A stretch of DNA of 64,000 nt from Actinomycetaceae bacterium (GTDB lineage Bacteria > Actinomycetota > Actinomycetes > Actinomycetales > Actinomycetaceae), in NCBI GenBank assembly GCA_030538185.1, contig JAUNUK010000004.1, positions 62,001 to 126,000 of the forward strand. Reading direction: 5' to 3'. Shown here piece by piece: positions 1-64,000 of the stretch. A program made the position numbers and the translations under genes. Below the pieces are notes generated by a model, which saw only the letters and a list, made by a program, of their open reading frames with translations, made no database searches and had not been told where the DNA came from. The first letter of the stretch is position 1; every line of letters starts with the position of its first letter.

Positions 1-96
1 CCACAGGCTCAAATGGCCTGGTTCTCCGTCAATCAGTGCTTCGAATATGTCAGCGGTTATCGCAAAGACTTCGTCAGTTAGCGCCTCTGAAATCAT
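1..96 (-). CDS. possible CheX-like chemotaxis protein (N-terminus only)
   Basis: The reading frame runs off the left edge. Its ATG overlaps the cheY stop as ATGA, so it is the next gene of the chemotaxis operon. The 32 visible residues begin MISEALTDEVFAITADIFEA and continue IDGEPGHLSLW. An amphipathic N-terminal helix of this kind, next to cheY, fits the CheX/CheC family of CheY-P phosphatases. That family call is inference from position and a short stretch; no active-site residues fall inside the window. Confidence 0.4.
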   Translation of the reverse strand, partial: MISEALTDEVFAITADIFEALIDGEPGHLSLW

Positions 97-479
97 GATG
101 TCCCCTCTGGGTTTAGTCCTAGTAGTATCAATTTTTCTTTCAATCCGTCTGGTGTGAATGGTTTAATCAGGTATTCATGAGCTCCTGCAGCCAGGGCTCG
201 AACAATCTGTGAGTGTTCGGTTTCGGTTGTGACCATCATGAGCGAGATATTGCGCAGATCCCTACGCCCGCGTATGGCGACCACCAGTTCAAGTCCGTTC
301 ATTACCGGCATATTCCAGTCAATGCACGCCAAAGTTACCGGTCCTGTCTCTGGGTCTGTCAGAAGATCAAAGGCTTCTTTCCCGTCGGCAGCTTCACAGA
401 TCTCGAAGCCTTGCTTTTTCAGGATTCCGCCAACGATACGGCGCATCGCTTTGGAATCATCTACCACTAACGCCTTCAT
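93..479 (-). CDS. cheY: CheY chemotaxis response regulator
   Basis: A single receiver domain of 128 residues with no output domain. The acidic pair is D7/D8, the phospho-acceptor is D54 (in CIDWNMP), the switch Thr is T84 and the conserved Lys is K106 (in IKPF). By family knowledge it is phosphorylated by CheA and then binds the switch (FliM/FliN) to change motor rotation. The ATG overlaps the end of cheR and the stop overlaps the next gene, so translation is probably coupled through the cheB-cheR-cheY block. Confidence 0.95.
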   Translation of the reverse strand: MKALVVDDSKAMRRIVGGILKKQGFEICEAADGKEAFDLLTDPETGPVTLACIDWNMPVMNGLELVVAIRGRRDLRNISLMMVTTETEHSQIVRALAAGAHEYLIKPFTPDGLKEKLILLGLNPEGTS

Positions 480-1303
480 CGTTTACCTCCTTGCAGCCGA
501 TAAACCGCACCCTTCGCAATATCCACTCGTTGCCACACCGGATCCATCCCCATCGTTGTTTCTGCCGCACCTAAAACCAGGAATCCCCCTGGCCGCAGGG
601 TGCTGGCAACCCGGCGCAACACACCAGCTTTTGTTTGTAGATCGAAGTAAATGAGCACATTCCTGATGAACACAATGTCGTAGGGCCCACCTACGGGTGG
701 TGGGTCCAGCAAATTGTGTTCCTTAAAGGTGATACTACGGCGCAATTGTGGATTTGCCCTCCACCCGCGTCCATCACGTTCAAAGTAACGCACCAACATC
801 GGGGCAGGCAGTCCTCGGTTCATTTCAAGCTGGGAGTACACACCTTCGCGCGCCTGGGCTAAAACTACGCGCGATAAATCCGTTGCGGTGACGTTGAAAG
901 CGGGTGGGTCTGCCATCTCCATCAAACTCATCGCTATCGAATAGGGTTCCTGCCCTGTGGAACAGGCAGCTGACCATATCCGCAAACCGCCAAAGGCTCC
1001 TTGTTTGCGCAGTTCCGGGACAATGACGTCAGTCAAAGCCTTAAACGGCGACGCATCCCTAAACCACGATGTTTCGTTGGTTGTAAGCGCGTCGACAATT
1101 TCGAAATGCTCAAAGCTTTCGGGTTTCTTACGCAACTCACGAATATAGGAGTCCACGGCAATGTCGCCAGTAAACCCTTTTTCGCGCGCCAGTGGAATCA
1201 GTCGGGATTCAACCAGGTATTCCTTGCCGGCAGGGAGTTGAATGGCACTTTTTCGCAGCACCAAATCCGCGACGAACTGAAAAGTGTCGCGCGACAGCGT
1301 CAT
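476..1303 (-). CDS. cheR: CheR chemoreceptor glutamate methyltransferase
   Basis: 275 residues, the usual CheR length. The N-terminal helical domain (about 1-70) is followed by a SAM-dependent Rossmann domain with TTNETSWFRD, the SAM-binding segment WSAACSTGQEPYSIAM, and IVFIRNVLIYF near the C-terminus. It methylates receptor glutamates and works against CheB for adaptation. ATGA overlap with cheB upstream and with cheY downstream indicates one transcript. The target receptors (MCPs) are not encoded in this window. Confidence 0.96.
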   Translation of the reverse strand: MTLSRDTFQFVADLVLRKSAIQLPAGKEYLVESRLIPLAREKGFTGDIAVDSYIRELRKKPESFEHFEIVDALTTNETSWFRDASPFKALTDVIVPELRKQGAFGGLRIWSAACSTGQEPYSIAMSLMEMADPPAFNVTATDLSRVVLAQAREGVYSQLEMNRGLPAPMLVRYFERDGRGWRANPQLRRSITFKEHNLLDPPPVGGPYDIVFIRNVLIYFDLQTKAGVLRRVASTLRPGGFLVLGAAETTMGMDPVWQRVDIAKGAVYRLQGGKR

Positions 1304-2427
1304 GGACGGCCTCCTTGCGAACTTTCAACAATCCTGGTTATCTGTCCGGCGATTTCCTCGATGGGAAGAATCTGGTCTGCATAACCGGCCGTAGCCACAG
1401 CCCCAGGCATCCCCCACACAACAGAGGACTTCTCGTCTTGGACCAGAGTGCGTCCGCCAGCATCCAGCACCACTCGGCACCCTTCTTTGCCGTCTTGCCC
1501 CATACCAGTGAGCACGACTGCCAGCATTTCACCGCCAAAAATCTTCACAGCGGCATCGAACATGACATCAACGCTGGGACGACAAAAGTTGACCGGTGGA
1601 GTCTGTGTCAGTTTCACCCTGGCCACCCCGGCATTCCCGGCGAATTCCATATGGAAGTCACCTGGAGCAATATATATGGAACCTGGCCGCAGTGTCGTAC
1701 CTTCCTTCGCCTCAATGACTTCCGAGGACGTCATCCTGTCCAGCCTGGCAGCAAGCTGAGCCGTGAACACAGGGGGCATGTGCTGCGTAATGACCATCGG
1801 CACAGGTAAAGGCCTGATCAGCTGCTTCACCAGTTTCGACAGGGCCTCTGGCCCTCCCGTGGAAGACCCTAAAATTACTGCCCGCACAGGCTTGTTGGGC
1901 ATGCCAGTTCTGTCATGCAGTTTGACGGGCCCAGAGTACAGCGCGCGAGGTGCAGGCTTGCCGCCTGCACCTGGAATAGTTGCCGACGTCCTGGGAACTT
2001 GGCGTCCGCCCACAACCGCGTGGGGAACCAGGGCCAAAATTAGTGGCACTAGCTGCTCACGCACCGATGCCATAGCCTGCTGGACCGAGCCCACATTCGC
2101 AGGCTTGGTCACATAGTCAGTGGCGCCAGCCGACAGAGCGTCCAGCGTTGCTGTAGCACCCCTGGCGGTCAGGGTCGAGAACATGATGATAGGTGCCTTG
2201 CAGCCGGATTTTCGCAGTTCACGCACTGCAGTAATCCCGTCCATCTCCGGCATTTCAATGTCCATCGTGATCGCATCAGGACGAAGTTGCGCGACTTTCG
2301 TCAAAGCAATTTTTCCGTTTGCAGCTGTACCTACGACTTCAATTGCGGGGTCGGCAGACAAGGCATCTGTAACCAGCCTTCTAATGACCACTGAATCATC
2401 GACAACGAGCACCCTTACACCAGGCAA
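1300..2427 (-). CDS. cheB: CheB receptor methylesterase/deamidase
   Basis: 375 residues: receiver domain at 1-120 (D10/D11, phospho-acceptor D56, K109), a linker of about 60 residues, then the CheB esterase domain. The catalytic triad is visible as S189 (GSSTGG), H216 (TQHMPP) and D312 (TGMGQDG). The start is a TTG at 2427 behind a GAGGTGGAG ribosome site. It follows a 250-base gap after cheW that holds a very strong nested palindrome, so cheB-cheR-cheY may be set apart from cheA-cheW in expression. Confidence 0.96.
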   Translation of the reverse strand: MPGVRVLVVDDSVVIRRLVTDALSADPAIEVVGTAANGKIALTKVAQLRPDAITMDIEMPEMDGITAVRELRKSGCKAPIIMFSTLTARGATATLDALSAGATDYVTKPANVGSVQQAMASVREQLVPLILALVPHAVVGGRQVPRTSATIPGAGGKPAPRALYSGPVKLHDRTGMPNKPVRAVILGSSTGGPEALSKLVKQLIRPLPVPMVITQHMPPVFTAQLAARLDRMTSSEVIEAKEGTTLRPGSIYIAPGDFHMEFAGNAGVARVKLTQTPPVNFCRPSVDVMFDAAVKIFGGEMLAVVLTGMGQDGKEGCRVVLDAGGRTLVQDEKSSVVWGMPGAVATAGYADQILPIEEIAGQITRIVESSQGGRP

Positions 2428-2574
2428 TGCTCCACCTCACTTTTCTACTCCCGACGCGTCCGCAAATCGAACATCCCCCACATCGGACATACAACCATAA
2501 ACTGTAGGGACTAGCTACGTGAAGTTTGTCCCTTTCAAACCGACCTACGGAAACACAGGTATTTTTCGACATTT

Positions 2575-2656
2575 CGAGGGCGGACATTCCGGGCATCAGC
2601 GGGGGGAGGAAATTTGATTTCCTCCCCCCGCCACATCCCGGGCGAAGCGCCCTCGG
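2575..2656. repeat. nested palindrome in the cheW-cheB gap
   Basis: A perfect 15-bp stem (2599-2613 with 2617-2631, starting GCGGGGGGAGG, 3-base loop) sits inside an outer pair of inverted arms, CGAGGGCG (2575-2582) and CGCCCTCG (2648-2655). Short CCGGG/CCCGG arms lie between them. No T-run follows on the transcribed minus strand, so it does not look like a textbook intrinsic terminator. It could attenuate transcription or protect the 3' end of the cheA-cheW message. The outer arms are the 9-mer repeated throughout the window. No gene is seen in the rest of the gap (2428-2677). Confidence 0.8.
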
Positions 2657-2677
2657 AATAATCCAAATGCCCGCGGA

Positions 2678-3097
2678 TTAGCCGACGGCGACTGCCTTTT
2701 CTACGTCCAGGGCCAGTAGCAAGTTATCTTGCAACTTGTAGGCTCCGAGGATGAGTTCGCGCATTTCGACGGGCAAGGTGTCCGGCGGGTTTTCAAAATC
2801 GGCTTCTTTGACCTCTCGGACATCACCGATCTTGTCTACCAACAGCGAGATCATTTCCCCATCTGCCTCAACGACAACCATCATTGCCTCTTCACCCTCA
2901 GCGCGAGAAGGCAGGTTGAGTTGCTTACGCAGGTCGACCAGAGTGACAACTTGGCCACGGAGGTTGACTAGGCCCGTTATCTCTTCGGGGCTCATGGGCA
3001 CATTGGTCGTGGGAACCCCTTTGAGTACCTCTTGGACCTTGTTGACCTCGATTCCGTACAAAGCGTCATTCAAGACGAATGTCACGTACTGACTCAT
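2678..3097 (-). CDS. cheW: CheW receptor-kinase coupling protein
   Basis: 139 residues making up one CheW-like SH3-type fold, with the typical MSQYVTFVLNDALYGIEV start, the VNLRGQVVTLVDLR segment and the late GAYKLQDNLLLALDVEK segment. It links CheA to chemoreceptors in the polar or lateral array. It begins one base after the cheA stop, so the two are translated together. The 3' end is followed by the 2575-2656 palindrome. CheA carries two further CheW-type domains, so the array has three kinds of CheW module. Confidence 0.96.
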   Translation of the reverse strand: MSQYVTFVLNDALYGIEVNKVQEVLKGVPTTNVPMSPEEITGLVNLRGQVVTLVDLRKQLNLPSRAEGEEAMMVVVEADGEMISLLVDKIGDVREVKEADFENPPDTLPVEMRELILGAYKLQDNLLLALDVEKAVAVG

Positions 3098-3098
3098 A

Positions 3099-5426
3099 TT
3101 AGGCTCCCACCATTTCTAGACGTGAGTTCTCGTCCATTTCTTCCTGGAAGTTTGTGACGTCGTCGAAGAATGTCGGGTCGGCGGCACGCACTGCCTGTTC
3201 GACATCCAGCAACTCTGTGACACGTTCCTTGAGCACGGCAGATCCGACCAAGCCATGATCTTCAACTGTCGAGTGCTTGCGCTTGTCATCTGCAACGATA
3301 TCGAGGATCTCGCGCACAACCATAGCGACCGAGCGGTCTCCACGGTTGTAGACGACAACCTGCAAATCCTCGGGTTCGTCGTAGACATTGGCGCCCAAGA
3401 GACGCTCCAGGCGGACAATCGGAAGGATTGCGCCACGGTATTGGATGACCTCGCGGCCACCAACGCGCTCCACAGAGGAAGCGTCGACGTGTTCCAGGCG
3501 GGTAACTGCTGCCAGCGGGATAGCGACTCTGCGGCCATCGCCAATGCCCACGACCAAAACTTGGCCGGTGACTTCGGTGAGGGCTGCGGCTGCTTGATCT
3601 GCGGCGGCTTGTGCTGCGCGTGATGCGTCAGCAGCAGCATCCGACAAGGTGCGACGGGCGACTGCCCCGATGTCCAGAATCAGTGCCACGCGACCATCTC
3701 CTAGCAGGGTTGCTCCCGAGTAGACACCGATGGACTTCAGCTTCGAAGACAGCGGCTTGACCACAATTTCTTCGTTGTTGATGACGCGGTCGACCACCAG
3801 CCCGAAACGTTGATTTTCGGCCTGAAGCACGGCAATGACCCCGTTTTGTTCCTCCAGGTTTCCGCTGCCCTCTGAGTTGTGCAGCACCTGTGAGAGGTGA
3901 ATCAAAGGCAGCAACATTCCACGCAGACGGTAGACCGGTGAAGAGTTGACGTACTCGATGGAGGTTTCCTTCTTCGAGGAATCCAAGGCCACCAATTCCA
4001 GCAAGGAAACCTGCGGAATGGCGTACAGTTCACCAGAGCTTTCCACCGTGAGCGATGGCTGAATCGCCAAGGTCAAGGGGATGCGCATGCGCCATGTGGA
4101 GCCTTCACCAAAGGTGGAATCCACATCAACGGTTCCACCAATAGCCTCGACCGAGGTCTTGACCACGTCGGTGCCCACGCCGCGACCACTGATATTCGTA
4201 ACGGCCTCAGCGGTTGAGAAACCTGGCATGAACAGTAGATTGTTGATTTCCTTCGAGGACATTTCTTCAAGCTGACGCTCTGTGATGATGCCGCGTGAAA
4301 GGGCCTTGGCTGCAACCTTGTCTGAATCGATTCCGGCACCGTCGTCAATGACATCAACGACGACCTGGCCACCGGAATGGTAGGCAGAAAGCGTCACTGT
4401 GCCCTTGGCGGGTTTGCCGGCAGCTGTGCGCTTTTCAGGCGTTTCCACTCCGTGATCAACCGCGTTGCGCACGATGTGTGTCAAGGGATCCTTAATGGCC
4501 TCCAGCAGCGAACGGTCCAGCTCGGTGTCGCCGCCAACCATCTGCAGCTGCACCTGCTTGCCCATCTGGGTAGAGAGATCTCGCACGATGCGAGGCATCT
4601 TGGACCACAAGTGTTCAATGGGCTGCATACGGGTCTTCATAATGCCTTCTTGCAGCTCAGAGGCCACAAGAGACAGACGCTGCGCGGACTGGACCAGGTC
4701 TTGATCAGCCGAGTTCAAGGTCATCCGAGAGATCTGGTTACGCACCAAGACCAATTCGGACACCTCGCGCATCAACATGTCTAGCAAATCCACGTCTACG
4801 CGGATTGAAGAATCCGCCGCGCTGGTGCGGTTGGCAGAGGTGGTGGCAGCATTGCTCTTGGTTTCGGCTTGTGCCGTTGTTGCCGTTGTTGCCGTTGTTG
4901 TCGGAGCAGCCACAGCTTCGCCTTCTTCCGTGTTTTCGTCGAGGACGTCGAAATCCTCGTCTTCCACTTCTTCTTGAACATCTTCTAGTACCGGAGCGGG
5001 CTCTTCTTCGACTGCCGCGGCTGCCGGAGCAGCTATTGCGGAACCGTTTTGAATCGCCTCAATCTTGGCAATGGCTTCATCGATATCGATGTCGCCCTCA
5101 TCCCCTTGGGCTTCGATGGCCGCAAGGATAGCGCGCAGCTTGTCCACCATGAACAACAGCGTGTCGGTTGTGGGCTGGTTCATTTCACGCACACCGTCAC
5201 GAAGTTCGGAAAGCAGGTTCTCACCGCGGTGAGACAGTTGTTCAAGATTCCCAAATGCTAGGAATCCTGCTGTTCCTTTAATCGTGTGGATTGTGCGGAA
5301 AATGGAGCTAAGTAATTCATGTGATCCGGGGTCGGACTCCAAAGACACTAGGTCTCGGTCCAGTTGGTCGAGGTTTTCGTCACTCTCCACCAAAAACTCG
5401 CGGACAATTTCGTCCATTTCTTCCAT
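3099..5426 (-). CDS. cheA: CheA chemotaxis histidine kinase with two CheW-like domains
   Basis: 775 residues from an ATG with GGAGG seven bases upstream. The HPt domain (1-115) has phospho-His H47 (IHTIKGTAG). An acidic/Ala-Thr linker (about 130-205) stands where a P2 CheY-binding domain would be; no P2 fold is visible. P3 dimerisation is at about 207-270. The P4 ATPase shows an N-box IVRNAVDHG (318-326), DDGAGI (361-366) and GRGVGTD (414-420). A CheW-like P5 (about 454-590) is followed by an Ala-rich linker and a second CheW-like domain (about 619-750). It phosphorylates CheY and CheB. The second CheW module is unlike E. coli CheA. Confidence 0.96.
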   Translation of the reverse strand: MEEMDEIVREFLVESDENLDQLDRDLVSLESDPGSHELLSSIFRTIHTIKGTAGFLAFGNLEQLSHRGENLLSELRDGVREMNQPTTDTLLFMVDKLRAILAAIEAQGDEGDIDIDEAIAKIEAIQNGSAIAAPAAAAVEEEPAPVLEDVQEEVEDEDFDVLDENTEEGEAVAAPTTTATTATTAQAETKSNAATTSANRTSAADSSIRVDVDLLDMLMREVSELVLVRNQISRMTLNSADQDLVQSAQRLSLVASELQEGIMKTRMQPIEHLWSKMPRIVRDLSTQMGKQVQLQMVGGDTELDRSLLEAIKDPLTHIVRNAVDHGVETPEKRTAAGKPAKGTVTLSAYHSGGQVVVDVIDDGAGIDSDKVAAKALSRGIITERQLEEMSSKEINNLLFMPGFSTAEAVTNISGRGVGTDVVKTSVEAIGGTVDVDSTFGEGSTWRMRIPLTLAIQPSLTVESSGELYAIPQVSLLELVALDSSKKETSIEYVNSSPVYRLRGMLLPLIHLSQVLHNSEGSGNLEEQNGVIAVLQAENQRFGLVVDRVINNEEIVVKPLSSKLKSIGVYSGATLLGDGRVALILDIGAVARRTLSDAAADASRAAQAAADQAAAALTEVTGQVLVVGIGDGRRVAIPLAAVTRLEHVDASSVERVGGREVIQYRGAILPIVRLERLLGANVYDEPEDLQVVVYNRGDRSVAMVVREILDIVADDKRKHSTVEDHGLVGSAVLKERVTELLDVEQAVRAADPTFFDDVTNFQEEMDENSRLEMVGA

Positions 5427-5578
5427 GGCTATGCCTCCAAAACGAAGTGGCACTTCTTGTGCCGTCTAGGCGACATATCGGCAGCCTGCACCTTAAGCTG
5501 AGGAAAAACTAGCTTGAAACTTGCTGGGAACACCAGTTTCACTAAATTTGTGTGCCCGCACGCCGAGCAAGACGGGTT

Positions 5579-5884
5579 CTATTCTTGAGTGGGCGTCTTG
5601 GGTAGGCGCGGCATCCGAGGGATATTTCCTGTGCCACGCTTACCTTTGGCAGCAGATATGCCCCTCAAAGCAGCCAAGGCCTTGGCGGCATCTTGATCAT
5701 TGATGGTCGTGGAAGCAACGTTTTCTTCACTGACGGCTTCAAGCAATTCGGCACGGTTTACGGGCACAGAGCGAGGCGCGTCAATACCGATCCTCACGGA
5801 ATCACGGTGCACCTCAACCACGGTGATAACAATGTTTTCACCGATGACTATCTTTTCGCCCAAGCGACGACTTAGCACCAACAC
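5579..5884 (-). CDS. csrA: CsrA post-transcriptional regulator with C-terminal tail
   Basis: The first 60 residues are canonical CsrA (LVLSRRLGEKIVIG, then VRIGIDAP), an RNA-binding dimer that recognises GGA loops in leaders and represses translation, classically of flagellin. At 101 residues it carries about 35 extra residues, basic and Pro-rich at the end. The start is GTG at 5884. It lies between the flhF-like gene and cheA. FliW, the known protein antagonist of CsrA in Gram-positive flagellates, is encoded at 37206, so the FliW-CsrA-flagellin feedback loop is probably present. Confidence 0.95.
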   Translation of the reverse strand: MLVLSRRLGEKIVIGENIVITVVEVHRDSVRIGIDAPRSVPVNRAELLEAVSEENVASTTINDQDAAKALAALRGISAAKGKRGTGNIPRMPRLPKTPTQE

Positions 5885-5896
5885 ATGACCACTCTA

Positions 5897-5958
5897 ACGG
5901 TTAGGTTGCACTTTGTGCGAGCTAACCGTCCGTTGAAAGTGCGCTTTAGCGCACTTTC
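5897..5958 (-). promoter_or_regulatory. two consecutive hairpins upstream of csrA
   Basis: The 199-base gap between the flhF-like gene and csrA holds two hairpins. The distal one is a perfect 10-bp stem GAAAGTGCGC/GCGCACTTTC (5935-5944 with 5949-5958). The proximal one, 12 bases ahead of the csrA GTG, is ACGGTTAG/CTAACCGT (5897-5904 with 5922-5929) with an inner GCAC/GTGC stem. Neither has a T-run on the minus strand. They could terminate the upstream operon or form a structured csrA leader; which is not decidable from sequence. Confidence 0.55.
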
Positions 5959-6083
5959 TTTGACGAATGAGGGGTTTGTGTCCGAAAGCGGGGTTAGGGG
6001 CCTTCACTCAAGCACAAACCCTGCTTTCGACGCCCTGATGCTCTTTCGGCATGCCGAGGAATAACACCGCCCCTGGGCTGTGT

Positions 6084-7451
6084 TTAGTTGATTTTTTCTT
6101 CCAGCAGCATTTGCCAGGCGGCGGGTTTGGCGGGGGTGCCGTCCAACATGCCGACAGGAAGGCCCAAGCCTAAAACAGCCCCAGGTTTCTCTGCCTCCCA
6201 AATGCGCTGCACCGCCAAGACATCGGCTTTTGCCGCATCAGGCAGCGAGTACAACCAGCCTTCAAGTTTCTGCACCGAGTTACGGGCATCCACAACCGCC
6301 CAACACTGGTCCACATAGATCACCGACAGCAGCTTCGAAACAATCCGCCGGTGCGAGTCAACCATGGAGTCCGCCAAGGCCAGGACACATATTCCATCCG
6401 GCTTTGAGGCCATCATCCGCACTAACTCATCGGAAGAACGCACCCGTAGCCCTTCACCAGGCAGTAAGGTCTTTGCGCCTCCCATGACACAGTACGCTTT
6501 CCCCCCAATTCGTCCCGCCAGGCGTCCAGCCACATCCACTACAGCAGTCGCTATTGGTGCCGGCCCGATGACCACAATGACAGAGCCGGGCTCCGCCAAA
6601 GGATCGGGAGCTTGCGGGAAACGCGCGATGTATTCTGCCAGATTCCCGACCCCCGAATCCGTGGCAGTCTGTGGAATAAAAGCCAAAGGAATCCCCAGCT
6701 CTGTCATCCGCGTGGTTTCGACCTCGCTAACAGACCCCCCAAGCACCACGGCAGCGGGACGCGCCATGCTCCCCGAAGGCTGGGCACTCATGCCAGGGGC
6801 ACCGGCCCCTGTCAGCCTGGGGTCCAGCCCGGTCTGGACAGGGGTTGAAGGGGTCCTGGCTGGCCCACGAGAAACAGCTCCTGCACCGCCCTCACCGAAA
6901 CCTGCCGCGGCTACTGCAGCCACGCCTTGTACCGGCTGGTCAGCCCGCGCGATGGCTAAGGTATTGGCTTCCGCAGGTTCAGCGACCGTGTGGTTTTCTT
7001 CTATCATGGCGGCCAACTGGGCATCCACCTGCGCCGAAGCCTCTTCGGTGATGGTAGATATCTGGTTCCTGGCAGCATCCAAGAGTTTCGTCAGGCCTAG
7101 CTCGTCTTCTTCCTTGATCGCTTCGACTGACCCAGACCCCGATTCAACAGAAACTTGCGATCCGCCCTCGGCAGGGATGTCTGTAGTTTTCGTCGACACT
7201 GCGGCCCGCTGGGAAGCCCCAGCACCCCCGCCAGACCGCGCGGCGCTGGCAGGGCGGAAATTGGCGGGCACGGAACCTGTGTCCTGCACCTCGACCAGAA
7301 GTTCGTAGTGTTCTTTGGCGAAGAAACCGCCCAGGCCCCCGCTGCGGACTTTTTCCGCCTTCAAAACGGTCACCTGGCGCCCTAAGCGGCGTACCTGAGA
7401 CAGCAGGACGTCAAGGCGTTCACCTTCAACTAGATATCGCGTGGCTACCAC
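6084..7451 (-). CDS. flhF: FlhF-like flagellar protein with degenerate GTPase domain
   Basis: 455 residues from a GTG that overlaps the flhA end by 26 bases. The N-terminal 60 residues (LDVLLSQVRRLGRQVTVLKA, then GGLGGFFAKEHYELLVEV) match the N domain of FlhF. The middle is Ala/Gly/Ser-rich and low complexity. The C-terminal half should be an SRP-type GTPase, but the P-loop position reads VIVVIGPAPIATAVV with no GKT/GKS. The DxAG-type G3 motif is also not apparent. Position after flhA is typical of flhF. It may be a non-GTPase scaffold for placing the flagellum. The symbol rests on the N domain and context. Confidence 0.75.
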   Translation of the reverse strand: MVATRYLVEGERLDVLLSQVRRLGRQVTVLKAEKVRSGGLGGFFAKEHYELLVEVQDTGSVPANFRPASAARSGGGAGASQRAAVSTKTTDIPAEGGSQVSVESGSGSVEAIKEEDELGLTKLLDAARNQISTITEEASAQVDAQLAAMIEENHTVAEPAEANTLAIARADQPVQGVAAVAAAGFGEGGAGAVSRGPARTPSTPVQTGLDPRLTGAGAPGMSAQPSGSMARPAAVVLGGSVSEVETTRMTELGIPLAFIPQTATDSGVGNLAEYIARFPQAPDPLAEPGSVIVVIGPAPIATAVVDVAGRLAGRIGGKAYCVMGGAKTLLPGEGLRVRSSDELVRMMASKPDGICVLALADSMVDSHRRIVSKLLSVIYVDQCWAVVDARNSVQKLEGWLYSLPDAAKADVLAVQRIWEAEKPGAVLGLGLPVGMLDGTPAKPAAWQMLLEEKIN

Positions 7452-9498
7452 TTATTGTCCCCATCGTTTCGATCATTACTTTGGCTCCAGACATCTCGGA
7501 ATATGATAAGACGGGTAGCCTTGCAATCCCAAGGTTAACAAGTTTTCGCAAGGCTGGGCGCAACACGGGCGCGCATACCAAGACTACAGAGAATCCTGTT
7601 TGTTCGGAGGCCTCTGTGACGGCGCGAACCTGGGTGAGGAAGGACTCCATCCGGTCTGGGTCAAGTGCCAGTTGAGAGCCGTGATCACCTGGGCGCACGG
7701 CCTCCAATAGGGATTGCTCAAACATGGGATCCAGGGTGATGACGCGCAGCACCCCGTCGATCACGTACTTGGCGACGATAGCTGGACCCAGTTCTGCGCG
7801 CGCCGCCTCTACCAGTTGTTCGGGGTCGGTCGTCTGCTTGGCACGCACAGACAGGGCTTCGAAAATCCTGGCCAAATCCAAGATGGCCACCTGTTCTTCC
7901 AGCAAGCCCTGCAAAACGACCTGGACCTCACCTAATGACAGGTGTGCGGGGATCAGTTCATCGACAACCGAAGGGTTGGTTTGTTTCAGGCCATCCGTTA
8001 GGACGCGCACGTCTTCGCGCGTCAACAGGCGGGCAGCATTTTCAGCGACGAGGGCGCCCAGATGGGTAATGAGCACCGAGACACGGTCAACAACAGTTGC
8101 GCCGCTGATTTCCGCGTTGTAGCGCAATTCGATGGGTATCCACTTGCCGGTCAACCCGAAGACGGGTTCGTGGACCAGATCGCCTGGCAGGTCATCCAGG
8201 GAATCCCCCAGGGCCAAAACGCGGCCACCAGGGGCGATGCCGCGGCCGACCTCGACTCCAGACATGCGGATCACATAGGTCGATGCCGGTAAGTCGACGG
8301 AATCGCGCGTCCTGACGGGTGGCACAACAAAACCGGATTCCAAAGCGACCTTACGCCGCAACCCGCGCACACGCGCCAGCAGGTCGGCATCCGTATTGGA
8401 GCCAACCAGGTCGATAAGGTCTGGCGACAACATGATCTCCAGGGCTGGCACCCGCATCTGTTCAATCAATTGTTCAGGTGTCTCACCAGCGGGTTTGAAG
8501 GGTTCCTCGTCGACCATCATGTCGGCTTCGGCTTCGGCACGCTTGACGGCCAGGCCTTGTTGGTAGCCGACGAAGATAAGCACACCCCCCACGATGATGA
8601 AGGGCAACTTGGGCATGCCGGGGATGACGCCCATCAAAAGGGCCGCAACCCCGGCGATGTACATGGCCATTTGAGATTGGGACAGTTGCCCAACGAAGTC
8701 TTTCCCAACGCCCTCATTGGCATCAGTGTTGGCCCGGGTGACGATGATGCCTGTAGCCGAGGACATCAGCAGGGCAGGGATCTGTGATACAAGACCGTCA
8801 CCCACGGTTAACTGTGCGTAGGTTTTGATGGAGTCGGTTGCACTCATGGAGTCGATGACCATGCCGATGATGAACCCGCCGACCAGGTTTATCAGGGTAA
8901 TGACAATGCCGGCTATGGCATCGCCCTTGACGAACTTGGTGCCGCCGTCCATTGCGCCGTAGAAGTCTGCCTCGGCAGTGACTTCTGCACGGCGTTTGCG
9001 CGCCTGGTCTTCGTCTATAAGGCCTGCGTTTAGGTCCGCGTCGATGGCCATCTGCTTGCCAGGCATGGCGTCCAGGGTGAAGCGAGCGCCGACCTCGGCC
9101 ACGCGCCCTGCACCGTTGGTGATAACCACAAAGTTGATAATGACCAGGATCAGGAACACAACCATGCCGACCACGAAGTTACCGCCGACTACGAAGGTCC
9201 CGAAGGCTTCAATGACCTTGCCTGCCTTATCTGTTCCGCCAGAGCCGCCCAGGATCAACCTGGTCGAGGCCACGTTCAACCCCAGGCGGAACAGGGTTGC
9301 CACCAGCACCAACGTGGGAAAGACTGAAAAGTCCAAGGCCTTGCGCACAAATAGGGTGGTCAGCAGTGCCAACATGGACAGCATGATGGACATGATCAAC
9401 AAGATGTCCAGCAGCCAAGATGGAATGGGGAACATCATCAACATGATGATGCCGACAATCGCCACTGGGGTCGCCAGCTGGAAGATTATCTTCCTCAT
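7426..9498 (-). CDS. flhA: FlhA flagellar type III export gate protein
   Basis: About 690 residues, the usual length. The N-terminal half has eight predicted membrane segments and the FHIPEP signature region (FVVGMVVFLILVIINFVVIT, GDAIAGIVITLINLVGG). The C-terminal half is the cytoplasmic ring domain that receives chaperone-substrate complexes. An ATG at 9498 follows an AGGTGAG ribosome site; a GTG at 9507 is possible. It forms the export gate with FlhB, FliP, FliQ and FliR, all encoded just upstream. A 107-base gap separates it from flhB. Confidence 0.97.
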   Translation of the reverse strand: MRKIIFQLATPVAIVGIIMLMMFPIPSWLLDILLIMSIMLSMLALLTTLFVRKALDFSVFPTLVLVATLFRLGLNVASTRLILGGSGGTDKAGKVIEAFGTFVVGGNFVVGMVVFLILVIINFVVITNGAGRVAEVGARFTLDAMPGKQMAIDADLNAGLIDEDQARKRRAEVTAEADFYGAMDGGTKFVKGDAIAGIVITLINLVGGFIIGMVIDSMSATDSIKTYAQLTVGDGLVSQIPALLMSSATGIIVTRANTDANEGVGKDFVGQLSQSQMAMYIAGVAALLMGVIPGMPKLPFIIVGGVLIFVGYQQGLAVKRAEAEADMMVDEEPFKPAGETPEQLIEQMRVPALEIMLSPDLIDLVGSNTDADLLARVRGLRRKVALESGFVVPPVRTRDSVDLPASTYVIRMSGVEVGRGIAPGGRVLALGDSLDDLPGDLVHEPVFGLTGKWIPIELRYNAEISGATVVDRVSVLITHLGALVAENAARLLTREDVRVLTDGLKQTNPSVVDELIPAHLSLGEVQVVLQGLLEEQVAILDLARIFEALSVRAKQTTDPEQLVEAARAELGPAIVAKYVIDGVLRVITLDPMFEQSLLEAVRPGDHGSQLALDPDRMESFLTQVRAVTEASEQTGFSVVLVCAPVLRPALRKLVNLGIARLPVLSYSEMSGAKVMIETMGTISGSHAISS

Positions 9499-9604
9499 CC
9501 TTCTCACCTGCCTTTGCTATCTCTTTTGTACAACTTGTCGTAATAAATGGTCTCAAAACTGGCCAATAAATGAAACACGCCAGCCCAGCACCATGCCCCA
9601 TTAT

Positions 9605-10693
9605 CTATGTATAGGTGGGAACCTTATGCACCCCCGTTGCGCTTCCGCGTTTCTTCAGCATCATGACGAAGGCCAATACTTGCGCGACCGCCGTGTACAT
9701 TTCTTCCGGTATTTCGGCGCCCACCTCGCAGGTCGCATACAGGGTTCTGGCCAAGGGCACGTCTTCTACCATGGGGACATCATTGTCGAGGGCGATCTCG
9801 CGGATCTTCGAGGCACTATGGTCGACTCCTTTGGATAAAACCTTAGGCGCACCCTTTCCTGGTTCGTACCGCAGCGACACCGCGTAATGGGTGGGGTTTA
9901 CGACAACCACGTCGGCGTCTGCGGTGTCCCGCATCTGACGCCCTCGTGAGATCTCGTACTGTTTTTGCCGACGCTGGGCCTTGATCTCGGGGTTGCCTTC
10001 CGTCGACTTGTATTCCTCTTTCACTTCTTGTTTCGACATCTTCGTCTGTTTTTGGTTCTTCTTGAAAATAAACAGCGCATCAAGGATCGACAGTGCAATA
10101 CCTGCCACGATGGAGGCCCACAGCAGCGTCCACAGTTTCCCGGATATGGCCTGAATAAGCGAGATTGCGGGCAGGCGCCCTGCGACACCAAGCAACTCTT
10201 GCATGGAGGAGATAACCATGTATAGCACGGCCCCCACGGCGACGGTTTTCAAAAAGGCTTTTAACCCGTTCCACAGGGCTTGTAACCCGAATACGCGCTT
10301 TAAGCCCTTTACGATATTGAAGTTCTGAAACTTGGGTTTCAGTTTCTTCAGGGTCGGAAATACGCCACGGCCCTGAATGACGTTCATCAAGATTGCCACG
10401 ATGGTGACGACAACCAGCAATGGAGCCATGGTCCAAGGCACCGAAGCCAGGGCATGCCCGAAGAAGGTCAAGGCCATATTGGTGTCTTGGTGCTTGGCTA
10501 TTTGCGCCAGCGTCAGGAACTGGGTGAATCCCTGATCCCACATCTTGGATCCAACCATTCCCAAGACAGCAGCCGCCCCCGCTAGAGCCACCCACGCAGT
10601 CAAGTCCTGTGATTTTTGTAAGCCCCCGTCCTCGCGGACTTTCTTCATCTTTTTCGGGGTGGCCTTCTCGGTTTTTTCACCTGAGTCGCTCAT
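9605..10693 (-). CDS. flhB: FlhB flagellar export switch protein
   Basis: 362 residues: a charged N-terminus, four membrane segments (about 33-210) and a soluble C-terminal domain with the self-cleavage motif NPTH at 266-269. Cleavage after Asn lets FlhB switch export from rod/hook to filament substrates, on a signal from FliK (encoded at 20069). The ATG overlaps the fliR stop (ATGA). It keeps the standard charged linker before NPTH. Family assignment is firm. Confidence 0.97.
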   Translation of the reverse strand: MSDSGEKTEKATPKKMKKVREDGGLQKSQDLTAWVALAGAAAVLGMVGSKMWDQGFTQFLTLAQIAKHQDTNMALTFFGHALASVPWTMAPLLVVVTIVAILMNVIQGRGVFPTLKKLKPKFQNFNIVKGLKRVFGLQALWNGLKAFLKTVAVGAVLYMVISSMQELLGVAGRLPAISLIQAISGKLWTLLWASIVAGIALSILDALFIFKKNQKQTKMSKQEVKEEYKSTEGNPEIKAQRRQKQYEISRGRQMRDTADADVVVVNPTHYAVSLRYEPGKGAPKVLSKGVDHSASKIREIALDNDVPMVEDVPLARTLYATCEVGAEIPEEMYTAVAQVLAFVMMLKKRGSATGVHKVPTYT

Positions 10694-11436
10694 CGGTACA
10701 CCTCCAACATGAGCTCAGCCCCGCGACCAACCAGCTGGTCAGTGACGTAGGGGATCACAAGTATCAGCGCAGGGATAAAGGTAAGCGTCACAAAGATCTT
10801 CAGCGGGAAACCCAAGGCAAAGGCATTCAAGGCAGGTGCCACACGGGTCAACAAGCCCAGGCCGACGTCTGTCAAGAACAGTATCCCCAACAGAGGACCA
10901 GCGATTTCGAGGGCGGACAAAATGAGCTGCCCGGATTGCGTTGACAAGACCTGCGCCAGGTTGGCGAAGCTTGGAACCATCCCCACCGGCACGGCGTCAA
11001 AAGACCTGGCCAGTCCCATAATCACGACCTGGTATCCAGAGGACACGAAGAGCATCACCAGTGCCGTCATATTGAACAGGCGCGACATGGCTGCCCCACT
11101 GGTCATGGACATGGGGTCGAAGGATTGCCCCATGGAAAAACCGCCTTGCAGGTCGATCATGGAACCTGCCGCCTGCACGGCAACCACCAGCAGGTACACG
11201 ACGAACCCCATGGAGGCCCCGATGATCGCCTGCATGATGGCCTGGGTGATGAACTCTGCCGTGCCGGTAACAGGGGTCACCTTATGGAATACTGCCATAC
11301 CCAAAGCGATACCGAGCATGGCTTTTATCCGCCCAGAGATGACGCGGTTGTTAAAGGGCGGGCACATGACCAGGAACACGGTGGCGCGTATGGTGGCCAG
11401 GGCAAAAGCCACTAGGCCTGTGAAGGAAAAGACCAT
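10690..11436 (-). CDS. fliR: FliR flagellar export gate protein
   Basis: 248 residues, largely hydrophobic with six predicted membrane spans, matching FliR/SpaR. It co-assembles with FliP and FliQ into the helical export-gate complex in the MS-ring. The start lies 8 bases after the fliQ stop, and the stop overlaps flhB. The order fliO-fliP-fliQ-fliR-flhB-flhA is the classic export-gate operon. Confidence 0.96.
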   Translation of the reverse strand: MVFSFTGLVAFALATIRATVFLVMCPPFNNRVISGRIKAMLGIALGMAVFHKVTPVTGTAEFITQAIMQAIIGASMGFVVYLLVVAVQAAGSMIDLQGGFSMGQSFDPMSMTSGAAMSRLFNMTALVMLFVSSGYQVVIMGLARSFDAVPVGMVPSFANLAQVLSTQSGQLILSALEIAGPLLGILFLTDVGLGLLTRVAPALNAFALGFPLKIFVTLTFIPALILVIPYVTDQLVGRGAELMLEVYR

Positions 11437-11444
11437 ATGCCCAC

Positions 11445-11717
11445 CTAGGTTTCCAATAACCTGGGCACTCTGGCCATGAGTTCAAGGGTGGTGTTCACCG
11501 CGGATTGCAACATCCAGTACCCCGCGATATAGATCGCCAAGGCGACCGCAATGGTCTTGGGCACGAAGGTCAGGGTGACTTCCTGGATCTGCGTGATGGA
11601 CTGGAACAGCGAAATCGCAAACCCGACCAGCAGCGAAGTCAACAAGATGGGTGCCGCCAGTTTCGCTGCCAGGATCATGGCTGTCAGCGCAATGTCCAAA
11701 ACTGCCGCGGTGCTCAT
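11445..11717 (-). CDS. fliQ: FliQ flagellar export gate protein
   Basis: 90 residues starting MSTAAVLDIALTAMILAAKL, with two membrane helices, the expected FliQ size. The ATG at 11717 overlaps the fliP stop as ATGA, which decides the start over a further upstream ATG that would add 13 residues inside fliP. It packs around the FliP-FliR core of the export gate. Confidence 0.95.
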   Translation of the reverse strand: MSTAAVLDIALTAMILAAKLAAPILLTSLLVGFAISLFQSITQIQEVTLTFVPKTIAVALAIYIAGYWMLQSAVNTTLELMARVPRLLET

Positions 11718-12607
11718 TGATACGTTCCAATCAGGGTCTGTGTCATGAGTCCCCACCCGTCCACCAGCACAAACAACAGCACCTTGAAGGGAAGCGAAAT
11801 CATCACCGGGGGAAGCATCATCATGCCCATGGACATCAGGGACGCAGCCACAACCAGGTCGATAACCAAGAAAGGCACGTAAATAACGAAGCCGATAATG
11901 AAGGCAGCTCGCACCTCGGAGATCATGAACGAGGGCACCAGGGTAGTAAATGGAAGGTCAGCCAGGTTTTGCGGGTTGACTCGCCCCGCTGCCCGCGTCA
12001 TCAATGCTATGTCTTCTTCACGGGTGTGGGCCGCCATAAAGTTACGCATGACAGGCTCGGCCAACTGCATGGCCTCCCCAAATTTCACCTGTTGGTCGAC
12101 GTAAGGCTTAACCGCCACCTCCCACAGCTGCGAGATGACGGGCGCCATAATAAAAAACGTCAAAAACAGCGCCAACCCCGCGATGACCTGGTTCGGCGGA
12201 ACCCCTTGAAGCCCGACTGCGTTCCTCGTCATGGACAGGGTGATAAAAATCTTGGTGAAGGAACTCATCATCAGCAGCAGCGAGGGCGCCACCGACAGCA
12301 AGGTAATCCCGATAAAAACCAGCACCGACGTCGATGGTCCCTTGTCCAGCCCGCCAATGTTCAGCGTAATCCCCGGATCCGTGGGGTTGTTTGGATTCGC
12401 AGGCAGGGTAGGTCCAATGACATTCGGGTCGGGGGGATCAATGACGGTGACCCCTGGCCCCCCAAAAAGCATTGCCGAGGGCGACACGCCCGCAGCCTGA
12501 GCAGCCGTGGATACCCCTAGCACCATTATCCCGGCGATAAGGAATCCCAGCAGCACACGACCTCGGCCGCCACTCACGCGGACCTTATTATTCACCCTTG
12601 TCGACAC
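11714..12607 (-). CDS. fliP: FliP flagellar export gate protein
   Basis: 297 residues with a cleavable signal sequence (about 17-40, ending AAQAAG), then a periplasm-type segment rich in Pro/Asn/Gly, then four membrane helices with typical FliP motifs (SLLLMMSSFTKIFITLSMTR, FMAAHTREED, PFLVIDLVVAASLMSMGMMM). Five FliP copies form the pore of the export gate. It overlaps the 3' end of fliO by 20 bases. Confidence 0.97.
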   Translation of the reverse strand: MSTRVNNKVRVSGGRGRVLLGFLIAGIMVLGVSTAAQAAGVSPSAMLFGGPGVTVIDPPDPNVIGPTLPANPNNPTDPGITLNIGGLDKGPSTSVLVFIGITLLSVAPSLLLMMSSFTKIFITLSMTRNAVGLQGVPPNQVIAGLALFLTFFIMAPVISQLWEVAVKPYVDQQVKFGEAMQLAEPVMRNFMAAHTREEDIALMTRAAGRVNPQNLADLPFTTLVPSFMISEVRAAFIIGFVIYVPFLVIDLVVAASLMSMGMMMLPPVMISLPFKVLLFVLVDGWGLMTQTLIGTYQ

Positions 12608-13271
12608 CTCCTGCTTTGCCTGCCGACAGTTGTGCTGCGACCTGAGCCATATCGTCTTGAGACAAGGTGGCCGGGGTTTGTTCCGTCACGCGACCCAAGG
12701 CTGTGTCAGCGAATTCGCCCGCAGCAACAACGGGTTGGAGGTTAGTGGTGTGCAATGCCGTTGGCGTTTTCGCAGCTGAGGAACTAGGCGTGGCCACCGT
12801 GTGCTCTTCGACGGGTATTTCTCCCAGATCTTTAGAGCGCATGAACCCACCCAAAACCGTGTCGAAGCCCCGCACTCTGGGACGCTTGCCGAGAGCCTTG
12901 GCCACATCACTGCCGTTGCCAATACCCTCGACACCAATGCCAGGTGTTCCGTCACCTAGATAGATGCCCAGCTCATCCGTGTCATAGATCTCAGCGATCG
13001 TGGTGACAGAGGCCTCTCCTGCCCCCAGTAAGAACATGCGTCCGGCTATCTCCACCAAAACCACTTGGGAACTGCGCGTTAGTGGCAGTCGTGCCATAAC
13101 GCGCAGGCCAGGGCCATCGTAGTCACCCAGAGAGCGTTTCTTAATGTACTGCGCCAGGAACCAGATCAGGGCGAAAACGATCACCAAACCGACCAGGAAG
13201 CGCAGCAATTCCAGCCACCCCGCGCCTGCCGAGGCAACCTTTGCAGTGCTGGACACCAGCGCGTTCATCAT
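12588..13271 (-). CDS. fliO: FliO flagellar assembly protein
   Basis: About 227 residues starting at one of two adjacent ATGs (13271 or 13268), right after the fliN stop. One membrane helix (about 20-40, ending in FALIWFLAQYIKKRS) is followed by the FliO soluble core LRVMARLPLTRSSQVVLVEI. An extended Ala/Thr-rich C-terminal tail of about 110 residues has no visible fold. FliO stabilises FliP during gate assembly. It is weakly conserved in general, so position between fliN and fliP carries much of the call. Confidence 0.85.
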   Translation of the reverse strand: MMNALVSSTAKVASAGAGWLELLRFLVGLVIVFALIWFLAQYIKKRSLGDYDGPGLRVMARLPLTRSSQVVLVEIAGRMFLLGAGEASVTTIAEIYDTDELGIYLGDGTPGIGVEGIGNGSDVAKALGKRPRVRGFDTVLGGFMRSKDLGEIPVEEHTVATPSSSAAKTPTALHTTNLQPVVAAGEFADTALGRVTEQTPATLSQDDMAQVAAQLSAGKAGGVDKGE

Positions 13272-13275
13272 GGGC

Positions 13276-14028
13276 TCAGTCGTCTGCGTTCTGTCCTGAG
13301 ACGATCTCAGTGATGCGGATCCCGTATTCCTCATCGACCACGACGATTTCACCGCGGGCGATGAGGCGACCATTGACCATGACGTCTGCGGGTGACCCTG
13401 CAGACCTGTCGAGTTCAATAACGGAACCGGGTGTCAGGTCCAAGACGTCACGGACTGCCAGTTTCGTGCGGCCAATCTCGGCCGTCAGGGTCATCTCAAC
13501 GTCATATAGCAAACGCATGGAGTCCGCGCGCTGTTGAGGGGTAGCTTCGCGCTGAGACGTTGACAGCCCTGAAGCTGTTTGGGTTCCTGGCTTGATCTCT
13601 TCGGCGGAACCCGCGGGTTTTGCTCCGCGACCACGCACACCAAACCATCCTTCGACAGCGTCGTCAGCCACAAGAACTGCCAACACCCAGTCGGGATCCG
13701 TCAGCGTTTCACCAACTGGTACTTCTTCGGCGGCATCTAGCACACCGGTTCCCACCACGGTGGCGGCAGCCTCAAGAGCAGGGCGCAGAGCGTCAGCTGC
13801 GGTTAGTCCCTCAGCCCCGGCAAGTGCGTCCTGGACAAGCTCGGAAGCCACCAGCAGGAAGTCTGCGGAAGACGTGCCCACCAAGGTCGCGGTTATCGCC
13901 AAATCTTCCGGGCTTGGTTGCGGATCGCCCTCGGCAAAAAGACGTACCTCAAGAGGCGTGGCAGAAGGCAGAAAGGGGATAGTGGCCTGTGCGGCCTCTA
14001 AGACTTTCTGCGGATCGGGGGAGGTCAT
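13276..14028 (-). CDS. fliN: FliN flagellar switch protein with long N-terminal region
   Basis: 250 residues, about twice E. coli FliN. The C-terminal 80 residues are a SpoA/FliN domain (MRLLYDVEMTLTAEIGRTKL, VLDLTPGSVIELDRSAG, ARGEIVVVDEEYGIRITEIV). The first 160 residues are Ala/acidic-rich and may be a FliY-like middle domain; CheC phosphatase motifs are not clear. It builds the C-ring with FliG and FliM. The start overlaps the fliM stop by ATGA. Confidence 0.93.
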   Translation of the reverse strand: MTSPDPQKVLEAAQATIPFLPSATPLEVRLFAEGDPQPSPEDLAITATLVGTSSADFLLVASELVQDALAGAEGLTAADALRPALEAAATVVGTGVLDAAEEVPVGETLTDPDWVLAVLVADDAVEGWFGVRGRGAKPAGSAEEIKPGTQTASGLSTSQREATPQQRADSMRLLYDVEMTLTAEIGRTKLAVRDVLDLTPGSVIELDRSAGSPADVMVNGRLIARGEIVVVDEEYGIRITEIVSGQNADD

Positions 14029-14957
14029 GCGGAACGGTCCTCTCTATTGGTAGACACAATCATGGCTGCAAGTCGGGAGCCAGAAGATCCTGCGGCCGCT
14101 TCGGCGACCGTAAAGTCCCCAACCATCACATCCAGGGGGCGTGAGGTGGGGTGCATAAGGGGGATATAGTCACCTATACCAAGGCCGTCCAGATCGCGGG
14201 GATGGACGGGACGAGAGGAAAAACGCACCGTAAAATCGACGGGGGTTTCTTCCAAGACGTCGACCAAGCGGTCACGTATCCGCCGGGCTTCGTTCAGTTG
14301 TTCTTCGGTTCGTGACTCGTGCCTTGAACCTTCATTGATGGCATCGGTTATTAATGCCACGGGCAACATAATGGTGCACACATCTTTGCGTTCTTCCACG
14401 TCGATGGTGATGGGTGCGAAGACCACAGGTGTAGAGGTCTCTGCCGCCTGAATGAACTGTGGATTGTATTGGATGTCAACGAACTTGGATTCCAGACGGA
14501 TGACGTGTTCGAAGGCCATGTCCAGGTCGCGCAAGGAGCGCTCCAGGAAATCTGACATGACAGAGACTTCCAAATCCGTCAGCTCCCGATCGGGGGCATC
14601 GATGAAAGCACCCTGGCCCCCCAGCAAGTGATCCACCCAGGCCATAGCGGTTTGGCGCGGCAATTGCAGGATGCCCTTGGCACGTCCACCTTGGAAAGAA
14701 ATAGTGACCATGCAGGTCGTTTGGGGCAGACCCGCAATGTATTCGTCATAGGTGCGCATTTCGAGCACGCCGAGTTCTGCCGTCAGCATGACGCGCAGAC
14801 GCGCCACCAACTGATTGACAAAGTTCCTGGTGAAAGTCCCTAAGGCCAGTTCCATGACGCGCGCGTATTCACGAGGCAGCTTCATGGGACGCCTGAAGTC
14901 GTAAAGTTCAGCCTCTACGCCTGGGGTGTCCACTCGATTATTTCCTGTGCGTGCCAT
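14025..14957 (-). CDS. fliM: FliM flagellar switch protein
   Basis: 310 residues. The middle CheC-like domain shows FTRNFVNQLVARLR and LPRQTAMAWVDHLLGGQGAF, and the C-terminal SpoA domain includes ETPVDFTVRFSSRPVHPRDL. The N-terminus is short and the conserved CheY-binding EIDALL motif of proteobacterial FliM is not apparent, so CheY-P may bind elsewhere, for example on FliN. Stop/start overlap with fliN indicates coupled translation. Confidence 0.94.
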   Translation of the reverse strand: MARTGNNRVDTPGVEAELYDFRRPMKLPREYARVMELALGTFTRNFVNQLVARLRVMLTAELGVLEMRTYDEYIAGLPQTTCMVTISFQGGRAKGILQLPRQTAMAWVDHLLGGQGAFIDAPDRELTDLEVSVMSDFLERSLRDLDMAFEHVIRLESKFVDIQYNPQFIQAAETSTPVVFAPITIDVEERKDVCTIMLPVALITDAINEGSRHESRTEEQLNEARRIRDRLVDVLEETPVDFTVRFSSRPVHPRDLDGLGIGDYIPLMHPTSRPLDVMVGDFTVAEAAAGSSGSRLAAMIVSTNREDRSA

Positions 14958-15026
14958 GCCATCCAGTCTATAAACTCATCCATCCTTGGTGTTCAATGAC
15001 ATGCCTTAGCGTCCTACAAAGGCATG

Positions 15027-15614
15027 TTAATAAATCTGGAATGAATATACGGAAAAGAACACTTCAACCACGTGATCTTTATATTGCTCTATTTGTAGCT
15101 TGTTTAATTCTTCCAAATACAGCTCTTTTTTCTCTTCCATTCCCCTTGGGGTATTAAGTTTTTCAGCGTCCCCGCCCATAAAGATATTCAGTGCCACCTG
15201 GCGGGCAGGTGTCGGATCAGGGGCGGCCTCTACCTTGTCGTCAAAATAAATAGTCGCCTGGAAAGCCAAGAAGTTTCCGTCTTGCAGGTTGATATTCATT
15301 TGGTCGCCGGTCGACATGGCAACGCTGCCGACTTTCTTGGTAACAGGAACATCCTCTTTAGCCTCGCCACTGCCGGCGAAGAAAAACAGGTACACAGCAA
15401 CGCCTATGGCCCCCAGCACGACAAGAACGGCAGCAATAATGATGATCAGCTTTAGCTTTCCACCTTTACCGCCTTGTTCCTCACCTAGAGGCTCGGGCGC
15501 GGCCCCTCCCCCGCCTGGTCGAGCAGCGGGAGGCGTCCTCGGTGGCACCTTGGGAGGCGTCCTGGGCGGTGGTGTCGCGGGACGCGGTGTTGGTGCGCCG
15601 GTTCCTACTGGCAT
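15027..15614 (-). CDS. fliL: FliL flagellar basal-body-associated protein
   Basis: 195 residues: a Pro/Gly-rich cytoplasmic N-terminus (about 1-50), one membrane helix (KLKLIIIIAAVLVVLGAIGV), then an extracytoplasmic FliL domain ending in VVEVFFSVYSFQIY. FliL surrounds stator units and supports torque; it sits between motB and fliM as usual. An AAGGAAGG ribosome site precedes the ATG. The Pro-rich N-terminus is longer than in E. coli. Confidence 0.92.
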   Translation of the reverse strand: MPVGTGAPTPRPATPPPRTPPKVPPRTPPAARPGGGGAAPEPLGEEQGGKGGKLKLIIIIAAVLVVLGAIGVAVYLFFFAGSGEAKEDVPVTKKVGSVAMSTGDQMNINLQDGNFLAFQATIYFDDKVEAAPDPTPARQVALNIFMGGDAEKLNTPRGMEEKKELYLEELNKLQIEQYKDHVVEVFFSVYSFQIY

Positions 15615-15684
15615 TGCCTTCCTTCTTCCTTTACTCTCACGTTTTATTCAATACTATTTCCGAGGGCGGACACGGACCGTGTTC

Positions 15685-16530
15685 CTACCCCATTGCGGGT
15701 TTGTCGACTGCGGCACTTACCACAGCAGGGACGAGGGCGCGCACGGCCTCGGGTGCACTCGACAGGACAACTATATCGACCCTCCTGTTTACGGCGAGGA
15801 TGTCTTGTCCTTCCTCTGGCTGGGTTTGGTGTGCGTTTCCATAAGACACGGCTCTCAGCCTCTCGACGGGGACGCCCGTGGCGTTCAAGGTCTTGAGTAC
15901 CTGTGTGGCGCGATCTGCTGCCAAATCCCAGTTCGAGGGGTATCTGGCAGTATTAATGGGCACCTGATCGGCGTAGCCTTCTACGGCTATTTGTTCTGGC
16001 AGGCCAGAGAGGGCCGGTCCCACAGTGTTGAGGATCTCGCGGGCAGCGTCTTGCAGGGTCGCGGTTCCGGTGTCGAAGTACGTGTCATTGGCTACTAAGC
16101 CCAAGACCAGGCCACGCTCCGTAATGCGGTAGTCCAAGACTTTGCCGTGTCCTGCTGTCGCGAGCTGATTCTCTATGGCCTCTTGCATCTCTTTGAGGTG
16201 TTTGGCTTCAGCCTTGGCTGCCGCCTGTTGTGGGGAGTCTCCGGTCAGTTGACTTGCAGAACCACCCATAAACTTCCCCAGTTCGGCAGAAGACGTCGAA
16301 CCTGTGAGGATACCCACCCCGCCCGTTGTGACGATGGGGGCCTCGGCTAGGGCCTGGTTGTTGAACCCTGCAGCCAGGGAGCTTCGCAGTTGTTGGAGTT
16401 TACCTTGGTCCACCTGCGAAATGGCGTAGAGGACCAGGAACAGGCACATCATGACCGTGATCATGTCCAGGTAGGATACAGCCCAACGCTCTGTGTTTTC
16501 AGGCTCGGGGCACACGTGTTTCTTTGCCAT
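15685..16530 (-). CDS. motB: MotB flagellar stator protein
   Basis: 281 residues. One membrane helix at about 18-38 carries the proton-accepting Asp D22 (SYLDMITVMMCLFLVLYA). The C-terminal OmpA-like peptidoglycan-binding domain reads VEGYADQVPINTARYPSNWD with the later RAVSYGNAHQTQPE. It anchors the stator to the wall and, with MotA, converts ion flow to torque. Only two bases separate it from motA. The 70-base gap to fliL contains a CCGAGGGCG motif (15660). Confidence 0.96.
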   Translation of the reverse strand: MAKKHVCPEPENTERWAVSYLDMITVMMCLFLVLYAISQVDQGKLQQLRSSLAAGFNNQALAEAPIVTTGGVGILTGSTSSAELGKFMGGSASQLTGDSPQQAAAKAEAKHLKEMQEAIENQLATAGHGKVLDYRITERGLVLGLVANDTYFDTGTATLQDAAREILNTVGPALSGLPEQIAVEGYADQVPINTARYPSNWDLAADRATQVLKTLNATGVPVERLRAVSYGNAHQTQPEEGQDILAVNRRVDIVVLSSAPEAVRALVPAVVSAAVDKPAMG

Positions 16531-16532
16531 GG

Positions 16533-17306
16533 CTAAGCCGCCTCACTTTGTTCTTTCACCTGGTCAGCAGGTATAAGTGAGCGCAGTCGTTCGCCAACCT
16601 GGCGTGGGTTGGAACCGCTTTGCAGTGCTATGAGGCCTTCGGTGATGATCTCCATGCGGATGACTTCAAGTTCAGAGATGCGTTCCATACGTCCCGCTAT
16701 GGGCAGCCACAGGAAGTTAGCAGTCAGCAGCCCCCACAGGGTCGCGACGAAGGCGGCGGCGATCATGCCGCCAAGTTTCTCTGGATCCGAGAGGTTTTCT
16801 AGCACGTGAACCAAGGAAATCACGGTGCCAATAATCCCGATGGTGGGCGCATAGCCTCCCATGGCAGTAAACATCTTGTAGGCGACCTTATCCCCCGCCT
16901 TTTTTGCCTCAATTTTATCTTCCATGAGGGTGCGCAGGTCTTCTGGGTCTGTGCCGTCAATAGCCGAGGTCAAGCCCTCGCGCATGAACTCATCCTCAAT
17001 GCCTTTGGCGGCGTCTTCCAGTGCCAGCAGGCCTTCACGCCTGGCTTTTTCAGACAGGGACACGATTGTGTCGATGGCCTCTGAAACGTCAGGGATTTTG
17101 GCCAATAGGAACTTGGGCACTGACTTCCAGGCGTGGATCGTGTCCTTGATGGTACACCCAGCCATGCCGACCATGATGGTGGCGCCAAAAACTAGAATCA
17201 TGGGTGGGGGTAGAAGGATCGCACCGATGTGCGAACCTTCCATATAGATCATGGCGATGAGGGCTGTGAAGGCGCCCCCAAGGCCAATAATGGTTGCCGG
17301 ATCCAT
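16533..17306 (-). CDS. motA: MotA flagellar stator protein
   Basis: 257 residues with four predicted membrane segments and the large cytoplasmic loop (about 60-150) that contacts FliG. The conserved late segment TAMGGYAPTIGIIGTVISLV contains the functional prolines region of MotA/PomA. It forms the ion-conducting stator with MotB. It starts three bases after the flbD stop, so flbD-motA-motB are one translation unit. Confidence 0.96.
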   Translation of the reverse strand: MDPATIIGLGGAFTALIAMIYMEGSHIGAILLPPPMILVFGATIMVGMAGCTIKDTIHAWKSVPKFLLAKIPDVSEAIDTIVSLSEKARREGLLALEDAAKGIEDEFMREGLTSAIDGTDPEDLRTLMEDKIEAKKAGDKVAYKMFTAMGGYAPTIGIIGTVISLVHVLENLSDPEKLGGMIAAAFVATLWGLLTANFLWLPIAGRMERISELEVIRMEIITEGLIALQSGSNPRQVGERLRSLIPADQVKEQSEAA

Positions 17307-17309
17307 GGC

Positions 17310-17567
17310 TTATTCCTCTCCGTATACTTTCAACGGGACGACCGGGGCCTTCCTAGCCTCCGGGGTTGCCGCGATCTGTTCTGCTCTTGCCAAAACGCGG
17401 GCGCGGGAATCTACAATCTTTGAAATGACCTGTTCCAGTGACTCTAAAACTATGTAGCGAGCACCGTCCACCAGAACCAAGATGGTGTCAGGTGACACCT
17501 CGATCCTTTCGATCAAATCTGGGTTCAGGGCAAATTCGGCACCCCCTAACCGCTTTAGAGTAATCAC
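17310..17567 (-). CDS. flbD: FlbD-family small flagellar protein
   Basis: 85 residues starting MITLKRLGGAEFALNPDLIE, the conserved FlbD (swarming motility protein) core of about 60 residues found between flgE and motA in Gram-positive flagellar operons. Its biochemical role is unclear in the family. The C-terminal 25 residues are an extra basic/Pro tail. It is preceded by a hairpin (17586-17648) and followed at once by motA. Confidence 0.85.
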   Translation of the reverse strand: MITLKRLGGAEFALNPDLIERIEVSPDTILVLVDGARYIVLESLEQVISKIVDSRARVLARAEQIAATPEARKAPVVPLKVYGEE

Positions 17568-17585
17568 TGGTGGTCCTTTCTTGGT

Positions 17586-17648
17586 GGAAACCCCTTAATG
17601 TTCTAACTAAGTAGTTCGGCTACATCCGCCAGAATGTAAGGGGTTTCC
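17586..17648 (-). terminator. hairpin between flgE and flbD
   Basis: A perfect 12-bp stem GGAAACCCCTTA (17586-17597) pairs with TAAGGGGTTTCC (17637-17648), and TTCT/AGAA can extend it inward. It fills most of the 94-base gap between flgE and flbD. No T-run follows on the transcribed strand, so partial termination or mRNA end protection is as likely as full termination. It would lower motA/motB and downstream expression relative to the hook genes. Confidence 0.6.
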
Positions 17649-17661
17649 TCGTATGTCCTTA

Positions 17662-19170
17662 CTAACGTTTCATATTCACGAGTTCCTGGAGAATTTCATC
17701 CGAGGTCGTAATGACACGTGAGTTGGCCTGGAAGCCACGTTGGGCCAAAATCAGGTTGGTGAACTCTTGGGACAGGTCCACGTTGGACATCTCAATGGCC
17801 CCGCCAGTCATGGACCCGCGTGAGCCTGTGCCAGGTTCGCCAATCTGGGGCTGGCCGGAGTTTCCGGACTCAATAAAGTAGGAAGAACCTGCCTTTTCCA
17901 GACCCATGGGGTTAGAGAAGGACGCCATGGCGACCTTGCCGATATTGCGGGTATCGCCGTTAGAGAAGGTACCGCGCATCATGCCGTCCGACTGCACCGA
18001 GAACCCGGTCAGGGTACCGGCCGAGTTACCGTCCAGGGTGTTAACAGCAAAGTTAGACAAGCCTCCGAAACCGGTGAGTCCAGAGAGATCAAACGAAGTA
18101 GTTTCCGCAGTAATGCTTGGATCGGAATTTACGCCATAGGTAGTCTTCCCGCCGTCAGTTTTGGGTTTCACTTCACTGAAGTTAGCAATTTGGAATTTCA
18201 AAGTCTTTAGGGCTTTTTTTGCATTGTCGCTAAGTTGTCCCTGGGAATTAAAACTGATAACTAAATCTTTAGGATTTGGACGAGCTGTAGTTCCAACCGT
18301 TCCGTCATCATTCAGATTGAAAACATCAGCAACTGTGTCAGTATCTCCTCCCTTAAGATAATCAGTGATTGTAATGGCTGTTCCGTCCTCAGCCTTGTCA
18401 GCCATAGAGAACGCTAACTGGGCAGCTTCCTTCTTACCGTCTCCGAGTGCTGCATACGCTTCTGCATCGAATAACTGTACTCGCCAGCTCGATCCGGGAC
18501 CTGTATCCTTTGGGTTCTCCCTCGTGTATTTCACCAAAACATTATGCGGGTTTCCTTTATCATCAAAAACCTTCATAGCCTGTGTGTACGCTTTAGGCTC
18601 GCCTCCCGCCTTGTCTGCCCAGATCTGATCTGCAGGGAGGTTCCCGCCGTAGGTGATTTTCTTTGTGGCAGCAGCATCCATGGTCTGTGTCAAAGGGACC
18701 GTCAAGTTTGAAGGCTGTCCTGAGGCATTGACAACACCTTTTTTGTCAGCAGGCCATCCTTGAACGAAGGATCCGTCAGCAGCCACAACCTGGCCTTGGG
18801 AGTCCAAGCCAAAGGAACCATTACGGGTGTAGACCTGGGTCCCATTGGACTGGCGCAGGACAAAGAAGCCGTCGCCATTGACCATGACGTCCAGGTTGCG
18901 CCCGGTCATTTGGGCCGCACCGTTGGTGAAGTTGTTCGTGATCGACTGCAGTTTCACGCCCAAACCGACCTGTGAGGGGTTCATACCGCCTCGCACGCCT
19001 GGGTCTGGGGAGCCACCAGCCTTGACCATCTGGGACAGAGTGTCCTCGAAGCGGGTCGAAGCCGACTTGTAGCCGGTCGTATTGACGTTAGCAATGTTGT
19101 TGCCTGTCACGTCCAGCATGGTCTGGTGGACGGAGAGGCCTGAAATACCTGTGAATAGTGAACGTAGCAT
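17662..19170 (-). CDS. flgE: FlgE flagellar hook protein
   Basis: 502 residues. N-terminal MLRSLFTGISGLSVHQTMLD with NNIANVNTTGYKS and C-terminal SNVDLSQEFTNLILAQRGFQ are the coiled-coil D0 ends of rod/hook proteins; the variable surface domains lie between. Polymerises into the hook after FlgD capping, with length set by FliK. Directly after flgD (15-base gap). It is the only long hook/rod-type gene in the window besides flgB and flgC. Its middle (about 18160-18560) is visibly more AT-rich than its ends. Confidence 0.95.
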   Translation of the reverse strand: MLRSLFTGISGLSVHQTMLDVTGNNIANVNTTGYKSASTRFEDTLSQMVKAGGSPDPGVRGGMNPSQVGLGVKLQSITNNFTNGAAQMTGRNLDVMVNGDGFFVLRQSNGTQVYTRNGSFGLDSQGQVVAADGSFVQGWPADKKGVVNASGQPSNLTVPLTQTMDAAATKKITYGGNLPADQIWADKAGGEPKAYTQAMKVFDDKGNPHNVLVKYTRENPKDTGPGSSWRVQLFDAEAYAALGDGKKEAAQLAFSMADKAEDGTAITITDYLKGGDTDTVADVFNLNDDGTVGTTARPNPKDLVISFNSQGQLSDNAKKALKTLKFQIANFSEVKPKTDGGKTTYGVNSDPSITAETTSFDLSGLTGFGGLSNFAVNTLDGNSAGTLTGFSVQSDGMMRGTFSNGDTRNIGKVAMASFSNPMGLEKAGSSYFIESGNSGQPQIGEPGTGSRGSMTGGAIEMSNVDLSQEFTNLILAQRGFQANSRVITTSDEILQELVNMKR

Positions 19171-19184
19171 GGGTCTTTCCTTTC

Positions 19185-20042
19185 CTAGAGGCCAGCCGAA
19201 CGTGCGCCGGCAGCCATAATTCCTTCAGTGGTTCGGTCCGAGGCCAAACCACCTGGTGTGGCTGCCTGATTACTTGTGCTTCCTTGCGTGTCTTTAGGAT
19301 CGTCTTGACCCATATTGATCAAAGTGTCATTGATGGCTTCATTGGCTGCGCGCAGGGCATCCTGGGCTTCCGCCAGTTTCGCGTCTTTTTCGCCCTCGGC
19401 CTTGGCTTTGTCTTTGGCTTCGCCGGCTTCTTCAGCCTTCTTGGCCGCGTCCTTTACGCCTTCGAGGGCGTCTTCAGCCGCCGCGTCACCGTCGGCAACA
19501 CCAAGGATTTTATCGAGGGCGATCTTTCCGCCGGCCACGTGCAAGATGGGTTGGCCTTTTGTCGGGTACTCAATGGCGTCAACCTTGCCGGCGGCGGTGG
19601 CCACATTGCCTTCCTTGTCGGTGACATTGAAGATGACCTGTTGGCCAACCAGGGCGGTGCCCTGCATCTTCATCTGGGCCTGGAAGACGTTTTGCATGGA
19701 TTCGGTCATGGCGGCCATCTGTTCCATGGAGGCCATGGTCGTGGTCTGTTCCAACAATGCTTGGGTGTCCATGGCGTTATTGGGGTCCTGGTACTTCAGG
19801 GTCGCGATCATGAGCTTCATGAAGTCGTCCTTGCCCAGTTTTCCGCGCTCGTCAGCCGACTTTTGGACCTTGTCGGTGCGCTGGCCTTCGTTGACGGCCT
19901 TGAGTAACGCGGCTTCGCGTTCCTCATCGGTCATGGTGACCGTGGCCTTGCCTTCTTCCTTGGCCGCGTTCATGGACTTGATCAGGTTCGCTGCGGCGGA
20001 GCCTGCTGCAGGAGCTGAGGCTGTTGCAGTTTCTACTGGCAT
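19185..20042 (-). CDS. flgD: FlgD hook cap protein
   Basis: 285 residues. The conserved FlgD N-terminal region is seen as LGKDDFMKLMIATLKYQDPN and TQALLEQTTTMASMEQMAAM, followed by a Tudor/FnIII-like part (LVGQQVIFNVTDKEGN). The C-terminal third is an Ala/Lys/Glu-rich helix-forming tail (AAKKAEEAGEAKDKAKAEGE) not found in E. coli FlgD. It caps the growing hook and needs FlgE, which follows. Confidence 0.9.
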   Translation of the reverse strand: MPVETATASAPAAGSAAANLIKSMNAAKEEGKATVTMTDEEREAALLKAVNEGQRTDKVQKSADERGKLGKDDFMKLMIATLKYQDPNNAMDTQALLEQTTTMASMEQMAAMTESMQNVFQAQMKMQGTALVGQQVIFNVTDKEGNVATAAGKVDAIEYPTKGQPILHVAGGKIALDKILGVADGDAAAEDALEGVKDAAKKAEEAGEAKDKAKAEGEKDAKLAEAQDALRAANEAINDTLINMGQDDPKDTQGSTSNQAATPGGLASDRTTEGIMAAGARSAGL

Positions 20043-20068
20043 TTTTCTTACCTTTTCCTTTAATTCCT

Positions 20069-21589
20069 TTAGGCGAACATGTCCACAGAGCCATCGGCCC
20101 CGTCTTTCAGGACTGTTCCGACCGTTGGTATGCCTGCGCTTCCTGCCTCATCACCCTGCGCATCCTGCGCATTACTGTCTTCTTGTGAGGAACCAGCGCC
20201 GCGCGCGCCCTCGTCGTTGTCTTGGTCTCCCCCGCGGCCCAGGCCTTGCTGGCCGGCAAAGGTGCGGGCGTCCTCGGCCAGGTTCAAATCTGCGCGGATC
20301 CCGGTTGAGGCCAGGTCGCGGCGCAGGTCAGACAAGGCCTGTCGCAACTGCTCTTGAGCTGAGGCGTCTGCACCCATCAAATGAATACGTACAAAGCCGT
20401 CTGCCCCAAAGGTCGCATTCACGCGCACGGTGCCGAAGGTCTCCGGAGTAATCGCCAGACGCAACTGGTGTTCGCCTGTACCCAAGGGCTGCAAGCGACC
20501 AACATGGTGCTGCAATTGGCTAACCACCTGTGCGGGAAGATTCGCTGGCGCATAACTGAGAGGAGTCGCGGCTTGTGCGGGAGCAGTTGGCGCTGCTGGA
20601 GCAGTTGCGACAATAGGTGAGGCACCGGGCATATTGGCCTGTGCTGCCTGCGGTGCTTGTGCCGAGGCCACGGGGCCTATCGATGCTGGTGCTATAGGTG
20701 AACTGGTGGCCGGGGCAGGAGCAGCAGTGGCGGGCACACCGGCGACAGCCACGACAGGCGCGGTGTCCTGTTGAGCATTATGCATAGGAGCAGGCGGTGG
20801 TGCCTGTGGGGCAGGGGCAGCCACAGATTCGGGAGCGGAATCTGTTGACGCCGGGGCCTGCTGGGTGTGCACATCTTGTGTTTGGGTGTGCACAACCTTT
20901 ACGTCCGCAGGGTTTTCCTGGACATCTTGGTCCCAAGCCTTTGCCGTGGGCAATGCCGACTCGTCCACCTCGACAGGTATCTCGTCAGGAAGCGCCTCAA
21001 GTTCAGTGTCCTGGGCGGCAACCGGGGCTTGTTCCTCAGGTTCTGCGAGGGTGTCGACCAAGGCAACAAGGGCAACCTGTGTATCCTCAGTCGTCACAGG
21101 CGTATTGCCTTGGACAGGGGTGCCAGACTCAGCCTTGGGGGCCACGGTTGAAGGTGTTTCGCCCTCGGCAGGCTTTGTCTGTGCCTGGCTTTGGTTGGCC
21201 TGTGAGCTTTGGGGGGTATTCGAGCTCACCTGGGTTTTATCCGGGCGGGTGTTCTCGGTGGTACGCGCGCCCTCGTAGCGTTTCGCCGGGGGCGTGGCCG
21301 GGCGAGGACCTTGGCTGGGCTCTGGGCGCTGGGCGGGCGTGAAAGAGGCAGGGCGAGGAGCAACATCTGCCAAGGTGGCGCGCTGGAATGCTGCCGCCTC
21401 CCGGGCCTTCGCTGAATGCTGGGCGCCCACGGTCGGTGCCTGCGTATTGCGGCCAGATCCAGACACCAGTGACATGATTGATGCAAAAGCGCTGTTGGAA
21501 GCGGGGTTCACCCCCTGGTTTTGTGCGCCGTTTCCGTTTGAGGCAAGCTGGTTGCCCAGGTTTGGTAGTGCGGAATCAATAGCTGCCAT
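20069..21589 (-). CDS. fliK: FliK hook-length control protein
   Basis: 506 residues. The first 330 are low-complexity Pro/Ala/Gln/Thr sequence, as expected of the ruler part. The C-terminal Flg_hook domain includes LPAQVVSQLQHHVGRLQPLG and GEHQLRLAITPETFGTVRVN and contacts FlhB to switch export specificity. A charged, Gly-rich tail follows. Start overlaps the stop of the NlpC/P60 gene by one base, placing the hydrolase and hook-length control in the same translation unit. Confidence 0.9.
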   Translation of the reverse strand: MAAIDSALPNLGNQLASNGNGAQNQGVNPASNSAFASIMSLVSGSGRNTQAPTVGAQHSAKAREAAAFQRATLADVAPRPASFTPAQRPEPSQGPRPATPPAKRYEGARTTENTRPDKTQVSSNTPQSSQANQSQAQTKPAEGETPSTVAPKAESGTPVQGNTPVTTEDTQVALVALVDTLAEPEEQAPVAAQDTELEALPDEIPVEVDESALPTAKAWDQDVQENPADVKVVHTQTQDVHTQQAPASTDSAPESVAAPAPQAPPPAPMHNAQQDTAPVVAVAGVPATAAPAPATSSPIAPASIGPVASAQAPQAAQANMPGASPIVATAPAAPTAPAQAATPLSYAPANLPAQVVSQLQHHVGRLQPLGTGEHQLRLAITPETFGTVRVNATFGADGFVRIHLMGADASAQEQLRQALSDLRRDLASTGIRADLNLAEDARTFAGQQGLGRGGDQDNDEGARGAGSSQEDSNAQDAQGDEAGSAGIPTVGTVLKDGADGSVDMFA

Positions 21590-22383
21590 CAGAATGCTCC
21601 TGCCAGAGATAGATTGGAGAGGTTTGCCAAAGGCAGACCCGAGGACGTCAAATTTGAGGACGTCCCTGTCCCCAAGCCATTCACGGCAGAAGATGATGCA
21701 CCCAATCCTTGAGTGCCAGACATAGCGGACAATAACTGCGTGGCCTGCGCGACACTCATCTGCGAGGCCAAAGTATTCGATGTGGACACGCCGCCCCTAG
21801 CCTGGACCTCGGAGGCATTGGGCATGAGCCTGCGGATGGTCTTAATCGGGCCAATGTCTTCGACCGAGGCTTCCTGGACGACTTCACCCGGCTTGGGAGC
21901 GTGAATGACCTTGCCGTTGCCCACGTAGACAACCACATGGGCACCCGCCCTGGTGATGAAGATGTCGCCGGGGCGTGCACTTTCAACCGAGGGGATTTCT
22001 TCACCAAAGTTCTGCTGGTCCCAGGTGACGCGCGGAACGGTGACGCCAATTTTTTGTGCGGCGGTTTGCACCAAGCCCGAACAGTCCAGGCCCTTATCCG
22101 GATCGGTCCCGCCCCACACATAAGGCACACCCATGTACTTGCGCACTTGCTGGACAAAGGCCTCCGAGGAGCCTTGAGGGTATGTCGAGGAGTCACTGAC
22201 TGTATCGCCTGTTGAACTCACTCCAAGCGCAGAGGCGACCTGGGCGGCCAACTGAGAACTGAAGCCTGCTGCCGAGGCACTTGAGGACTCGGTCAAGGCA
22301 ACGGGAGGCACGCCATTGTTGTTGAGCGAAGCAATCTTTTGTTCAATCGATGCGATTCGTGACTGTACTTCTGCCAAACCCAT
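21589..22383 (-). CDS. NlpC/P60 peptidoglycan hydrolase of the flagellar operon
   Basis: 264 residues. A short N-terminal coiled-coil-like helix (VQSRIASIEQKIASLN) precedes an NlpC/P60 (C40) domain at about 72-190 with catalytic C101 (GLDCSGLV), H149 (GAHVVVYVG) and third residue H161. The C-terminal 70 residues are Ser/Leu/Ala-rich. No Sec signal peptide is visible, so it is probably exported through the flagellar apparatus itself. It sits between fliJ and fliK where other bacteria encode FlgJ-type rod muramidases elsewhere, so a role opening the wall for the rod is a reasonable inference. Confidence 0.85.
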   Translation of the reverse strand: MGLAEVQSRIASIEQKIASLNNNGVPPVALTESSSASAAGFSSQLAAQVASALGVSSTGDTVSDSSTYPQGSSEAFVQQVRKYMGVPYVWGGTDPDKGLDCSGLVQTAAQKIGVTVPRVTWDQQNFGEEIPSVESARPGDIFITRAGAHVVVYVGNGKVIHAPKPGEVVQEASVEDIGPIKTIRRLMPNASEVQARGGVSTSNTLASQMSVAQATQLLSAMSGTQGLGASSSAVNGLGTGTSSNLTSSGLPLANLSNLSLAGAF

Positions 22384-22841
22384 TAGGCTTTCCCTCCTTG
22401 TCCTTCACTGCCTGCCGCACGCAAAGACGCAGCCCCCCTCTGGGTGGCTATTTCGTCAAGCACGGCTTGCTCCTTATTCAATTCATCGGCAACTACCGCC
22501 TGAATGTGACGGTCTTCGAGTTTTTCAAGGGTGGCAGTTTTTCTGCGTGCCCCTGACCAGTCCGCTTGACGCGCGTAGACGACGCGAGCCGCCTCAATTC
22601 GACGCTGTTCATTGACCTCGATGGCCAACTGTGCGGACACCCGCATGGCCACGTGCGTTGCCAGGCTCTGCCCGTCCGTGCCGTCCTCAATCGCACAGGA
22701 GGCAAGGCGTTCTTTGGAACGCTGCAATTGCCTCTCGCGCTGCGTCAAGTCAGCGTTGGCCTCGGCCAGTCGGCCTGCCGCCTGGTCTTCTTGCAGTTGG
22801 CGCAGGTTCAATAAGCCTTGTAAACGAAATGCGCGATTCAC
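22383..22841 (-). CDS. fliJ: FliJ flagellar export chaperone/ATPase stalk
   Basis: 152 residues, nearly all helical and charged with coiled-coil pattern (FRLQGLLNLRQLQEDQAAGR at the start). This matches FliJ, which sits in the FliI hexamer and escorts export chaperones. Sequence conservation of FliJ is low, so order fliH-fliI-fliJ and ATGA overlap with fliI support the call strongly. Confidence 0.88.
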   Translation of the reverse strand: MNRAFRLQGLLNLRQLQEDQAAGRLAEANADLTQRERQLQRSKERLASCAIEDGTDGQSLATHVAMRVSAQLAIEVNEQRRIEAARVVYARQADWSGARRKTATLEKLEDRHIQAVVADELNKEQAVLDEIATQRGAASLRAAGSEGQGGKA

Positions 22842-24166
22842 GCTGCCCGCACCCCCATCCCAATCTGGTTGAGAAGTACGTCAAGCTGTTCCCAAGACTC
22901 GTCGTAGCTGGGTATTTCACCAATGGCTTGGCACAAGAAGGCCTCAATCGCGTCATCGTTCGTGACCGCGGCATCCACCATAGGGTTGGTGCCCTCCTGG
23001 TATGCACCCACGTCGATGAGGTCTTGGACTGAACGCTTGGCACTCATGACCTGACGCAGTTTCGCCGCCAAGGCTTTTTGTTCGGGAGTACAGACCTTCG
23101 TGGCCACGCGGGATACAGACCCGAGGGCGTCTATCGAAGGGTAATGCCCCGCAACAGCCAGTTTGCGGTCCAAGACGACGTGCCCGTCCAGGATAGAACG
23201 TGCCTGGTCGGCGATGGGTTCATTGTGGTCATCACCGTCGACCAGGACTGTGTAAATGCCGGTTACCGAACCGAAAACCCCGCAGCCTGCGCGCTCTAGC
23301 AACTGCGCCATCATGGAAAAAGTCGAGGGCGGGTATCCCCTGGTTGCAGGTGGCTCACCAACGGACAGTCCGATTTCGCGCTGGGCCATACAGGTTCTGG
23401 TCATGGAGTCCATCATCAAGACCGCGTGCCTCCCGGCGTCCCTGTAATACTCTGCGATGCGGGTAGCAGTGAAAGCAGCACGCTTGCGCAGCATGGGGGT
23501 TTCATCCGAGGTCGCCACAACAACAACCGACCTGGACAGGCCCTCGGGGCCCAGATCGTCTTCCAGGAATTCGCGGACCTCACGTCCACGCTCACCCACG
23601 AGGGCGATGACACAGACCTCTGCGGTCGTACCGCGGGCAATCATCGACAACAGGGTCGACTTACCCACACCGGAACCAGCAAACAGGCCAATACGTTGAC
23701 CTCGCCCGAGAGTCACCAGGGTATCTAAGACGCGCACGCCAACGGACATGGGCGTGTCAATACGGGCACGCTCTAGGGCGTTGGGCGCCAAGGCGTTAAC
23801 CGACACGTGGTCTGCTGCGAATATCGGACCCTTACCGTCGATGGGACGACCCACCGCGTCGATCACGCGGCCCAGCAAAGCAGGTCCAACCGGCACAGTT
23901 GCCGGTCTTCCAGTGCCCCTCACCGGGGCGCCCTCGCGAAGGCCTTCGATCTCGCCCAGAGGCATACACTGGGCCATGCCGGAATCCAGTGCTACGACCT
24001 CTGCGGGCGAACCAGGTTCATCTCCGATGAGGACCATCTCGCCCACTGCGCAACGCAAGCCACGCACCTGGACACCTAGCCCTACGACGGAATCGACCTG
24101 ACCCACCCTCTGCGGTGTCGTAGCGGCCAAGACCTGGTCCCACGCGGGCAGAGCAACGGGAGTCAC
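22838..24166 (-). CDS. fliI: FliI flagellar export ATPase
   Basis: 442 residues. Walker A AGSGVGKST at 163-171, the ALVGERGREVREF segment, Walker B VLMMDSMTR and the APPATRGYPPS-like substrate loop (EPPATRGYPPSTF) define an F1-beta-like export ATPase. It energises unfolding and entry of substrates at the FlhA/FlhB gate with FliH and FliJ. Its start overlaps the fliH stop by one base. Confidence 0.97.
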   Translation of the reverse strand: MTPVALPAWDQVLAATTPQRVGQVDSVVGLGVQVRGLRCAVGEMVLIGDEPGSPAEVVALDSGMAQCMPLGEIEGLREGAPVRGTGRPATVPVGPALLGRVIDAVGRPIDGKGPIFAADHVSVNALAPNALERARIDTPMSVGVRVLDTLVTLGRGQRIGLFAGSGVGKSTLLSMIARGTTAEVCVIALVGERGREVREFLEDDLGPEGLSRSVVVVATSDETPMLRKRAAFTATRIAEYYRDAGRHAVLMMDSMTRTCMAQREIGLSVGEPPATRGYPPSTFSMMAQLLERAGCGVFGSVTGIYTVLVDGDDHNEPIADQARSILDGHVVLDRKLAVAGHYPSIDALGSVSRVATKVCTPEQKALAAKLRQVMSAKRSVQDLIDVGAYQEGTNPMVDAAVTNDDAIEAFLCQAIGEIPSYDESWEQLDVLLNQIGMGVRAA

Positions 24167-24906
24167 TAAAGCTCACCACCAGCTTCCCGAACTGCTTCCA
24201 AGGCGGCTTTGGCCCGCTGCAAGGCGGACGATAGCCGGGCATCAAGGAAGCCCTCAGGCATCTCAGAGATCGCGTCACCCGGTTCCATCGCTGGGTCTGC
24301 GACCAATTCCACCGGGGACTCCACCCCGCTGGCCTCTAGGACAGCAATGTCGCGAGCGTTCATCCGCACGCGCACAATGTCCTTTGCTTCTGCAATATTC
24401 AAAGCTCTTTTTAAGGCGGCCTTTGCGCCGGTATCCGAGCTGCTGAGTTCTGCGCCCAGCAGGGCTTCAGCCAGTTCAATGGCGGCAAGAGCCAAGGCGT
24501 CTTTCATCTCGTCGACGACCAATTCGTCGCGATCCCCAACGCTTTGGGCCACCAAGGCAACCGTGTCCATGGAGTCAGCGAAGGCTTCAGACCTGGCTTC
24601 ATCAGCCAGTCTGGCTTCTTCCTCTATGCGGGCTTGTTCCTCGGCTGCCTCTCGGGCGGCACGCCTTTGACCAGCGGCCCATCCGCTTGCAAAACCCTTG
24701 GCGTAGCCGTGTGCCTGCGCGCCCTTATCGCTCTCAGTTCCTGCAACCGACTTCAGCTGGAACCCTGTAGTGCGGTCCTGGCTTTCTTCGGCGACAGCAT
24801 AAGCGTCTGCTGAGACCATCTTTTTGGGCGCAGTCAAGGTGGCGGTGGTCGCAGCGCCTCTGCGCTGGGCCTCCGACATCTTGAGCAGGTCTTGATCAAG
24901 CCACAT
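24166..24906 (-). CDS. fliH: FliH negative regulator of the export ATPase
   Basis: 246 residues with a central Ala/Glu/Arg-rich coiled coil (GWAAGQRRAAREAAEEQARI) and a C-terminal FliH/vATP-synthase-E-like domain (MKDALALAAIELAEALLGAE). FliH dimers hold FliI and tether it to the C-ring through FliN. It overlaps the fliG 3' end by 11 bases and fliI by one. Family call leans on the coiled coil plus position. Confidence 0.9.
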   Translation of the reverse strand: MWLDQDLLKMSEAQRRGAATTATLTAPKKMVSADAYAVAEESQDRTTGFQLKSVAGTESDKGAQAHGYAKGFASGWAAGQRRAAREAAEEQARIEEEARLADEARSEAFADSMDTVALVAQSVGDRDELVVDEMKDALALAAIELAEALLGAELSSSDTGAKAALKRALNIAEAKDIVRVRMNARDIAVLEASGVESPVELVADPAMEPGDAISEMPEGFLDARLSSALQRAKAALEAVREAGGEL

Positions 24907-25918
24907 ATTCGTCCTCGCCTTCGCGGCGGATGACTATCTGGCCGGACTCTTCAAGCTTGCGGATAAGCTGGACGATTTCGGCGCGGGCTTCTTGGACCTG
25001 AGACATGCGCACAGATCCCAGCATGTCGACTTCTTCCATAACGTTTTGGCGTGCACGTTCTGAAAGGTTGCGCATAATACGTCCACGCAAGTCTTCTCCT
25101 GTGCCCTTGAGCGCCATGGCCAGCAGCGAACCGTCGATTTGACGCAAAACCATCTGGATTGCACGGTCTTCCAGCAAGGTGATGTCTTCGAAGACGAACA
25201 TGTGAGAACGCACTTCGTCAGCCAGGGCCTCGTCACGTTCTTCCAGACCAGTCAAGATCATCTTCTCTGTGCCCGGATCTGCGCGGTTGATGATCTCTAC
25301 CAGAGGCTCAAGGCCACCGACTTGCTGCATCTCATCGTGGTTAATTACCGAGGAAGCCTTGCGCTGCAGGTTTTCAGCAACGAGCATGACCATCTCTGGG
25401 TTCGCCCTTTCCATCAGGGCAATACGGTGCGCGGCCTCGGCTTGCAACTTGGGAGGTAAGCCAGCCATGACGCGCGCAGCATGATCGGGGCGCAGGTGCG
25501 CGAGGACCAAGGCGATGGTTTGGGGGTGCTCACCCGAAACCAGGGTCACAACCTCTCGAGGGTCTGCATGTTGCAAGAAATCGAAGGGCTGGCCTTGAAG
25601 CATTGTCTCCAGGCGGGCCACAATCTCTGCGGCTTTCTCTGCCCCAAATGATGCTTCCAAAACACGTTGCGCGTATTCCAGGCCGCCGTGTCCGGTCGGG
25701 AAGTTTGAGGTTAGGAAGTTGTCCTCGTAGAACTCTTCGATAATCTCGCGTCCCAAGTCTTGAGGCACGGTGCCCATGCGCACGATCTCAGCAGAGAGCT
25801 CTTCGACTTCGTGGTCCGACATTTCCGCCATGACCTTCGAAGCGCGGTCCCTGCCAATCTGGATCAGCAGCAGCGCGGCCTTCTGGGTGCCCGTCAGCGT
25901 AAGCGCTTGTCCTACCAT
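24896..25918 (-). CDS. fliG: FliG flagellar switch/rotor protein
   Basis: About 340 residues starting MVGQALTLTGTQKAALLLIQ, chosen because this ATG lies two bases after the fliF stop with GAGG upstream. The three Armadillo-like FliG domains are evident: EHPQTIALVLAHLRPDHAAR in the middle and MFVFEDITLLEDRAIQMVLR near the C-terminal torque domain. It links the MS-ring (FliF) to FliM and meets MotA. Confidence 0.97.
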   Translation of the reverse strand: MVGQALTLTGTQKAALLLIQIGRDRASKVMAEMSDHEVEELSAEIVRMGTVPQDLGREIIEEFYEDNFLTSNFPTGHGGLEYAQRVLEASFGAEKAAEIVARLETMLQGQPFDFLQHADPREVVTLVSGEHPQTIALVLAHLRPDHAARVMAGLPPKLQAEAAHRIALMERANPEMVMLVAENLQRKASSVINHDEMQQVGGLEPLVEIINRADPGTEKMILTGLEERDEALADEVRSHMFVFEDITLLEDRAIQMVLRQIDGSLLAMALKGTGEDLRGRIMRNLSERARQNVMEEVDMLGSVRMSQVQEARAEIVQLIRKLEESGQIVIRREGEDEYVA

Positions 25919-25920
25919 TG

Positions 25921-27522
25921 TTACCTCGCCCCCATCCACATACGCAGTTGCTCAGCAACCTTGCCTGGTTTGTCAATCGCCAAATCGGCAATCTCTTGGC
26001 GCTTGGCCTCCAGGCGCAACATGGCCGGGTCGGGCTTGGGTTGCTCAAGTTCGACAAACTCTTCTTCGTATTCCTCTGCGGAAGGCAACTCCAAGGGTTC
26101 TTCCTCGGGAGGCGTGAGCATGTAGGGCTCTGGCATCTGATCGAGTTCGCCCAGATCGAGAGCCTCGCGTTCGCGCTTCTTGGCCCGACGCCTTGCGATT
26201 GCCGCAATAATCAGCAGCAGTAGCAGGATGACACCGGCGATAATCGCCTGGCGAATCATGGTGGCGCGTTCTTCAGCTTCCGCTGCGGCAGCGGCCTCAT
26301 CGGCGGCCTTCTGTGCGGCTTCGGCGGCAGTTGCGTCGAAAGGCATACGCGAAACGTTGACAATATCGCCACGTTCCACGTTGATGTTAGAAGCGGCCAC
26401 AACGATGTCCCGCAGGGCGGTCATATCCAAACGGCGTGCGGTTTCTTGGTTGACAACAACCGAGACGGCCTGTGAAGCAACCCCGCCAGGCTGGGATAAC
26501 GCGTGTTCCACAACCTCGTTAATGGCATTGTTCGTGACGTTTTGATCCGTCTGGTAGTTGCCACCTACACCTTGTCCGGTCAGGTTATTGGGGTTACCGA
26601 TATTATCCGGCCCCAGAACACCGCCCACGATCTGTCCCGAACCGTTATAACGCTCGTTTTGCGTCGAGGAGTTGAGGGACATAACCCCGCCCTCGGGTTC
26701 GGTGTAGGTCTTCGATGTGCGCTCTACGACATCCTCGGTCAGCTTCGCGGTGACAGCCACACGGGCATTTCCAGCGCCAACCAAAGGTTCAACGACATCC
26801 AGGATGGCTGCACGGATACGTTTTTCATATTCGAGGGCGGCAGCGGAATTGCTGGAGCCGTCATTCGATAAAGTGACACCAGCGGCATCGACGACGGTGA
26901 CGTTCTTGGGCTTCATGTCTGGGATAGAAGCAGACACGAAGTTAACGATCGAGTCAACGGCTTTCTTTTCGAGTTCGGTTCCCTTTTTAAGCGTCAAGAA
27001 AACTGAGGCAGTGGGATCAGCAACGTTGTCCACAAAGACTGATTTCTCAGGTATGGCCAACTGCACGGTTGCTGCTTCAACACCGTTCATGGTGCGGATG
27101 GTCTTAGCAAGCTCGCCTTCCAATGCGCGCTTCTTTGCCATGTTTTGTTGGAAGTCGGAGGCAGTGACACCCAAAGAATCCAAGATGGCGTAGCCAGCGG
27201 TGGTCTCTTCAGGCAGGTTCGCCGCTGCCAGCTTCATCCGCGCGTCATATAGCTTATCGGCAGGGACTGAAACGACTCCGCCCTCGGAAGTCTGATATTT
27301 GATGCCCTCGGCACTCAGTTGTGTCGTAATAGCGGAGGCGTCCTTATCCGATAGCCCCGAGTAGAGGGGCTTGTAATCGGGGGAAGAGATCCAGGTGTAT
27401 AGGGCGAAGCATCCCAAGACCAACATCGCCACGCCAATAGCGGCGAGCGTCCTTTGGGCGATGGAGAACTGGGAGACTGTTGTCTTGGCGCGATCTAAGG
27501 CGCCTGTGATTGCTGGGGGCAT
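25921..27522 (-). CDS. fliF: FliF MS-ring protein
   Basis: 533 residues. Membrane helices flank the periplasmic YscJ/FliF domain: one near 26-47 (IGVAMLVLGCFALYTW) and one near 430-450 (AIIAGVILLLLLIIAAIA). PGVAS-type and NITPERG-like regions (VERGDIVNVSRMPFDA) are present. The C-terminal acidic tail binds FliG. The base of the whole organelle. Starts one base into the fliE stop. Confidence 0.97.
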   Translation of the reverse strand: MPPAITGALDRAKTTVSQFSIAQRTLAAIGVAMLVLGCFALYTWISSPDYKPLYSGLSDKDASAITTQLSAEGIKYQTSEGGVVSVPADKLYDARMKLAAANLPEETTAGYAILDSLGVTASDFQQNMAKKRALEGELAKTIRTMNGVEAATVQLAIPEKSVFVDNVADPTASVFLTLKKGTELEKKAVDSIVNFVSASIPDMKPKNVTVVDAAGVTLSNDGSSNSAAALEYEKRIRAAILDVVEPLVGAGNARVAVTAKLTEDVVERTSKTYTEPEGGVMSLNSSTQNERYNGSGQIVGGVLGPDNIGNPNNLTGQGVGGNYQTDQNVTNNAINEVVEHALSQPGGVASQAVSVVVNQETARRLDMTALRDIVVAASNINVERGDIVNVSRMPFDATAAEAAQKAADEAAAAAEAEERATMIRQAIIAGVILLLLLIIAAIARRRAKKREREALDLGELDQMPEPYMLTPPEEEPLELPSAEEYEEEFVELEQPKPDPAMLRLEAKRQEIADLAIDKPGKVAEQLRMWMGAR

Positions 27523-27878
27523 TAGGCCTGCATCCTCATTACCTCGTTGAAGGCATCGACTGCCTTATTGCGGATAGCTGCGGTCAGTTCAAGGGTCATC
27601 TTGGATTCGGCGGCTGCGATGGTGTAGTCGTGGACATTGTCCAAACGTCCCGTCACTGCCCGAATACCAAGGTCCTTTGCGTAATCCTGTCGCGTCTGAA
27701 TCCGTTCAACTGCGGTAGAGAGGATAGAACCAAAATTTGTGTCGCGTACATCCGCACCTTGTCCTAATGCTGCGGGGCCATTTGCCATGGCCTTTGTGCG
27801 CGCGAAACCGAGGGAGCTTACAAAATCATTGGCAGATGTTAGGCCTGTTGCACCTACTGCACCTACTGACAGCGGCAT
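27522..27878 (-). CDS. fliE: FliE MS-ring/rod junction protein
   Basis: 118 residues ending in the conserved FliE helix (MTLELTAAIRNKAVDAFNEVMRMQ, with the family's late N/D-EVMRM motif). FliE joins the MS-ring to the proximal rod. Directly downstream of flgB-flgC, as in most flagellar operons, and overlapping fliF by one base. Confidence 0.93.
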   Translation of the reverse strand: MPLSVGAVGATGLTSANDFVSSLGFARTKAMANGPAALGQGADVRDTNFGSILSTAVERIQTRQDYAKDLGIRAVTGRLDNVHDYTIAAAESKMTLELTAAIRNKAVDAFNEVMRMQA

Positions 27879-27880
27879 GT

Positions 27881-28282
27881 TTAGCTCCTACCGATTTGAA
27901 GAGCCGCCTCATAAGATTGTTTTGAACGATCTACAACGGCTGCGTTTGCTTGGTAAGCCCTTTGCGCCATAATCAACTGGGTCATTTGAGAACCCAAGTT
28001 AATATCGGGGCGCCGCACGTAGCCTTCCTGGTTTGCGTTGGGGTCGTCGGGGTCGTAGACGACATGTCCATCCGTGGAACCTAGGGCAATTCCGGAAACC
28101 ATGGTGCCTGCCGGGCGACCGTAGTCAACGGCCTGGGCCACGACGTATCGTGCCCTGAACGCTTCCTCGTTCATTGGCCTTGTGGTGTTGACATTGGCGA
28201 TATTGTCGGAAATGGCGTCCATCCACTTACGGTTGACGGTCATTCCCGTACCGGCAATACCTATAGCTCCGAAAACGGTCAT
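27881..28282 (-). CDS. flgC: FlgC proximal rod protein
   Basis: 133 residues. N-terminal FGAIGIAGTGMTVNRKWMDA with NIANVNTTRP, and C-terminal MTQLIMAQRAYQANAAVVDR, are the rod-protein signatures. With FlgB and FliE it builds the proximal rod. ATGA overlap with flgB; two bases to fliE. Confidence 0.95.
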   Translation of the reverse strand: MTVFGAIGIAGTGMTVNRKWMDAISDNIANVNTTRPMNEEAFRARYVVAQAVDYGRPAGTMVSGIALGSTDGHVVYDPDDPNANQEGYVRRPDINLGSQMTQLIMAQRAYQANAAVVDRSKQSYEAALQIGRS

Positions 28283-28626
28283 GAGGTAGTCCTCATGGCT
28301 GCGCGGATACTGGAGAACTCTCCATCCAGCGCCTGTGTTGCTAGCTGAAACCTAAGTACTGTGTCGACGTTAGAGATGGTCTCTGTATCGAGATTGACAT
28401 TGTTTCCATCCATACGCGTGGGTTCCAGTGAACGCGACGTCTGTACGTGAGTCATCTGGGGACGACCCAACTCAACTGCGCGTGCCAGTTCGTCTTCAAA
28501 TGTGACGCGACCGGCTAGGAACCCTGGTGTCTGAATATTGGAAACGTTATCCGCGATGACACGTTGACGCATGGCCAAGCCATCTAGCGCCGTCCGCATC
28601 GCTACGTAACCCACAGAATCGAACAT
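28279..28626 (-). CDS. flgB: FlgB proximal rod protein
   Basis: 115 residues from the ATG at 28626 (MFDSVGYVAMRTALDGLAMR); an upstream start would add 39 residues unlike any rod protein. NVSNIQTPGFLAGRVTFED is the conserved rod/hook N-terminal motif. First gene of the 28.6-kb minus-strand flagellar cluster, so the promoter for the early genes should lie in the AT-rich DNA at 28627-28900. Confidence 0.95.
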   Translation of the reverse strand: MFDSVGYVAMRTALDGLAMRQRVIADNVSNIQTPGFLAGRVTFEDELARAVELGRPQMTHVQTSRSLEPTRMDGNNVNLDTETISNVDTVLRFQLATQALDGEFSSIRAAMRTTS

Positions 28627-29639
28627 GACAACCCCACATGCTCTAGGTTCGGATTCGTTCGGTGTTGAATCCTGCCTTCTCGCTAACAGTGCGAGATCGG
28701 TTCTTGTGAACCAACAGTGCCAGTCTAAGAAAGAAGTGCGCAAAAGTCAGGGGCGACTTTTATAGGGTGTAACTTTTTTAGATAAACACCCAAATAGAAA
28801 TGTTTTTTTACCTATTGGTAAACTCTCAGTTTCGCTTTCAGGTTTACGTTTTAGCTGGTCAATAAGCCTTTCAAATCTTTCATACATGAAAATTTAAGTG
28901 TTCATTCAGTATCTGTTTCGCATTTGATAAGACTTTCCAAGCGGTAAAACAAGATTGCTAATGACAGGGTATTCTTAGCTTTTTCATAAAGACTGACCAG
29001 TTGGTATAAATGTGCACTTGTCCAAAACCTTACCAAGTTGAAACAGTCTGTAATCATCGAACACGAACACCTTGTAATTGGTTGAATTTGAGAACTTTGG
29101 CGATTTAGCTCTGGTTTTACCCCCACCGAAGCGAACAGGAACGAACAGAGCAAAAAGTGTTGAGATGTTTCTGTCTCATATATTGAGATACTCCTTTGGG
29201 ATCGGCTGAATACAAACCCTGACCGCTTAGCCAGCAAAATGTTCACTTCTTGAACGCAACGACAATTTATTAATTGCTGTGAGCTTGGTCACACTCCAAG
29301 AGGGTTCGGCGTGTCGTAATCGGTTACAAACCCCGCTATCTCGCGATTTGCTTGATTTTTTGCCTACTATTTTCCTGGACCGCAACTTCTTTACAGTCTG
29401 TAGGGGTTGAAAATAGTTCTCTCCAACTTCTTTGTCATTACATTCATTCGGCTTCAAACAGAGTTCATTTCTGAAGGTTTCCTGAGCGTATAATGAAAGG
29501 AAATGTGTCTGTCAAGACAACACGCCACGTATTAACAAACGCACAAAGTCCACCGAACAAAGACGGACATTTACGTCCATTTCCTTTAATTTTGGAAGAA
29601 AAGCCTGTTCCGACACGGAAAGCAGAGAATAAGTCGGGC
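28627..29639. other. AT-rich kilobase without a convincing gene, upstream of flgB
   Basis: Base composition drops well below the neighbours, especially 28750-29500. Two unrecognised minus-strand frames (29227-29457, 76 residues; 28902-29246, 114 residues) overlap by 20 bases but show no domain, no good ribosome site and unusual codons. TATAAT at 29491 reads rightward into no clear gene. A CTATAAAAGT box near 28760 on the minus strand may be part of the flgB promoter. The region may hold the master promoter, a small RNA, or decayed foreign DNA. Confidence 0.5.
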
Positions 29640-29939
29640 TTATCCCTCGACATTGAGATACACGGGCAGGGCATCCTCATGGGGGTTTGCCTGGTCTACC
29701 GCATGTTGATGCTTGCGCGCATTTGCTATCGCGCCTTCCAGTTTTTTCATAGCCTTCTCTTGGCCATCTCTCAGGATCCGTACGCGCTCAGAAAACTGTT
29801 CAGGGAGCCCTCCCAAGGATTCGGGCAACTCCCAGTCGGGCAGTTCTACATCAAAATCATCATTGAGCAGGTTGTTATTGAGGATGCGAAGATCTTCTTC
29901 CATCCTGGCTAAGACTGCGGCCCACTGGTCAGCCGACAC
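29640..29939 (-). CDS. FliT-like flagellar chaperone or hypothetical
   Basis: 99 residues from a GTG at 29939 with GGGGGAG seven to nine bases upstream, overlapping the fliS stop by 11 bases. It is a small, acidic, helical protein (WAAVLARMEEDLRILNNNLL, then VRILRDGQEKAMKKLEGAIA). Position directly after fliS is where fliT, the FliD chaperone, is found in Gram-positive bacteria. Sequence alone is too divergent to prove it, so no symbol is given. An ATG further upstream would put 32 extra residues inside fliS and is less likely. Confidence 0.65.
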   Translation of the reverse strand: MSADQWAAVLARMEEDLRILNNNLLNDDFDVELPDWELPESLGGLPEQFSERVRILRDGQEKAMKKLEGAIANARKHQHAVDQANPHEDALPVYLNVEG

Positions 29940-30357
29940 CCAAGTCTCCCCCGATGCGCCGTGGCGTGGCAGTGGTTGGGTCACCTGCTTGAAGTTGGGC
30001 TGCGGCTTGGTGCCAGGCATCGCATAGAGGCGCAAAAAGTTCGTGGATCTCTTTCACCAAGGCCGGATCGCCTGAGACATTCGCATTCACCAGTTGCTTC
30101 ATGGCGAATACGTAAAGGGCCATGAGCTGTTGGGCACCCTCCCACACGTCCATTTTCAAGGATGACATGAGCTCTGCAATGATGTCTTGTGCATGCGTCA
30201 ACTGACGGTGTGCTTCTTGGCGATCGCCCTTTTCAAGGGCTTTTTCTCCGCGTCCCAAATCCAGTAATAACCGGTCGTAAAGCATGGTAAGAAGCTGAGC
30301 AGGTGAGGCCGTCACAATCGCATCTTGGCGAAAACGGTCAATCGCTGACTGCATCAA
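29929..30357 (-). CDS. fliS: FliS flagellin export chaperone
   Basis: 142 residues with the FliS signature ASPAQLLTMLYDRLLLDLGR near the start, followed by the helical bundle (AHRQLTHAQDIIAELMSSLK). FliS binds the C-terminus of flagellin in the cytosol and also FliW in some species. Lies downstream of fliD with a 126-base gap. The flagellin gene it serves is not in this window. Confidence 0.94.
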   Translation of the reverse strand: MMQSAIDRFRQDAIVTASPAQLLTMLYDRLLLDLGRGEKALEKGDRQEAHRQLTHAQDIIAELMSSLKMDVWEGAQQLMALYVFAMKQLVNANVSGDPALVKEIHELFAPLCDAWHQAAAQLQAGDPTTATPRRIGGDLGVG

Positions 30358-30483
30358 ACCCCTCAGTTCTAGCGGACAAAGCCGCCACTAATACACACGA
30401 CCAGAATACTGTGATTCAGTAACCTGAGCCAGGGCTAGGCACAAACGCCCCACCTAAACCCAGACACCAGTCTAATCGGTGCA

Positions 30484-32085
30484 TCACCGTTTCTGTGTAG
30501 GAGTTTGTTGCAACAAGCCCAGAGCTGAATACTGTTTTTGCATCTTGGCTAAAGCGCTCTCCATTGCATTAAAACGCTTTTGCAAAGACGCCTTCCGCAT
30601 ATCCAACCGACGTTGTTCAGCATCGATACGATCGTTCAGTGCCGTCTTAGAAGACTGCTTGGAGGTTATCTGCTGTGTTACCAGGCCGTCCTTCGAGTCC
30701 GACATGTTCTTCGCATACTGTTCTGTCTTGGCAGCGAAGGCAGTCATGGCCTCTTGTACACGCTCAGGGTCTGCGGCCATTGCCTTGGCGAATTTGGCCT
30801 CATCGAACTTCACAGACATCTGGGCACCAGAGTTACTCATGGTGATGCCGAATTCTGAAAGCGACACGGTTGATTTTGTGCCGTTCTTATTCGTGACCTC
30901 GATGCCACCTGCGATTAAAGAGGAGATCTGAGAAGACATCCCTCGGGTAAGTGAGTTAGTGCCAAGTACACCAGGAGACAAGGTCTTATTGCCCTTATCG
31001 TCCTTACCCTCGACAGCTTTGGTCTGGGAGTACAGTTCCGAGAGCACCAGGTCGATATTAGAGACCAGGGCCTTCACTTTGTCGCTGGCAACCTTCGGAT
31101 CGCTTTCGACACTCACCTTCACATCCTTGGGTGTCAGCGCCAGAGGCTTCCCATTGGGATCCTTGGCGGCGATGCCCACAGTAATGTCCACATCATCAAG
31201 AACCTGAGAGAAAGTGTTGTTCTCAGAGGTCACCGAACGCTCTTGAGCGGTCCCACCCCACAAGGTTATCTGTGCGGAAGTGGCCTCTTGGGTATTGCTG
31301 ACGGTGACCTTCTTAGCGTTGATCGTAGAAAGATGAGCAGCCAGGTCCTCGGCCTTGTATGTGGCCTTCTGAATTGTGCCAGTGGCCTCGTTTAGGCTCG
31401 ACGTTTCTGGCTTCACGCCCGCTGCCTTCAGATCTTCGGCCACGTTCCCCACATGCAAAGAGAACTTACCTTCATTCTCACCTGTTTTGGTTCCGGTGAT
31501 CTGAAGGATGTATTGGCCTTGGCCATCTGCGCCCGTGCCAACGCGCACAGCTGTCGCACGCACACCGATATCCGAGGCCTTATTAATGGCCTCGGCGATA
31601 TCCTGGGCGGACCCAGAAGAGGGATAGATAGAAGCAATCTGATTGCCCACAATGATAGAAAGACCCTGAGGAGGTGGGCCCTGCTTTATCTGAGGGGCAA
31701 TATCCGCAAGGGTCTCTGCACTGACAAGAGACACCTGTGACTGTGCGGTCTTATCCACAGAGAAACTCAGCTGAGATATATCAGCACCAGGTTTTGCAGT
31801 GATACCGACCGTAGGATCGGAAGACGTAGCTTTTGCTGCAGCCCACACGGAAGAAAGGTCGGCGCTCGACAAGGCGTCCTTTTTACCCATTACGCCATTG
31901 GCTGCCGATGCAATAGAAGAAATCTTGGCATTCAGCGCTTGAAGGGCAGTGATCTCCTTCTCCATGCCGGTGCTCTTCTTAACGAGCAACTGGCCGCGCC
32001 TGCTTTCAATACTCATTAACTTTGCGATGACGTCCGTGGTTTTAAACCCCGAGATCATGCCGTCAATTCCCAGTCCCGAGCTCAT
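30484..32085 (-). CDS. fliD: FliD filament cap protein
   Basis: 533 residues from the ATG at 32085 with GGAAGGAGA upstream. N-terminal SSGLGIDGMISGFKTTDVIA plus later GTNSLTRGMSSQISSLIAGG and a C-terminal coiled coil (LNDRIDAEQRRLDMRKASLQ) are typical of FliD. It caps the filament and promotes flagellin folding. The sequence between residues about 100 and 330 is the variable surface part. The gene ends just upstream of fliS, forming a late block with the FliT-like gene. Confidence 0.94.
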   Translation of the reverse strand: MSSGLGIDGMISGFKTTDVIAKLMSIESRRGQLLVKKSTGMEKEITALQALNAKISSIASAANGVMGKKDALSSADLSSVWAAAKATSSDPTVGITAKPGADISQLSFSVDKTAQSQVSLVSAETLADIAPQIKQGPPPQGLSIIVGNQIASIYPSSGSAQDIAEAINKASDIGVRATAVRVGTGADGQGQYILQITGTKTGENEGKFSLHVGNVAEDLKAAGVKPETSSLNEATGTIQKATYKAEDLAAHLSTINAKKVTVSNTQEATSAQITLWGGTAQERSVTSENNTFSQVLDDVDITVGIAAKDPNGKPLALTPKDVKVSVESDPKVASDKVKALVSNIDLVLSELYSQTKAVEGKDDKGNKTLSPGVLGTNSLTRGMSSQISSLIAGGIEVTNKNGTKSTVSLSEFGITMSNSGAQMSVKFDEAKFAKAMAADPERVQEAMTAFAAKTEQYAKNMSDSKDGLVTQQITSKQSSKTALNDRIDAEQRRLDMRKASLQKRFNAMESALAKMQKQYSALGLLQQTPTQKR

Positions 32086-32180
32086 GGCGCTTCTCCTTCC
32101 ATGGTTATAAGCCGCATGCACTCACGGGGTCACGCATTCTTCTGACATATGGAAGCATCCGACATACCCCGCTGTACACA

Positions 32181-32207
32181 TAATCGCCCAAAGCCGACCA
32201 CAATTAA
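32181..32207 (-). promoter_or_regulatory. candidate sigma-28 promoter of fliD
   Basis: Read on the minus strand, TTAAT is followed after exactly 14 bases by GGCGATTA, against the sigma-28 pattern TAAAG-N14-GCCGATAA. It lies about 100 bases ahead of the fliD ATG. The spacing is exact but three or four positions differ from consensus, so it is weaker than the flgK promoter at 34277. Confidence 0.4.
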
Positions 32208-32232
32208 GGAATTCTATAAAAATGTTTGGAAA

Positions 32233-33504
32233 CTACGTGTCAGTGAAGTCCTTGAGTCCCTTGACTGGACGGCGCTTCGCCTTCCCCTGCAACCCCACCC
32301 TCATCCCAACTCCAGGGTGAAACTCCTTGTCCGTCTCTTTTTCAGGATCTTCTTCCTCTATCGGGGGCTGCGATTTTGAAGGCTTCTTGCCCTCTGCTTC
32401 CCTTAAACGCTCTTCTTCCATTGCGGCGCGCTCTTTTTCTCTTTCAATCCCAGCGGCCACAGATTGTGCAGACAAGATAGCCGCATTCGTCACTACCCCG
32501 CCGCGCATAGTCACGTGTACCTCGGATTCCCACACATCTTCTTCTACGTCTACCTGCGGGTCATTAAGGGAGTCCTCTTCGAAGTCTGGTGCGCGCGATT
32601 CTGGCGTGGGGCTTTCAGCTTCCGTGGGCTTGACATCCGACGTATCAGCCACAGTAACTTCTGCAGCCGCTTGCGATTCGTCCTCGGCAGATAATTCTAT
32701 GCCGGAAGCCTGCGCCAATAATCTGGCCTGCCTGCCTACCTCCTCGCAATAAGAGACCCGACGGCGCTGGGCGACGCCCTTGGCTTCCGGCAAAACAGCG
32801 CCATCTAATTGGACGCTCATTCCGTCGCGCATGAGCGCCAGGGCCTCTGAACGCAGCTGAGAGACACGAGACTGGGTGACATCCAGTTCTTCTGCCAGCT
32901 CAGAGACCTGTCGATCCTTGAAATACGTTTCTTGAACGACGTAACGCAGGCGTTCAGGCAAAGCCGCGACAGCTGCATGCAGATACAACTGGCGTTCATC
33001 CGTTAAAACGCGATCCTCGGGACCCATCTCCGGATCGACGATCTGTATCGCCGTATATTCTTCAGAGCCGTCAATAGACAAGATCTTGCGATTCACATCG
33101 TGCTGGATGGCCTCCACTTGTGCGACATCGCAGCCCAGAGCGCTAGCGAGCTCTTCACGGGTGGGTACACGCCCAGAGGAAGCCATTAAGGTCTGCTGGA
33201 CCTCTTCCAATTGCTTTGCACGCTGACGCACTCCGCGACTTGCCCAGTCCATTCCGCGCAACTCATCCACCATTGCGCCCCGCACCCGGAAGGCAGCATA
33301 TTTGTGAAAAGGCACACCTTGACTTGGATCAAAGGAGTGTGCGGCCTGCACCAAGGCTAAAGAGCCGGCAGCCGCCAAGTCTTCACGTTGCACGTGGCTT
33401 GGGACCCGACGCAGCATCTCGGACACGTGATAACCCACCAGTGGAAGGTTATCCACAATGAGAGCCTCACGTTCTTGGGTGTTCACCCCTACGCCTTTCA
33501 CCAT
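32233..33504 (-). CDS. fliA: FliA/WhiG-family sigma factor with long acidic C-terminal tail
   Basis: 423 residues against about 240-260 for the family. Region 2 (about 15-90; SFDPSQGVPFHKYAAFRVRG, VDELRGMDWASRGVR), region 3 (112-150) and region 4 helix-turn-helix (182-226; VSELAEELDVTQSRVSQLRS) are complete. Residues about 230-423 are an added Glu/Pro-rich, mostly disordered tail ending in a basic patch. It should drive late flagellar genes; the sigma-28 promoter before flgK supports that. No FlgM is seen. A GTG at 33486 has a better ribosome site (GAAAGG) than the ATG at 33504. Confidence 0.9.
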   Translation of the reverse strand: MVKGVGVNTQEREALIVDNLPLVGYHVSEMLRRVPSHVQREDLAAAGSLALVQAAHSFDPSQGVPFHKYAAFRVRGAMVDELRGMDWASRGVRQRAKQLEEVQQTLMASSGRVPTREELASALGCDVAQVEAIQHDVNRKILSIDGSEEYTAIQIVDPEMGPEDRVLTDERQLYLHAAVAALPERLRYVVQETYFKDRQVSELAEELDVTQSRVSQLRSEALALMRDGMSVQLDGAVLPEAKGVAQRRRVSYCEEVGRQARLLAQASGIELSAEDESQAAAEVTVADTSDVKPTEAESPTPESRAPDFEEDSLNDPQVDVEEDVWESEVHVTMRGGVVTNAAILSAQSVAAGIEREKERAAMEEERLREAEGKKPSKSQPPIEEEDPEKETDKEFHPGVGMRVGLQGKAKRRPVKGLKDFTDT

Positions 33505-33747
33505 CTATGCCACAGCGCCGACAAAGGGGTCGACACCTTAAGACAGAATACCTGTCCTCAGCAGTTTTCGTTGTGAAGTTTATGGCATCGGCATTGTTCG
33601 ACAATAATTATATTGAGAAACTTACCGCCCTAATGTTTTTCAATCTCCTGCCGATTGTTCTGTCAGAACGGATTGAATGCGAGGTAAGCGACCAGTAGGT
33701 TGCCCGATAGTGCAAACCAATCCACCATCAATGAAGGGAAGACACGC

Positions 33748-34233
33748 ATGTCCTTGGACGCACTGTCTCGCCAATTGTGGAAACAACGGGAGACCCTTGA
33801 GGTTGTGCTGTTTAAATTAGAGGAAGAACGACTGCTTGTCGCCACCGGCATGGCCCGTTGGCTGCCGCGCGCAACCGCTGAACTAGAGGCCGTGCTCAAC
33901 CAGGCTCGCGAGCAAGAACTGGAACGCTCCATGGAATCAGAGGCTGCTGCCTCTGCTCTCGGACTTGAGGCTACGGCCTCGCTACAAGATATTGCCGAGG
34001 CCGCAAGTGAACCCTGGAAGACCCTACTGCTTCAACATCGTGACGCCCTGGTTGCCTTGACAACAGAAATCGGGGACACAGCCCAATCCAACCGTCAACA
34101 ACTAACCATGCTGCAAAGGGCGACTCAAGAAACCCTCATGAGCATCCAGGAAAGCGTTGGAACCTACGACCAAGCTGGGGCAACGTCCTCATTCCTGGGC
34201 AGTGGGGGACGCATAGTGGACGAGTCCTTGTAG
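33748..34233 (+). CDS. flgN: FlgN-like export chaperone for FlgK/FlgL
   Basis: 161 residues from an ATG preceded by GAAGGGAAG; an upstream TTG at 33700 is less likely. Almost entirely helical, starting SLDALSRQLWKQRETLEVVL with a Leu-rich first helix, as in FlgN. It lies directly ahead of flgK and flgL, its clients in other bacteria. The 243-base gap to fliA (33505-33747) is the shared divergent promoter region; no clear sigma-28 box is seen there. Confidence 0.85.
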   Translation: MSLDALSRQLWKQRETLEVVLFKLEEERLLVATGMARWLPRATAELEAVLNQAREQELERSMESEAAASALGLEATASLQDIAEAASEPWKTLLLQHRDALVALTTEIGDTAQSNRQQLTMLQRATQETLMSIQESVGTYDQAGATSSFLGSGGRIVDESL

Positions 34234-34276
34234 GCCGCCCTCGGAAATGGCCTGACCTCGGATGGTCGGGCTTAAC

Positions 34277-34303
34277 TTAAGAAACAACCAAAATCGCCGA
34301 TAA
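34277..34303 (+). promoter_or_regulatory. sigma-28 (FliA) promoter of flgK
   Basis: TTAAG (34277-34281), a 14-base spacer, then GCCGATAA (34296-34303). This matches the sigma-28 consensus TAAAG-N14-GCCGATAA at 12 of 13 defined positions, including a perfect -10. It lies 53 bases upstream of the flgK ATG and fits transcription of flgK-flgL-fliW by the FliA protein encoded at 32233. Confidence 0.88.
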
Positions 34304-34356
34304 GAAGAACACGGAAGTAACACCAGGCGTTCACAAGTAAAGGAGGTGCCCTAGAG

Positions 34357-36084
34357 ATGGCTTCAACATTCGGATCGCTTAATGCCGCTTTGTCAGGCTT
34401 GTATGCTTCGCAGCGTCTTATCGAGGTTTCAGGGCACAATATCGAGAATATGAACACGCCTGGTTACACGAAACAACGTGTGGACCAAAAGGCTTTGGGG
34501 ATTTCATCGATCCCCTCTATATTTGCTGGTTCGACCATCACGGGTGGCGGCGTTGAACTAGAACGTCTGCGCCGCATGGGTGACGTATTCCTGGACAATA
34601 AACTGCGCTTGGAAACCGGTAACTCTGCCGGGGCTGGTGAAGTCGCCAAAGCCTGGAAAAACATGGAATCCGTCATGAAAGAGCTCTCCGATACGGGTAT
34701 GAACCGGACACTGTCCCAGTTCTACACCTCCTGGGGGGATATTGCGAACTCCTCAGAGAGCATGGCGGCGCGCTCTGTAACCTTACAAAGGGCCCAGGCG
34801 GCTGTGGACCAGATCGCCTCTGGGTATGAAAACATTAATACGCTGTGGAAAGATGCGCGCTCCCAGGTGGATGCGCAGGTCTCGGACCTGAACGCCACCA
34901 TGGATTCTGTCGCAAAGCTAAATGAGCGCATTCGCCGCGAAAAGAACGCCGGGGCAGACGTCAATGAGTTGATTGATGAGCGCGCAAAATTGGTGTTGCA
35001 GCTATCCAAGTACACAGGAGCCAACGCCAAAGAACGCGACGATGGAACGATTGATGTGTACGTCGCCGGGAATGCGATGGTCGCTGGTGATTACGCGAAC
35101 CACGTTATTGTCAACGGCGCGCGGGACATGCCCGGCATTGAGATTGCTCCGAAAAATCTGTGGGCTGCAGCCGAAGGCGCTGCAAAGACTACAGCACCAG
35201 ACAAGGACACAGTTTCTGTCGTCTTTGAAGGACCTGGCAAAGGCAAGGTTGTCATTAAGGACAAAGACGGTGCTGATGTGACTGCATCGCGTCTAGCTGG
35301 TGTCAAAACACCCGACGGCAATGACGTTTTGCGCCCCTCTAAGCTTGATCCTTCGAAGCTAGAAGCCTCCTTCAGTATGGAGGACTACCAGCACGACGAA
35401 GGGCCCGTCCGCCTAGTCTGGTCTGGAGGCGGGCACACTGCCGTTATTACCGAGGGAACACTTGGCGGCAAGATTGCCAACGTGGCGCCCTCGGGAAAGC
35501 CGGAAGTAAACGGAAATATCGGAAGTGGCGGGGCTTTTGCCGAGGTCGGCAAGCTGTACAACGACCTGGCGACCAATCTGGCCAAAGAAATTAATGCGCT
35601 GCACAAGGCCGAAGGAACCAACCAAACCCGCACCCTAAACAAGGATGCCGGCGGCAACTACACGGCCGGTGGAGACTTCTTTGACTTCAATATTGACGTA
35701 AAACTGCCGCCCGCACAACGCTTGAAGGTTGCGATTTCTGACCCACGTAACATTGCTGCCGCCAAGGAGGGGATGGGCGCATTCGACGGAAGCGTTGCCG
35801 ATACGATCATGAAAAAAATGAACGAACAGCGCGGCGCAGTGGATACCTGGGCGACCTCGGTAGTCGATATTGGTGTCCACGCCAAATCCGCTTCGGGCGC
35901 CTCAGACCTGGCCGAACAGGGACGCAGAATCGCTGAACGCGCACACATGTCAGGCACAAGTGTGGAAATGAACGAAGAAATTGTGGGGTTGATCAAAGGC
36001 CAGCACGCCTACTCGGCGGCGGCCAGGGTTATGAATACGGTCAATACCATGTTGGAAGAGCTCATCAATCTGGGGAGGCGATAG
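34357..36084 (+). CDS. flgK: FlgK hook-filament junction protein
   Basis: 575 residues. N-terminus FGSLNAALSGLYASQRLIEV with NIENMNTPGYTKQRVDQ, and C-terminus MNEEIVGLIKGQHAYSAAAR, are FlgK/HAP1 signatures. Strong ribosome site AAAGGAGGTG. First gene of the flgK-flgL-fliW unit under a sigma-28 promoter. The low-similarity middle (about 250-420) is the variable domain exposed on the junction. Confidence 0.95.
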   Translation: MASTFGSLNAALSGLYASQRLIEVSGHNIENMNTPGYTKQRVDQKALGISSIPSIFAGSTITGGGVELERLRRMGDVFLDNKLRLETGNSAGAGEVAKAWKNMESVMKELSDTGMNRTLSQFYTSWGDIANSSESMAARSVTLQRAQAAVDQIASGYENINTLWKDARSQVDAQVSDLNATMDSVAKLNERIRREKNAGADVNELIDERAKLVLQLSKYTGANAKERDDGTIDVYVAGNAMVAGDYANHVIVNGARDMPGIEIAPKNLWAAAEGAAKTTAPDKDTVSVVFEGPGKGKVVIKDKDGADVTASRLAGVKTPDGNDVLRPSKLDPSKLEASFSMEDYQHDEGPVRLVWSGGGHTAVITEGTLGGKIANVAPSGKPEVNGNIGSGGAFAEVGKLYNDLATNLAKEINALHKAEGTNQTRTLNKDAGGNYTAGGDFFDFNIDVKLPPAQRLKVAISDPRNIAAAKEGMGAFDGSVADTIMKKMNEQRGAVDTWATSVVDIGVHAKSASGASDLAEQGRRIAERAHMSGTSVEMNEEIVGLIKGQHAYSAAARVMNTVNTMLEELINLGRR

Positions 36085-36087
36085 GCC

Positions 36088-37209
36088 ATGATGGAGCGCA
36101 TTACGCAGACTATGTTGGCTAATGCCAGTCTGTATAACATTCAAAAGAATACGGGCCGCATGGCTATGCTCAATGAGCAGCAGACCTCTGGCAAGCGTAT
36201 GCAGGTGCCCTCGGATGACCCGGCTTCCTCAGTTGACGCTATGCGTCTGCGCAATGATATTAAGGCCACAGAACAGTACGGACGCAATACTGATGACGCT
36301 GCCGGTTGGATGCAGACCGTTGACACAGCGCTGCAAGGCACTTCCAACACCTTGAAGGTTGCGCGCGAAAAGATGATTGCTGCCAACTCTGGGGCAATGG
36401 GTCCGACCTCGCACGCGGCCTTGGCCGAAGACCTGCGGGCACAGGCCGAGGCCTTGATGAACGCCTCGAACTCTACGTACCTGGGGCGCACGGTCTTTGC
36501 GGGTAACTCTGACAAGGGGATTACCTTTACCAAGAGTGCTGCGGGCGTCTTTACCCCCACCGAATCCGATGCCGTTACGGCACAGGACGTCACCAGGCGT
36601 TTGAGTGTCAATCACACGATTGCGGCAAATGCAGACGGCAATAAAATCTTTGGGACCGGGACAGTCACGTATTCGTGGGTAGATAAGGATGGTGCAGCCC
36701 TGACAGTGGCGGACCCCCCTCCATACCCCGTCAAGACTGCCACCATGACAAACGAAGAGTATAAGACTCTTACAGACAAGTATGCGACGGACCTGAAGAC
36801 CTACCAGACAAACGTCACCGATCCCATTAAGGCTGCCGGGGGTAAGTTGACCGTTTCCAGTGTCAATAACCCCAACATCATGAATGTCTTGATGCAGGCA
36901 GCGACAGAATTGGACAAACAGCCGGTCAACCAAGACCGCCTAGATGCCCTGCAAAACGCCTTGAATAGCCGTGAAGAAGTTGTGCTGACGGAGTTGGCTT
37001 CCCTGGGCGCAAAGCACAAGGTTGTTTTGGAACGTCAAGAATCCGTCAAGTTTGACCGCGATAACTTGGCCGGGCAGTTGTCTGGTGTCGAGGATGTGGA
37101 CCTGCAAAAGACCATCATTGACATGGCCCTGGCAGAAATGTCCTATAAAGCATCTTTGGACGCAACACAGCGTGTTATCCAACCGTCCTTGCTAGACTAC
37201 TTGCGATGA
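36088..37209 (+). CDS. flgL: FlgL hook-filament junction protein
   Basis: 373 residues. Flagellin-like N-terminus (RITQTMLANASLYNIQKNTG, GKRMQVPSDDPASSVDAMRL) and C-terminus (DLQKTIIDMALAEMSYKASL) with no methylation or export oddities. Starts 3 bases after flgK and overlaps fliW by ATGA. It is HAP3, placed by the FlgN chaperone; it is the only flagellin-fold gene in the window and too clearly FlgL to be mistaken for flagellin. Confidence 0.94.
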   Translation: MMERITQTMLANASLYNIQKNTGRMAMLNEQQTSGKRMQVPSDDPASSVDAMRLRNDIKATEQYGRNTDDAAGWMQTVDTALQGTSNTLKVAREKMIAANSGAMGPTSHAALAEDLRAQAEALMNASNSTYLGRTVFAGNSDKGITFTKSAAGVFTPTESDAVTAQDVTRRLSVNHTIAANADGNKIFGTGTVTYSWVDKDGAALTVADPPPYPVKTATMTNEEYKTLTDKYATDLKTYQTNVTDPIKAAGGKLTVSSVNNPNIMNVLMQAATELDKQPVNQDRLDALQNALNSREEVVLTELASLGAKHKVVLERQESVKFDRDNLAGQLSGVEDVDLQKTIIDMALAEMSYKASLDATQRVIQPSLLDYLR

Positions 37210-37673
37210 GCAACAACGACCCTGAGAAGGAAGAAGAGTTCCCCGCCCTGCGGGTTCGCATGGTTACCCCCATGCCTGGACTCGAAACTCACCTGACTTT
37301 TGATCTCGCCGCTATGGATGAGTCCGGCGTGCTGTGGACAATCAAGTCGGTCAACGATCCTGCGATTCGGCTCTTTGCTGTGCCACCCATAGCTTTCTTT
37401 GATGGCTACGTACCCAGGATCCCTCGCTCAGCCAAGGAAAGGCTGCAGCTAAAAGACGGCGAGGACCCCTTCATCTTGGTCATCATCCACCCAGCCCAAG
37501 GCCCCTACCCGCACACAGCGAACTTGTTGGCGCCCCTGGTCTTGAACCCTGACACCCTGGACGCCATGCAGGTAGTCCTGGAGGACCAAGACTGGCCACT
37601 ACAGGCCCCCATCGGAGACCCCAAAGACATCGGTGCCGAAGCCGAAGAAGAAGTCCCCGGCGCACAGTCTTGA
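37206..37673 (+). CDS. fliW: FliW flagellin-dependent regulator of CsrA
   Basis: 155 residues with the FliW barrel: GVLWTIKSVNDPAIRLFAVP early and HTANLLAPLVLNPDTLDAMQ late, the latter being the most conserved FliW segment. In Bacillus FliW binds flagellin or CsrA in turn, so that export of flagellin releases CsrA from inhibition. CsrA is encoded at 5579. Last gene of the flgK operon; a 9-bp stem (37678-37686 with 37696-37704, T-rich loop) follows the stop. Confidence 0.92.
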   Translation: MSNNDPEKEEEFPALRVRMVTPMPGLETHLTFDLAAMDESGVLWTIKSVNDPAIRLFAVPPIAFFDGYVPRIPRSAKERLQLKDGEDPFILVIIHPAQGPYPHTANLLAPLVLNPDTLDAMQVVLEDQDWPLQAPIGDPKDIGAEAEEEVPGAQS

Positions 37674-37676
37674 ATT

Positions 37677-37790
37677 GCGCCGCGCAGTGCTTTTTTGCGC
37701 GGCGATAATCCGCCGCGCGTCACTCGCGATTTTGCGAAAAACGCGGTTTTCGCAAAATCTATTTCACAAAACCCTGGGCAGAGCCTGAAC
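37677..37790. repeat. REP-like palindromic repeat, dispersed copy
   Basis: About 110 bases homologous to the tandem units at 44801-45150. It holds GCGCGGCG/CGCCGCGC arms and a perfect 13-bp stem GATTTTGCGAAAA (37728-37740) with TTTTCGCAAAATC (37747-37759), then the shared block GGGCAGAGCCTGAAC. Against the 44.8-kb copy the stem has changed on both arms so pairing is kept. Function could be termination after fliW; the wide distribution suggests a mobile palindrome (REP/BIME-like). Confidence 0.85.
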
Positions 37791-37794
37791 TACA

Positions 37795-37850
37795 TATCTG
37801 TGCAACATCGTCACCCCGGATCAACAACGACACACTAACGCCCGCCACTA
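37795..37850. repeat. short repeat related to the ispD insertions
   Basis: Contains ATCGTCACCCCGGATCAACA followed by ACGACACACTAAC and CCGCCACTAATCACAC. The GTCACCCC....AACAACGACACAC core is shared with the segment at 48934-48996 inside ispD, and CCGCCACTAAT recurs at 30382. This copy is intergenic, between the REP-like repeat and purD. The rest of the gap to purD shows no riboswitch or clear promoter. Confidence 0.6.
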
Positions 37851-37913
37851 ATCACACACCGGACATAATCTGCACAAGTTTTTGTGGGCGAAGGAAGACG
37901 GTAGCCTTGGGGT

Positions 37914-39311
37914 ATGAAGATTCTTTTGCTTGGTTCTGGCGGGCGTGAACATGCCTTGGCACTTGCTATCGTTCGAGACCCCAAGGTCACGGCCCTTTTA
38001 ACCGCCCCGGGCAACCCTGGCACCGCCTCACTTGGACGCAATGTCAACATTGACCCCACAGACTCTTTGGCGGTCGTGGCACTCGCAAAAGAAATAGGCG
38101 CCGACCTAGTCGTCATTGGCCCCGAAGCGCCCCTCGTCGCCGGTGTTGCCGACGCCCTGCGCGCCGCTAACATACCGTGCTTCGGCCCCTCCAAAGCCGC
38201 CGCCCAACTCGAAGGCTCCAAGGCCTTCGCCAAGGAAATCATGCAGGCTGCCGGGGTTGACACCGCCCAATCCAAGGCCTGCCGCACCATTGAAGAGGCC
38301 GAAGCAGCCCTCGACCTCTTTGGCGCCCCCCACGTGGTCAAGCAAGACGGCCTGGCGGCCGGAAAAGGCGTGGTCGTCACCAACGACCGTCAAGAAGCCC
38401 TAGACCATGCCCAGGCCTGCATAGACGCAGCTAACGCCATGCAATCATCAAGAACACGTGCAACACAGTCACAGGCGCAACCCTCTGTCAAACTCGGTGA
38501 ATCGGCACCCGCCTCACCCTCTAGCGCCACACCTTCCCCCGCAAACGCCGCAGCCCAAGATGCCCCCGCCCTCGTCATTGAGGAATACCTGGATGGCCCG
38601 GAAGCCTCCGTGTTTTGTATAAGCGACGGCAAAACTGTCCTCGCCCTGCCCGCAGCCCAGGATTTCAAACGTATCGGCGAAGGCGGGACCGGGCCGAACA
38701 CCGGTGGCATGGGGGCCTATTCGCCCCTCCCTTGGGCACCCTCAGACCTAGAAGACCAGGTCATCACCAAAGTCGCGCAACCCGTCATTGATGAAATGGC
38801 CAGGCGCGGCACTCCCTTCGTCGGTGTCTTGTACTGCGGCCTTGCACTAACTTCGAAAGGCATGCGCGTCATCGAGTTCAATGTGCGCTTTGGAGACCCG
38901 GAAACCCAATCCGTTGTTGACCGCGTGACGTCCTCGCTGCCAGCCCTGTTGTACGCCGCGGCCACCGGCACCCTCGACACTTCACCGGCCCCGACCATCG
39001 CCGAGGCCGCCTCCGTCACCGTCGTCTTGGCGGCACCTGGCTATCCAGGCACCATCTCGACCGGGGGTGTCATTCAAGGTGTGGGCGATGCGGAATACAC
39101 CGAAGACGTACACATCATCCACGCAGGCACAGCCATTGCCGAGGATGGCTCCTTGGTGGCCAGCGGTGGGCGAGTACTTGCGGCAGTTGCCAGCGGAGAG
39201 AACATTGAGGCCGCGCGCGCCAAAGCGTACACGGCACTGGAAAAGATCCAGCTGGAAAGCGGGTACTACCGCCGCGACATCGCCGCCGATATCTCCCAGA
39301 TCCGCATCTAG
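37914..39311 (+). CDS. purD: PurD phosphoribosylamine-glycine ligase (GAR synthetase)
   Basis: 465 residues, about 40 longer than usual. N domain starts MKILLLGSGGREHALALAIV; the ATP-grasp domain contains VVKQDGLAAGKGVVV (142-156), then an extra Ser/Ala/Pro/Gln-rich stretch at about 174-217, then VIEEYLDGPEASVFCISDGK and GPNTGGMGAYSPLPW. It makes glycinamide ribonucleotide from phosphoribosylamine, glycine and ATP, step two of purine synthesis. The insertion falls in a surface loop and should not block activity. No other pur gene is adjacent. Confidence 0.97.
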   Translation: MKILLLGSGGREHALALAIVRDPKVTALLTAPGNPGTASLGRNVNIDPTDSLAVVALAKEIGADLVVIGPEAPLVAGVADALRAANIPCFGPSKAAAQLEGSKAFAKEIMQAAGVDTAQSKACRTIEEAEAALDLFGAPHVVKQDGLAAGKGVVVTNDRQEALDHAQACIDAANAMQSSRTRATQSQAQPSVKLGESAPASPSSATPSPANAAAQDAPALVIEEYLDGPEASVFCISDGKTVLALPAAQDFKRIGEGGTGPNTGGMGAYSPLPWAPSDLEDQVITKVAQPVIDEMARRGTPFVGVLYCGLALTSKGMRVIEFNVRFGDPETQSVVDRVTSSLPALLYAAATGTLDTSPAPTIAEAASVTVVLAAPGYPGTISTGGVIQGVGDAEYTEDVHIIHAGTAIAEDGSLVASGGRVLAAVASGENIEAARAKAYTALEKIQLESGYYRRDIAADISQIRI

Positions 39312-39377
39312 TCCTTCGCCAACCTTAAGCAGCCCGACTCCTCGGCAGTCCCTGTAAAACGCATATGCCTTTTCTTT

Positions 39378-39434
39378 AGCTATGTGGGTGCGTCTGCCTT
39401 CGCTATGTGACAAGCCCGACGCACCCACATAGCT
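39378..39434. terminator. bidirectional terminator between purD and holB
   Basis: A perfect 17-bp stem AGCTATGTGGGTGCGTC (39378-39394) with GACGCACCCACATAGCT (39418-39434), 23-base loop. It lies in the 162-base gap between the convergent purD and holB. A T-rich tract (CTTTTCTTT, 39369-39377) lies on the plus strand before the stem, which acts as an A-rich tract for the opposite direction, so termination efficiency is uncertain. Confidence 0.65.
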
Positions 39435-39473
39435 GAAGGATCGCCACCGACCCTCCACGACCAAATTACGAAA

Positions 39474-40772
39474 TTACGACTGACGCAATTGAATGCACAT
39501 GGACTCGAGGATCAGTTGATAGTTAGTGTTGACCTTCAGCCGCGTACGAGTCTGATCCAAAACGTCAATGCGCTCTAGGGTACGTGCCATGGTAGAACCG
39601 TCCGCTACCTGCTGGATCAACGTCCGCATGGCCTGGTTACCAACAGGCACACCCGAAGATGTCTGCAGCATTAACACATCTCGATAAAAGCTGGTCACAT
39701 CCTGGATAGCCCTGTCGATCACATCTTGACGGGAACGTTTGGCGCGCCGCTGCTGTTCTTCTTCCAGGTTCTTGAACTGGCCGCGCAGTCCTTGAGGAAT
39801 CGCCGTTCCCTCTGTCAGCCCCAGAGACGCGCGCAAGGCTAAGCGTTCTGCTTCTTCGAGCTCTGCGTTGGTGGCCTTATCTTGGGCTTCGGCGACCCCC
39901 ATAATGCGCGCAGCAGCCAGGACTGCCTGCGAGGTAGACGCAGAGGTGACTGCTGCGCTTATGAGCTCCTCACGCCTGCTTCTTGTCTCTGGGTCACGCG
40001 CCAAAGCCCTGGCCAAACCGATATGAGATCCTGATTCTTCAGCTACTTGACGTGCCAACACGGGTTCAACCCCGTCGCGACGCACAAGTAACTCAGCGAC
40101 AGATTCAACCGAGGGTACGCGCAACTGGGTTAGGCGGCAGCGAGAACGAATAGTCGGCATCACGTCCGCCGGCGACGGCACACATAGCAACCAGACCGTT
40201 GCAGGGGGCGGTTCCTCAATAAATTTGAGTAAAACATTGGAGGATCTGGTGTCAATGCGGTCATAGTCCTCAACCAAAATTACCCTCCACCTGCCCGAGG
40301 ACGGAGAACGCACTGATAAGTTCACCAATTCGCGAACTTCATCAATAGTGATAAGGACCTTATCGGTTGTGACGACTGTGACGTCGGGGTGAGTACCACC
40401 CATCACCTGTCGGCACGCCTCACAGTGCCCACAGCCAGGGGTTTCAGGGTTCGTACATTCAAGTGCGGCGGCAAAAGCCAAGGCCGCGACAGAACGCCCC
40501 GAACCGGGTGGCCCTGTCACTAACCAGGCATGTGTCATAGCCTGACTCTCACGCCCGGTATCCTCACGCCCTGAATCTTGAGGACCCCCCACGCCTTCAT
40601 CGATACCCGGGGGCGCCCCCTGAAGATCTTGGGTTCCCTCGCTTTCACCCCGCTGCGCAAGGGCAACCCGAGCGGCGCGAGCAGCGTCCATGAAACTGGC
40701 GATCACAGCCGTTTGTCCAGCGACCTCGGCCCATACTCCACCCCCAGGTGTGGCCTCAGCCATCCAGGTCAT
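39474..40772 (-). CDS. holB: DNA polymerase III delta-prime subunit
   Basis: 432 residues. AAA+ clamp-loader fold with P-loop GPPGSGRS (87-94; Arg instead of the catalytic Lys, usual for non-hydrolysing delta-prime) and zinc cysteines C106, C114, C117 and C120. Then ILVEDYDRIDTRSSNVLLKF and SRCR (sensor region). Residues about 39-79 are an extra Gly/Asp/Gln-rich insertion just before the P-loop. It loads the sliding clamp with DnaX and HolA. The 3' end of tmk overlaps its start, the usual tmk-holB pair. Confidence 0.93.
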   Translation of the reverse strand: MTWMAEATPGGGVWAEVAGQTAVIASFMDAARAARVALAQRGESEGTQDLQGAPPGIDEGVGGPQDSGREDTGRESQAMTHAWLVTGPPGSGRSVAALAFAAALECTNPETPGCGHCEACRQVMGGTHPDVTVVTTDKVLITIDEVRELVNLSVRSPSSGRWRVILVEDYDRIDTRSSNVLLKFIEEPPPATVWLLCVPSPADVMPTIRSRCRLTQLRVPSVESVAELLVRRDGVEPVLARQVAEESGSHIGLARALARDPETRSRREELISAAVTSASTSQAVLAAARIMGVAEAQDKATNAELEEAERLALRASLGLTEGTAIPQGLRGQFKNLEEEQQRRAKRSRQDVIDRAIQDVTSFYRDVLMLQTSSGVPVGNQAMRTLIQQVADGSTMARTLERIDVLDQTRTRLKVNTNYQLILESMCIQLRQS

Positions 40773-41394
40773 CCTTTGTGCCGTTGTTCACTCGCGGCCA
40801 CACGTGCTGCCAAATCTCTTGAGCGATGACCTCTGCAGGTTTTGATGCGTCAACAACCAAGTAGGAGTCTCCGCCCTCGGCAGCCATATCCAAGAAACGT
40901 TGTCTCACCTGGGTGTGGAAGGTGATTCCGGCGGACTCCATGCGATCCAGGTGATCCCCAAGCCTTTTGGCCGCAATATTCGGATCCAGATCCAAAATGA
41001 CCGTAATATCCGGCAGAAGCCTGGTTGTCGCCCACAAGGACAGCTCGCGGACCTCTTCGACACCCAGGTCACGGCCCTGGCCTTGATATGCGATGGAGGA
41101 GTCCATGAAACGGTCACTCAAGACGACAGCACCTCTGGCCAAGGCGGGACGCACCAAAGAGTCGACATGATGGGCCCGATCGGCGGCAAACAAAAGCGCC
41201 TCCGCCTTGGGACCAACCTCTTCCGAATGTAACAGGAGTTGCCGGATTTGCCTGCCCATGAGGGTGCCCCCTGGCTCCCGCGTGCGCACCACGTCACGAC
41301 CAAAGGCGCGCAAACGATCGGCAAGCATCCCCAACTGGGTCGATTTACCTGAACCGTCCCCGCCCTCGAAAACAATAAAAAACCCTTGTGTCAT
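40756..41394 (-). CDS. tmk: Thymidylate kinase
   Basis: 212 residues. P-loop FEGGDGSGKST at 9-19, the DR(Y/F) motif in LSDRFMDSSIAYQGQGRDLG and LID region after residue 140. It phosphorylates dTMP to dTDP for DNA synthesis. Followed in the same operon by holB with a 17-base overlap. The 83-base gap to the divergent hydrolase gene is the likely promoter region. Confidence 0.96.
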   Translation of the reverse strand: MTQGFFIVFEGGDGSGKSTQLGMLADRLRAFGRDVVRTREPGGTLMGRQIRQLLLHSEEVGPKAEALLFAADRAHHVDSLVRPALARGAVVLSDRFMDSSIAYQGQGRDLGVEEVRELSLWATTRLLPDITVILDLDPNIAAKRLGDHLDRMESAGITFHTQVRQRFLDMAAEGGDSYLVVDASKPAEVIAQEIWQHVWPRVNNGTKDDLDG

Positions 41395-41477
41395 GCATCA
41401 AGACTATCCGGGACGCCGGACATGTGCTGCGCATGTGGAACAAAGCAATAGAATCGACCTGTTAGAACCAGCGAAGA

Positions 41478-43094
41478 ATGGAAGTATCAGTGCGCACACG
41501 ACACACGGCTCACACGGCTCAAGCATCTGACAAGAGGGGATGGCGGCACCCGTATGTGGCGACCGCAGTGTGCGTGACAGTGGCAGCCTTTGGCTTGGCC
41601 GCTTGTTCGCCAGGACCGAAAGAACCCACCATCACGCCCACCGAAGAGACTTCGAGCGCTATGCCCGCAGGTCCCGGGGGCCTTGACCAGTTCTACGGCC
41701 AGAAAGTCGAATGGGGGGCATGCTCCGATGGAGACACCGTCGGTTTCAAGTGCTCAACCGTGCGCGTGCCCATGGACTACGACAATCCGCAAGGCGAGAC
41801 TATCGACCTGGCCTTGAAAATGCGCCCTGCCGAGGGCGAGGCCATCGGGTCATTGCTATTTAACCCCGGGGGACCTGGGGGGTCAGGGGTCGAATACATC
41901 CCGAATATTGAACTCATGTTCACCGATAACCTGCTGTCCTCGTACGATGTCGTCGGTTTTGACCCTCGAGGCGTGGGTAAATCCAAACCGGTCCTCTGCA
42001 GGAATGCTGCCGAACTGGATCGAGACAACTCCGAAACGATAGATACCCTCACTCCCGCCGGGCGTGAGGAACACAGCGCCAAGGTATCCGCCCTCGGAAA
42101 ACAATGTCTTGAAAAATCGGGCGAGATAGCCAAACACGTCGACTCCCTGTCGACCGTGCGCGATATGGACATCATGCGCGCCGCGCTGGGACGCGCAAAA
42201 CTCGATTTCTTCGGGTACTCCTACGGCACCTTTATTGGCGCGCTATACGCCGAAAACTTCCCAGCGAATGTGGGGAGGTTCGTGCTAGATGCAGCCATGG
42301 ACCCGGGGTTGAATATCGGCGCGGTCTGTGCGGGGCAAGCCCTGGGCTTCCAACGCTCCATCGAAGAGTACGTGCGCGATTGCCAGGCAAACGCCGGGTC
42401 TTGCCCATTGCCCGGCAACGTCGAAGATGGCGTGAAAACTCTGCGGACCTTCCTGGATTCCTTGGAAGCTGCACCTCTGAAGACGAACGACCCCGCACGA
42501 CCATTGACAACCGCCCTTGCGACCACTGCGGTTATGGGTGCCCAGTACAACACCCAGACCTGGGCGAATCTGACCAAGGGTCTTTCACAGGCCCTAAACG
42601 CTGGCAATGGCACCCAGTTGCTTGCCTTCGCCGATGCCTACAACGAACGCAACGCCGACGGCACCTACGCTTCCAACATGTCAGACGCCTTCACCGCCAT
42701 CAATTTCCTGGACTACTACGCCACGGGAACCCTGGCAGACTGGGATGCGCAGGCGGCCCAGCTCAAGGAAACGACACCTACCTGGTGGAAAGACTTCTCT
42801 TATTGCGAGGTCGGCCAACAAGCCTGGCCCATAGAAAGCAAACGCACCCGCACACCTGTCACCGCCTCGGGTTCCGCGCCAATCCTGGTGGTTGGCACCA
42901 CGGGCGATCCAGCCACCCCCTACGAATGGTCGGTGTCCTTAGCCAAACAGCTTGAGGCCGGACGCCTGCTCACATGGGAAGGTTGGGGACACACGGCGTA
43001 TTCTCGCTCGGGGTCAAAGTGCGTGTCGGGGGTTGTCGACACATACCTTTTGACAGGCACAATTCCCGAGGACGAAGCCGATTTAAAGTGCTGA
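41478..43094 (+). CDS. secreted TAP-like alpha/beta-hydrolase lipoprotein (peptidase S33 type)
   Basis: 538 residues. A twin-region signal sequence ends in the lipobox LAAC with C43, so it should be a membrane-anchored lipoprotein. The alpha/beta-hydrolase core shows the oxyanion motif NPGGPGGSG, a nucleophile elbow GYSYGT with S248, an acid in VVGTTGDPATPYE, and the late His in GWGHTAYSRSGSKC. This domain order with the C-terminal TAP-like segment matches Streptomyces tripeptidyl aminopeptidases, which release N-terminal tripeptides. Exact substrate is unknown. No operon partner. Confidence 0.9.
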   Translation: MEVSVRTRHTAHTAQASDKRGWRHPYVATAVCVTVAAFGLAACSPGPKEPTITPTEETSSAMPAGPGGLDQFYGQKVEWGACSDGDTVGFKCSTVRVPMDYDNPQGETIDLALKMRPAEGEAIGSLLFNPGGPGGSGVEYIPNIELMFTDNLLSSYDVVGFDPRGVGKSKPVLCRNAAELDRDNSETIDTLTPAGREEHSAKVSALGKQCLEKSGEIAKHVDSLSTVRDMDIMRAALGRAKLDFFGYSYGTFIGALYAENFPANVGRFVLDAAMDPGLNIGAVCAGQALGFQRSIEEYVRDCQANAGSCPLPGNVEDGVKTLRTFLDSLEAAPLKTNDPARPLTTALATTAVMGAQYNTQTWANLTKGLSQALNAGNGTQLLAFADAYNERNADGTYASNMSDAFTAINFLDYYATGTLADWDAQAAQLKETTPTWWKDFSYCEVGQQAWPIESKRTRTPVTASGSAPILVVGTTGDPATPYEWSVSLAKQLEAGRLLTWEGWGHTAYSRSGSKCVSGVVDTYLLTGTIPEDEADLKC

Positions 43095-43247
43095 ACCAAG
43101 GTTGAGTGCGCGGCGGTTGGTGGTGTGCCCACAACAAGGTCATCAGGAAGTGCAGTGGTACAGCAGGTTTTGGGATGTCCAGGCTCTCCGCTAAGATGAT
43201 CTAGTTCTTGTGCACCTTCACTTAATGTAGAAGGTGAGGAAGAACAG

Positions 43248-43320
43248 GCCGCCTTAGCTCAGTCGGTAGAGTGGATCACTCGTAATGATCAGGTCGTGGG
43301 TTCGATTCCCACAGGCGGCT
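43248..43320 (+). tRNA. tRNA-Thr (anticodon CGT)
   Basis: 73 bases. Acceptor stem GCCGCCT pairs with AGGCGGC. D-arm (TTAGCTCAGTCGGTAGAG), anticodon stem GATCA/TGATC with loop CTCGTAA giving anticodon CGT (reads ACG), and T-arm GTGGGTTCGATTCCCAC are complete; discriminator T, CCA not encoded. Its last 12 bases are duplicated at 44790 by an IS insertion, but the gene itself is intact. Confidence 0.95.
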
Positions 43321-43323
43321 CAG

Positions 43324-44789
43324 TGTGATGTCTCGGGACATCGTTCATATGTGAACCTACGTTTTTTTGGTGTGGTTTTCGTGTTTTTGTTTTTGATGTG
43401 TCGGGTCATTGTTCACGTATGTGTCAGGTGATAGTTCATAGGTATGTGTCGGGTCATCGTTCATTTTTTTGGTTGGTAGTTTGTGTCTGGGTTGATGGTG
43501 TGTTCGGCTAGTATTTCGCCGGTGTGTTGGTGGATGACGAGGGTGTTGGGGCCGTTGACCAGCAGGATGATGGGTGTTGTTTTCCAGGTTCGTCCAACGG
43601 CGAGGTGTTTGAGTTTTCCTAGGTGTCGTAGGGTGATGGTTCCGTTTTTGCTTACGGTGTCTAGTCGTATCCGGTAGGTGATGGCGTTGATAGTGATGCG
43701 TGGTTCAGCTTTTGGTTGCGTGTTGTAGCAGGTGGCGGGTGTTTGGCGGTTGAGTGCTCTGTGGGGGCGCTCATAGTTGTAGATGTGTTGGAATTTTTGT
43801 AGTTGCTGGTTGAGGGTTTGCAGGTCCGTGGCTGGGGGTTGGTGTGTGAGCCATTTTTTCAGTGTTTGGTGGTAGCGTTCGATTTTTCCTTGTGTGGTGG
43901 GATGTGCAGGTGCCCCATTTTTTTGTTTGATTCCCAGTTGGGCGATGTGGGATTCAAATGCGTTGGGTGAGGAGTTTCCTCCGTGGGCGTATCTGGTGGT
44001 GTAGATCAGTGCGTTATCGGTCAGTGTTGAGGCTGGTAGGCCATGTTGTTGGGCGGTGGTGTTGAAGGTTTGTATCACGGTTGGTGTGGTGACAATGGTG
44101 TGTGCTGAGGCGTGAAGCAGGTAGCGGGAGTGGTCATCAAGCCAGGAGATAATCTCTGCTACGTCACCGTCGTCTAGGGGCCAGTGGGTGACATCTGATT
44201 GCCACATGGCGTTAGGTTGTGGTGCTTGGAATCGGTGCCATGAACAGCGTGGTCGTTTTTTGGGTTCGTTCTTGGTTTTGCCTTCTTTTTTCAAAATCCG
44301 ATAGATCGTAGACAGACTTGGTGGCCTGTCACAGGCAAGACGAGCATGAATAGATGCCGCCCCAGCATCAAGACCTTGCATGCTCAAGGCCTGGTGTAAA
44401 TCAAGGATTTCTTGGCGTAATGCTGGTGGGGTGGCATGAGGACGGTGATGGGGTGCTCGTGAGCGTGGTTGTATGCCTGGTAGTCCTTGACGATCGTAGC
44501 GGTGTAGCAGGGTGTGTACCCATCTACGAGACACACCAAAACGCGTGGCTGCCACACTGATAGGCATATTGGCCTCACGGATAGCGATAACAATGGCCTC
44601 GTTACGAGTGGTGTCTTGCTGAACATATTGACTCATACCCCCCAACCCTGAACGATGACCCGACACATCCCACACCCACCCGCCAGTCACAAAACACGAA
44701 ACAAGACCACACACACCACCCCTTAAACACCCCACAACAATAAGAACGATGACCCGACACATATGTGAACTATGTCCTGACACCACACA
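43324..44789. mobile_element. IS481-type insertion sequence at the tRNA-Thr 3' end
   Basis: 1466 bases with ends TGTG...CACA and imperfect inverted repeats (left TGTGATGTCTCGGGACAT, right TGTGTGGTGTCAGGACAT). A 15-base direct repeat CCACAGGCGGCTCAG flanks it (43309-43323 and 44790-44804), taken as the target duplication. It carries one transposase. Each end has several 17-bp motifs like TGTCGGGTCATCGTTCA: at 43399, 43422 and 43447 on the left; 44649, 44744 and 44766 in reverse on the right. These are likely transposase-binding iterons. Confidence 0.88.
43461..44636 (-). CDS. IS481-family DDE transposase
   Basis: 391 residues from MSQYVQQDTTRNEAIVIAIR at 44636. An N-terminal helix-turn-helix (ISVAATRFGVSRRWVHTLLH) is followed by an rve integrase core with D in WQSDVTHWPL, D in STLTDNALIY and E in GKIERYHQTLK, spaced as in IS481/IS3 transposases. 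The C-terminal part has YNYERPHRALNRQTP, typical of the group. The frame stays open upstream through the IS end into the repeat array, but a start there would add a translated repeat and is unlikely. The stop codon overlaps an iteron. Looks intact. Confidence 0.93.
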   Translation of the reverse strand: MSQYVQQDTTRNEAIVIAIREANMPISVAATRFGVSRRWVHTLLHRYDRQGLPGIQPRSRAPHHRPHATPPALRQEILDLHQALSMQGLDAGAASIHARLACDRPPSLSTIYRILKKEGKTKNEPKKRPRCSWHRFQAPQPNAMWQSDVTHWPLDDGDVAEIISWLDDHSRYLLHASAHTIVTTPTVIQTFNTTAQQHGLPASTLTDNALIYTTRYAHGGNSSPNAFESHIAQLGIKQKNGAPAHPTTQGKIERYHQTLKKWLTHQPPATDLQTLNQQLQKFQHIYNYERPHRALNRQTPATCYNTQPKAEPRITINAITYRIRLDTVSKNGTITLRHLGKLKHLAVGRTWKTTPIILLVNGPNTLVIHQHTGEILAEHTINPDTNYQPKK

Positions 44790-44804
44790 CCACAGGCGGC
44801 TCAG
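44790..44804 (+). repeat. right-hand target duplication (tRNA-Thr 3' end)
   Basis: CCACAGGCGGCTCAG, identical to 43309-43323, which covers the last 12 bases of tRNA-Thr plus three downstream bases. The identity runs three bases further (TGT) if the IS ends are counted as shared. Fifteen bases is at the long end of duplications reported for IS481 elements. Confidence 0.85.
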
Positions 44805-45150
44805 TGTTGGATTGCGCGGCGATAATCCGCCGCGCGTCACTCGCGCTTTTGCGAAAAGTGCGATTTTCGCAAAAGCTAGTTCCAAAGACTGTGGGCAGAG
44901 CCTGAACGCATGGATTGCTTGCGCGTAGATGTCCGCGGCGCGTCAGTGTTGGATTGCGCCGCGATAATCCGCCGCGCGTCACTCGCGCTTTTGCGAAAAG
45001 TGCGATTTCCGCAAAAGCTAGTTCCAAAGACTGTGGGCAGAGCCTGAACGTATGGATTGCTTGCGCGTAGATGTCCGCGGCGCGTCAGTGTTGGATTGCG
45101 CCGCGATAATCCGCCGCGCGTCACTCGCGGAACACACGTGGGCAGAGCTT
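44801..45150. repeat. tandem 142-bp palindromic repeat array
   Basis: Two full 142-base units (44801-44942, 44943-45084) and a third cut off after about 45 bases (45085-45129), which jumps straight to the GTGGGCAGAGC block. Each unit contains GCGCGGCG/CGCCGCGC-type arms and a 13-bp stem GCTTTTGCGAAAA with TTTTCGCAAAAGC (44845-44857 with 44864-44876 in unit 1; one mismatch in unit 2). The array began right beside the tRNA before the IS landed. Related to 37677-37790. No protein is likely despite open frames. Confidence 0.9.
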
Positions 45151-45473
45151 GGAATGTGGGACTTTAGAGTTGTGCAATGGGACACGAAACGGTCACCCAA
45201 GGTTCGCGACTGGCATTAATGCTCCTTTACGTACACCTGTCTGTGTAGCTTTTTTCTTGCTGTTTTTACAATGTCACGCTCAGATTTTCATTAAATCTCC
45301 CACAAAATTTAGGGGTTATGTAAATTCGCTGCCGATATGTAGAACATTTTTGGGTAAGAAATAAATAACGATGTGATTGAACAGGTATCTAGGCTAAGAA
45401 AGAATCGGCTATTATTACTACAACGCTTCGTAATCTGTGACGCGCCAGTCACTCTCTTTGAGGAGGACCACTA

Positions 45474-45803
45474 ATGGCCAAAATTCAAAAAATCATTCTT
45501 ATCGACGATGTCGATCGTAGTAATGCCAGCGAAACCGTTTCTTTCGCAATTGACGGTGTCAACTATGAGATCGACCTCTCGGATAAGAATGCAAAAAAAC
45601 TGCGAGACACGCTTGCACCGTGGGCTGAAAAAGCTCGTAGAGTTGCAGGCCGCCGTCGTAGAGGCACAGGTCAAGCTGCCACGACTGCCTCACGTGAAGA
45701 AACCCAACGCATTCGCAAATGGGCACAAGATAATGGGTACAAAGTCTCAGACAGAGGTCGCGTATCTGCAAAAATTCGCGAAGCCTACGCAGCAGCACAC
45801 TAA
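45474..45803 (+). CDS. lsr2: Lsr2 nucleoid-associated protein
   Basis: 109 residues. N-terminal dimerisation half (MAKIQKIILIDDVD... VSFAIDGVNYEIDLSDKNAK) and C-terminal DNA-binding domain with the AT-hook-like core around IRKWAQDNGYKVSDRGRVSA, ending KIREAYAAAH. An actinobacterial H-NS-type protein that bridges AT-rich and foreign DNA. GAGGAGG-type ribosome site (TTGAGGAGGACC). The 323-base gap before it (45151-45473) is AT-rich, with TTGAAC at 45377 as a possible -35 box; such an AT-rich leader suits autoregulation. Confidence 0.96.
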   Translation: MAKIQKIILIDDVDRSNASETVSFAIDGVNYEIDLSDKNAKKLRDTLAPWAEKARRVAGRRRRGTGQAATTASREETQRIRKWAQDNGYKVSDRGRVSAKIREAYAAAH

Positions 45804-45836
45804 AACGATCCTCAAAGAAAAGAGTTACGAATAGCT

Positions 45837-46577
45837 ATGGCTTATACACTAATACTTCTGCGCCACGGCGAAAGCGAGTGGAATGCAAAAAACCTTTTTA
45901 CTGGCTGGGTTGATGTGCCGCTGTCTGAAAAGGGTGTAAAGGAAGCAACTCGAGGTGGGGAACTCCTCAAAGCAGCAGGAATTCTGCCAGATATTCTTCA
46001 TACATCAATGTTGAGGCGCGCCATCATGACTGCCAACCTCGCATTAGATGCAGCAGATAGGCATTGGATTCCAGTACACCGTTCTTGGCGTTTAAATGAA
46101 CGCCACTATGGCGCTTTACAGGGCCTCAATAAAAAAGAAACCCGTGATAAATACGGCGAAGACAAGTTTATGCAGTGGCGTCGTTCCTACGACACCCCAC
46201 CGCCAGAAATCGCCCTCGGGTCTGAATACTCGCAAGACGCCGACCCTCGCTATGCAGGCGAACCCATCCCCCGGACCGAGTGCCTCAAGGATGTCCTTGT
46301 CCGCGCCCTGCCGTACTGGGATTCTGCGGTCGTCCCCGACCTCAAGTCAGGTAAGACCGTCATGGTTGCCGCGCACGGCAATTCCCTGCGCGCCATCGTC
46401 AAACACCTGGATGACATGTCCGATGATTCCATCGCAGGACTCAATATCCCCACTGGCATCCCCTTGGTTTATTACCTGGATGAAGCCACTTTGAAACCAA
46501 CAAACCCCGGGGGTACCTACCTGGATCCTGATGCCGCAGCTGCAGCCATTGCCGCAGTCGCCTCTCAGGGCAAGTAG
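45837..46577 (+). CDS. gpmA: 2,3-bisphosphoglycerate-dependent phosphoglycerate mutase
   Basis: 246 residues. Phospho-His H10 in [10 protein letters not shown], then [27 protein letters not shown] and the second catalytic His in [10 protein letters not shown]. Interconverts 3- and 2-phosphoglycerate in glycolysis. Starts 33 bases after lsr2, so the two may be cotranscribed. A strong hairpin follows the stop. Confidence 0.97.
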
Positions 46578-46600
46578 TTTTCGAAACCTACACAACCATT

Positions 46601-46647
46601 GACGAGGGCGAGGCGCTAGGACTCAAAACCTACGCCTCGCCCTCGTC
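46601..46647. terminator. terminator hairpin after gpmA
   Basis: Perfect 15-bp stem GACGAGGGCGAGGCG (46601-46615) with CGCCTCGCCCTCGTC (46633-46647); TAGG/CCTA extends it inward around a bulged base. CTTGTCTGTTTCC follows on the plus strand, a weak T-rich tail. It overlaps the last codons of the small minus-strand gene and probably ends transcription from both sides. The arms contain the CGAGGGCG core. Confidence 0.75.
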
Positions 46648-46836
46648 CTTGTCTGTTTCCTCCGCCTTGATCGCGAAGGCCGCCGGAATCCTCGTTTCCC
46701 CCCGACGCATAGCTGCAGCTGTCGTCAGGGCCTCACGTGCCGCCCACGAAGCCGCCTGGTTGGGGTTGCACTCCTCCTCGAGTGTGTCCTCGGTAAACTG
46801 GCGGCGTCGGCGGGTTAGGAAATCGTTGCCTGTCAT
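46630..46836 (-). CDS. small hypothetical protein
   Basis: 68 residues, hydrophilic: basic run LTRRRRQFTEDTLEEE near the start, Ala-rich middle, acidic end. AGGA lies nine bases before the ATG. It is divergent from carD and its 3' end lies in the gpmA terminator stem. No domain recognised. Its size, codon usage and ribosome site make it plausible, but a small leader or chance frame cannot be excluded. Confidence 0.45.
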   Translation of the reverse strand: MTGNDFLTRRRRQFTEDTLEEECNPNQAASWAAREALTTAAAMRRGETRIPAAFAIKAEETDKDEGEA

Positions 46837-46951
46837 GGAAGTCCTATCCGTAGCGCTTCTGCGTGTCAGCCAGACGAAAAATCGCCTTTAGAGTAGTCTA
46901 CGCTCCCGTGGTAGAATAGGGTCATCCGACTCTTGGGAGCTGTTGAGGAAT

Positions 46952-47434
46952 ATGACATTTACTGTTGGTGAAACTGTTGTCTACCCCCACCACGGGGCCG
47001 CCACAATCGAGGAAATCAAGTTACGCATCATCAACGGTGTTGAACGCGAATACCTGAAGCTTCGGGTCGCTCAAGGCGATCTTACGATCGAGGTCCCTTC
47101 GGCGAATGTCGACCTGGTGGGCGTGCGCGATGTTGTCGACAAACAAGGTTTGGAAGAGGTCTTTGAGGTCCTGAGGCAGCCTCACACTGAGGAACCCACC
47201 AACTGGTCCAGGCGTTACAAGGCGAATCTGGAAAAGATTTCCACCGGCGATGTCGTCAAGGTGGCCGAGGTTGTGCGCGACCTGTCCAGGCGCGAGGTCG
47301 ACCGCGGCCTATCCGCTGGCGAAAAACGTATGCTGGCAAAGGCTCGCCAGATTTTGGTCTCCGAGCTGGCCTTGGCTGAAAAGACCGAAGAAGACGCGGC
47401 AGAGGCCCGTTTGGACGAGGTCCTGGCTTCCTAG
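46952..47434 (+). CDS. carD: CarD RNA polymerase-binding transcription regulator
   Basis: 160 residues starting [20 protein letters not shown], the classic CarD N-terminus (RNA polymerase beta-binding Tudor-like domain, 1-60). The C-terminal helical domain includes [20 protein letters not shown] with the Trp that wedges open promoter DNA. Stabilises open complexes, mainly at rRNA promoters. A TTG nine bases upstream is a weaker start. carD ahead of ispD-ispF-cysS-rlmB is the standard actinobacterial order. Confidence 0.96.
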
Positions 47435-47487
47435 ATTTTTTGCCGAGGGCGGCCTGTCTTCGTGGCTGTGGCGTATCGCCTGATGAT

Positions 47488-48123
47488 TTATTGGTAAAAA
47501 GAGACGAAGGCGCGGTCCAACTGTTCTTTAGCTGAATCTAGTACCTGTGCAGCTGGGAGTGTGGCTGTCCCCTGTGCCCGAACAATGTCAAAGGCGTTGA
47601 AAGCCATGATGTTGGTGAACATTTCTTTCACATAGTAATGCTGCATTTCCAGTGGGGTGTACCTGTCGTTGTTCGTGTAGATGCTGCCGCTGGCCACCAG
47701 CAGCAGCATCTTGTAATCGTCGTTCATCAGCCCTTCAGAGCCGGTCTGCGTGTACCGGAAGGTTTCCCGAGCGATCAGGATGTTATCCATATAGTCCTTC
47801 ATTGCAGATGTGATCATAAAATTGTGCGTAGGTGCCGCGATAACGATCCTGTGATTGCGTTTGAACTGTTGAAGTAGCTGTTTTTGTGCGGCCTCGATCT
47901 CCAGTTCTTTAGCGGTCATTTCCCTGCCACTGGCCTGTGCTTCCCACATTGAGAGCATATTGGCGTCCAACCTGGGCACATTTGCCGCATAAAGATTGAG
48001 GATTTCTAGGTCTTTACGGTCAAAACGCCCATCGTATTTTTCTAAAAACATGTCCAACAGTTTTTGCGAAAAGTGTTCTTTGTTTCCCGGCGTGGGGTGG
48101 GTGTTTATAACCAAAGTCTGCAT
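47488..48123 (-). CDS. azoR: FMN-dependent NADH-azoreductase
   Basis: 211 residues of the flavodoxin-like AzoR/NQO family: MQTLVINTHPTPGNKEHFSQ start, FMN-binding APTHNFMITSAMKDYMDN and the late GSIYTNNDRYTPLE. Reduces quinones and azo compounds with NADH. It is inserted in reverse between carD and ispD and its codons are more A/T-ending than its neighbours, which suggests acquisition, perhaps from Firmicutes. No linked regulator. Confidence 0.88.
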   Translation of the reverse strand: MQTLVINTHPTPGNKEHFSQKLLDMFLEKYDGRFDRKDLEILNLYAANVPRLDANMLSMWEAQASGREMTAKELEIEAAQKQLLQQFKRNHRIVIAAPTHNFMITSAMKDYMDNILIARETFRYTQTGSEGLMNDDYKMLLLVASGSIYTNNDRYTPLEMQHYYVKEMFTNIMAFNAFDIVRAQGTATLPAAQVLDSAKEQLDRAFVSFYQ

Positions 48124-48220
48124 TGTGGGCTCCGTATGTCGTCAAAGAGCTCCATTATAGTGTTCGCAACCTTCACCTGCACAAACACGGCCCACTTGTG
48201 ACGGCCTCTTTTGGTGTCGG

Positions 48221-49294
48221 ATGTTTTATAGACTTGCGGACATGGACTTGAACATGTCGGCAGCAAAGGACTCTTCGCCCGCTTTGGCAGGGGCTTTGGC
48301 GGTTTTGACGGCTGCGGGCATGGGGACCCGGCTGGGCTTGGAGATGCCGAAGGCACTGGTTCCTGTGGGGCAGGCTGGTGTTCCGATGGTTCTGGCGGCT
48401 GCGCGCAGCATGGCTGCGTCGGGGCTGTTTCGTGCGATTGTTGTGACTGTCCCTCCAGGTTTTGAGTCCGATTTTCAGGCCCTATTCGACGCGGAAGGCG
48501 CCTGGGCCAATCCGAGCCCCGTGAGCCCAACAACGTCCCCCTCGAACAACAACGACACCTGCGAGCACCAACTTCACCCCGAACCCTTAGCACCCACCAC
48601 TAATGTGTCGATATTCCCCCCAGGTGACGAAATTTCGTCACCCTCGAACAACAACCAGCTGCTGGAATCACAAGATAAATCTGTATTGCAATCCGTGCCA
48701 TTTGTTGTAATTGTGGCGGGTGGGGCCTCGCGGCAGGCATCGGTTGCTGCTGGTCTGCAGGCCCTAGAGGCTTTTACACCCCAGGACAAGACCCCTGTTT
48801 TAGTTCATGATGCAGCCAGGTGTTTTACGCCTACGGCGGTTTATGACCGGGTTGTCAATGCCGTTCGTGCCGGCTACCGCGCCGTCATCCCCGTATTACC
48901 GGTGTCCGACACCATCAAGGTCCTCACCCCCAGTGCTAATGCGACCATGTTGCCTCGCGGTGACCAAACACCGTCACCCCAAGCTAACAACGACACACTA
49001 ACCACACCGCCCAGCCATGCACTGCCACTTTCACCCCCAGAATTAGTGGGTGGAACTGTCGACCGAAACACACTGCGGGCGGTACAAACGCCTCAGGGAT
49101 TTGAGTGGGGGCTGCTTGGGCGGGCACACCGTCAACTAACCGCCCTCGGCAATGAAGAAACTACTGCAGCCAGCGACGATGCTGGCCTGGTTGAAGCCTT
49201 GGGCGAAAAAGTTTGGATGGTCGAGGGCGCACCCGAAGCCATGAAGATAACAACCCCGTGGGACCTGGAAATCGCCAAAGCCCTGTTTGCGTAA
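48221..49294 (+). CDS. ispD: IspD 2-C-methyl-D-erythritol 4-phosphate cytidylyltransferase with two insertions
   Basis: 357 residues against about 230 normally. Core motifs are complete: AVLTAAGMGTRLGLEMPKAL (CTP-binding), VIVAGGASRQASV, VLVHDAARCF, VIPVLPVSDTIK, GTVDRNTLRAVQTPQGF and the late GAPEAMKITTPWDL. Two extra stretches, about 93-155 and 235-278, are Ser/Pro/Thr/Asn-rich and related to each other (see 48598 and 48934). Makes CDP-ME in the non-mevalonate isoprenoid pathway; IspF is 1.6 kb downstream. Start uncertain: ATGs at 48221, 48242 and 48254 all lack a clear ribosome site. Confidence 0.9.
   Translation: MFYRLADMDLNMSAAKDSSPALAGALAVLTAAGMGTRLGLEMPKALVPVGQAGVPMVLAAARSMAASGLFRAIVVTVPPGFESDFQALFDAEGAWANPSPVSPTTSPSNNNDTCEHQLHPEPLAPTTNVSIFPPGDEISSPSNNNQLLESQDKSVLQSVPFVVIVAGGASRQASVAAGLQALEAFTPQDKTPVLVHDAARCFTPTAVYDRVVNAVRAGYRAVIPVLPVSDTIKVLTPSANATMLPRGDQTPSPQANNDTLTTPPSHALPLSPPELVGGTVDRNTLRAVQTPQGFEWGLLGRAHRQLTALGNEETTAASDDAGLVEALGEKVWMVEGAPEAMKITTPWDLEIAKALFA
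48598..48660 (+). repeat. in-frame palindromic repeat inside ispD, copy 1
   Basis: CACTAATGTGTCGATATTCC followed by the perfect 20-base palindrome GGTGACGAAATTTCGTCACC (48623-48642) and CCTCGAACAACAACCAGC. The last block also appears just upstream at 48534-48552 (GTCCCCCTCGAACAACAACG). Together these make up insertion 1 of IspD and stay in frame. Confidence 0.75.
48934..48996 (+). repeat. in-frame palindromic repeat inside ispD, copy 2
   Basis: TGCTAATGCGACCATGTTGC, then GGTGACCAAACACCGTCACC (imperfect palindrome, 48959-48978), then CCAAGCTAACAACGACAC. It aligns base by base with copy 1 without gaps for over 40 bases, and is translated in the same frame: ANATMLPRGDQTPSPQANND against TNVSIFPPGDEISSPSNNNQ. 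Confidence 0.75.
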
Positions 49295-49409
49295 CCCAAC
49301 CAAGCCGCCAAGCCCGCAAACCCAACAAAACCCCGCAAAACCCCAGCCCACCATCACTACTAACGCCATTGTTTACTCAATCGCAACCAAAAAGAGCTAC
49401 GGTAAGCGG

Positions 49410-50825
49410 GTGAGTAATCCGCAAATCGCCGCAACTGTACGCCCAAAACTTCCTAGAGGATCGATCGTCAATAAACGCACGATGGCCTGGTCATTTTGGG
49501 ACTGGGGTTCTGCGGCCTTCAACGCCGTAGTCACGACCTTTGTGTTCTCGACCTTCTTGGTCTCTGACGGAGTTTTCACATCCACAGAGGACGCAAACAA
49601 GGCTCTATCTCTTGGTTTGTCTGTTGCCGGCCTGATCATTGCCCTGCTGGCCCCCATCACAGGACAGCGCTCTGACCGGCAAGGGCGCGGCACCCTGATG
49701 CTTGGCGTCTTTACTTTCGCGGTGGTTGGCTGCATGTTTTTGATGTTCTTTGTGGCGCCCGATTCACCGCTGGGTCTGTCGAAGATCCAATCCCTGTGGC
49801 TGGGCATCGGCCTGCTGGGGTTGGGCAATATCTTCTTCGAATTCGCCTCCGTCAACTACAACGCCATGTTGGGCCGCATTTCGACGCCCAAAACCATGGG
49901 CCGAGTCTCTGGCCTGGGCTGGGGCATGGGCTACGTCGGCGGCATTGTCCTGCTGGGCATACTGTTGATCGCCTTCATCATGCCTGATGTAGGCCTATTT
50001 GGCGTCACTGGCGAAAACGGCCTACACGTGCGGGTTTCGGTTGTCTTCTCGGCGCTGTGGTTTGGGCTTTCAGCTCTACCAGTTTTGCTCATGATCCGAG
50101 GACGGAAAGTACAAGACCGCGAAAGCTCGGTCGAGGGCGCAGCCCCTGAAGCCTCCAAGAACGCACCACAAGGCCGCGAGTCGATTATCACGTCCTACAA
50201 GCTGCTGATTCGCACGATTATCGGCCTGGCGAAACGCTCACCTCACACCTTGTTTTTCCTTATTTCTTCGGCGGTGTTCCGCGACGGGCTTGCCGGTGTC
50301 TTTACCTTCGGCGCCATCATCGCTGCATCAGTTTTTGGTTTTTCGACTACCGAGGTCATGCTCTTTGGCATTGCAGCCAATGTCGTTGCCGGTATCGCGA
50401 CAATCGCTTTCGGTTATCTGGATGATGTGATTGGCCCCAAGCGCGTCATCATCTTGTCGCTGGTTTCTATGCTGGTGTGTGGGATGACGATTTTCTTCCT
50501 GCACGAGGGCGGAAAAACCATGTTCTGGATTTTCGGTCTGCTGCTGTGCATCTGGGTTGGCCCGGCACAATCAGCGTCGCGTTCCTTCCTAGCTCGCGTC
50601 ATCCCTGAGGGTCGCGAGGGTGAGGTCTTCGGCTTGTATGCGACGACTGGGCGTGCGGTTTCTTTCCTGTCTCCCATGTTGTATGGCGTAGCGATCGGGG
50701 TTGGCGCGCTGGTGATGGGCCCAGGGGCGGATGCAACCTATTGGGGAATCTTGGGGATCATGGTCGTGTTGTTTGCTGGCCTCATGCTGTTGTTGCCGGT
50801 GAAGCAGATTACCTCGACACACTAA
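49410..50825 (+). CDS. MFS transporter, UMF1 family
   Basis: About 471 residues from a GTG at 49410, with about 12 membrane segments. MAWSFWDWGSAAFNAVVTTF at the start, the SDRQGRG loop after helix 2, and FLARVIPEGREGEVFGLYAT later are typical of the UMF1 (Atg22-like) group. Substrate unknown. The frame is open back to a TTG in the ispD end, but that stretch is Pro/Lys-rich low-complexity DNA like the ispD insertions. It separates ispD from ispF. Confidence 0.85.
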   Translation: MSNPQIAATVRPKLPRGSIVNKRTMAWSFWDWGSAAFNAVVTTFVFSTFLVSDGVFTSTEDANKALSLGLSVAGLIIALLAPITGQRSDRQGRGTLMLGVFTFAVVGCMFLMFFVAPDSPLGLSKIQSLWLGIGLLGLGNIFFEFASVNYNAMLGRISTPKTMGRVSGLGWGMGYVGGIVLLGILLIAFIMPDVGLFGVTGENGLHVRVSVVFSALWFGLSALPVLLMIRGRKVQDRESSVEGAAPEASKNAPQGRESIITSYKLLIRTIIGLAKRSPHTLFFLISSAVFRDGLAGVFTFGAIIAASVFGFSTTEVMLFGIAANVVAGIATIAFGYLDDVIGPKRVIILSLVSMLVCGMTIFFLHEGGKTMFWIFGLLLCIWVGPAQSASRSFLARVIPEGREGEVFGLYATTGRAVSFLSPMLYGVAIGVGALVMGPGADATYWGILGIMVVLFAGLMLLLPVKQITSTH

Positions 50826-50908
50826 TGCGTGTGGACACCCAACCCGTCTGACACTTTTGTGACATCGCATCCTCGGTATTCACACATTGCCTGGCTAGAC
50901 TGACATCC

Positions 50909-51391
50909 GTGACTATTCTTAGGATCGGCCAAGGCTTTGACACTCACGCCTTCGACTCCCCCGAATCCCAACGCCCTATGTGGCTTTGTTGTCTGTACTG
51001 GCCGGACATCACAGGTTTGGCTGGTCACTCAGATGGGGATGTGGCCGCCCACGCCTTGTGTGACGCCTTGCTGGGCGCGGCCGGCCTGGGCGATTTGGGG
51101 TCAAACTTTGGTGTGGACCGCCCGGAGTTCAAGAATGCCAGTGGCGAGACCTTCCTCGGCGCAGTGCGCACCATGCTTTCCGAGGACGGCTGGTCGGTCA
51201 TCAATGCCACAGTCAGCGTGATCGGCAATGAACCCCGCATGGGCCCGCGTTACGAAGAGTGCCGCGCGCGCCTGTCGGACCTGGTGGGTGCCCCAGTTGC
51301 GGTGTCGGCGACTACGACCGATCACCTGGGGGCCTTGGGGCGCGGTGAAGGCTTAGCCGCTATGGCGACTGTTTTATTAGAGCGCAGTTAA
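50909..51391 (+). CDS. ispF: IspF 2-C-methyl-D-erythritol 2,4-cyclodiphosphate synthase
   Basis: 160 residues from a GTG. Metal ligands D11 and H13 (GQGFDTHAF) and H48 in GHSDGDVAAHALCDALLGAA; then IGNEPRMGP and the C-terminal SATTTDHLGALGRGEGLAAM. It cyclises CDP-ME-2P in the same isoprenoid pathway as IspD. The loop between residues 16 and 38 (DSPESQRPMWLCCLYWPDIT) is unusual, with two adjacent Cys. Confidence 0.95.
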   Translation: MTILRIGQGFDTHAFDSPESQRPMWLCCLYWPDITGLAGHSDGDVAAHALCDALLGAAGLGDLGSNFGVDRPEFKNASGETFLGAVRTMLSEDGWSVINATVSVIGNEPRMGPRYEECRARLSDLVGAPVAVSATTTDHLGALGRGEGLAAMATVLLERS

Positions 51392-51444
51392 TAGCGCAGT
51401 TACTATAATCAACTCAGATATTTAGAACCGAAGGGATGTACACG

Positions 51445-52155
51445 ATGGCATCGACCGCAAGGAAAGAGTCGAAACACCCTGGCAGCGTTGGAAAACCTGG
51501 GCTGGCGGCGCCCCTCGTCTTCTTACTGATCTATGTGGTGACCTTGCTGGGTGGCCCCATGGTTCTGGCTTTTATGCCTGGTTTGGGTAAGGACGCTTCG
51601 ACCTATTACACGATTGGTTTCTACTGTTCTTTGGCGCTGCTGGGATTCTTCATGTTTCGCCGCGACCTTCTGGACGATTTTAAAGAGTTTGCGCGCCACC
51701 CCGTGAAGCTACTGATTGTGGGTGTTTTGGGCTTTGCTGTCATCAAGGGGACTAATACCTTGGTGGATTTTTTGGTGCAAAACGTAGGTGTTGCCCAAAA
51801 CCAGAAGAACGCCGAGGAGTTTCTTCACAAAACACTTTTTGCAATCCCGATTGTGACCCTGATTGGCCCCTTCGTTGAAGAGGTCGGTTTCCGCCACGCC
51901 TTGATCGGGCGTCTGAAAAGCCGCGTACCTGTCGCCGTCTTGTCCGTGGTTTCGGTTGTGGGTTTCGCCGTCTTACACATGGGCGAACCCAGCATGCAGG
52001 CCCTGAAACCGATGCTCAATTACCTGGTTATTGGCCTGGTCATCACGGTTGCGTACCTGATTTTCAAGAAGCTGAGTTACGCCTTGTCAATCCACGTTGT
52101 CAACAACATTGTCGGTGCCGCCCTTGTCTTAATGCAGGGGCCACCTAGTTCTTAA
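51445..52155 (+). CDS. CPBP-family intramembrane metalloprotease
   Basis: About 236 residues from an ATG at 51445 with GAAGGG upstream. Six or more membrane helices; the catalytic motif is EEVGFRHALIGRL, with a second motif GFAVLHMG (His) and a third around SIHVVNNIVG (H/N). These are the CPBP (Abi/Rce1) motifs. Targets are unknown; the family is linked to protein processing and bacteriocin immunity. Lies between ispF and cysS. Confidence 0.88.
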   Translation: MASTARKESKHPGSVGKPGLAAPLVFLLIYVVTLLGGPMVLAFMPGLGKDASTYYTIGFYCSLALLGFFMFRRDLLDDFKEFARHPVKLLIVGVLGFAVIKGTNTLVDFLVQNVGVAQNQKNAEEFLHKTLFAIPIVTLIGPFVEEVGFRHALIGRLKSRVPVAVLSVVSVVGFAVLHMGEPSMQALKPMLNYLVIGLVITVAYLIFKKLSYALSIHVVNNIVGAALVLMQGPPSS

Positions 52156-52208
52156 GCTTTGCCTGCCGAGGGCGAGGCTATTGCCACTGTTTCGCTAGAC
52201 TTGAGCCT

Positions 52209-53696
52209 ATGACTGATTTGGCTGCACAGGAAGCAGGCACTGGCCTGCGTTTTTATGATTCCTCATTGGGTAAGGTTGTGGATTTTATTCCACTGAAACC
52301 TGGCCATGTGGGGATCTACCTGTGTGGGGCAACTGTTCAAGGTTCGCCTCATATTGGCCATATGCGTGCGGCTTTGGCTTTTGATGTTTTGCGGCGTTGG
52401 CTGGAGTATCGCGGCCTGGACGTCACTTTTGTGCGCAATGTGACTGATATTGACGACAAAATTTTGGCGAAGTCGGCTGAGGCTGGTTGGCAGTGGTGGG
52501 CGTGGGCGGCTCGTTTTGAGCGTGAGTTTTCGCAGGCCTACAGGGCCTTGAATGTTTTGGATCCGACTGTCGAGCCGCGCGCCACCGGCTACATTACTGA
52601 TCAGATCGCCCTCGTAAATCGTCTTATTGAGCGTGGCCATGCCTACACGGATGGGACAAGTGGCAACGCGTATTTTGATGTGCAGTCCTTGCCTGACTAT
52701 GGGTCGTTGACGCATCAGTTGTTGGATGATTTAGCGACGACCGAGGACGCTTCCCAGGTGGATGCCTTGGCTGAACTGGGCAAGCGTGATGCCAGAGACT
52801 TCGCCTTGTGGAAGGCATGCAAACCTGGGGAACCCGAGAGCGCGGCCTGGGATACGCCCTGGGGGCGAGGCAGGCCTGGCTGGCATCTGGAGTGTTCGGC
52901 TATGGCCCAGCGCTTTTTGGGTGATTCTTTCGATATTCACGCTGGTGGTATTGACTTGCGTTTCCCTCACCATGAGAACGAGCAGGCGCAGTCTCACGGG
53001 GCTGGTTGGGGTTTTGCGCAGTTGTGGATGCACAACGCCTGGGTAACCATCAAAGGCGAGAAGATGTCGAAATCGCTAGGGAACTCTCTGGTTGTTCAGG
53101 AGATCTTGAAGCGGGTGCCTGCCCAAGTTTTGCGTTTGGCTTTGGTCTCGACTCATTACCGGGCAACTGTTGAATACTCTGAGGATTCTTTGGAGGCTGC
53201 CGGGCATTTGTGGGAGAAGTTCGCCGGTTTTGTGTCGCGTGCCGAGGGTGCGGGCGTCGATATTTTGGATTGTGAAGCATTGTCACAGGTAGAGCTTCCG
53301 GGAGGCTTCGTGCAGGCCATGAACGAGGACTTGAACGTTGCAGGTGGCCTGGCCTTTTTACATGCGGCGGTGAAGGACGGAAACCAGGCCTTGTCGACAC
53401 AAGATGGTCCTGCTTTGCAGACAGCCTACGAGCAGATCCGTGGGATGTTGGCCGTGCTGGGCTTGGACCCCCGGGATGTGGCCTGGTCACAGTGCGGTAA
53501 TGCCGCTGTCCCAGATACCCCAAGCACTGCCCCCACCCAGGCCCTGGATACTCTGATCCACTCCCTGTTGGATGCTCGCGCCCAAGCCCGGGCCGACAAG
53601 GACTGGGCCCGCGCTGACGAACTGCGTGACCAACTCACAAAGGCTGGCATTATCTTGGAGGATTCCCCCACCGGCACAACCTGGCAGCTGGGCTAG
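52209..53696 (+). CDS. cysS: Cysteinyl-tRNA synthetase
   Basis: 495 residues. Zinc Cys C39 (LCGATVQGSPHIGHMRAALA) with the HIGH signature at 48-51; GWHLECSAMAQRFLG, HAGGIDLRFPHHENEQAQS and KMSKSLGN near 285. C-terminal anticodon domain with an Ala/Thr-rich stretch (about 430-450). Charges tRNA-Cys. Member of the conserved ispF-cysS-rlmB string, here with the CPBP gene in between. Confidence 0.97.
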   Translation: MTDLAAQEAGTGLRFYDSSLGKVVDFIPLKPGHVGIYLCGATVQGSPHIGHMRAALAFDVLRRWLEYRGLDVTFVRNVTDIDDKILAKSAEAGWQWWAWAARFEREFSQAYRALNVLDPTVEPRATGYITDQIALVNRLIERGHAYTDGTSGNAYFDVQSLPDYGSLTHQLLDDLATTEDASQVDALAELGKRDARDFALWKACKPGEPESAAWDTPWGRGRPGWHLECSAMAQRFLGDSFDIHAGGIDLRFPHHENEQAQSHGAGWGFAQLWMHNAWVTIKGEKMSKSLGNSLVVQEILKRVPAQVLRLALVSTHYRATVEYSEDSLEAAGHLWEKFAGFVSRAEGAGVDILDCEALSQVELPGGFVQAMNEDLNVAGGLAFLHAAVKDGNQALSTQDGPALQTAYEQIRGMLAVLGLDPRDVAWSQCGNAAVPDTPSTAPTQALDTLIHSLLDARAQARADKDWARADELRDQLTKAGIILEDSPTGTTWQLG

Positions 53697-53715
53697 TCTC
53701 CACTGTCTTGTTTTT

Positions 53716-53778
53716 TTAAAATACGTATAGGAGCCGGGCTTGCCATATAGCTAAGCTCGGCGTCTATACGTATTTTAA
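53716..53778. terminator. large hairpin between cysS and rlmB
   Basis: Perfect 15-bp stem TTAAAATACGTATAG (53716-53730) with CTATACGTATTTTAA (53764-53778), extended inward by GCCG-GCTT against AAGC-CGGC. It lies 20 bases after cysS and 63 before rlmB. A T-run (53711-53717) precedes the stem on the plus strand. Most likely a cysS terminator; the self-complementary core TACGTA is unusual for one. Confidence 0.65.
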
Positions 53779-53840
53779 GAAACAGCATCACCCCTTTTGC
53801 ACTGGATTTCAGGACTGTGCCGACCCGCTAGAATACGACT

Positions 53841-54947
53841 ATGGCTGTTCCCAATCGTTCTCGGCGCCCTGGCTCGACAAGCAAACCTGCCCACAAGAAG
53901 GGTGCCTCCAAGGGCACCGGCGGCTTGGGCCGCAAGGCGCTACAGGGCCGAGGACCTACCCCTCGTGCCGAAGACCGCACCTATCACGCGGCTCACGCCC
54001 GCAAAAAACAGCAGGAACAGCGCGAAGCACAGGCAGCCAAGGCGCAACAGGTCAAAGAAAAGCGTTCGGCGCATATCCCCCATATCCCTGACACCCACCA
54101 GTTTGTGGTGGGCCGCAACCCTGTCATTGAGGCCGTGAAAGTCGATATGCCTGTCGTCCGCGTTTTCGCCACGGCAGAAGTCATTAAGGATGACCGCCTG
54201 GCGCGCGCCGTCCAGCGTGCAACCAAACGCGGCGCCCCCCTGATTGAATGCAACCGCCTGGAACTCGACCGCCTGACGGACGGTGCCACCCACCAGGGCA
54301 TCGCCATCCAGGTCCCGCCTTACGAGTATTCACACACCCGCGACCTGTGGCGTCGCGCCCAAGATCGCATTGAGTGGGCCCAGGCTGAGCTGGAGGAAGC
54401 GGCCGAGTTAGCAGCCTCCACAACTCCCGAAGGCGACACAGCAAGCACTGTGTCCGCAAAGAGTTCTGCGCCCGCACCCACCCGCCCCCCTCTCTTTGTC
54501 GCCCTAGATCACCTGCAAGACCCGCACAACCTGGGTGCTGTTGTGCGTTCCGCTGCGGCTTTCGGCGCCGATGGGATTTTGCTGCCCGAGCGTCGTAGCG
54601 CTCCAGTGTCCCCAGCTGTGTGGAAAGTGAGTGCCGGAGCACTCGCTCACATCCCGATTGCGCAGGTCACAAACCTGGTATCGGAGTTGAAGTGGCTCAA
54701 GGCTCAGGGCTGTTTTGTGGTCGGATTGGACGCTGGGGGAACCACGCCTTTGCGTGGTCTGCACCTGGCTGACGTCCCTCTTGTGGTCGTCGTGGGTGCC
54801 GAGGGCCAGGGCCTGTCTCGCCTGGTGCGCGACACCTGTGACGAAATAGTTTCGATTCCGATTGCGCCCGAGGTCGAATCCCTCAACGCCTCGGTCGCCA
54901 CGGCGGTAACCCTGTACGAGATCGCCCAATTGCGCTCCAGCAACTAA
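53841..54947 (+). CDS. rlmB: 23S rRNA (guanosine-2'-O-)-methyltransferase RlmB/TrmH family
   Basis: 368 residues. Basic N-terminal extension (about 1-85; NRSRRPGSTSKPAHKKGASK) typical of actinobacterial RlmB; L30e-like substrate domain (about 90-165; FVVGRNPVIEAVKVDMPVVR); then an Ala/Thr/Ser-rich stretch at about 178-213; then SPOUT domain with DHLQDPHNLGAVVRSAAAFG, VVVVGAEGQGLSRLVRDTCD and IPIAPEVESLNASVATAVTL. Methylates a 23S rRNA guanosine. The stretch contains GACACAGCAAGCACTGTGTC, a palindrome. Confidence 0.92.
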   Translation: MAVPNRSRRPGSTSKPAHKKGASKGTGGLGRKALQGRGPTPRAEDRTYHAAHARKKQQEQREAQAAKAQQVKEKRSAHIPHIPDTHQFVVGRNPVIEAVKVDMPVVRVFATAEVIKDDRLARAVQRATKRGAPLIECNRLELDRLTDGATHQGIAIQVPPYEYSHTRDLWRRAQDRIEWAQAELEEAAELAASTTPEGDTASTVSAKSSAPAPTRPPLFVALDHLQDPHNLGAVVRSAAAFGADGILLPERRSAPVSPAVWKVSAGALAHIPIAQVTNLVSELKWLKAQGCFVVGLDAGGTTPLRGLHLADVPLVVVVGAEGQGLSRLVRDTCDEIVSIPIAPEVESLNASVATAVTLYEIAQLRSSN

Positions 54948-54978
54948 CCCTCATCCCTGCCCCCTGGCCAACACCATC

Positions 54979-55015
54979 ACCAGGTGACCTTGTTCCCCCA
55001 GGGTGACCAAGTCGC
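54979..55015 (+). repeat. GGTGAC-type repeat remnant after rlmB
   Basis: CACCAGGTGACCTTGTTCCC followed by CCAGGGTGACCAAGTCGCC. The TTCCCCC..GGTGAC..AA...GTC layout resembles the ispD copy at 48610-48642. It occupies the first part of the 331-base rlmB-pstS gap; a PHO box occupies the last part. No gene is seen in the rest of the gap. Confidence 0.4.
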
Positions 55016-55182
55016 CAGACACGAGGGTCTGTTACCTCACATTTATGGCTCGCACGCACCACTTTCGCGCGCCCTTCGCAAACACACACAAGAACACTTA
55101 CAGTCTGTGACCCCGCAGTTCACCTCAGAAAAACATCCACCAATACACCGCCCTCGGCAATCTTTAAAAACCCCACGCGCGC

Positions 55183-55200
55183 GTTCACCTGCCGTTCACC
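55183..55200 (+). promoter_or_regulatory. PHO box upstream of pstS
   Basis: Two GTTCACC units at 55183-55189 and 55194-55200, exactly 11 bases apart, as in Streptomyces PhoP boxes (repeated GTTCACC). A third GTTCACC lies at 55118. They sit 79-96 bases before the pstS ATG. The likely binder is the RegX3-type regulator encoded at 59639, acting in phosphate starvation. Confidence 0.8.
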
Positions 55201-55278
55201 CAAATGCCGAACCCATTTAACCCCCTACCCATAGTCTTCACATGCAAGATTCCGACGCTTGGGAAGGACCCGGCAACA

Positions 55279-56400
55279 ATGAAGAAGACAACGTGGGGCA
55301 TCACCGCTCTAGCTCTGGTATCAGCTCTGGCACTTAGCGCCTGTGGCAACACAGACCCTGTCAAGAGCGATTCACCCGATACGACAACGAACACAGAACC
55401 CAGCGCAGCTGCCCAAGCCACCTACAGCGGCACGCTGGCAGGTGCTGGCGCGTCCTCGCAGGAATCGGCCATGAACGCATGGCGTGCTGGATTCCAGACC
55501 GCCAACCCGGACATCGAAGTGTCTTATGACGCGGTTGGTTCTGGTGCTGGAATTGAGCAACTGCTCAGCGGCCAGGTGCCTTTCGCAGGCTCTGATGAGG
55601 CCTTGGGCGCTGAAGACTTGGAAAAATCCAAGGCACAGTGTGGAGGCGAATCCGCCATCAATATCCCGGTCTACATCTCGCCCGTGGCTGTCGCCTTCAA
55701 CCTGGAGGGCGTTGACACCATCAACATGTCCCCAGCCCAGATTGCCGACGTTTTCAACGGCAAGATCACCAAGTGGAACGACCCTTCCCTGGTGGAGGCA
55801 AACCCAGGCGTCACCTTGCCTGACATGGCGATCACCACCGTGCACCGCGCAGACAAGTCCGGCACGACCGAAAACTTCACCGCCTTCCTCAACGAGGTTG
55901 CCCCCGAAAACTGGCCCTATGAGGCCTCGAAGGAATGGCCTGTGGCCTCGGGTGACTCTGCCCAGCAGACCTCTGGCGTTATCCAGGCTCTGCAAGACGG
56001 CAAGGGCATCATCGGGTACGCAGACGCCTCCAAGGTGGGCTCACTTGGCACGGTCGCACTGAAGGTCGGCGCCGAGTACGTCAAGTTCTCGACCGAAGCA
56101 GCAGGCAAGGCCGTGGAAACCGCAGCCATTGAAGAAGGCCGCGCCGCCAACGACCTGGCTCTGAAGCTGGACCGTAAGACGGATGCAGCAGGCGCTTACC
56201 CGCTGATCCTGGTCTCCTACTTGATTGCATGCCCCACATACGCAGAGGCTCAAACCGCCGATAACGTGCGTGGATTCATGGAGTTCATCGTCTCGGATGA
56301 GGGACAGAAACTGGCGGAAAAAGAAGCCGGTTCAGCTCCCCTACCCGGCGCCACAGCCGAAAAGGCCAAGGCCGCTATCGCAACCATAGCCGCCAAGTAA
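55279..56400 (+). CDS. pstS: PstS phosphate-binding lipoprotein
   Basis: 373 residues from the ATG at 55279, with GGGAAGGA upstream. Signal peptide with lipobox LSAC and lipidated C22. Binding-protein motifs: GAGASSQESAMNAWRAGFQT, SGAGIEQLLSGQVPFAGSDE (SGxG phosphate loop), HRADKSGTTENFTAFL and the late VSYLIACPTYAEAQTADNVR. Captures phosphate outside the membrane for PstCAB. First gene of pstS-pstC-pstA-pstB under the PHO box. Confidence 0.96.
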   Translation: MKKTTWGITALALVSALALSACGNTDPVKSDSPDTTTNTEPSAAAQATYSGTLAGAGASSQESAMNAWRAGFQTANPDIEVSYDAVGSGAGIEQLLSGQVPFAGSDEALGAEDLEKSKAQCGGESAINIPVYISPVAVAFNLEGVDTINMSPAQIADVFNGKITKWNDPSLVEANPGVTLPDMAITTVHRADKSGTTENFTAFLNEVAPENWPYEASKEWPVASGDSAQQTSGVIQALQDGKGIIGYADASKVGSLGTVALKVGAEYVKFSTEAAGKAVETAAIEEGRAANDLALKLDRKTDAAGAYPLILVSYLIACPTYAEAQTADNVRGFMEFIVSDEGQKLAEKEAGSAPLPGATAEKAKAAIATIAAK

Positions 56401-56450
56401 GTCCCGAACGGATTTGGGATACAAACTAATCACAAAACAAGGACCAAGTA

Positions 56451-57608
56451 ATGACACCTCATGATCCTGAAGATGACTTCCAGGAGCTTGACGTACCTGA
56501 GGCCGCAGCCACCGCTGCGGCCTCAGCCGCGGCTACAATCCTCACGCCTAAAGAGTCGGTTGACATCGACCCAAAGCTGGAGGCCTCTATTCAGCGTGCG
56601 CTCACACCTGCGTCGCGCCTGGACAAACCCACGCCTACCAGTGACCTCACCCCGGACACCTCACGGATCCTTACGACTGAGGGCGCCAGGACCGGCGTGC
56701 TGGGCAATAAGATCATGGCTTTCGCCACGAAGGGCTCTGCCATTACGGTCCTCATCGTCTTGGCTGCTGTCGGTGCTTTCCTACTGGCCGAAGCCTGGCC
56801 AGCCATAGCGTCTAGGACCCTTGAGCTGCGCCCCATGGGATCTTCCGAACGCGTTGGCCTTTTCGCATTCACCGCACCCCAGGTCTTCGGTACCATCCTG
56901 GGCGCTGTGATCGCCATGTTGCTTTCCGTGCCTTTCTCTATTGGCGTGGCCTTGACTATCACGCACTATGCCCCGCGGCGCATGTCGTCGCTGCTGGGCT
57001 ACACGGTCGACCTATTGGCCGCCGTGCCTTCCGTGGTGTACGGCCTGTGGGGTGCCCTGTTCTTGTTGCCGCTGCTAACCCCCGTCCACAAAGGCCTAAA
57101 CGCCACCTTCGGCTGGATCCCATTCTTCGGTGGCGAACCGTCAACCACTGGGCGCACAATACTGTCTGCCGCAGTCGTCCTGTCGGTCATGATCCTCCCG
57201 ATCATCACCGCGGTCATCCGCGAGGTCGTCGACGCGACACCCAAGCATCAAGAAGACGCGGCCCTAGCTTTGGGCGCGACCCGCTGGGAGATGATACGCA
57301 TGGTCGTACTCCCTATGGCCCGTTCCGGCATGGTGTCTGCCGCAATGTTGGGCCTGGGTCGCGCCCTGGGTGAAACCATGGCAGTTTTGATGGTTTTGTC
57401 TGTGGGCTCCTCAATGACCTGGTCTGTCGTCGAGGCCGGCAAGCACTCCTCGATTGCCCCCAATATCGCCCTGCAGTTCCCTGAATCTTCTGGCATCGAC
57501 ACATCCGCACTTGTGGCAACCGGTTTGGTCCTGTTCCTGATCACCTTGTTGGTCAATACCGGAGCACGCTTGATTGTCGCCCGCGCAGAGAGGAAGGCAG
57601 CGAAATGA
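56451..57608 (+). CDS. pstC: PstC phosphate ABC transporter permease
   Basis: 385 residues, 60 or so longer than usual because of a soluble Ala/Asp/Pro-rich N-terminus (about 1-88). Six membrane segments follow, with the permease EAA loop ATPKHQEDAALALGATRWEM. Pairs with PstA in the inner membrane. Overlaps pstA by ATGA. Confidence 0.95.
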   Translation: MTPHDPEDDFQELDVPEAAATAAASAAATILTPKESVDIDPKLEASIQRALTPASRLDKPTPTSDLTPDTSRILTTEGARTGVLGNKIMAFATKGSAITVLIVLAAVGAFLLAEAWPAIASRTLELRPMGSSERVGLFAFTAPQVFGTILGAVIAMLLSVPFSIGVALTITHYAPRRMSSLLGYTVDLLAAVPSVVYGLWGALFLLPLLTPVHKGLNATFGWIPFFGGEPSTTGRTILSAAVVLSVMILPIITAVIREVVDATPKHQEDAALALGATRWEMIRMVVLPMARSGMVSAAMLGLGRALGETMAVLMVLSVGSSMTWSVVEAGKHSSIAPNIALQFPESSGIDTSALVATGLVLFLITLLVNTGARLIVARAERKAAK

Positions 57609-58618
57609 GCACCGAAACCTCCAGCATTTCCGGGGCTTCCAGTTCTTCCACAAACATTTCCGAGGGCGCCCCCTCAGGCACGCAGCACTGGCTAAAATCC
57701 AACGCTTCGGACAAGCAGCGTTGGCTATCTGACAAGGTTTCAGCCGTTATTGTGTGGATAGCCATGGCTTTTGCTTTCGTGCCCCTGGTATCTATCATGT
57801 GGCTAGTCATTTCCAAAGGCTGGGACCGCCTGACCCAGGACTTCCCGTATTTCTTGACCGTCACCATGAAGAACGTCTACGGCGGCATGGATGCAGGCGG
57901 GATCATTCACGCCATACTTGGCACCCTCCAGATCACCGTCGCCGCAGGCATCATTTCGGTGCCCATAGGCATGTTGACTGCCGTGTGGTTGACAGAATAC
58001 GCGCAGCCAAACTCAAAGCTGCAGCGCGGAGTAACGGTCGTCGTCGACGTCATGACCGGCATCCCTTCGATCGTGGCTGGCCTTTTCGCCGCAGCCGCCT
58101 TTGCCCTGACCGTGGGGCCGGCCTACCGCGCCGGCATCATGGGTGCGGTCGCATTGTCGGTCCTCATGGTCCCCACCGTGGTGCGCACCTCGGAAGAAAT
58201 GCTGCGTCTGGTGCCGGATTCTTTGCGCCAAGCAGCGTACGCCCTGGGCGTGCCCCGCTGGCTGGTTGTCACCAAGGTCGTCTTGCGCACAGCAGCCGGT
58301 GGCCTGGTCACCTCCGTCATGCTGGCCGTCGCCAGGGTGATTGGCGAAACCGCGCCTTTACTCATGACGGTTGGTGTCCTGGACTCGCTAAATAGCAATA
58401 TCTTCGAAGGCCGCATGATGACCTTGCCGGTGTACATCTATCGCCAGTATTCGCAAGGCCTCATGCCCTGTTCACCTGGTGCCACAGACTGTGTTGCAAC
58501 CATCAACTACGACCGGGCTTGGGCCGCAGCATTGGTTTTGCTGCTGCTGGTTATGTTCGTCAATATCGGGGCTCGTTATGCCACAGCCAAGCTGGCACCC
58601 AAAGGCAACCGCCGCTAA
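57605..58618 (+). CDS. pstA: PstA phosphate ABC transporter permease
   Basis: 337 residues: Ser/Thr-rich soluble N-terminus (1-45), six membrane helices, and the EAA loop [20 protein letters not shown]. The segment [20 protein letters not shown] is typical of PstA. Both permeases have added N-termini, possibly meeting in the cytoplasm. Codon region 57660 contains the CCGAGGGCG motif in the first 20 codons. Confidence 0.95.
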
Positions 58619-58630
58619 TTTGTTTGCTTT

Positions 58631-58680
58631 CCGAGGGCGGTTAGCCACTACTGCCATGGTTGATGACGAGCCGCCCTCGG
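58631..58680. repeat. inverted pair of the CCGAGGGCGG motif between pstA and pstB
   Basis: TTTCCGAGGGCGG (58628-58640) and CCGCCCTCGGGAA (58671-58683) form a perfect 10-bp inverted repeat with a 30-base loop in the 85-base pstA-pstB gap. It could form a hairpin that lowers or stabilises pstB message. The layout copies the inverted uptake-sequence pairs of Neisseria that double as terminators. Confidence 0.7.
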
Positions 58681-58703
58681 GAATAATCGAAGAAGGAAAA
58701 GAA

Positions 58704-59483
58704 ATGTCGTCACGTATCACGGTGAGCAACCAGAATATCTACTACGGGGATTTCAAGGCGGTTGCTGATGTCTCTATCAATATCGAACCCAAGTCGATTA
58801 CGGCGCTGATTGGGCCTTCTGGCTGCGGCAAGTCGACGTTTTTACGCACGCTCAACCGCATGCACGAGGTGATCCCTGGTGGGCGCGTGGACGGCGAGGT
58901 CATGATTGATGGGCAAAACATTTACGGCAAGGGCATTGACCCGGTGATTGTGCGCAGGCACGTGGGTATGGTGTTTCAGCAGCCCAACCCGTTTCCGACC
59001 ATGTCTATTGCGGGCAATGTGCTGGCGGGGATCAAGTTGAACAACAAGCGGGTGTCAAAGTCTGAGCAGGCTGAGATTGTCGAGCGCTCTTTGAAGGGTG
59101 CAAACCTGTGGGAAGAAGTCAAGGACAGGTTGGACCTGCCCGGTGGTTCCCTGTCTGGTGGACAGCAGCAGCGTCTGTGTATTGCGCGGGCGATTGCGGT
59201 GAAGCCCGCGGTTGTCCTGATGGACGAGCCGTGTTCCGCGCTGGACCCGATTTCGACGCGGGCCATTGAAGAGCTGATGGTCGAGTTGAAAGAGGACTAC
59301 ACGATTGTGATCGTGACCCACAATATGCAGCAGGCTGCCCGCGTGTCTGACTACACGGCGTTCTTCAACCTGGAGGCCACCGGCAAGCCCGGCAAACTGG
59401 TCGAATACGGGGACACACCCACGATGTTCACCGAGCCCACCCAGGCGGCAACAGCCGACTACATAAGCGGCCGCTTCGGCTAG
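58704..59483 (+). CDS. pstB: PstB phosphate ABC transporter ATPase
   Basis: 259 residues from the ATG at 58704 behind AAGGAAAAG. Walker [10 protein letters not shown] at 37-45, signature [19 protein letters not shown], Walker [14 protein letters not shown], and the usual PstB end ([20 protein letters not shown]). The frame is open further upstream across the intergenic repeat, but no ribosome site supports that. Powers PstCA. Confidence 0.97.
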
Positions 59484-59490
59484 GCGCGCT

Positions 59491-59551
59491 GGTTGCGCTT
59501 GGGGGTCGTTGGTTGCACCCCAGGGGCAACCCTCATCCCCCAAGCGCAACC
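59491..59551. terminator. nested terminator between pstB and regX3
   Basis: Perfect 15-bp outer stem GGTTGCGCTTGGGGG (59491-59505) with CCCCCAAGCGCAACC (59537-59551) encloses an inner GGTTGC/GCAACC hairpin (59511-59516 with 59526-59531). It lies in the 155-base gap of two convergent operons. No T-run follows. The inner and outer arms share GGTTGC, as if a small palindrome had been nested in its own loop. Confidence 0.75.
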
Positions 59552-59638
59552 AAGGCGGATTACAACCTCCTGGCCAAAAACACCAGACCCGCAAACTGGC
59601 AAGACCTGTCCACCAAAAGCTAGCCGAAAGGGCAGTCT

Positions 59639-60352
59639 TTACGCTCCGGCCAGCTTGTAGCCCACACCTCTGACGGTTTGGATTCTTTCGGGGTTCGCAG
59701 GGTCTTCTTCGATGCGCGAACGCAGGCGCTTAATGTGCACATCGAGTGTTTTCGGGTCGCCCTCGAAATCGAAACCCCAAACCCGGTCCAAAATCTGCGC
59801 ACGGGTCAAGGCCCGCCCGGCGTTTTCCATCAGGTACTGCAATAGCTCAAACTCACGTAAGGGCAGGTCCACGACAGACTGCCCCACTCGCAACTCATGG
59901 GCATCCATATCCATGACGAGTGTGCCGACCTCTAGGATGTCGCGATCGTCTAAGGCCTCAAGCGTTTGTGGTTCGGCGGCCACCGCGCGGCGCCGCAGCA
60001 CAGAACGCATCCTAGCCAGTAGCTCTCGGTAAGAGTAGGGCTTAGTCACGTAGTCATCAGCGCCCAGTTCCAGGCCGACAATCGTGTCGATTTCGTCGTC
60101 CTTCGCCGTCACCATGATCACGCCCATCCTTGGGTGGTGCTCCACCAGATGTCTACACACTTCGGTGCCAGACATGCCGGGCAACATCAGATCTAGCAAA
60201 ACAAGATCTATGTCGAGGCCACTTTCGTCGCACATCCGCACGGCTTCAAGACCGTCCTCGGCAACCATGACCGTGAAACCGTCTTGCTCTAACCGAAAGG
60301 TCAGCGGGTCGCGGTAAGCCACTTCGTCTTCAACAACAAGAATCTTTGTCAC
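59639..60352 (-). CDS. regX3: RegX3/PhoB-type phosphate response regulator
   Basis: 237 residues: receiver domain with D8/D9-type acidic pair (VVEDEVAYRDPL), phospho-acceptor D54 and K103-type Lys; then an OmpR-type winged helix (LREFELLQYLMENAGRALTR, VDVHIKRLRSRIEED-like). N-terminal sequence and linkage to senX3 fit RegX3. It should bind the PHO box before pstS. Two bases separate it from the kinase gene. Confidence 0.9.
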   Translation of the reverse strand: MTKILVVEDEVAYRDPLTFRLEQDGFTVMVAEDGLEAVRMCDESGLDIDLVLLDLMLPGMSGTEVCRHLVEHHPRMGVIMVTAKDDEIDTIVGLELGADDYVTKPYSYRELLARMRSVLRRRAVAAEPQTLEALDDRDILEVGTLVMDMDAHELRVGQSVVDLPLREFELLQYLMENAGRALTRAQILDRVWGFDFEGDPKTLDVHIKRLRSRIEEDPANPERIQTVRGVGYKLAGA

Positions 60353-60353
60353 C

Positions 60354-61598
60354 TCAGTTTTCCTCTCCTTCTGCGTCTATTTGTGCGCCCACCTGTACGG
60401 TTTGTGTTTGTATATCCTGTGCGGGGTCAAGTTCCTTGACCAAAGGCAGGTTCAAGGCCAGGACAGCACCCGTAGCGCCTTGGTTTTCAGGCTCGACGAC
60501 TTCGGCTGTGCCCCCGTGATTGAGTGCCACGTGTTTCACGATTGCCAGGCCAAGTCCCGTACCTCCAGCGATCCGTGTTCGAGCCTGGTCCATACGATAA
60601 AAGCGTTCAAAAACACGCCTAGCCTGGTCTGCAGGGATTCCTGGCCCCTCATCTTTCACAAAGATACGAACCATCCCACCTTCGATTTTTGTCCACACCT
60701 GAACGGTCGCATTATCTGGACCGTACTTAATGGCGTTGTCTATCAGGTTGCGGATGGCCATACTCAACTGCGCAGCGTAGGCGCGCACCCACACGGGCGG
60801 TTCCTCTGCGGATTCATCGAAGACGAGGGTCACGGAATGTTGACGTGCCAGCTCTGAGACATCCGCTATGGCGCCCGCCACGACATCCAAGACGTTTAGC
60901 ACCTCTACAGGGTCTTTGACCTCTGTGGATTCCAGGCGAGATAGGGAAATAATATCGTGGACCAAGGCAGTCAAACGCTCAGACTCTTTCACCATCGTTT
61001 CGCAGAAACGCGCCACGATTTCCGGGTTGTCCACATTCTCTAAAATCGTTTCCGCCAGCAAGTTTATTGCCCCGACCGGGGTCTTGAGCTCGTGTGACAC
61101 ATTGGCGACGAAATCTCTGCGGATGGCCTCAACCCTGCGGGCTTCGGTCATGTCGGTCGCCAAAATGAGCACGTGACCTGGATGAACAGGGGCAGCCCGT
61201 ACTGATAGGTGGATGGCGGCTTGGCCCAACACTTTTCCAGCCGGAATCACGATCTCGGCAACATGCGCCTCGCCCTCGGCCCTGACTTTTCGCAAGGCCT
61301 CGATTAGCGTGGGATCGCTGATCTCATCACCCTTGACCATGTCGTAAAGGTTCGCTAAGGCGTGTGCCCGCACAACTTTATCCTGGCGGCCGATGACAAT
61401 AGGGATGCCTGGCAGGGCGGACAAGATTGCCAATACATCGGGGTCCAGCGGTGGCGTGAAGTCCTCATCTAAGGAAGGCAAGAGGTCCATTTTCGCAGGC
61501 GCGTGCATGTCGCGTTCGGAACTCAGGAAAGCTGCCGTGGCCACGGCACCGACCAGTAACCCAACGGCAACCAACAGCAGTGCCAGCAAAGGACTCAC
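60354..61598 (-). CDS. senX3: SenX3-type sensor histidine kinase
   Basis: 414 residues. One or two N-terminal membrane segments (about 4-25), a PAS-like domain (about 50-150), then the kinase core with phospho-His H169 in NVSHELKTPVGAINLLAETI, N-box NLIDNAIKYGPDN, GPGIPADQARRVFERFYRMD and GTGLGLAIVKH. The H-box is nearly identical in style to mycobacterial SenX3. Senses phosphate through PstSCAB activity, converging with pstB. Confidence 0.93.
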   Translation of the reverse strand: MSPLLALLLVAVGLLVGAVATAAFLSSERDMHAPAKMDLLPSLDEDFTPPLDPDVLAILSALPGIPIVIGRQDKVVRAHALANLYDMVKGDEISDPTLIEALRKVRAEGEAHVAEIVIPAGKVLGQAAIHLSVRAAPVHPGHVLILATDMTEARRVEAIRRDFVANVSHELKTPVGAINLLAETILENVDNPEIVARFCETMVKESERLTALVHDIISLSRLESTEVKDPVEVLNVLDVVAGAIADVSELARQHSVTLVFDESAEEPPVWVRAYAAQLSMAIRNLIDNAIKYGPDNATVQVWTKIEGGMVRIFVKDEGPGIPADQARRVFERFYRMDQARTRIAGGTGLGLAIVKHVALNHGGTAEVVEPENQGATGAVLALNLPLVKELDPAQDIQTQTVQVGAQIDAEGEEN

Positions 61599-61750
61599 CC
61601 AAACATTCTACGTCGCCAGAGTAAACGCGAGGTAAATGTCCGCATCCTCGATTTAGGCCAAAAATAGGCTTTTGCCGAGGGCGTTAAGGTGCTAATCTGT
61701 AAATTGTCAGGTTTCTTTCAGGAACTTCTCGGCGTTTCGGAAGGTTAGTC

Positions 61751-64000
61751 ATGAAAAACCGCCCCGCGAATCGACTCACCCAGGGCAAGTGGTCCAAGGG
61801 CTCCAAGAGGACCAAGGCCTTCACAGCTATTGTGGCGTCCCTTGGTCTGCTGTTCTCCGCCCTTGTCGTGCTGCCAGCGCAGGCACTTAGCGATATACGC
61901 GCCTCGGTATCCCAGGTCGCAGGCATCTCCTTGCGCGCGGGGGTGACCAGCTTCGAGGCCGGCCGCTACACCCTGAGCGCCTCGGGTGCCCGCGGTGCTC
62001 TCTTCACCCTGAAGCAAACACAGCGTCCGACCACCACACAAGCTAACGCTTACTATGACTACGCCTGGCATGGCACCGCTGTTAGCGGCCTGTCCACAAA
62101 AGCTGCTGAGGTCAACGCCTTGACCCAGGCGGCGGCAACATCGACCGAGGGCGACGCACAGCTGTTGAATGCGGCGACGCAATTGGCCATTTGGCACTAC
62201 CGCGAGGGCCTAGATGTGTCTTCGGTCAGGGCTTCTGGGGTTACCACTGCTGCACGAGCTTCTCAGGTGGTGGCCAAGGCACAGTCCCTCATCGCACAGG
62301 TTGACGCCCAGGCTGCTGCTGGCACCCTGCCCACTGTGACCGCGATTTCGGCAATTCCTGGCGAGATGACCGGCGATGGCCACGGTGGTTGGAAAGCCAG
62401 TGTCCGGGTATCAGGAATCTCTACCAAGGGTGTTATAGATTCCGATCTCCCTGCAGGTGTCACCCTTCTTGATGACCAGGGCAGGTCCCTTACAAAAGGT
62501 TCACAGATAACGATCCCCAGCACCGTCAGCATTTCGATCTCCAAAGATGCCGCCCCGGGCACGGCTCAGGTCATGATTAAGGGCAGCAACCCTAAGGCGT
62601 GGTCTGTGCCGTGGCTTTCACTTTATGACATCACTAACGCTGTCTCCTGGGCAAGCGACCTCGTTGTGCCTGTCGATTTAGGGTACTCGACCTTCATGTA
62701 CCACTGGTTTGGCCCTTCCATTCCGACCATTCCTCCGACTACGCCGCCTACAACTCCTCCCACGACCCCACCCACGACCCCACCAACAACTGAACCCACC
62801 ACGCCCGAGCCGACGACTCCCACGCCGCCCTCGCCGCCTACAACCCAGCCCACAACACCTCCCACAACGCCCACCCCTGACCCGGAGGATCCACAGGACC
62901 CCAGCAATCCCCCTGTTCCTGGGAAAAATGTCACCCTGACCTTGGTGAACACTCCGATGCGCCCGGCAAATCAGGGCGCCCAGGCCTCTGGCACCCAGAT
63001 ATTGACATACTCCTGTGAGGCCGGCAATGCGAAGGTCTCCAACTCTGTTGAGATTGCAGCAAACGCTTTTGCGACGGTGGACGTCCCTAAGAACGGCACC
63101 TGCAGCGTCAGCACCAAGGCGAAGGATTCCTCCATCCAAGACCTGCGTTGGAGGATTGGAACGACAGAGACGAATGACGACATTGCGACCTTTGTGACAG
63201 CCGCGGACACCAGGCTTGAGGTCCGCCCTGCACTAATACCAAGTGACGCACAACTGGTCATCCGTAAATCCAATGTCGGCGCCAATTCTTCCGACAAATA
63301 CGGCAACGTCTCCTTGACCTTTGAATGTAAGTCCTGGTTCTACACTTGGAAGGGTTCGGCCTCGCTAAACCCCCGATTTGACGGCGAATACGCCTTCTTC
63401 TCACAGGTCCCGCAAAACGCCCAATGCACCATCACCGAGGATTCAAGCACAGCCCTGCACAACGGCACCTTGCCCTCGGTCACCTTCGGTGGAGCCGCCA
63501 AAAAGACCGGAGCCCTATCCGGGTCTTTTGCGACCTCGTCAAGCCGGACAATAGTTCAGGTCACAAATGCTTATGGCGCGGTCACCCCAATATTTTCCGA
63601 GGGCGGTGTGGTTCCGACGACACCTCCCACGACTCCGCCGACAACGCCACCAACCACGCCCCCGACGACGCCTCCTACGACGCCGCCCACTGGGGATCCA
63701 ACTCCCGACCCAACAACTCCTCCAACAGGTGAGAAATCCTTACTGACCTTCGTTAACTCGCCCATGCGTGCCGCCAACCAAGGCGCCACGAGCTCGGGGA
63801 CACAGGACATCATCTACTCCTGTGAGCTAAATACCGAGAAAGTCACAGGCACTGTCAGGGTTGCGCCCAATGCCTCCACCTCCGTTGAGGTTCCCACGCG
63901 CTCCATTTGCACGGTGACCACCCAGCCCCTAGATGGTTCAAAACAGGACGTCAACTGGAGAATGGGGACCACCCAGATACAAAATGAGCACGCAGTATTC
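61751..64000 (+). CDS. large TQXA-like, Pro/Thr-rich cell-surface protein (C-terminus beyond window)
   Basis: The frame is open from the ATG at 61751 (GGAAGG upstream) to the window edge: 750 codons. Signal peptide at about 23-46 (ends LPAQALS). Residues 47-160 look like a thioester (TQXA) domain with T143-Q144-L145-A146 in TQLAIWHY, but no Cys occurs in the first 400 residues, so the usual Cys-Gln bond cannot form. TTPPTTPP linkers (about 320-393 and 620-662) separate repeated DUF5979-like modules with paired Cys (YSCEAG..CSV; FECKSW..CTI; YSCELN..CTV). Likely an adhesin; a sortase signal would lie outside. Confidence 0.85.
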   Translation, partial: MKNRPANRLTQGKWSKGSKRTKAFTAIVASLGLLFSALVVLPAQALSDIRASVSQVAGISLRAGVTSFEAGRYTLSASGARGALFTLKQTQRPTTTQANAYYDYAWHGTAVSGLSTKAAEVNALTQAAATSTEGDAQLLNAATQLAIWHYREGLDVSSVRASGVTTAARASQVVAKAQSLIAQVDAQAAAGTLPTVTAISAIPGEMTGDGHGGWKASVRVSGISTKGVIDSDLPAGVTLLDDQGRSLTKGSQITIPSTVSISISKDAAPGTAQVMIKGSNPKAWSVPWLSLYDITNAVSWASDLVVPVDLGYSTFMYHWFGPSIPTIPPTTPPTTPPTTPPTTPPTTEPTTPEPTTPTPPSPPTTQPTTPPTTPTPDPEDPQDPSNPPVPGKNVTLTLVNTPMRPANQGAQASGTQILTYSCEAGNAKVSNSVEIAANAFATVDVPKNGTCSVSTKAKDSSIQDLRWRIGTTETNDDIATFVTAADTRLEVRPALIPSDAQLVIRKSNVGANSSDKYGNVSLTFECKSWFYTWKGSASLNPRFDGEYAFFSQVPQNAQCTITEDSSTALHNGTLPSVTFGGAAKKTGALSGSFATSSSRTIVQVTNAYGAVTPIFSEGGVVPTTPPTTPPTTPPTTPPTTPPTTPPTGDPTPDPTTPPTGEKSLLTFVNSPMRAANQGATSSGTQDIIYSCELNTEKVTGTVRVAPNASTSVEVPTRSICTVTTQPLDGSKQDVNWRMGTTQIQNEHAVF

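Follow-up and report, generated by a model that had tools for sequence, protein, structure and literature searches.

Palindromic repeats joined to reading frames

Protein-coding palindromic repeats have so far been discussed mainly in Rickettsiales and in some REP-rich Gram-negative species. RPEs and WPEs, intragenic REPs, and some MITEs join open reading frames in frame (PMC3767692, PMC2229807, PMC3733652, PMC10969869). A Rickettsia guanylate kinase that carries an RPE is active (PMC2229807), and intragenic REPs sometimes encode 20-82 residues within open reading frames and sometimes supply stop codons (PMC3733652). A limited open-access literature search returned no actinobacterial example, which is weak evidence of absence.

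The repeat described here interrupts ispD twice in a window of 64,000 nucleotides (the whole stretch of DNA analyzed) from a member of the Actinomycetaceae. It appears to be an independent actinobacterial case, in which two housekeeping genes carry three in-frame insertions between them. On this evidence, essential enzymes of unrelated lineages can acquire new loops from selfish DNA. The best explanation, with a probability of roughly 0.78, is a lineage-specific, non-autonomous, REP/MITE-like palindromic repeat of 13-bp motifs that is tolerated in surface loops when in frame. A single genome contains the parent form of 78 bp together with intermediate arrays and copies within coding sequence, a compact system for measuring insertion tolerance with IspD assays.

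RPEs and WPEs resemble the ispD family in being dispersed palindromes that occur between genes and in frame within conserved genes, at solvent-exposed positions, and a pseudouridine synthase gene has been invaded in Rickettsia as well as here (PMC3733652, PMC3767692, PMC2229807). Two RPE features are found in the ispD family: (i) the copies are palindromic, dispersed, and multiple, and (ii) they lie in frame at loops of conserved proteins. However, RPEs and WPEs are ~100-150 bp long and belong to another phylum, whereas the ispD family reaches at most 78 bp, is composed of 13-bp units at 19/14-bp spacing, and occupies ~22 loci, three within genes. REPs (GTAG, CGTC) are likewise short palindromes in dimers or clusters that lie mostly between tandem or convergent genes (PMC3733652). 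Yet the genome has no RAYT gene and no GTAG/CGTC-tagged simple stem-loop has been established; on inspection, the consensus carries TAGTGTG at one end and no clear tag-and-stem arrangement (GTAG/CGTC, 20-40-bp stem-loop). The TIR repeats of TIRYTs (GGGGWSAS) share dimers and clusters with the ispD family, whose GGGGTGAC fits the motif (PMC3733652); this match is weak evidence because the motif is short, and no Y1 transposase was found in the genome. MITEs (ERIC, RUP, Correia/NEMIS) are also small, non-autonomous-looking, and in some cases fused in frame to open reading frames (PMC2229807, PMC10969869), but for the ispD family neither clear terminal inverted repeats with a target-site duplication nor a parent IS has been established.

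No defining sequence feature or enzyme ties the ispD family to RPEs, WPEs, REPs, or MITEs. Its likeness to RPEs and intragenic REPs appears to be functional, the comparison being one of descriptions rather than of aligned RPE sequences. The IspD matches place the genome with actinobacteria, and the family is not classed as an RPE. The Rickettsia elements, named as the nearest parallel when the DNA was read on its own, are a good functional analogy, but the parallel is broader, since REPs and MITEs that lie in frame within genes have been described from other bacteria too (PMC3733652, PMC2229807).

The interrupted ispD gene and its product

ispD (48221..49294, + strand; start possibly at 48242 or later) is a single uninterrupted open reading frame of 357 codons, into which extra sequence is inserted in frame twice. 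Its 357-aa product is identified as IspD by Pfam (E 1.6e-45), a PDB sequence match, and the predicted fold, which resembles mycobacterial IspD with target-normalised TM scores of 0.85-0.93. The core retains the residues that are invariant in 28 actinobacterial homologues, those of the HDAAR and TPQ motifs among them, in agreement with the sequence-only reading, in which the catalytic motifs were intact. Anchor-to-anchor lengths in 29 relatives place the excess at two sites: site 1 spans 89 residues (median 24, range 19-45 in relatives, which thus lack insert 1) and site 2 spans 51 (median 21, range 11-58). The total excess over these relatives is ~95 residues; the protein is oversized as first suggested, but by less than the 125 residues then given. 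The structure prediction proposed at that point for the loops (AlphaFold, 29 sequences) yields a confident IspD core with low confidence at both inserts, with pLDDT <50 at model residues 92-140, i.e., most of insert 1, and ~54-65 around residues 231-260.

Both inserts are recovered by a covariance model (R1) built from seven intergenic copies alone, with no ispD sequence, and each scores above all 2000 dinucleotide shuffles (0/2000) against the intergenic copies, as does a third insert in an rluA-type gene. The earlier proposal that related palindromic elements lie in frame, twice, in ispD, and that the inserts are related at the DNA level, is thereby borne out. Neither of the two outcomes named beforehand as counting against it was seen: relatives do not have the insertions in common with this genome, and further copies occur elsewhere in the genome. 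Insert 1 (48512..48690, +; boundaries approximate) adds ~55-65 residues and reads WANPSPVSPTTSPSNNND...SNNNQLLESQDKSVLQS. It is compound. A head-to-tail array of three tandem units on the - strand (48528..48578; starts 48528, 48547, and 48566; 19-bp period), kin to a short element at 37801, is accompanied by a second, partial palindromic copy on the - strand (approximately 48601..48666; R1 E 6.8e-6) that reads TAATGTGTCGATATTCCCCCCAGGTGACGAAATTTCGTCACCCTCGAACAACAAC on the + strand; the perfect 20-bp palindrome GGTGACGAAATTTCGTCACC lies at 48623-48642. Insert 2 (48926..49045, +; boundaries approximate) adds ~30 residues in the loop after DTIK. Its palindromic element is partial and comprises most of one element (48940..49000, +; R1 E 4.3e-11); it reads MLPRGDQTPSPQANNDTL, with the palindrome GGTGACCAAACACCGTCACC at 48959-48978. 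The best match to this segment is an intergenic copy at C1:117443-117520 (58 ungapped bp), and the exact site-2 20-mer also occurs at C1:117465. Portions of both inserts, e.g., 49000-49045, match no repeat.

The two palindromes are the only GGTGAC-N(2-14)-GTCACC sites in the window (shuffle mean 0.04). The sequence-only reading described two stretches read in the same frame. The two sites and the shared frame of the central palindrome (GGT GAC ...) hold; insert 1, however, is an array plus a partial copy, and the two palindromic copies have mutually opposite orientations relative to the full 78-bp element. Two relatives (G019, G020; L133, L135) carry longer, seemingly unrelated loops at site 2, which may thus be insertion-tolerant family-wide. 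Because the site-2 loop varies in other species, DNA homology is diagnostic there and length is not.

A short distance downstream, the MEP-pathway gene ispF (50909..51391, +; Pfam YgbB E 9.8e-50) is uninterrupted. No second IspD was found in the genome, the sole other match to the ispD query being a repeat copy, and a genome search that detected its positive controls found no HMG-CoA reductase. Isoprenoids should therefore depend on this IspD. Given the intact core, the predicted floppy inserts with their low AlphaFold confidence, and the absence of both a second IspD and an HMG-CoA reductase, the interrupted ispD is probably functional; the insert peptides themselves would probably be functionless.

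A dispersed family of 13-bp units

The full intergenic form of the element is 78 bp long (consensus GTGCAACATCGTCACCAGGTGACCTTGTTGCCTCGGGGTGACCAAACACCGTCACCCCGGANCAACAACGACACACTA). Copies of its 13-bp unit, GGTGACSNTGTTS, follow one another head-to-tail at 19-bp intervals and head-to-head at 14-bp intervals, forming palindromes. The element loci examined contain 20 head-to-tail pairs at 19 bp and 18 head-to-head pairs at 14 bp. Secondary spacing peaks lie at 26, 33, and 45 bp, and none of the peaks is seen in 163 kb of background. The full form combines an outer unit whose start has diverged (TAGTGTGTCG) with two pairs, a central one that makes GGTGAC-N8-GTCACC and a head-to-head one that makes GTCACC(A/T)GGTGAC. 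Unit number and arrangement vary among loci. Frame 1 of the + strand is open end to end, and + frame 2 stop-bearing, in 7/7 full-length intergenic copies; the remaining frames are mostly stop-bearing. Insert 2 of ispD is read in + frame 1, whereas insert 1 and the rluA insert come from truncated copies, each read in another frame that avoids the stops. This usage fits selection of in-frame survivors, not a dedicated coding role.

Across the 2.42-Mb genome, R1 gives 43 overlapping matches on both strands, at ~20 places that include both ispD sites and the rluA-type gene, and the pattern GGTGACNNNGTTSC gives 40 matches vs 9 for its control. Other GGTGAC...GTCACC variants, likewise element cores, lie at C1:221031, C4:14807, C6:171767, and C6:270849. 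In total, ~22 loci are known, 19 of them intergenic or at gene ends and three within genes. A simple codon-usage gene call places ~12 loci between tandem genes; a further 5 lie at convergent 3' ends and 2 where genes diverge. Within the window, the intergenic copies include the short form GTGCAACATCGTCACCCCGGATCAACAACGACACACTA (37801..37840, +), with two units at 19-bp spacing, and a copy at 54966..55034 (+; C6:116966-117034; E 7.7e-5). Another copy (C4:76651-76677) provides the final codons and TGA stop of the open reading frame C4:75269-76669 and overlaps the end of a convergent one.

The third in-frame insertion, new relative to the sequence-only reading, which had ispD alone, lies near the N-terminus of an RluA-type pseudouridine synthase (C1:67084-68208, - strand; L163:3082-4209). 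The protein reads MPRSPLPARAGFGASWLRTPDAPAT, then ~50 residues including repeat sequence, then MLDFVVSCV; relatives are nearly continuous across this point, e.g., MPPRSPLPQRHGLDAAWIRTPGTAADAPAPWATMRDFLAARL. R1 finds the copy at E 1.3e-5. Conserved N-terminal residues precede the insert, and the choice of start site is uncertain. In all, ispD has two insert regions and the rluA-type gene has one, each of them stop-free and in frame.

The search covered 213 genomes of the bacterial family, from 36 genera, with no further species of the host genus among them, and the other 212 yield no R1 match at E<=0.001. One weak match in G025 (E 0.0016; 59 genomes, family and order) was taken as chance. The repeat family is dispersed, mostly intergenic, and, within the sampled genomes, confined to the host species.

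Origin and regional setting of the copies

The dispersal of the copies, their lineage restriction, and three coding insertions absent in relatives suggest that the copies were mobile; the genomes compared include none of the same genus that could show a DNA-level empty site. The copies may have been inserted by a mobility function acting in trans, a lost or unrecognised mobilising enzyme being the simplest assumption. Genic insertions would have survived only where an open frame of the element joined that of the host and the added peptide came to lie in a loop at the surface, leaving enzymes active with disordered extra loops. The search for a mobiliser covered Y1 (PF01797) and IstB (PF01695) transposases. 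A RAYT parent was rejected because the genome has no PF01797 match, i.e., no RAYT-type Y1 transposase, although positive controls were detected. An IS21-type parent, suggested by repeated end-like motifs, was rejected because the genome has no IstB; its sole PF01695 match is a 486-aa frame that, from its weak score and length, is probably dnaA-like. The flanks inspected show no obvious target-site duplication, and the element ends are not sharply bounded. Plasmid and viral records contain no close copy: a 27-bp match to a Sinorhizobium plasmid is weak (E 2), the core palindrome has no exact match in viral contigs, and 35 matches to a short end pattern are probably chance.

All 22 loci lie on C1 (68-405 kb), C4 (14-77 kb), and C6 (100-271 kb), and C2, C3, and C5 (788 kb) have none (P ~2e-4 for 22 independent random loci). 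Random transposition does not account for this clustering. The contig ends stop in rRNA- or tRNA-like repeats, which leaves contig order unsettled, so the element-rich zones are not claimed to be contiguous and the clustering is a lead rather than a claim about a chromosome domain. The same 39 bp, from the 3' half of a tRNA, stand at the starts of C1 and C6 (L215, L233) and may mark an integration site or a break in the assembly.

It is unlikely that the elements form a protein-invading palindromic class peculiar to an actinobacterial lineage, built of 13-bp units at set spacings, restricted to one part of the chromosome and spread by some means of transfer, whose arrays add loops to essential enzymes and may also mark the region as binding sites. 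The fixed 19/14-bp geometry would suit a multimeric binding protein, the GTGAC...GTCAC arms are reminiscent of the E. coli matS site, and the loci occupy three of six contigs, all of which would fit a DNA-binding protein, either a regulator or an organiser of the chromosome, with the units as its 19-bp-spaced half-sites and the copies in ispD and rluA falling in coding DNA by chance. That explanation is nonetheless unlikely, given ~12 tandem and 5 convergent loci against only 2 divergent ones (no promoter pattern), unit numbers and arrangements that differ by locus, and related genera that lack the sites; moreover, operators need no ~60-residue protein expansion. A role mainly in RNA, as hairpins at transcript 3' ends with the coding copies as by-products, is quite improbable. 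Many copies do lie downstream of genes, and one, folded as single-stranded DNA, forms a strong hairpin (z -9.4), but compensatory change is scarce: covariation barely exceeds that of shuffles, a weak sign of RNA-level selection despite the strong fold, and no Rfam match to the window copies was found.

Two further explanations concern ispD itself. Its insertions amount to ~95 residues in a ~235-residue protein, a load that could suggest a decaying gene, inactivated by insertion and open by accident. This is very improbable with conserved catalytic residues, neither another IspD nor an HMG-CoA reductase found, and three insert regions in two genes that are all stop-free and in frame. Ordinary lineage-specific loop expansion with chance resemblance to the repeat would agree with the variability of site 2 and the longer, unrelated-looking loops of G019 and G020, but is extremely improbable: the model E of 4e-11, the shuffles, and the third in-frame case in another gene refute it for the element-matching parts, and only unmatched parts such as 49000-49045 could have arisen in this way.

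A second dispersed family is found nearby. In order, its components are a GC-rich hairpin, GCGTCACTC, another hairpin, in which pairing is kept although the stem sequence varies between copies, and TGGGCAGAGCCTG. Copies lie at 37678-37790 and, three in tandem, at ~44795-45200 of the window, and elsewhere at L164:3742, L173:3065 and 3168, and L233:87. Two of these copies are within ~100 bp of an ispD-family copy.
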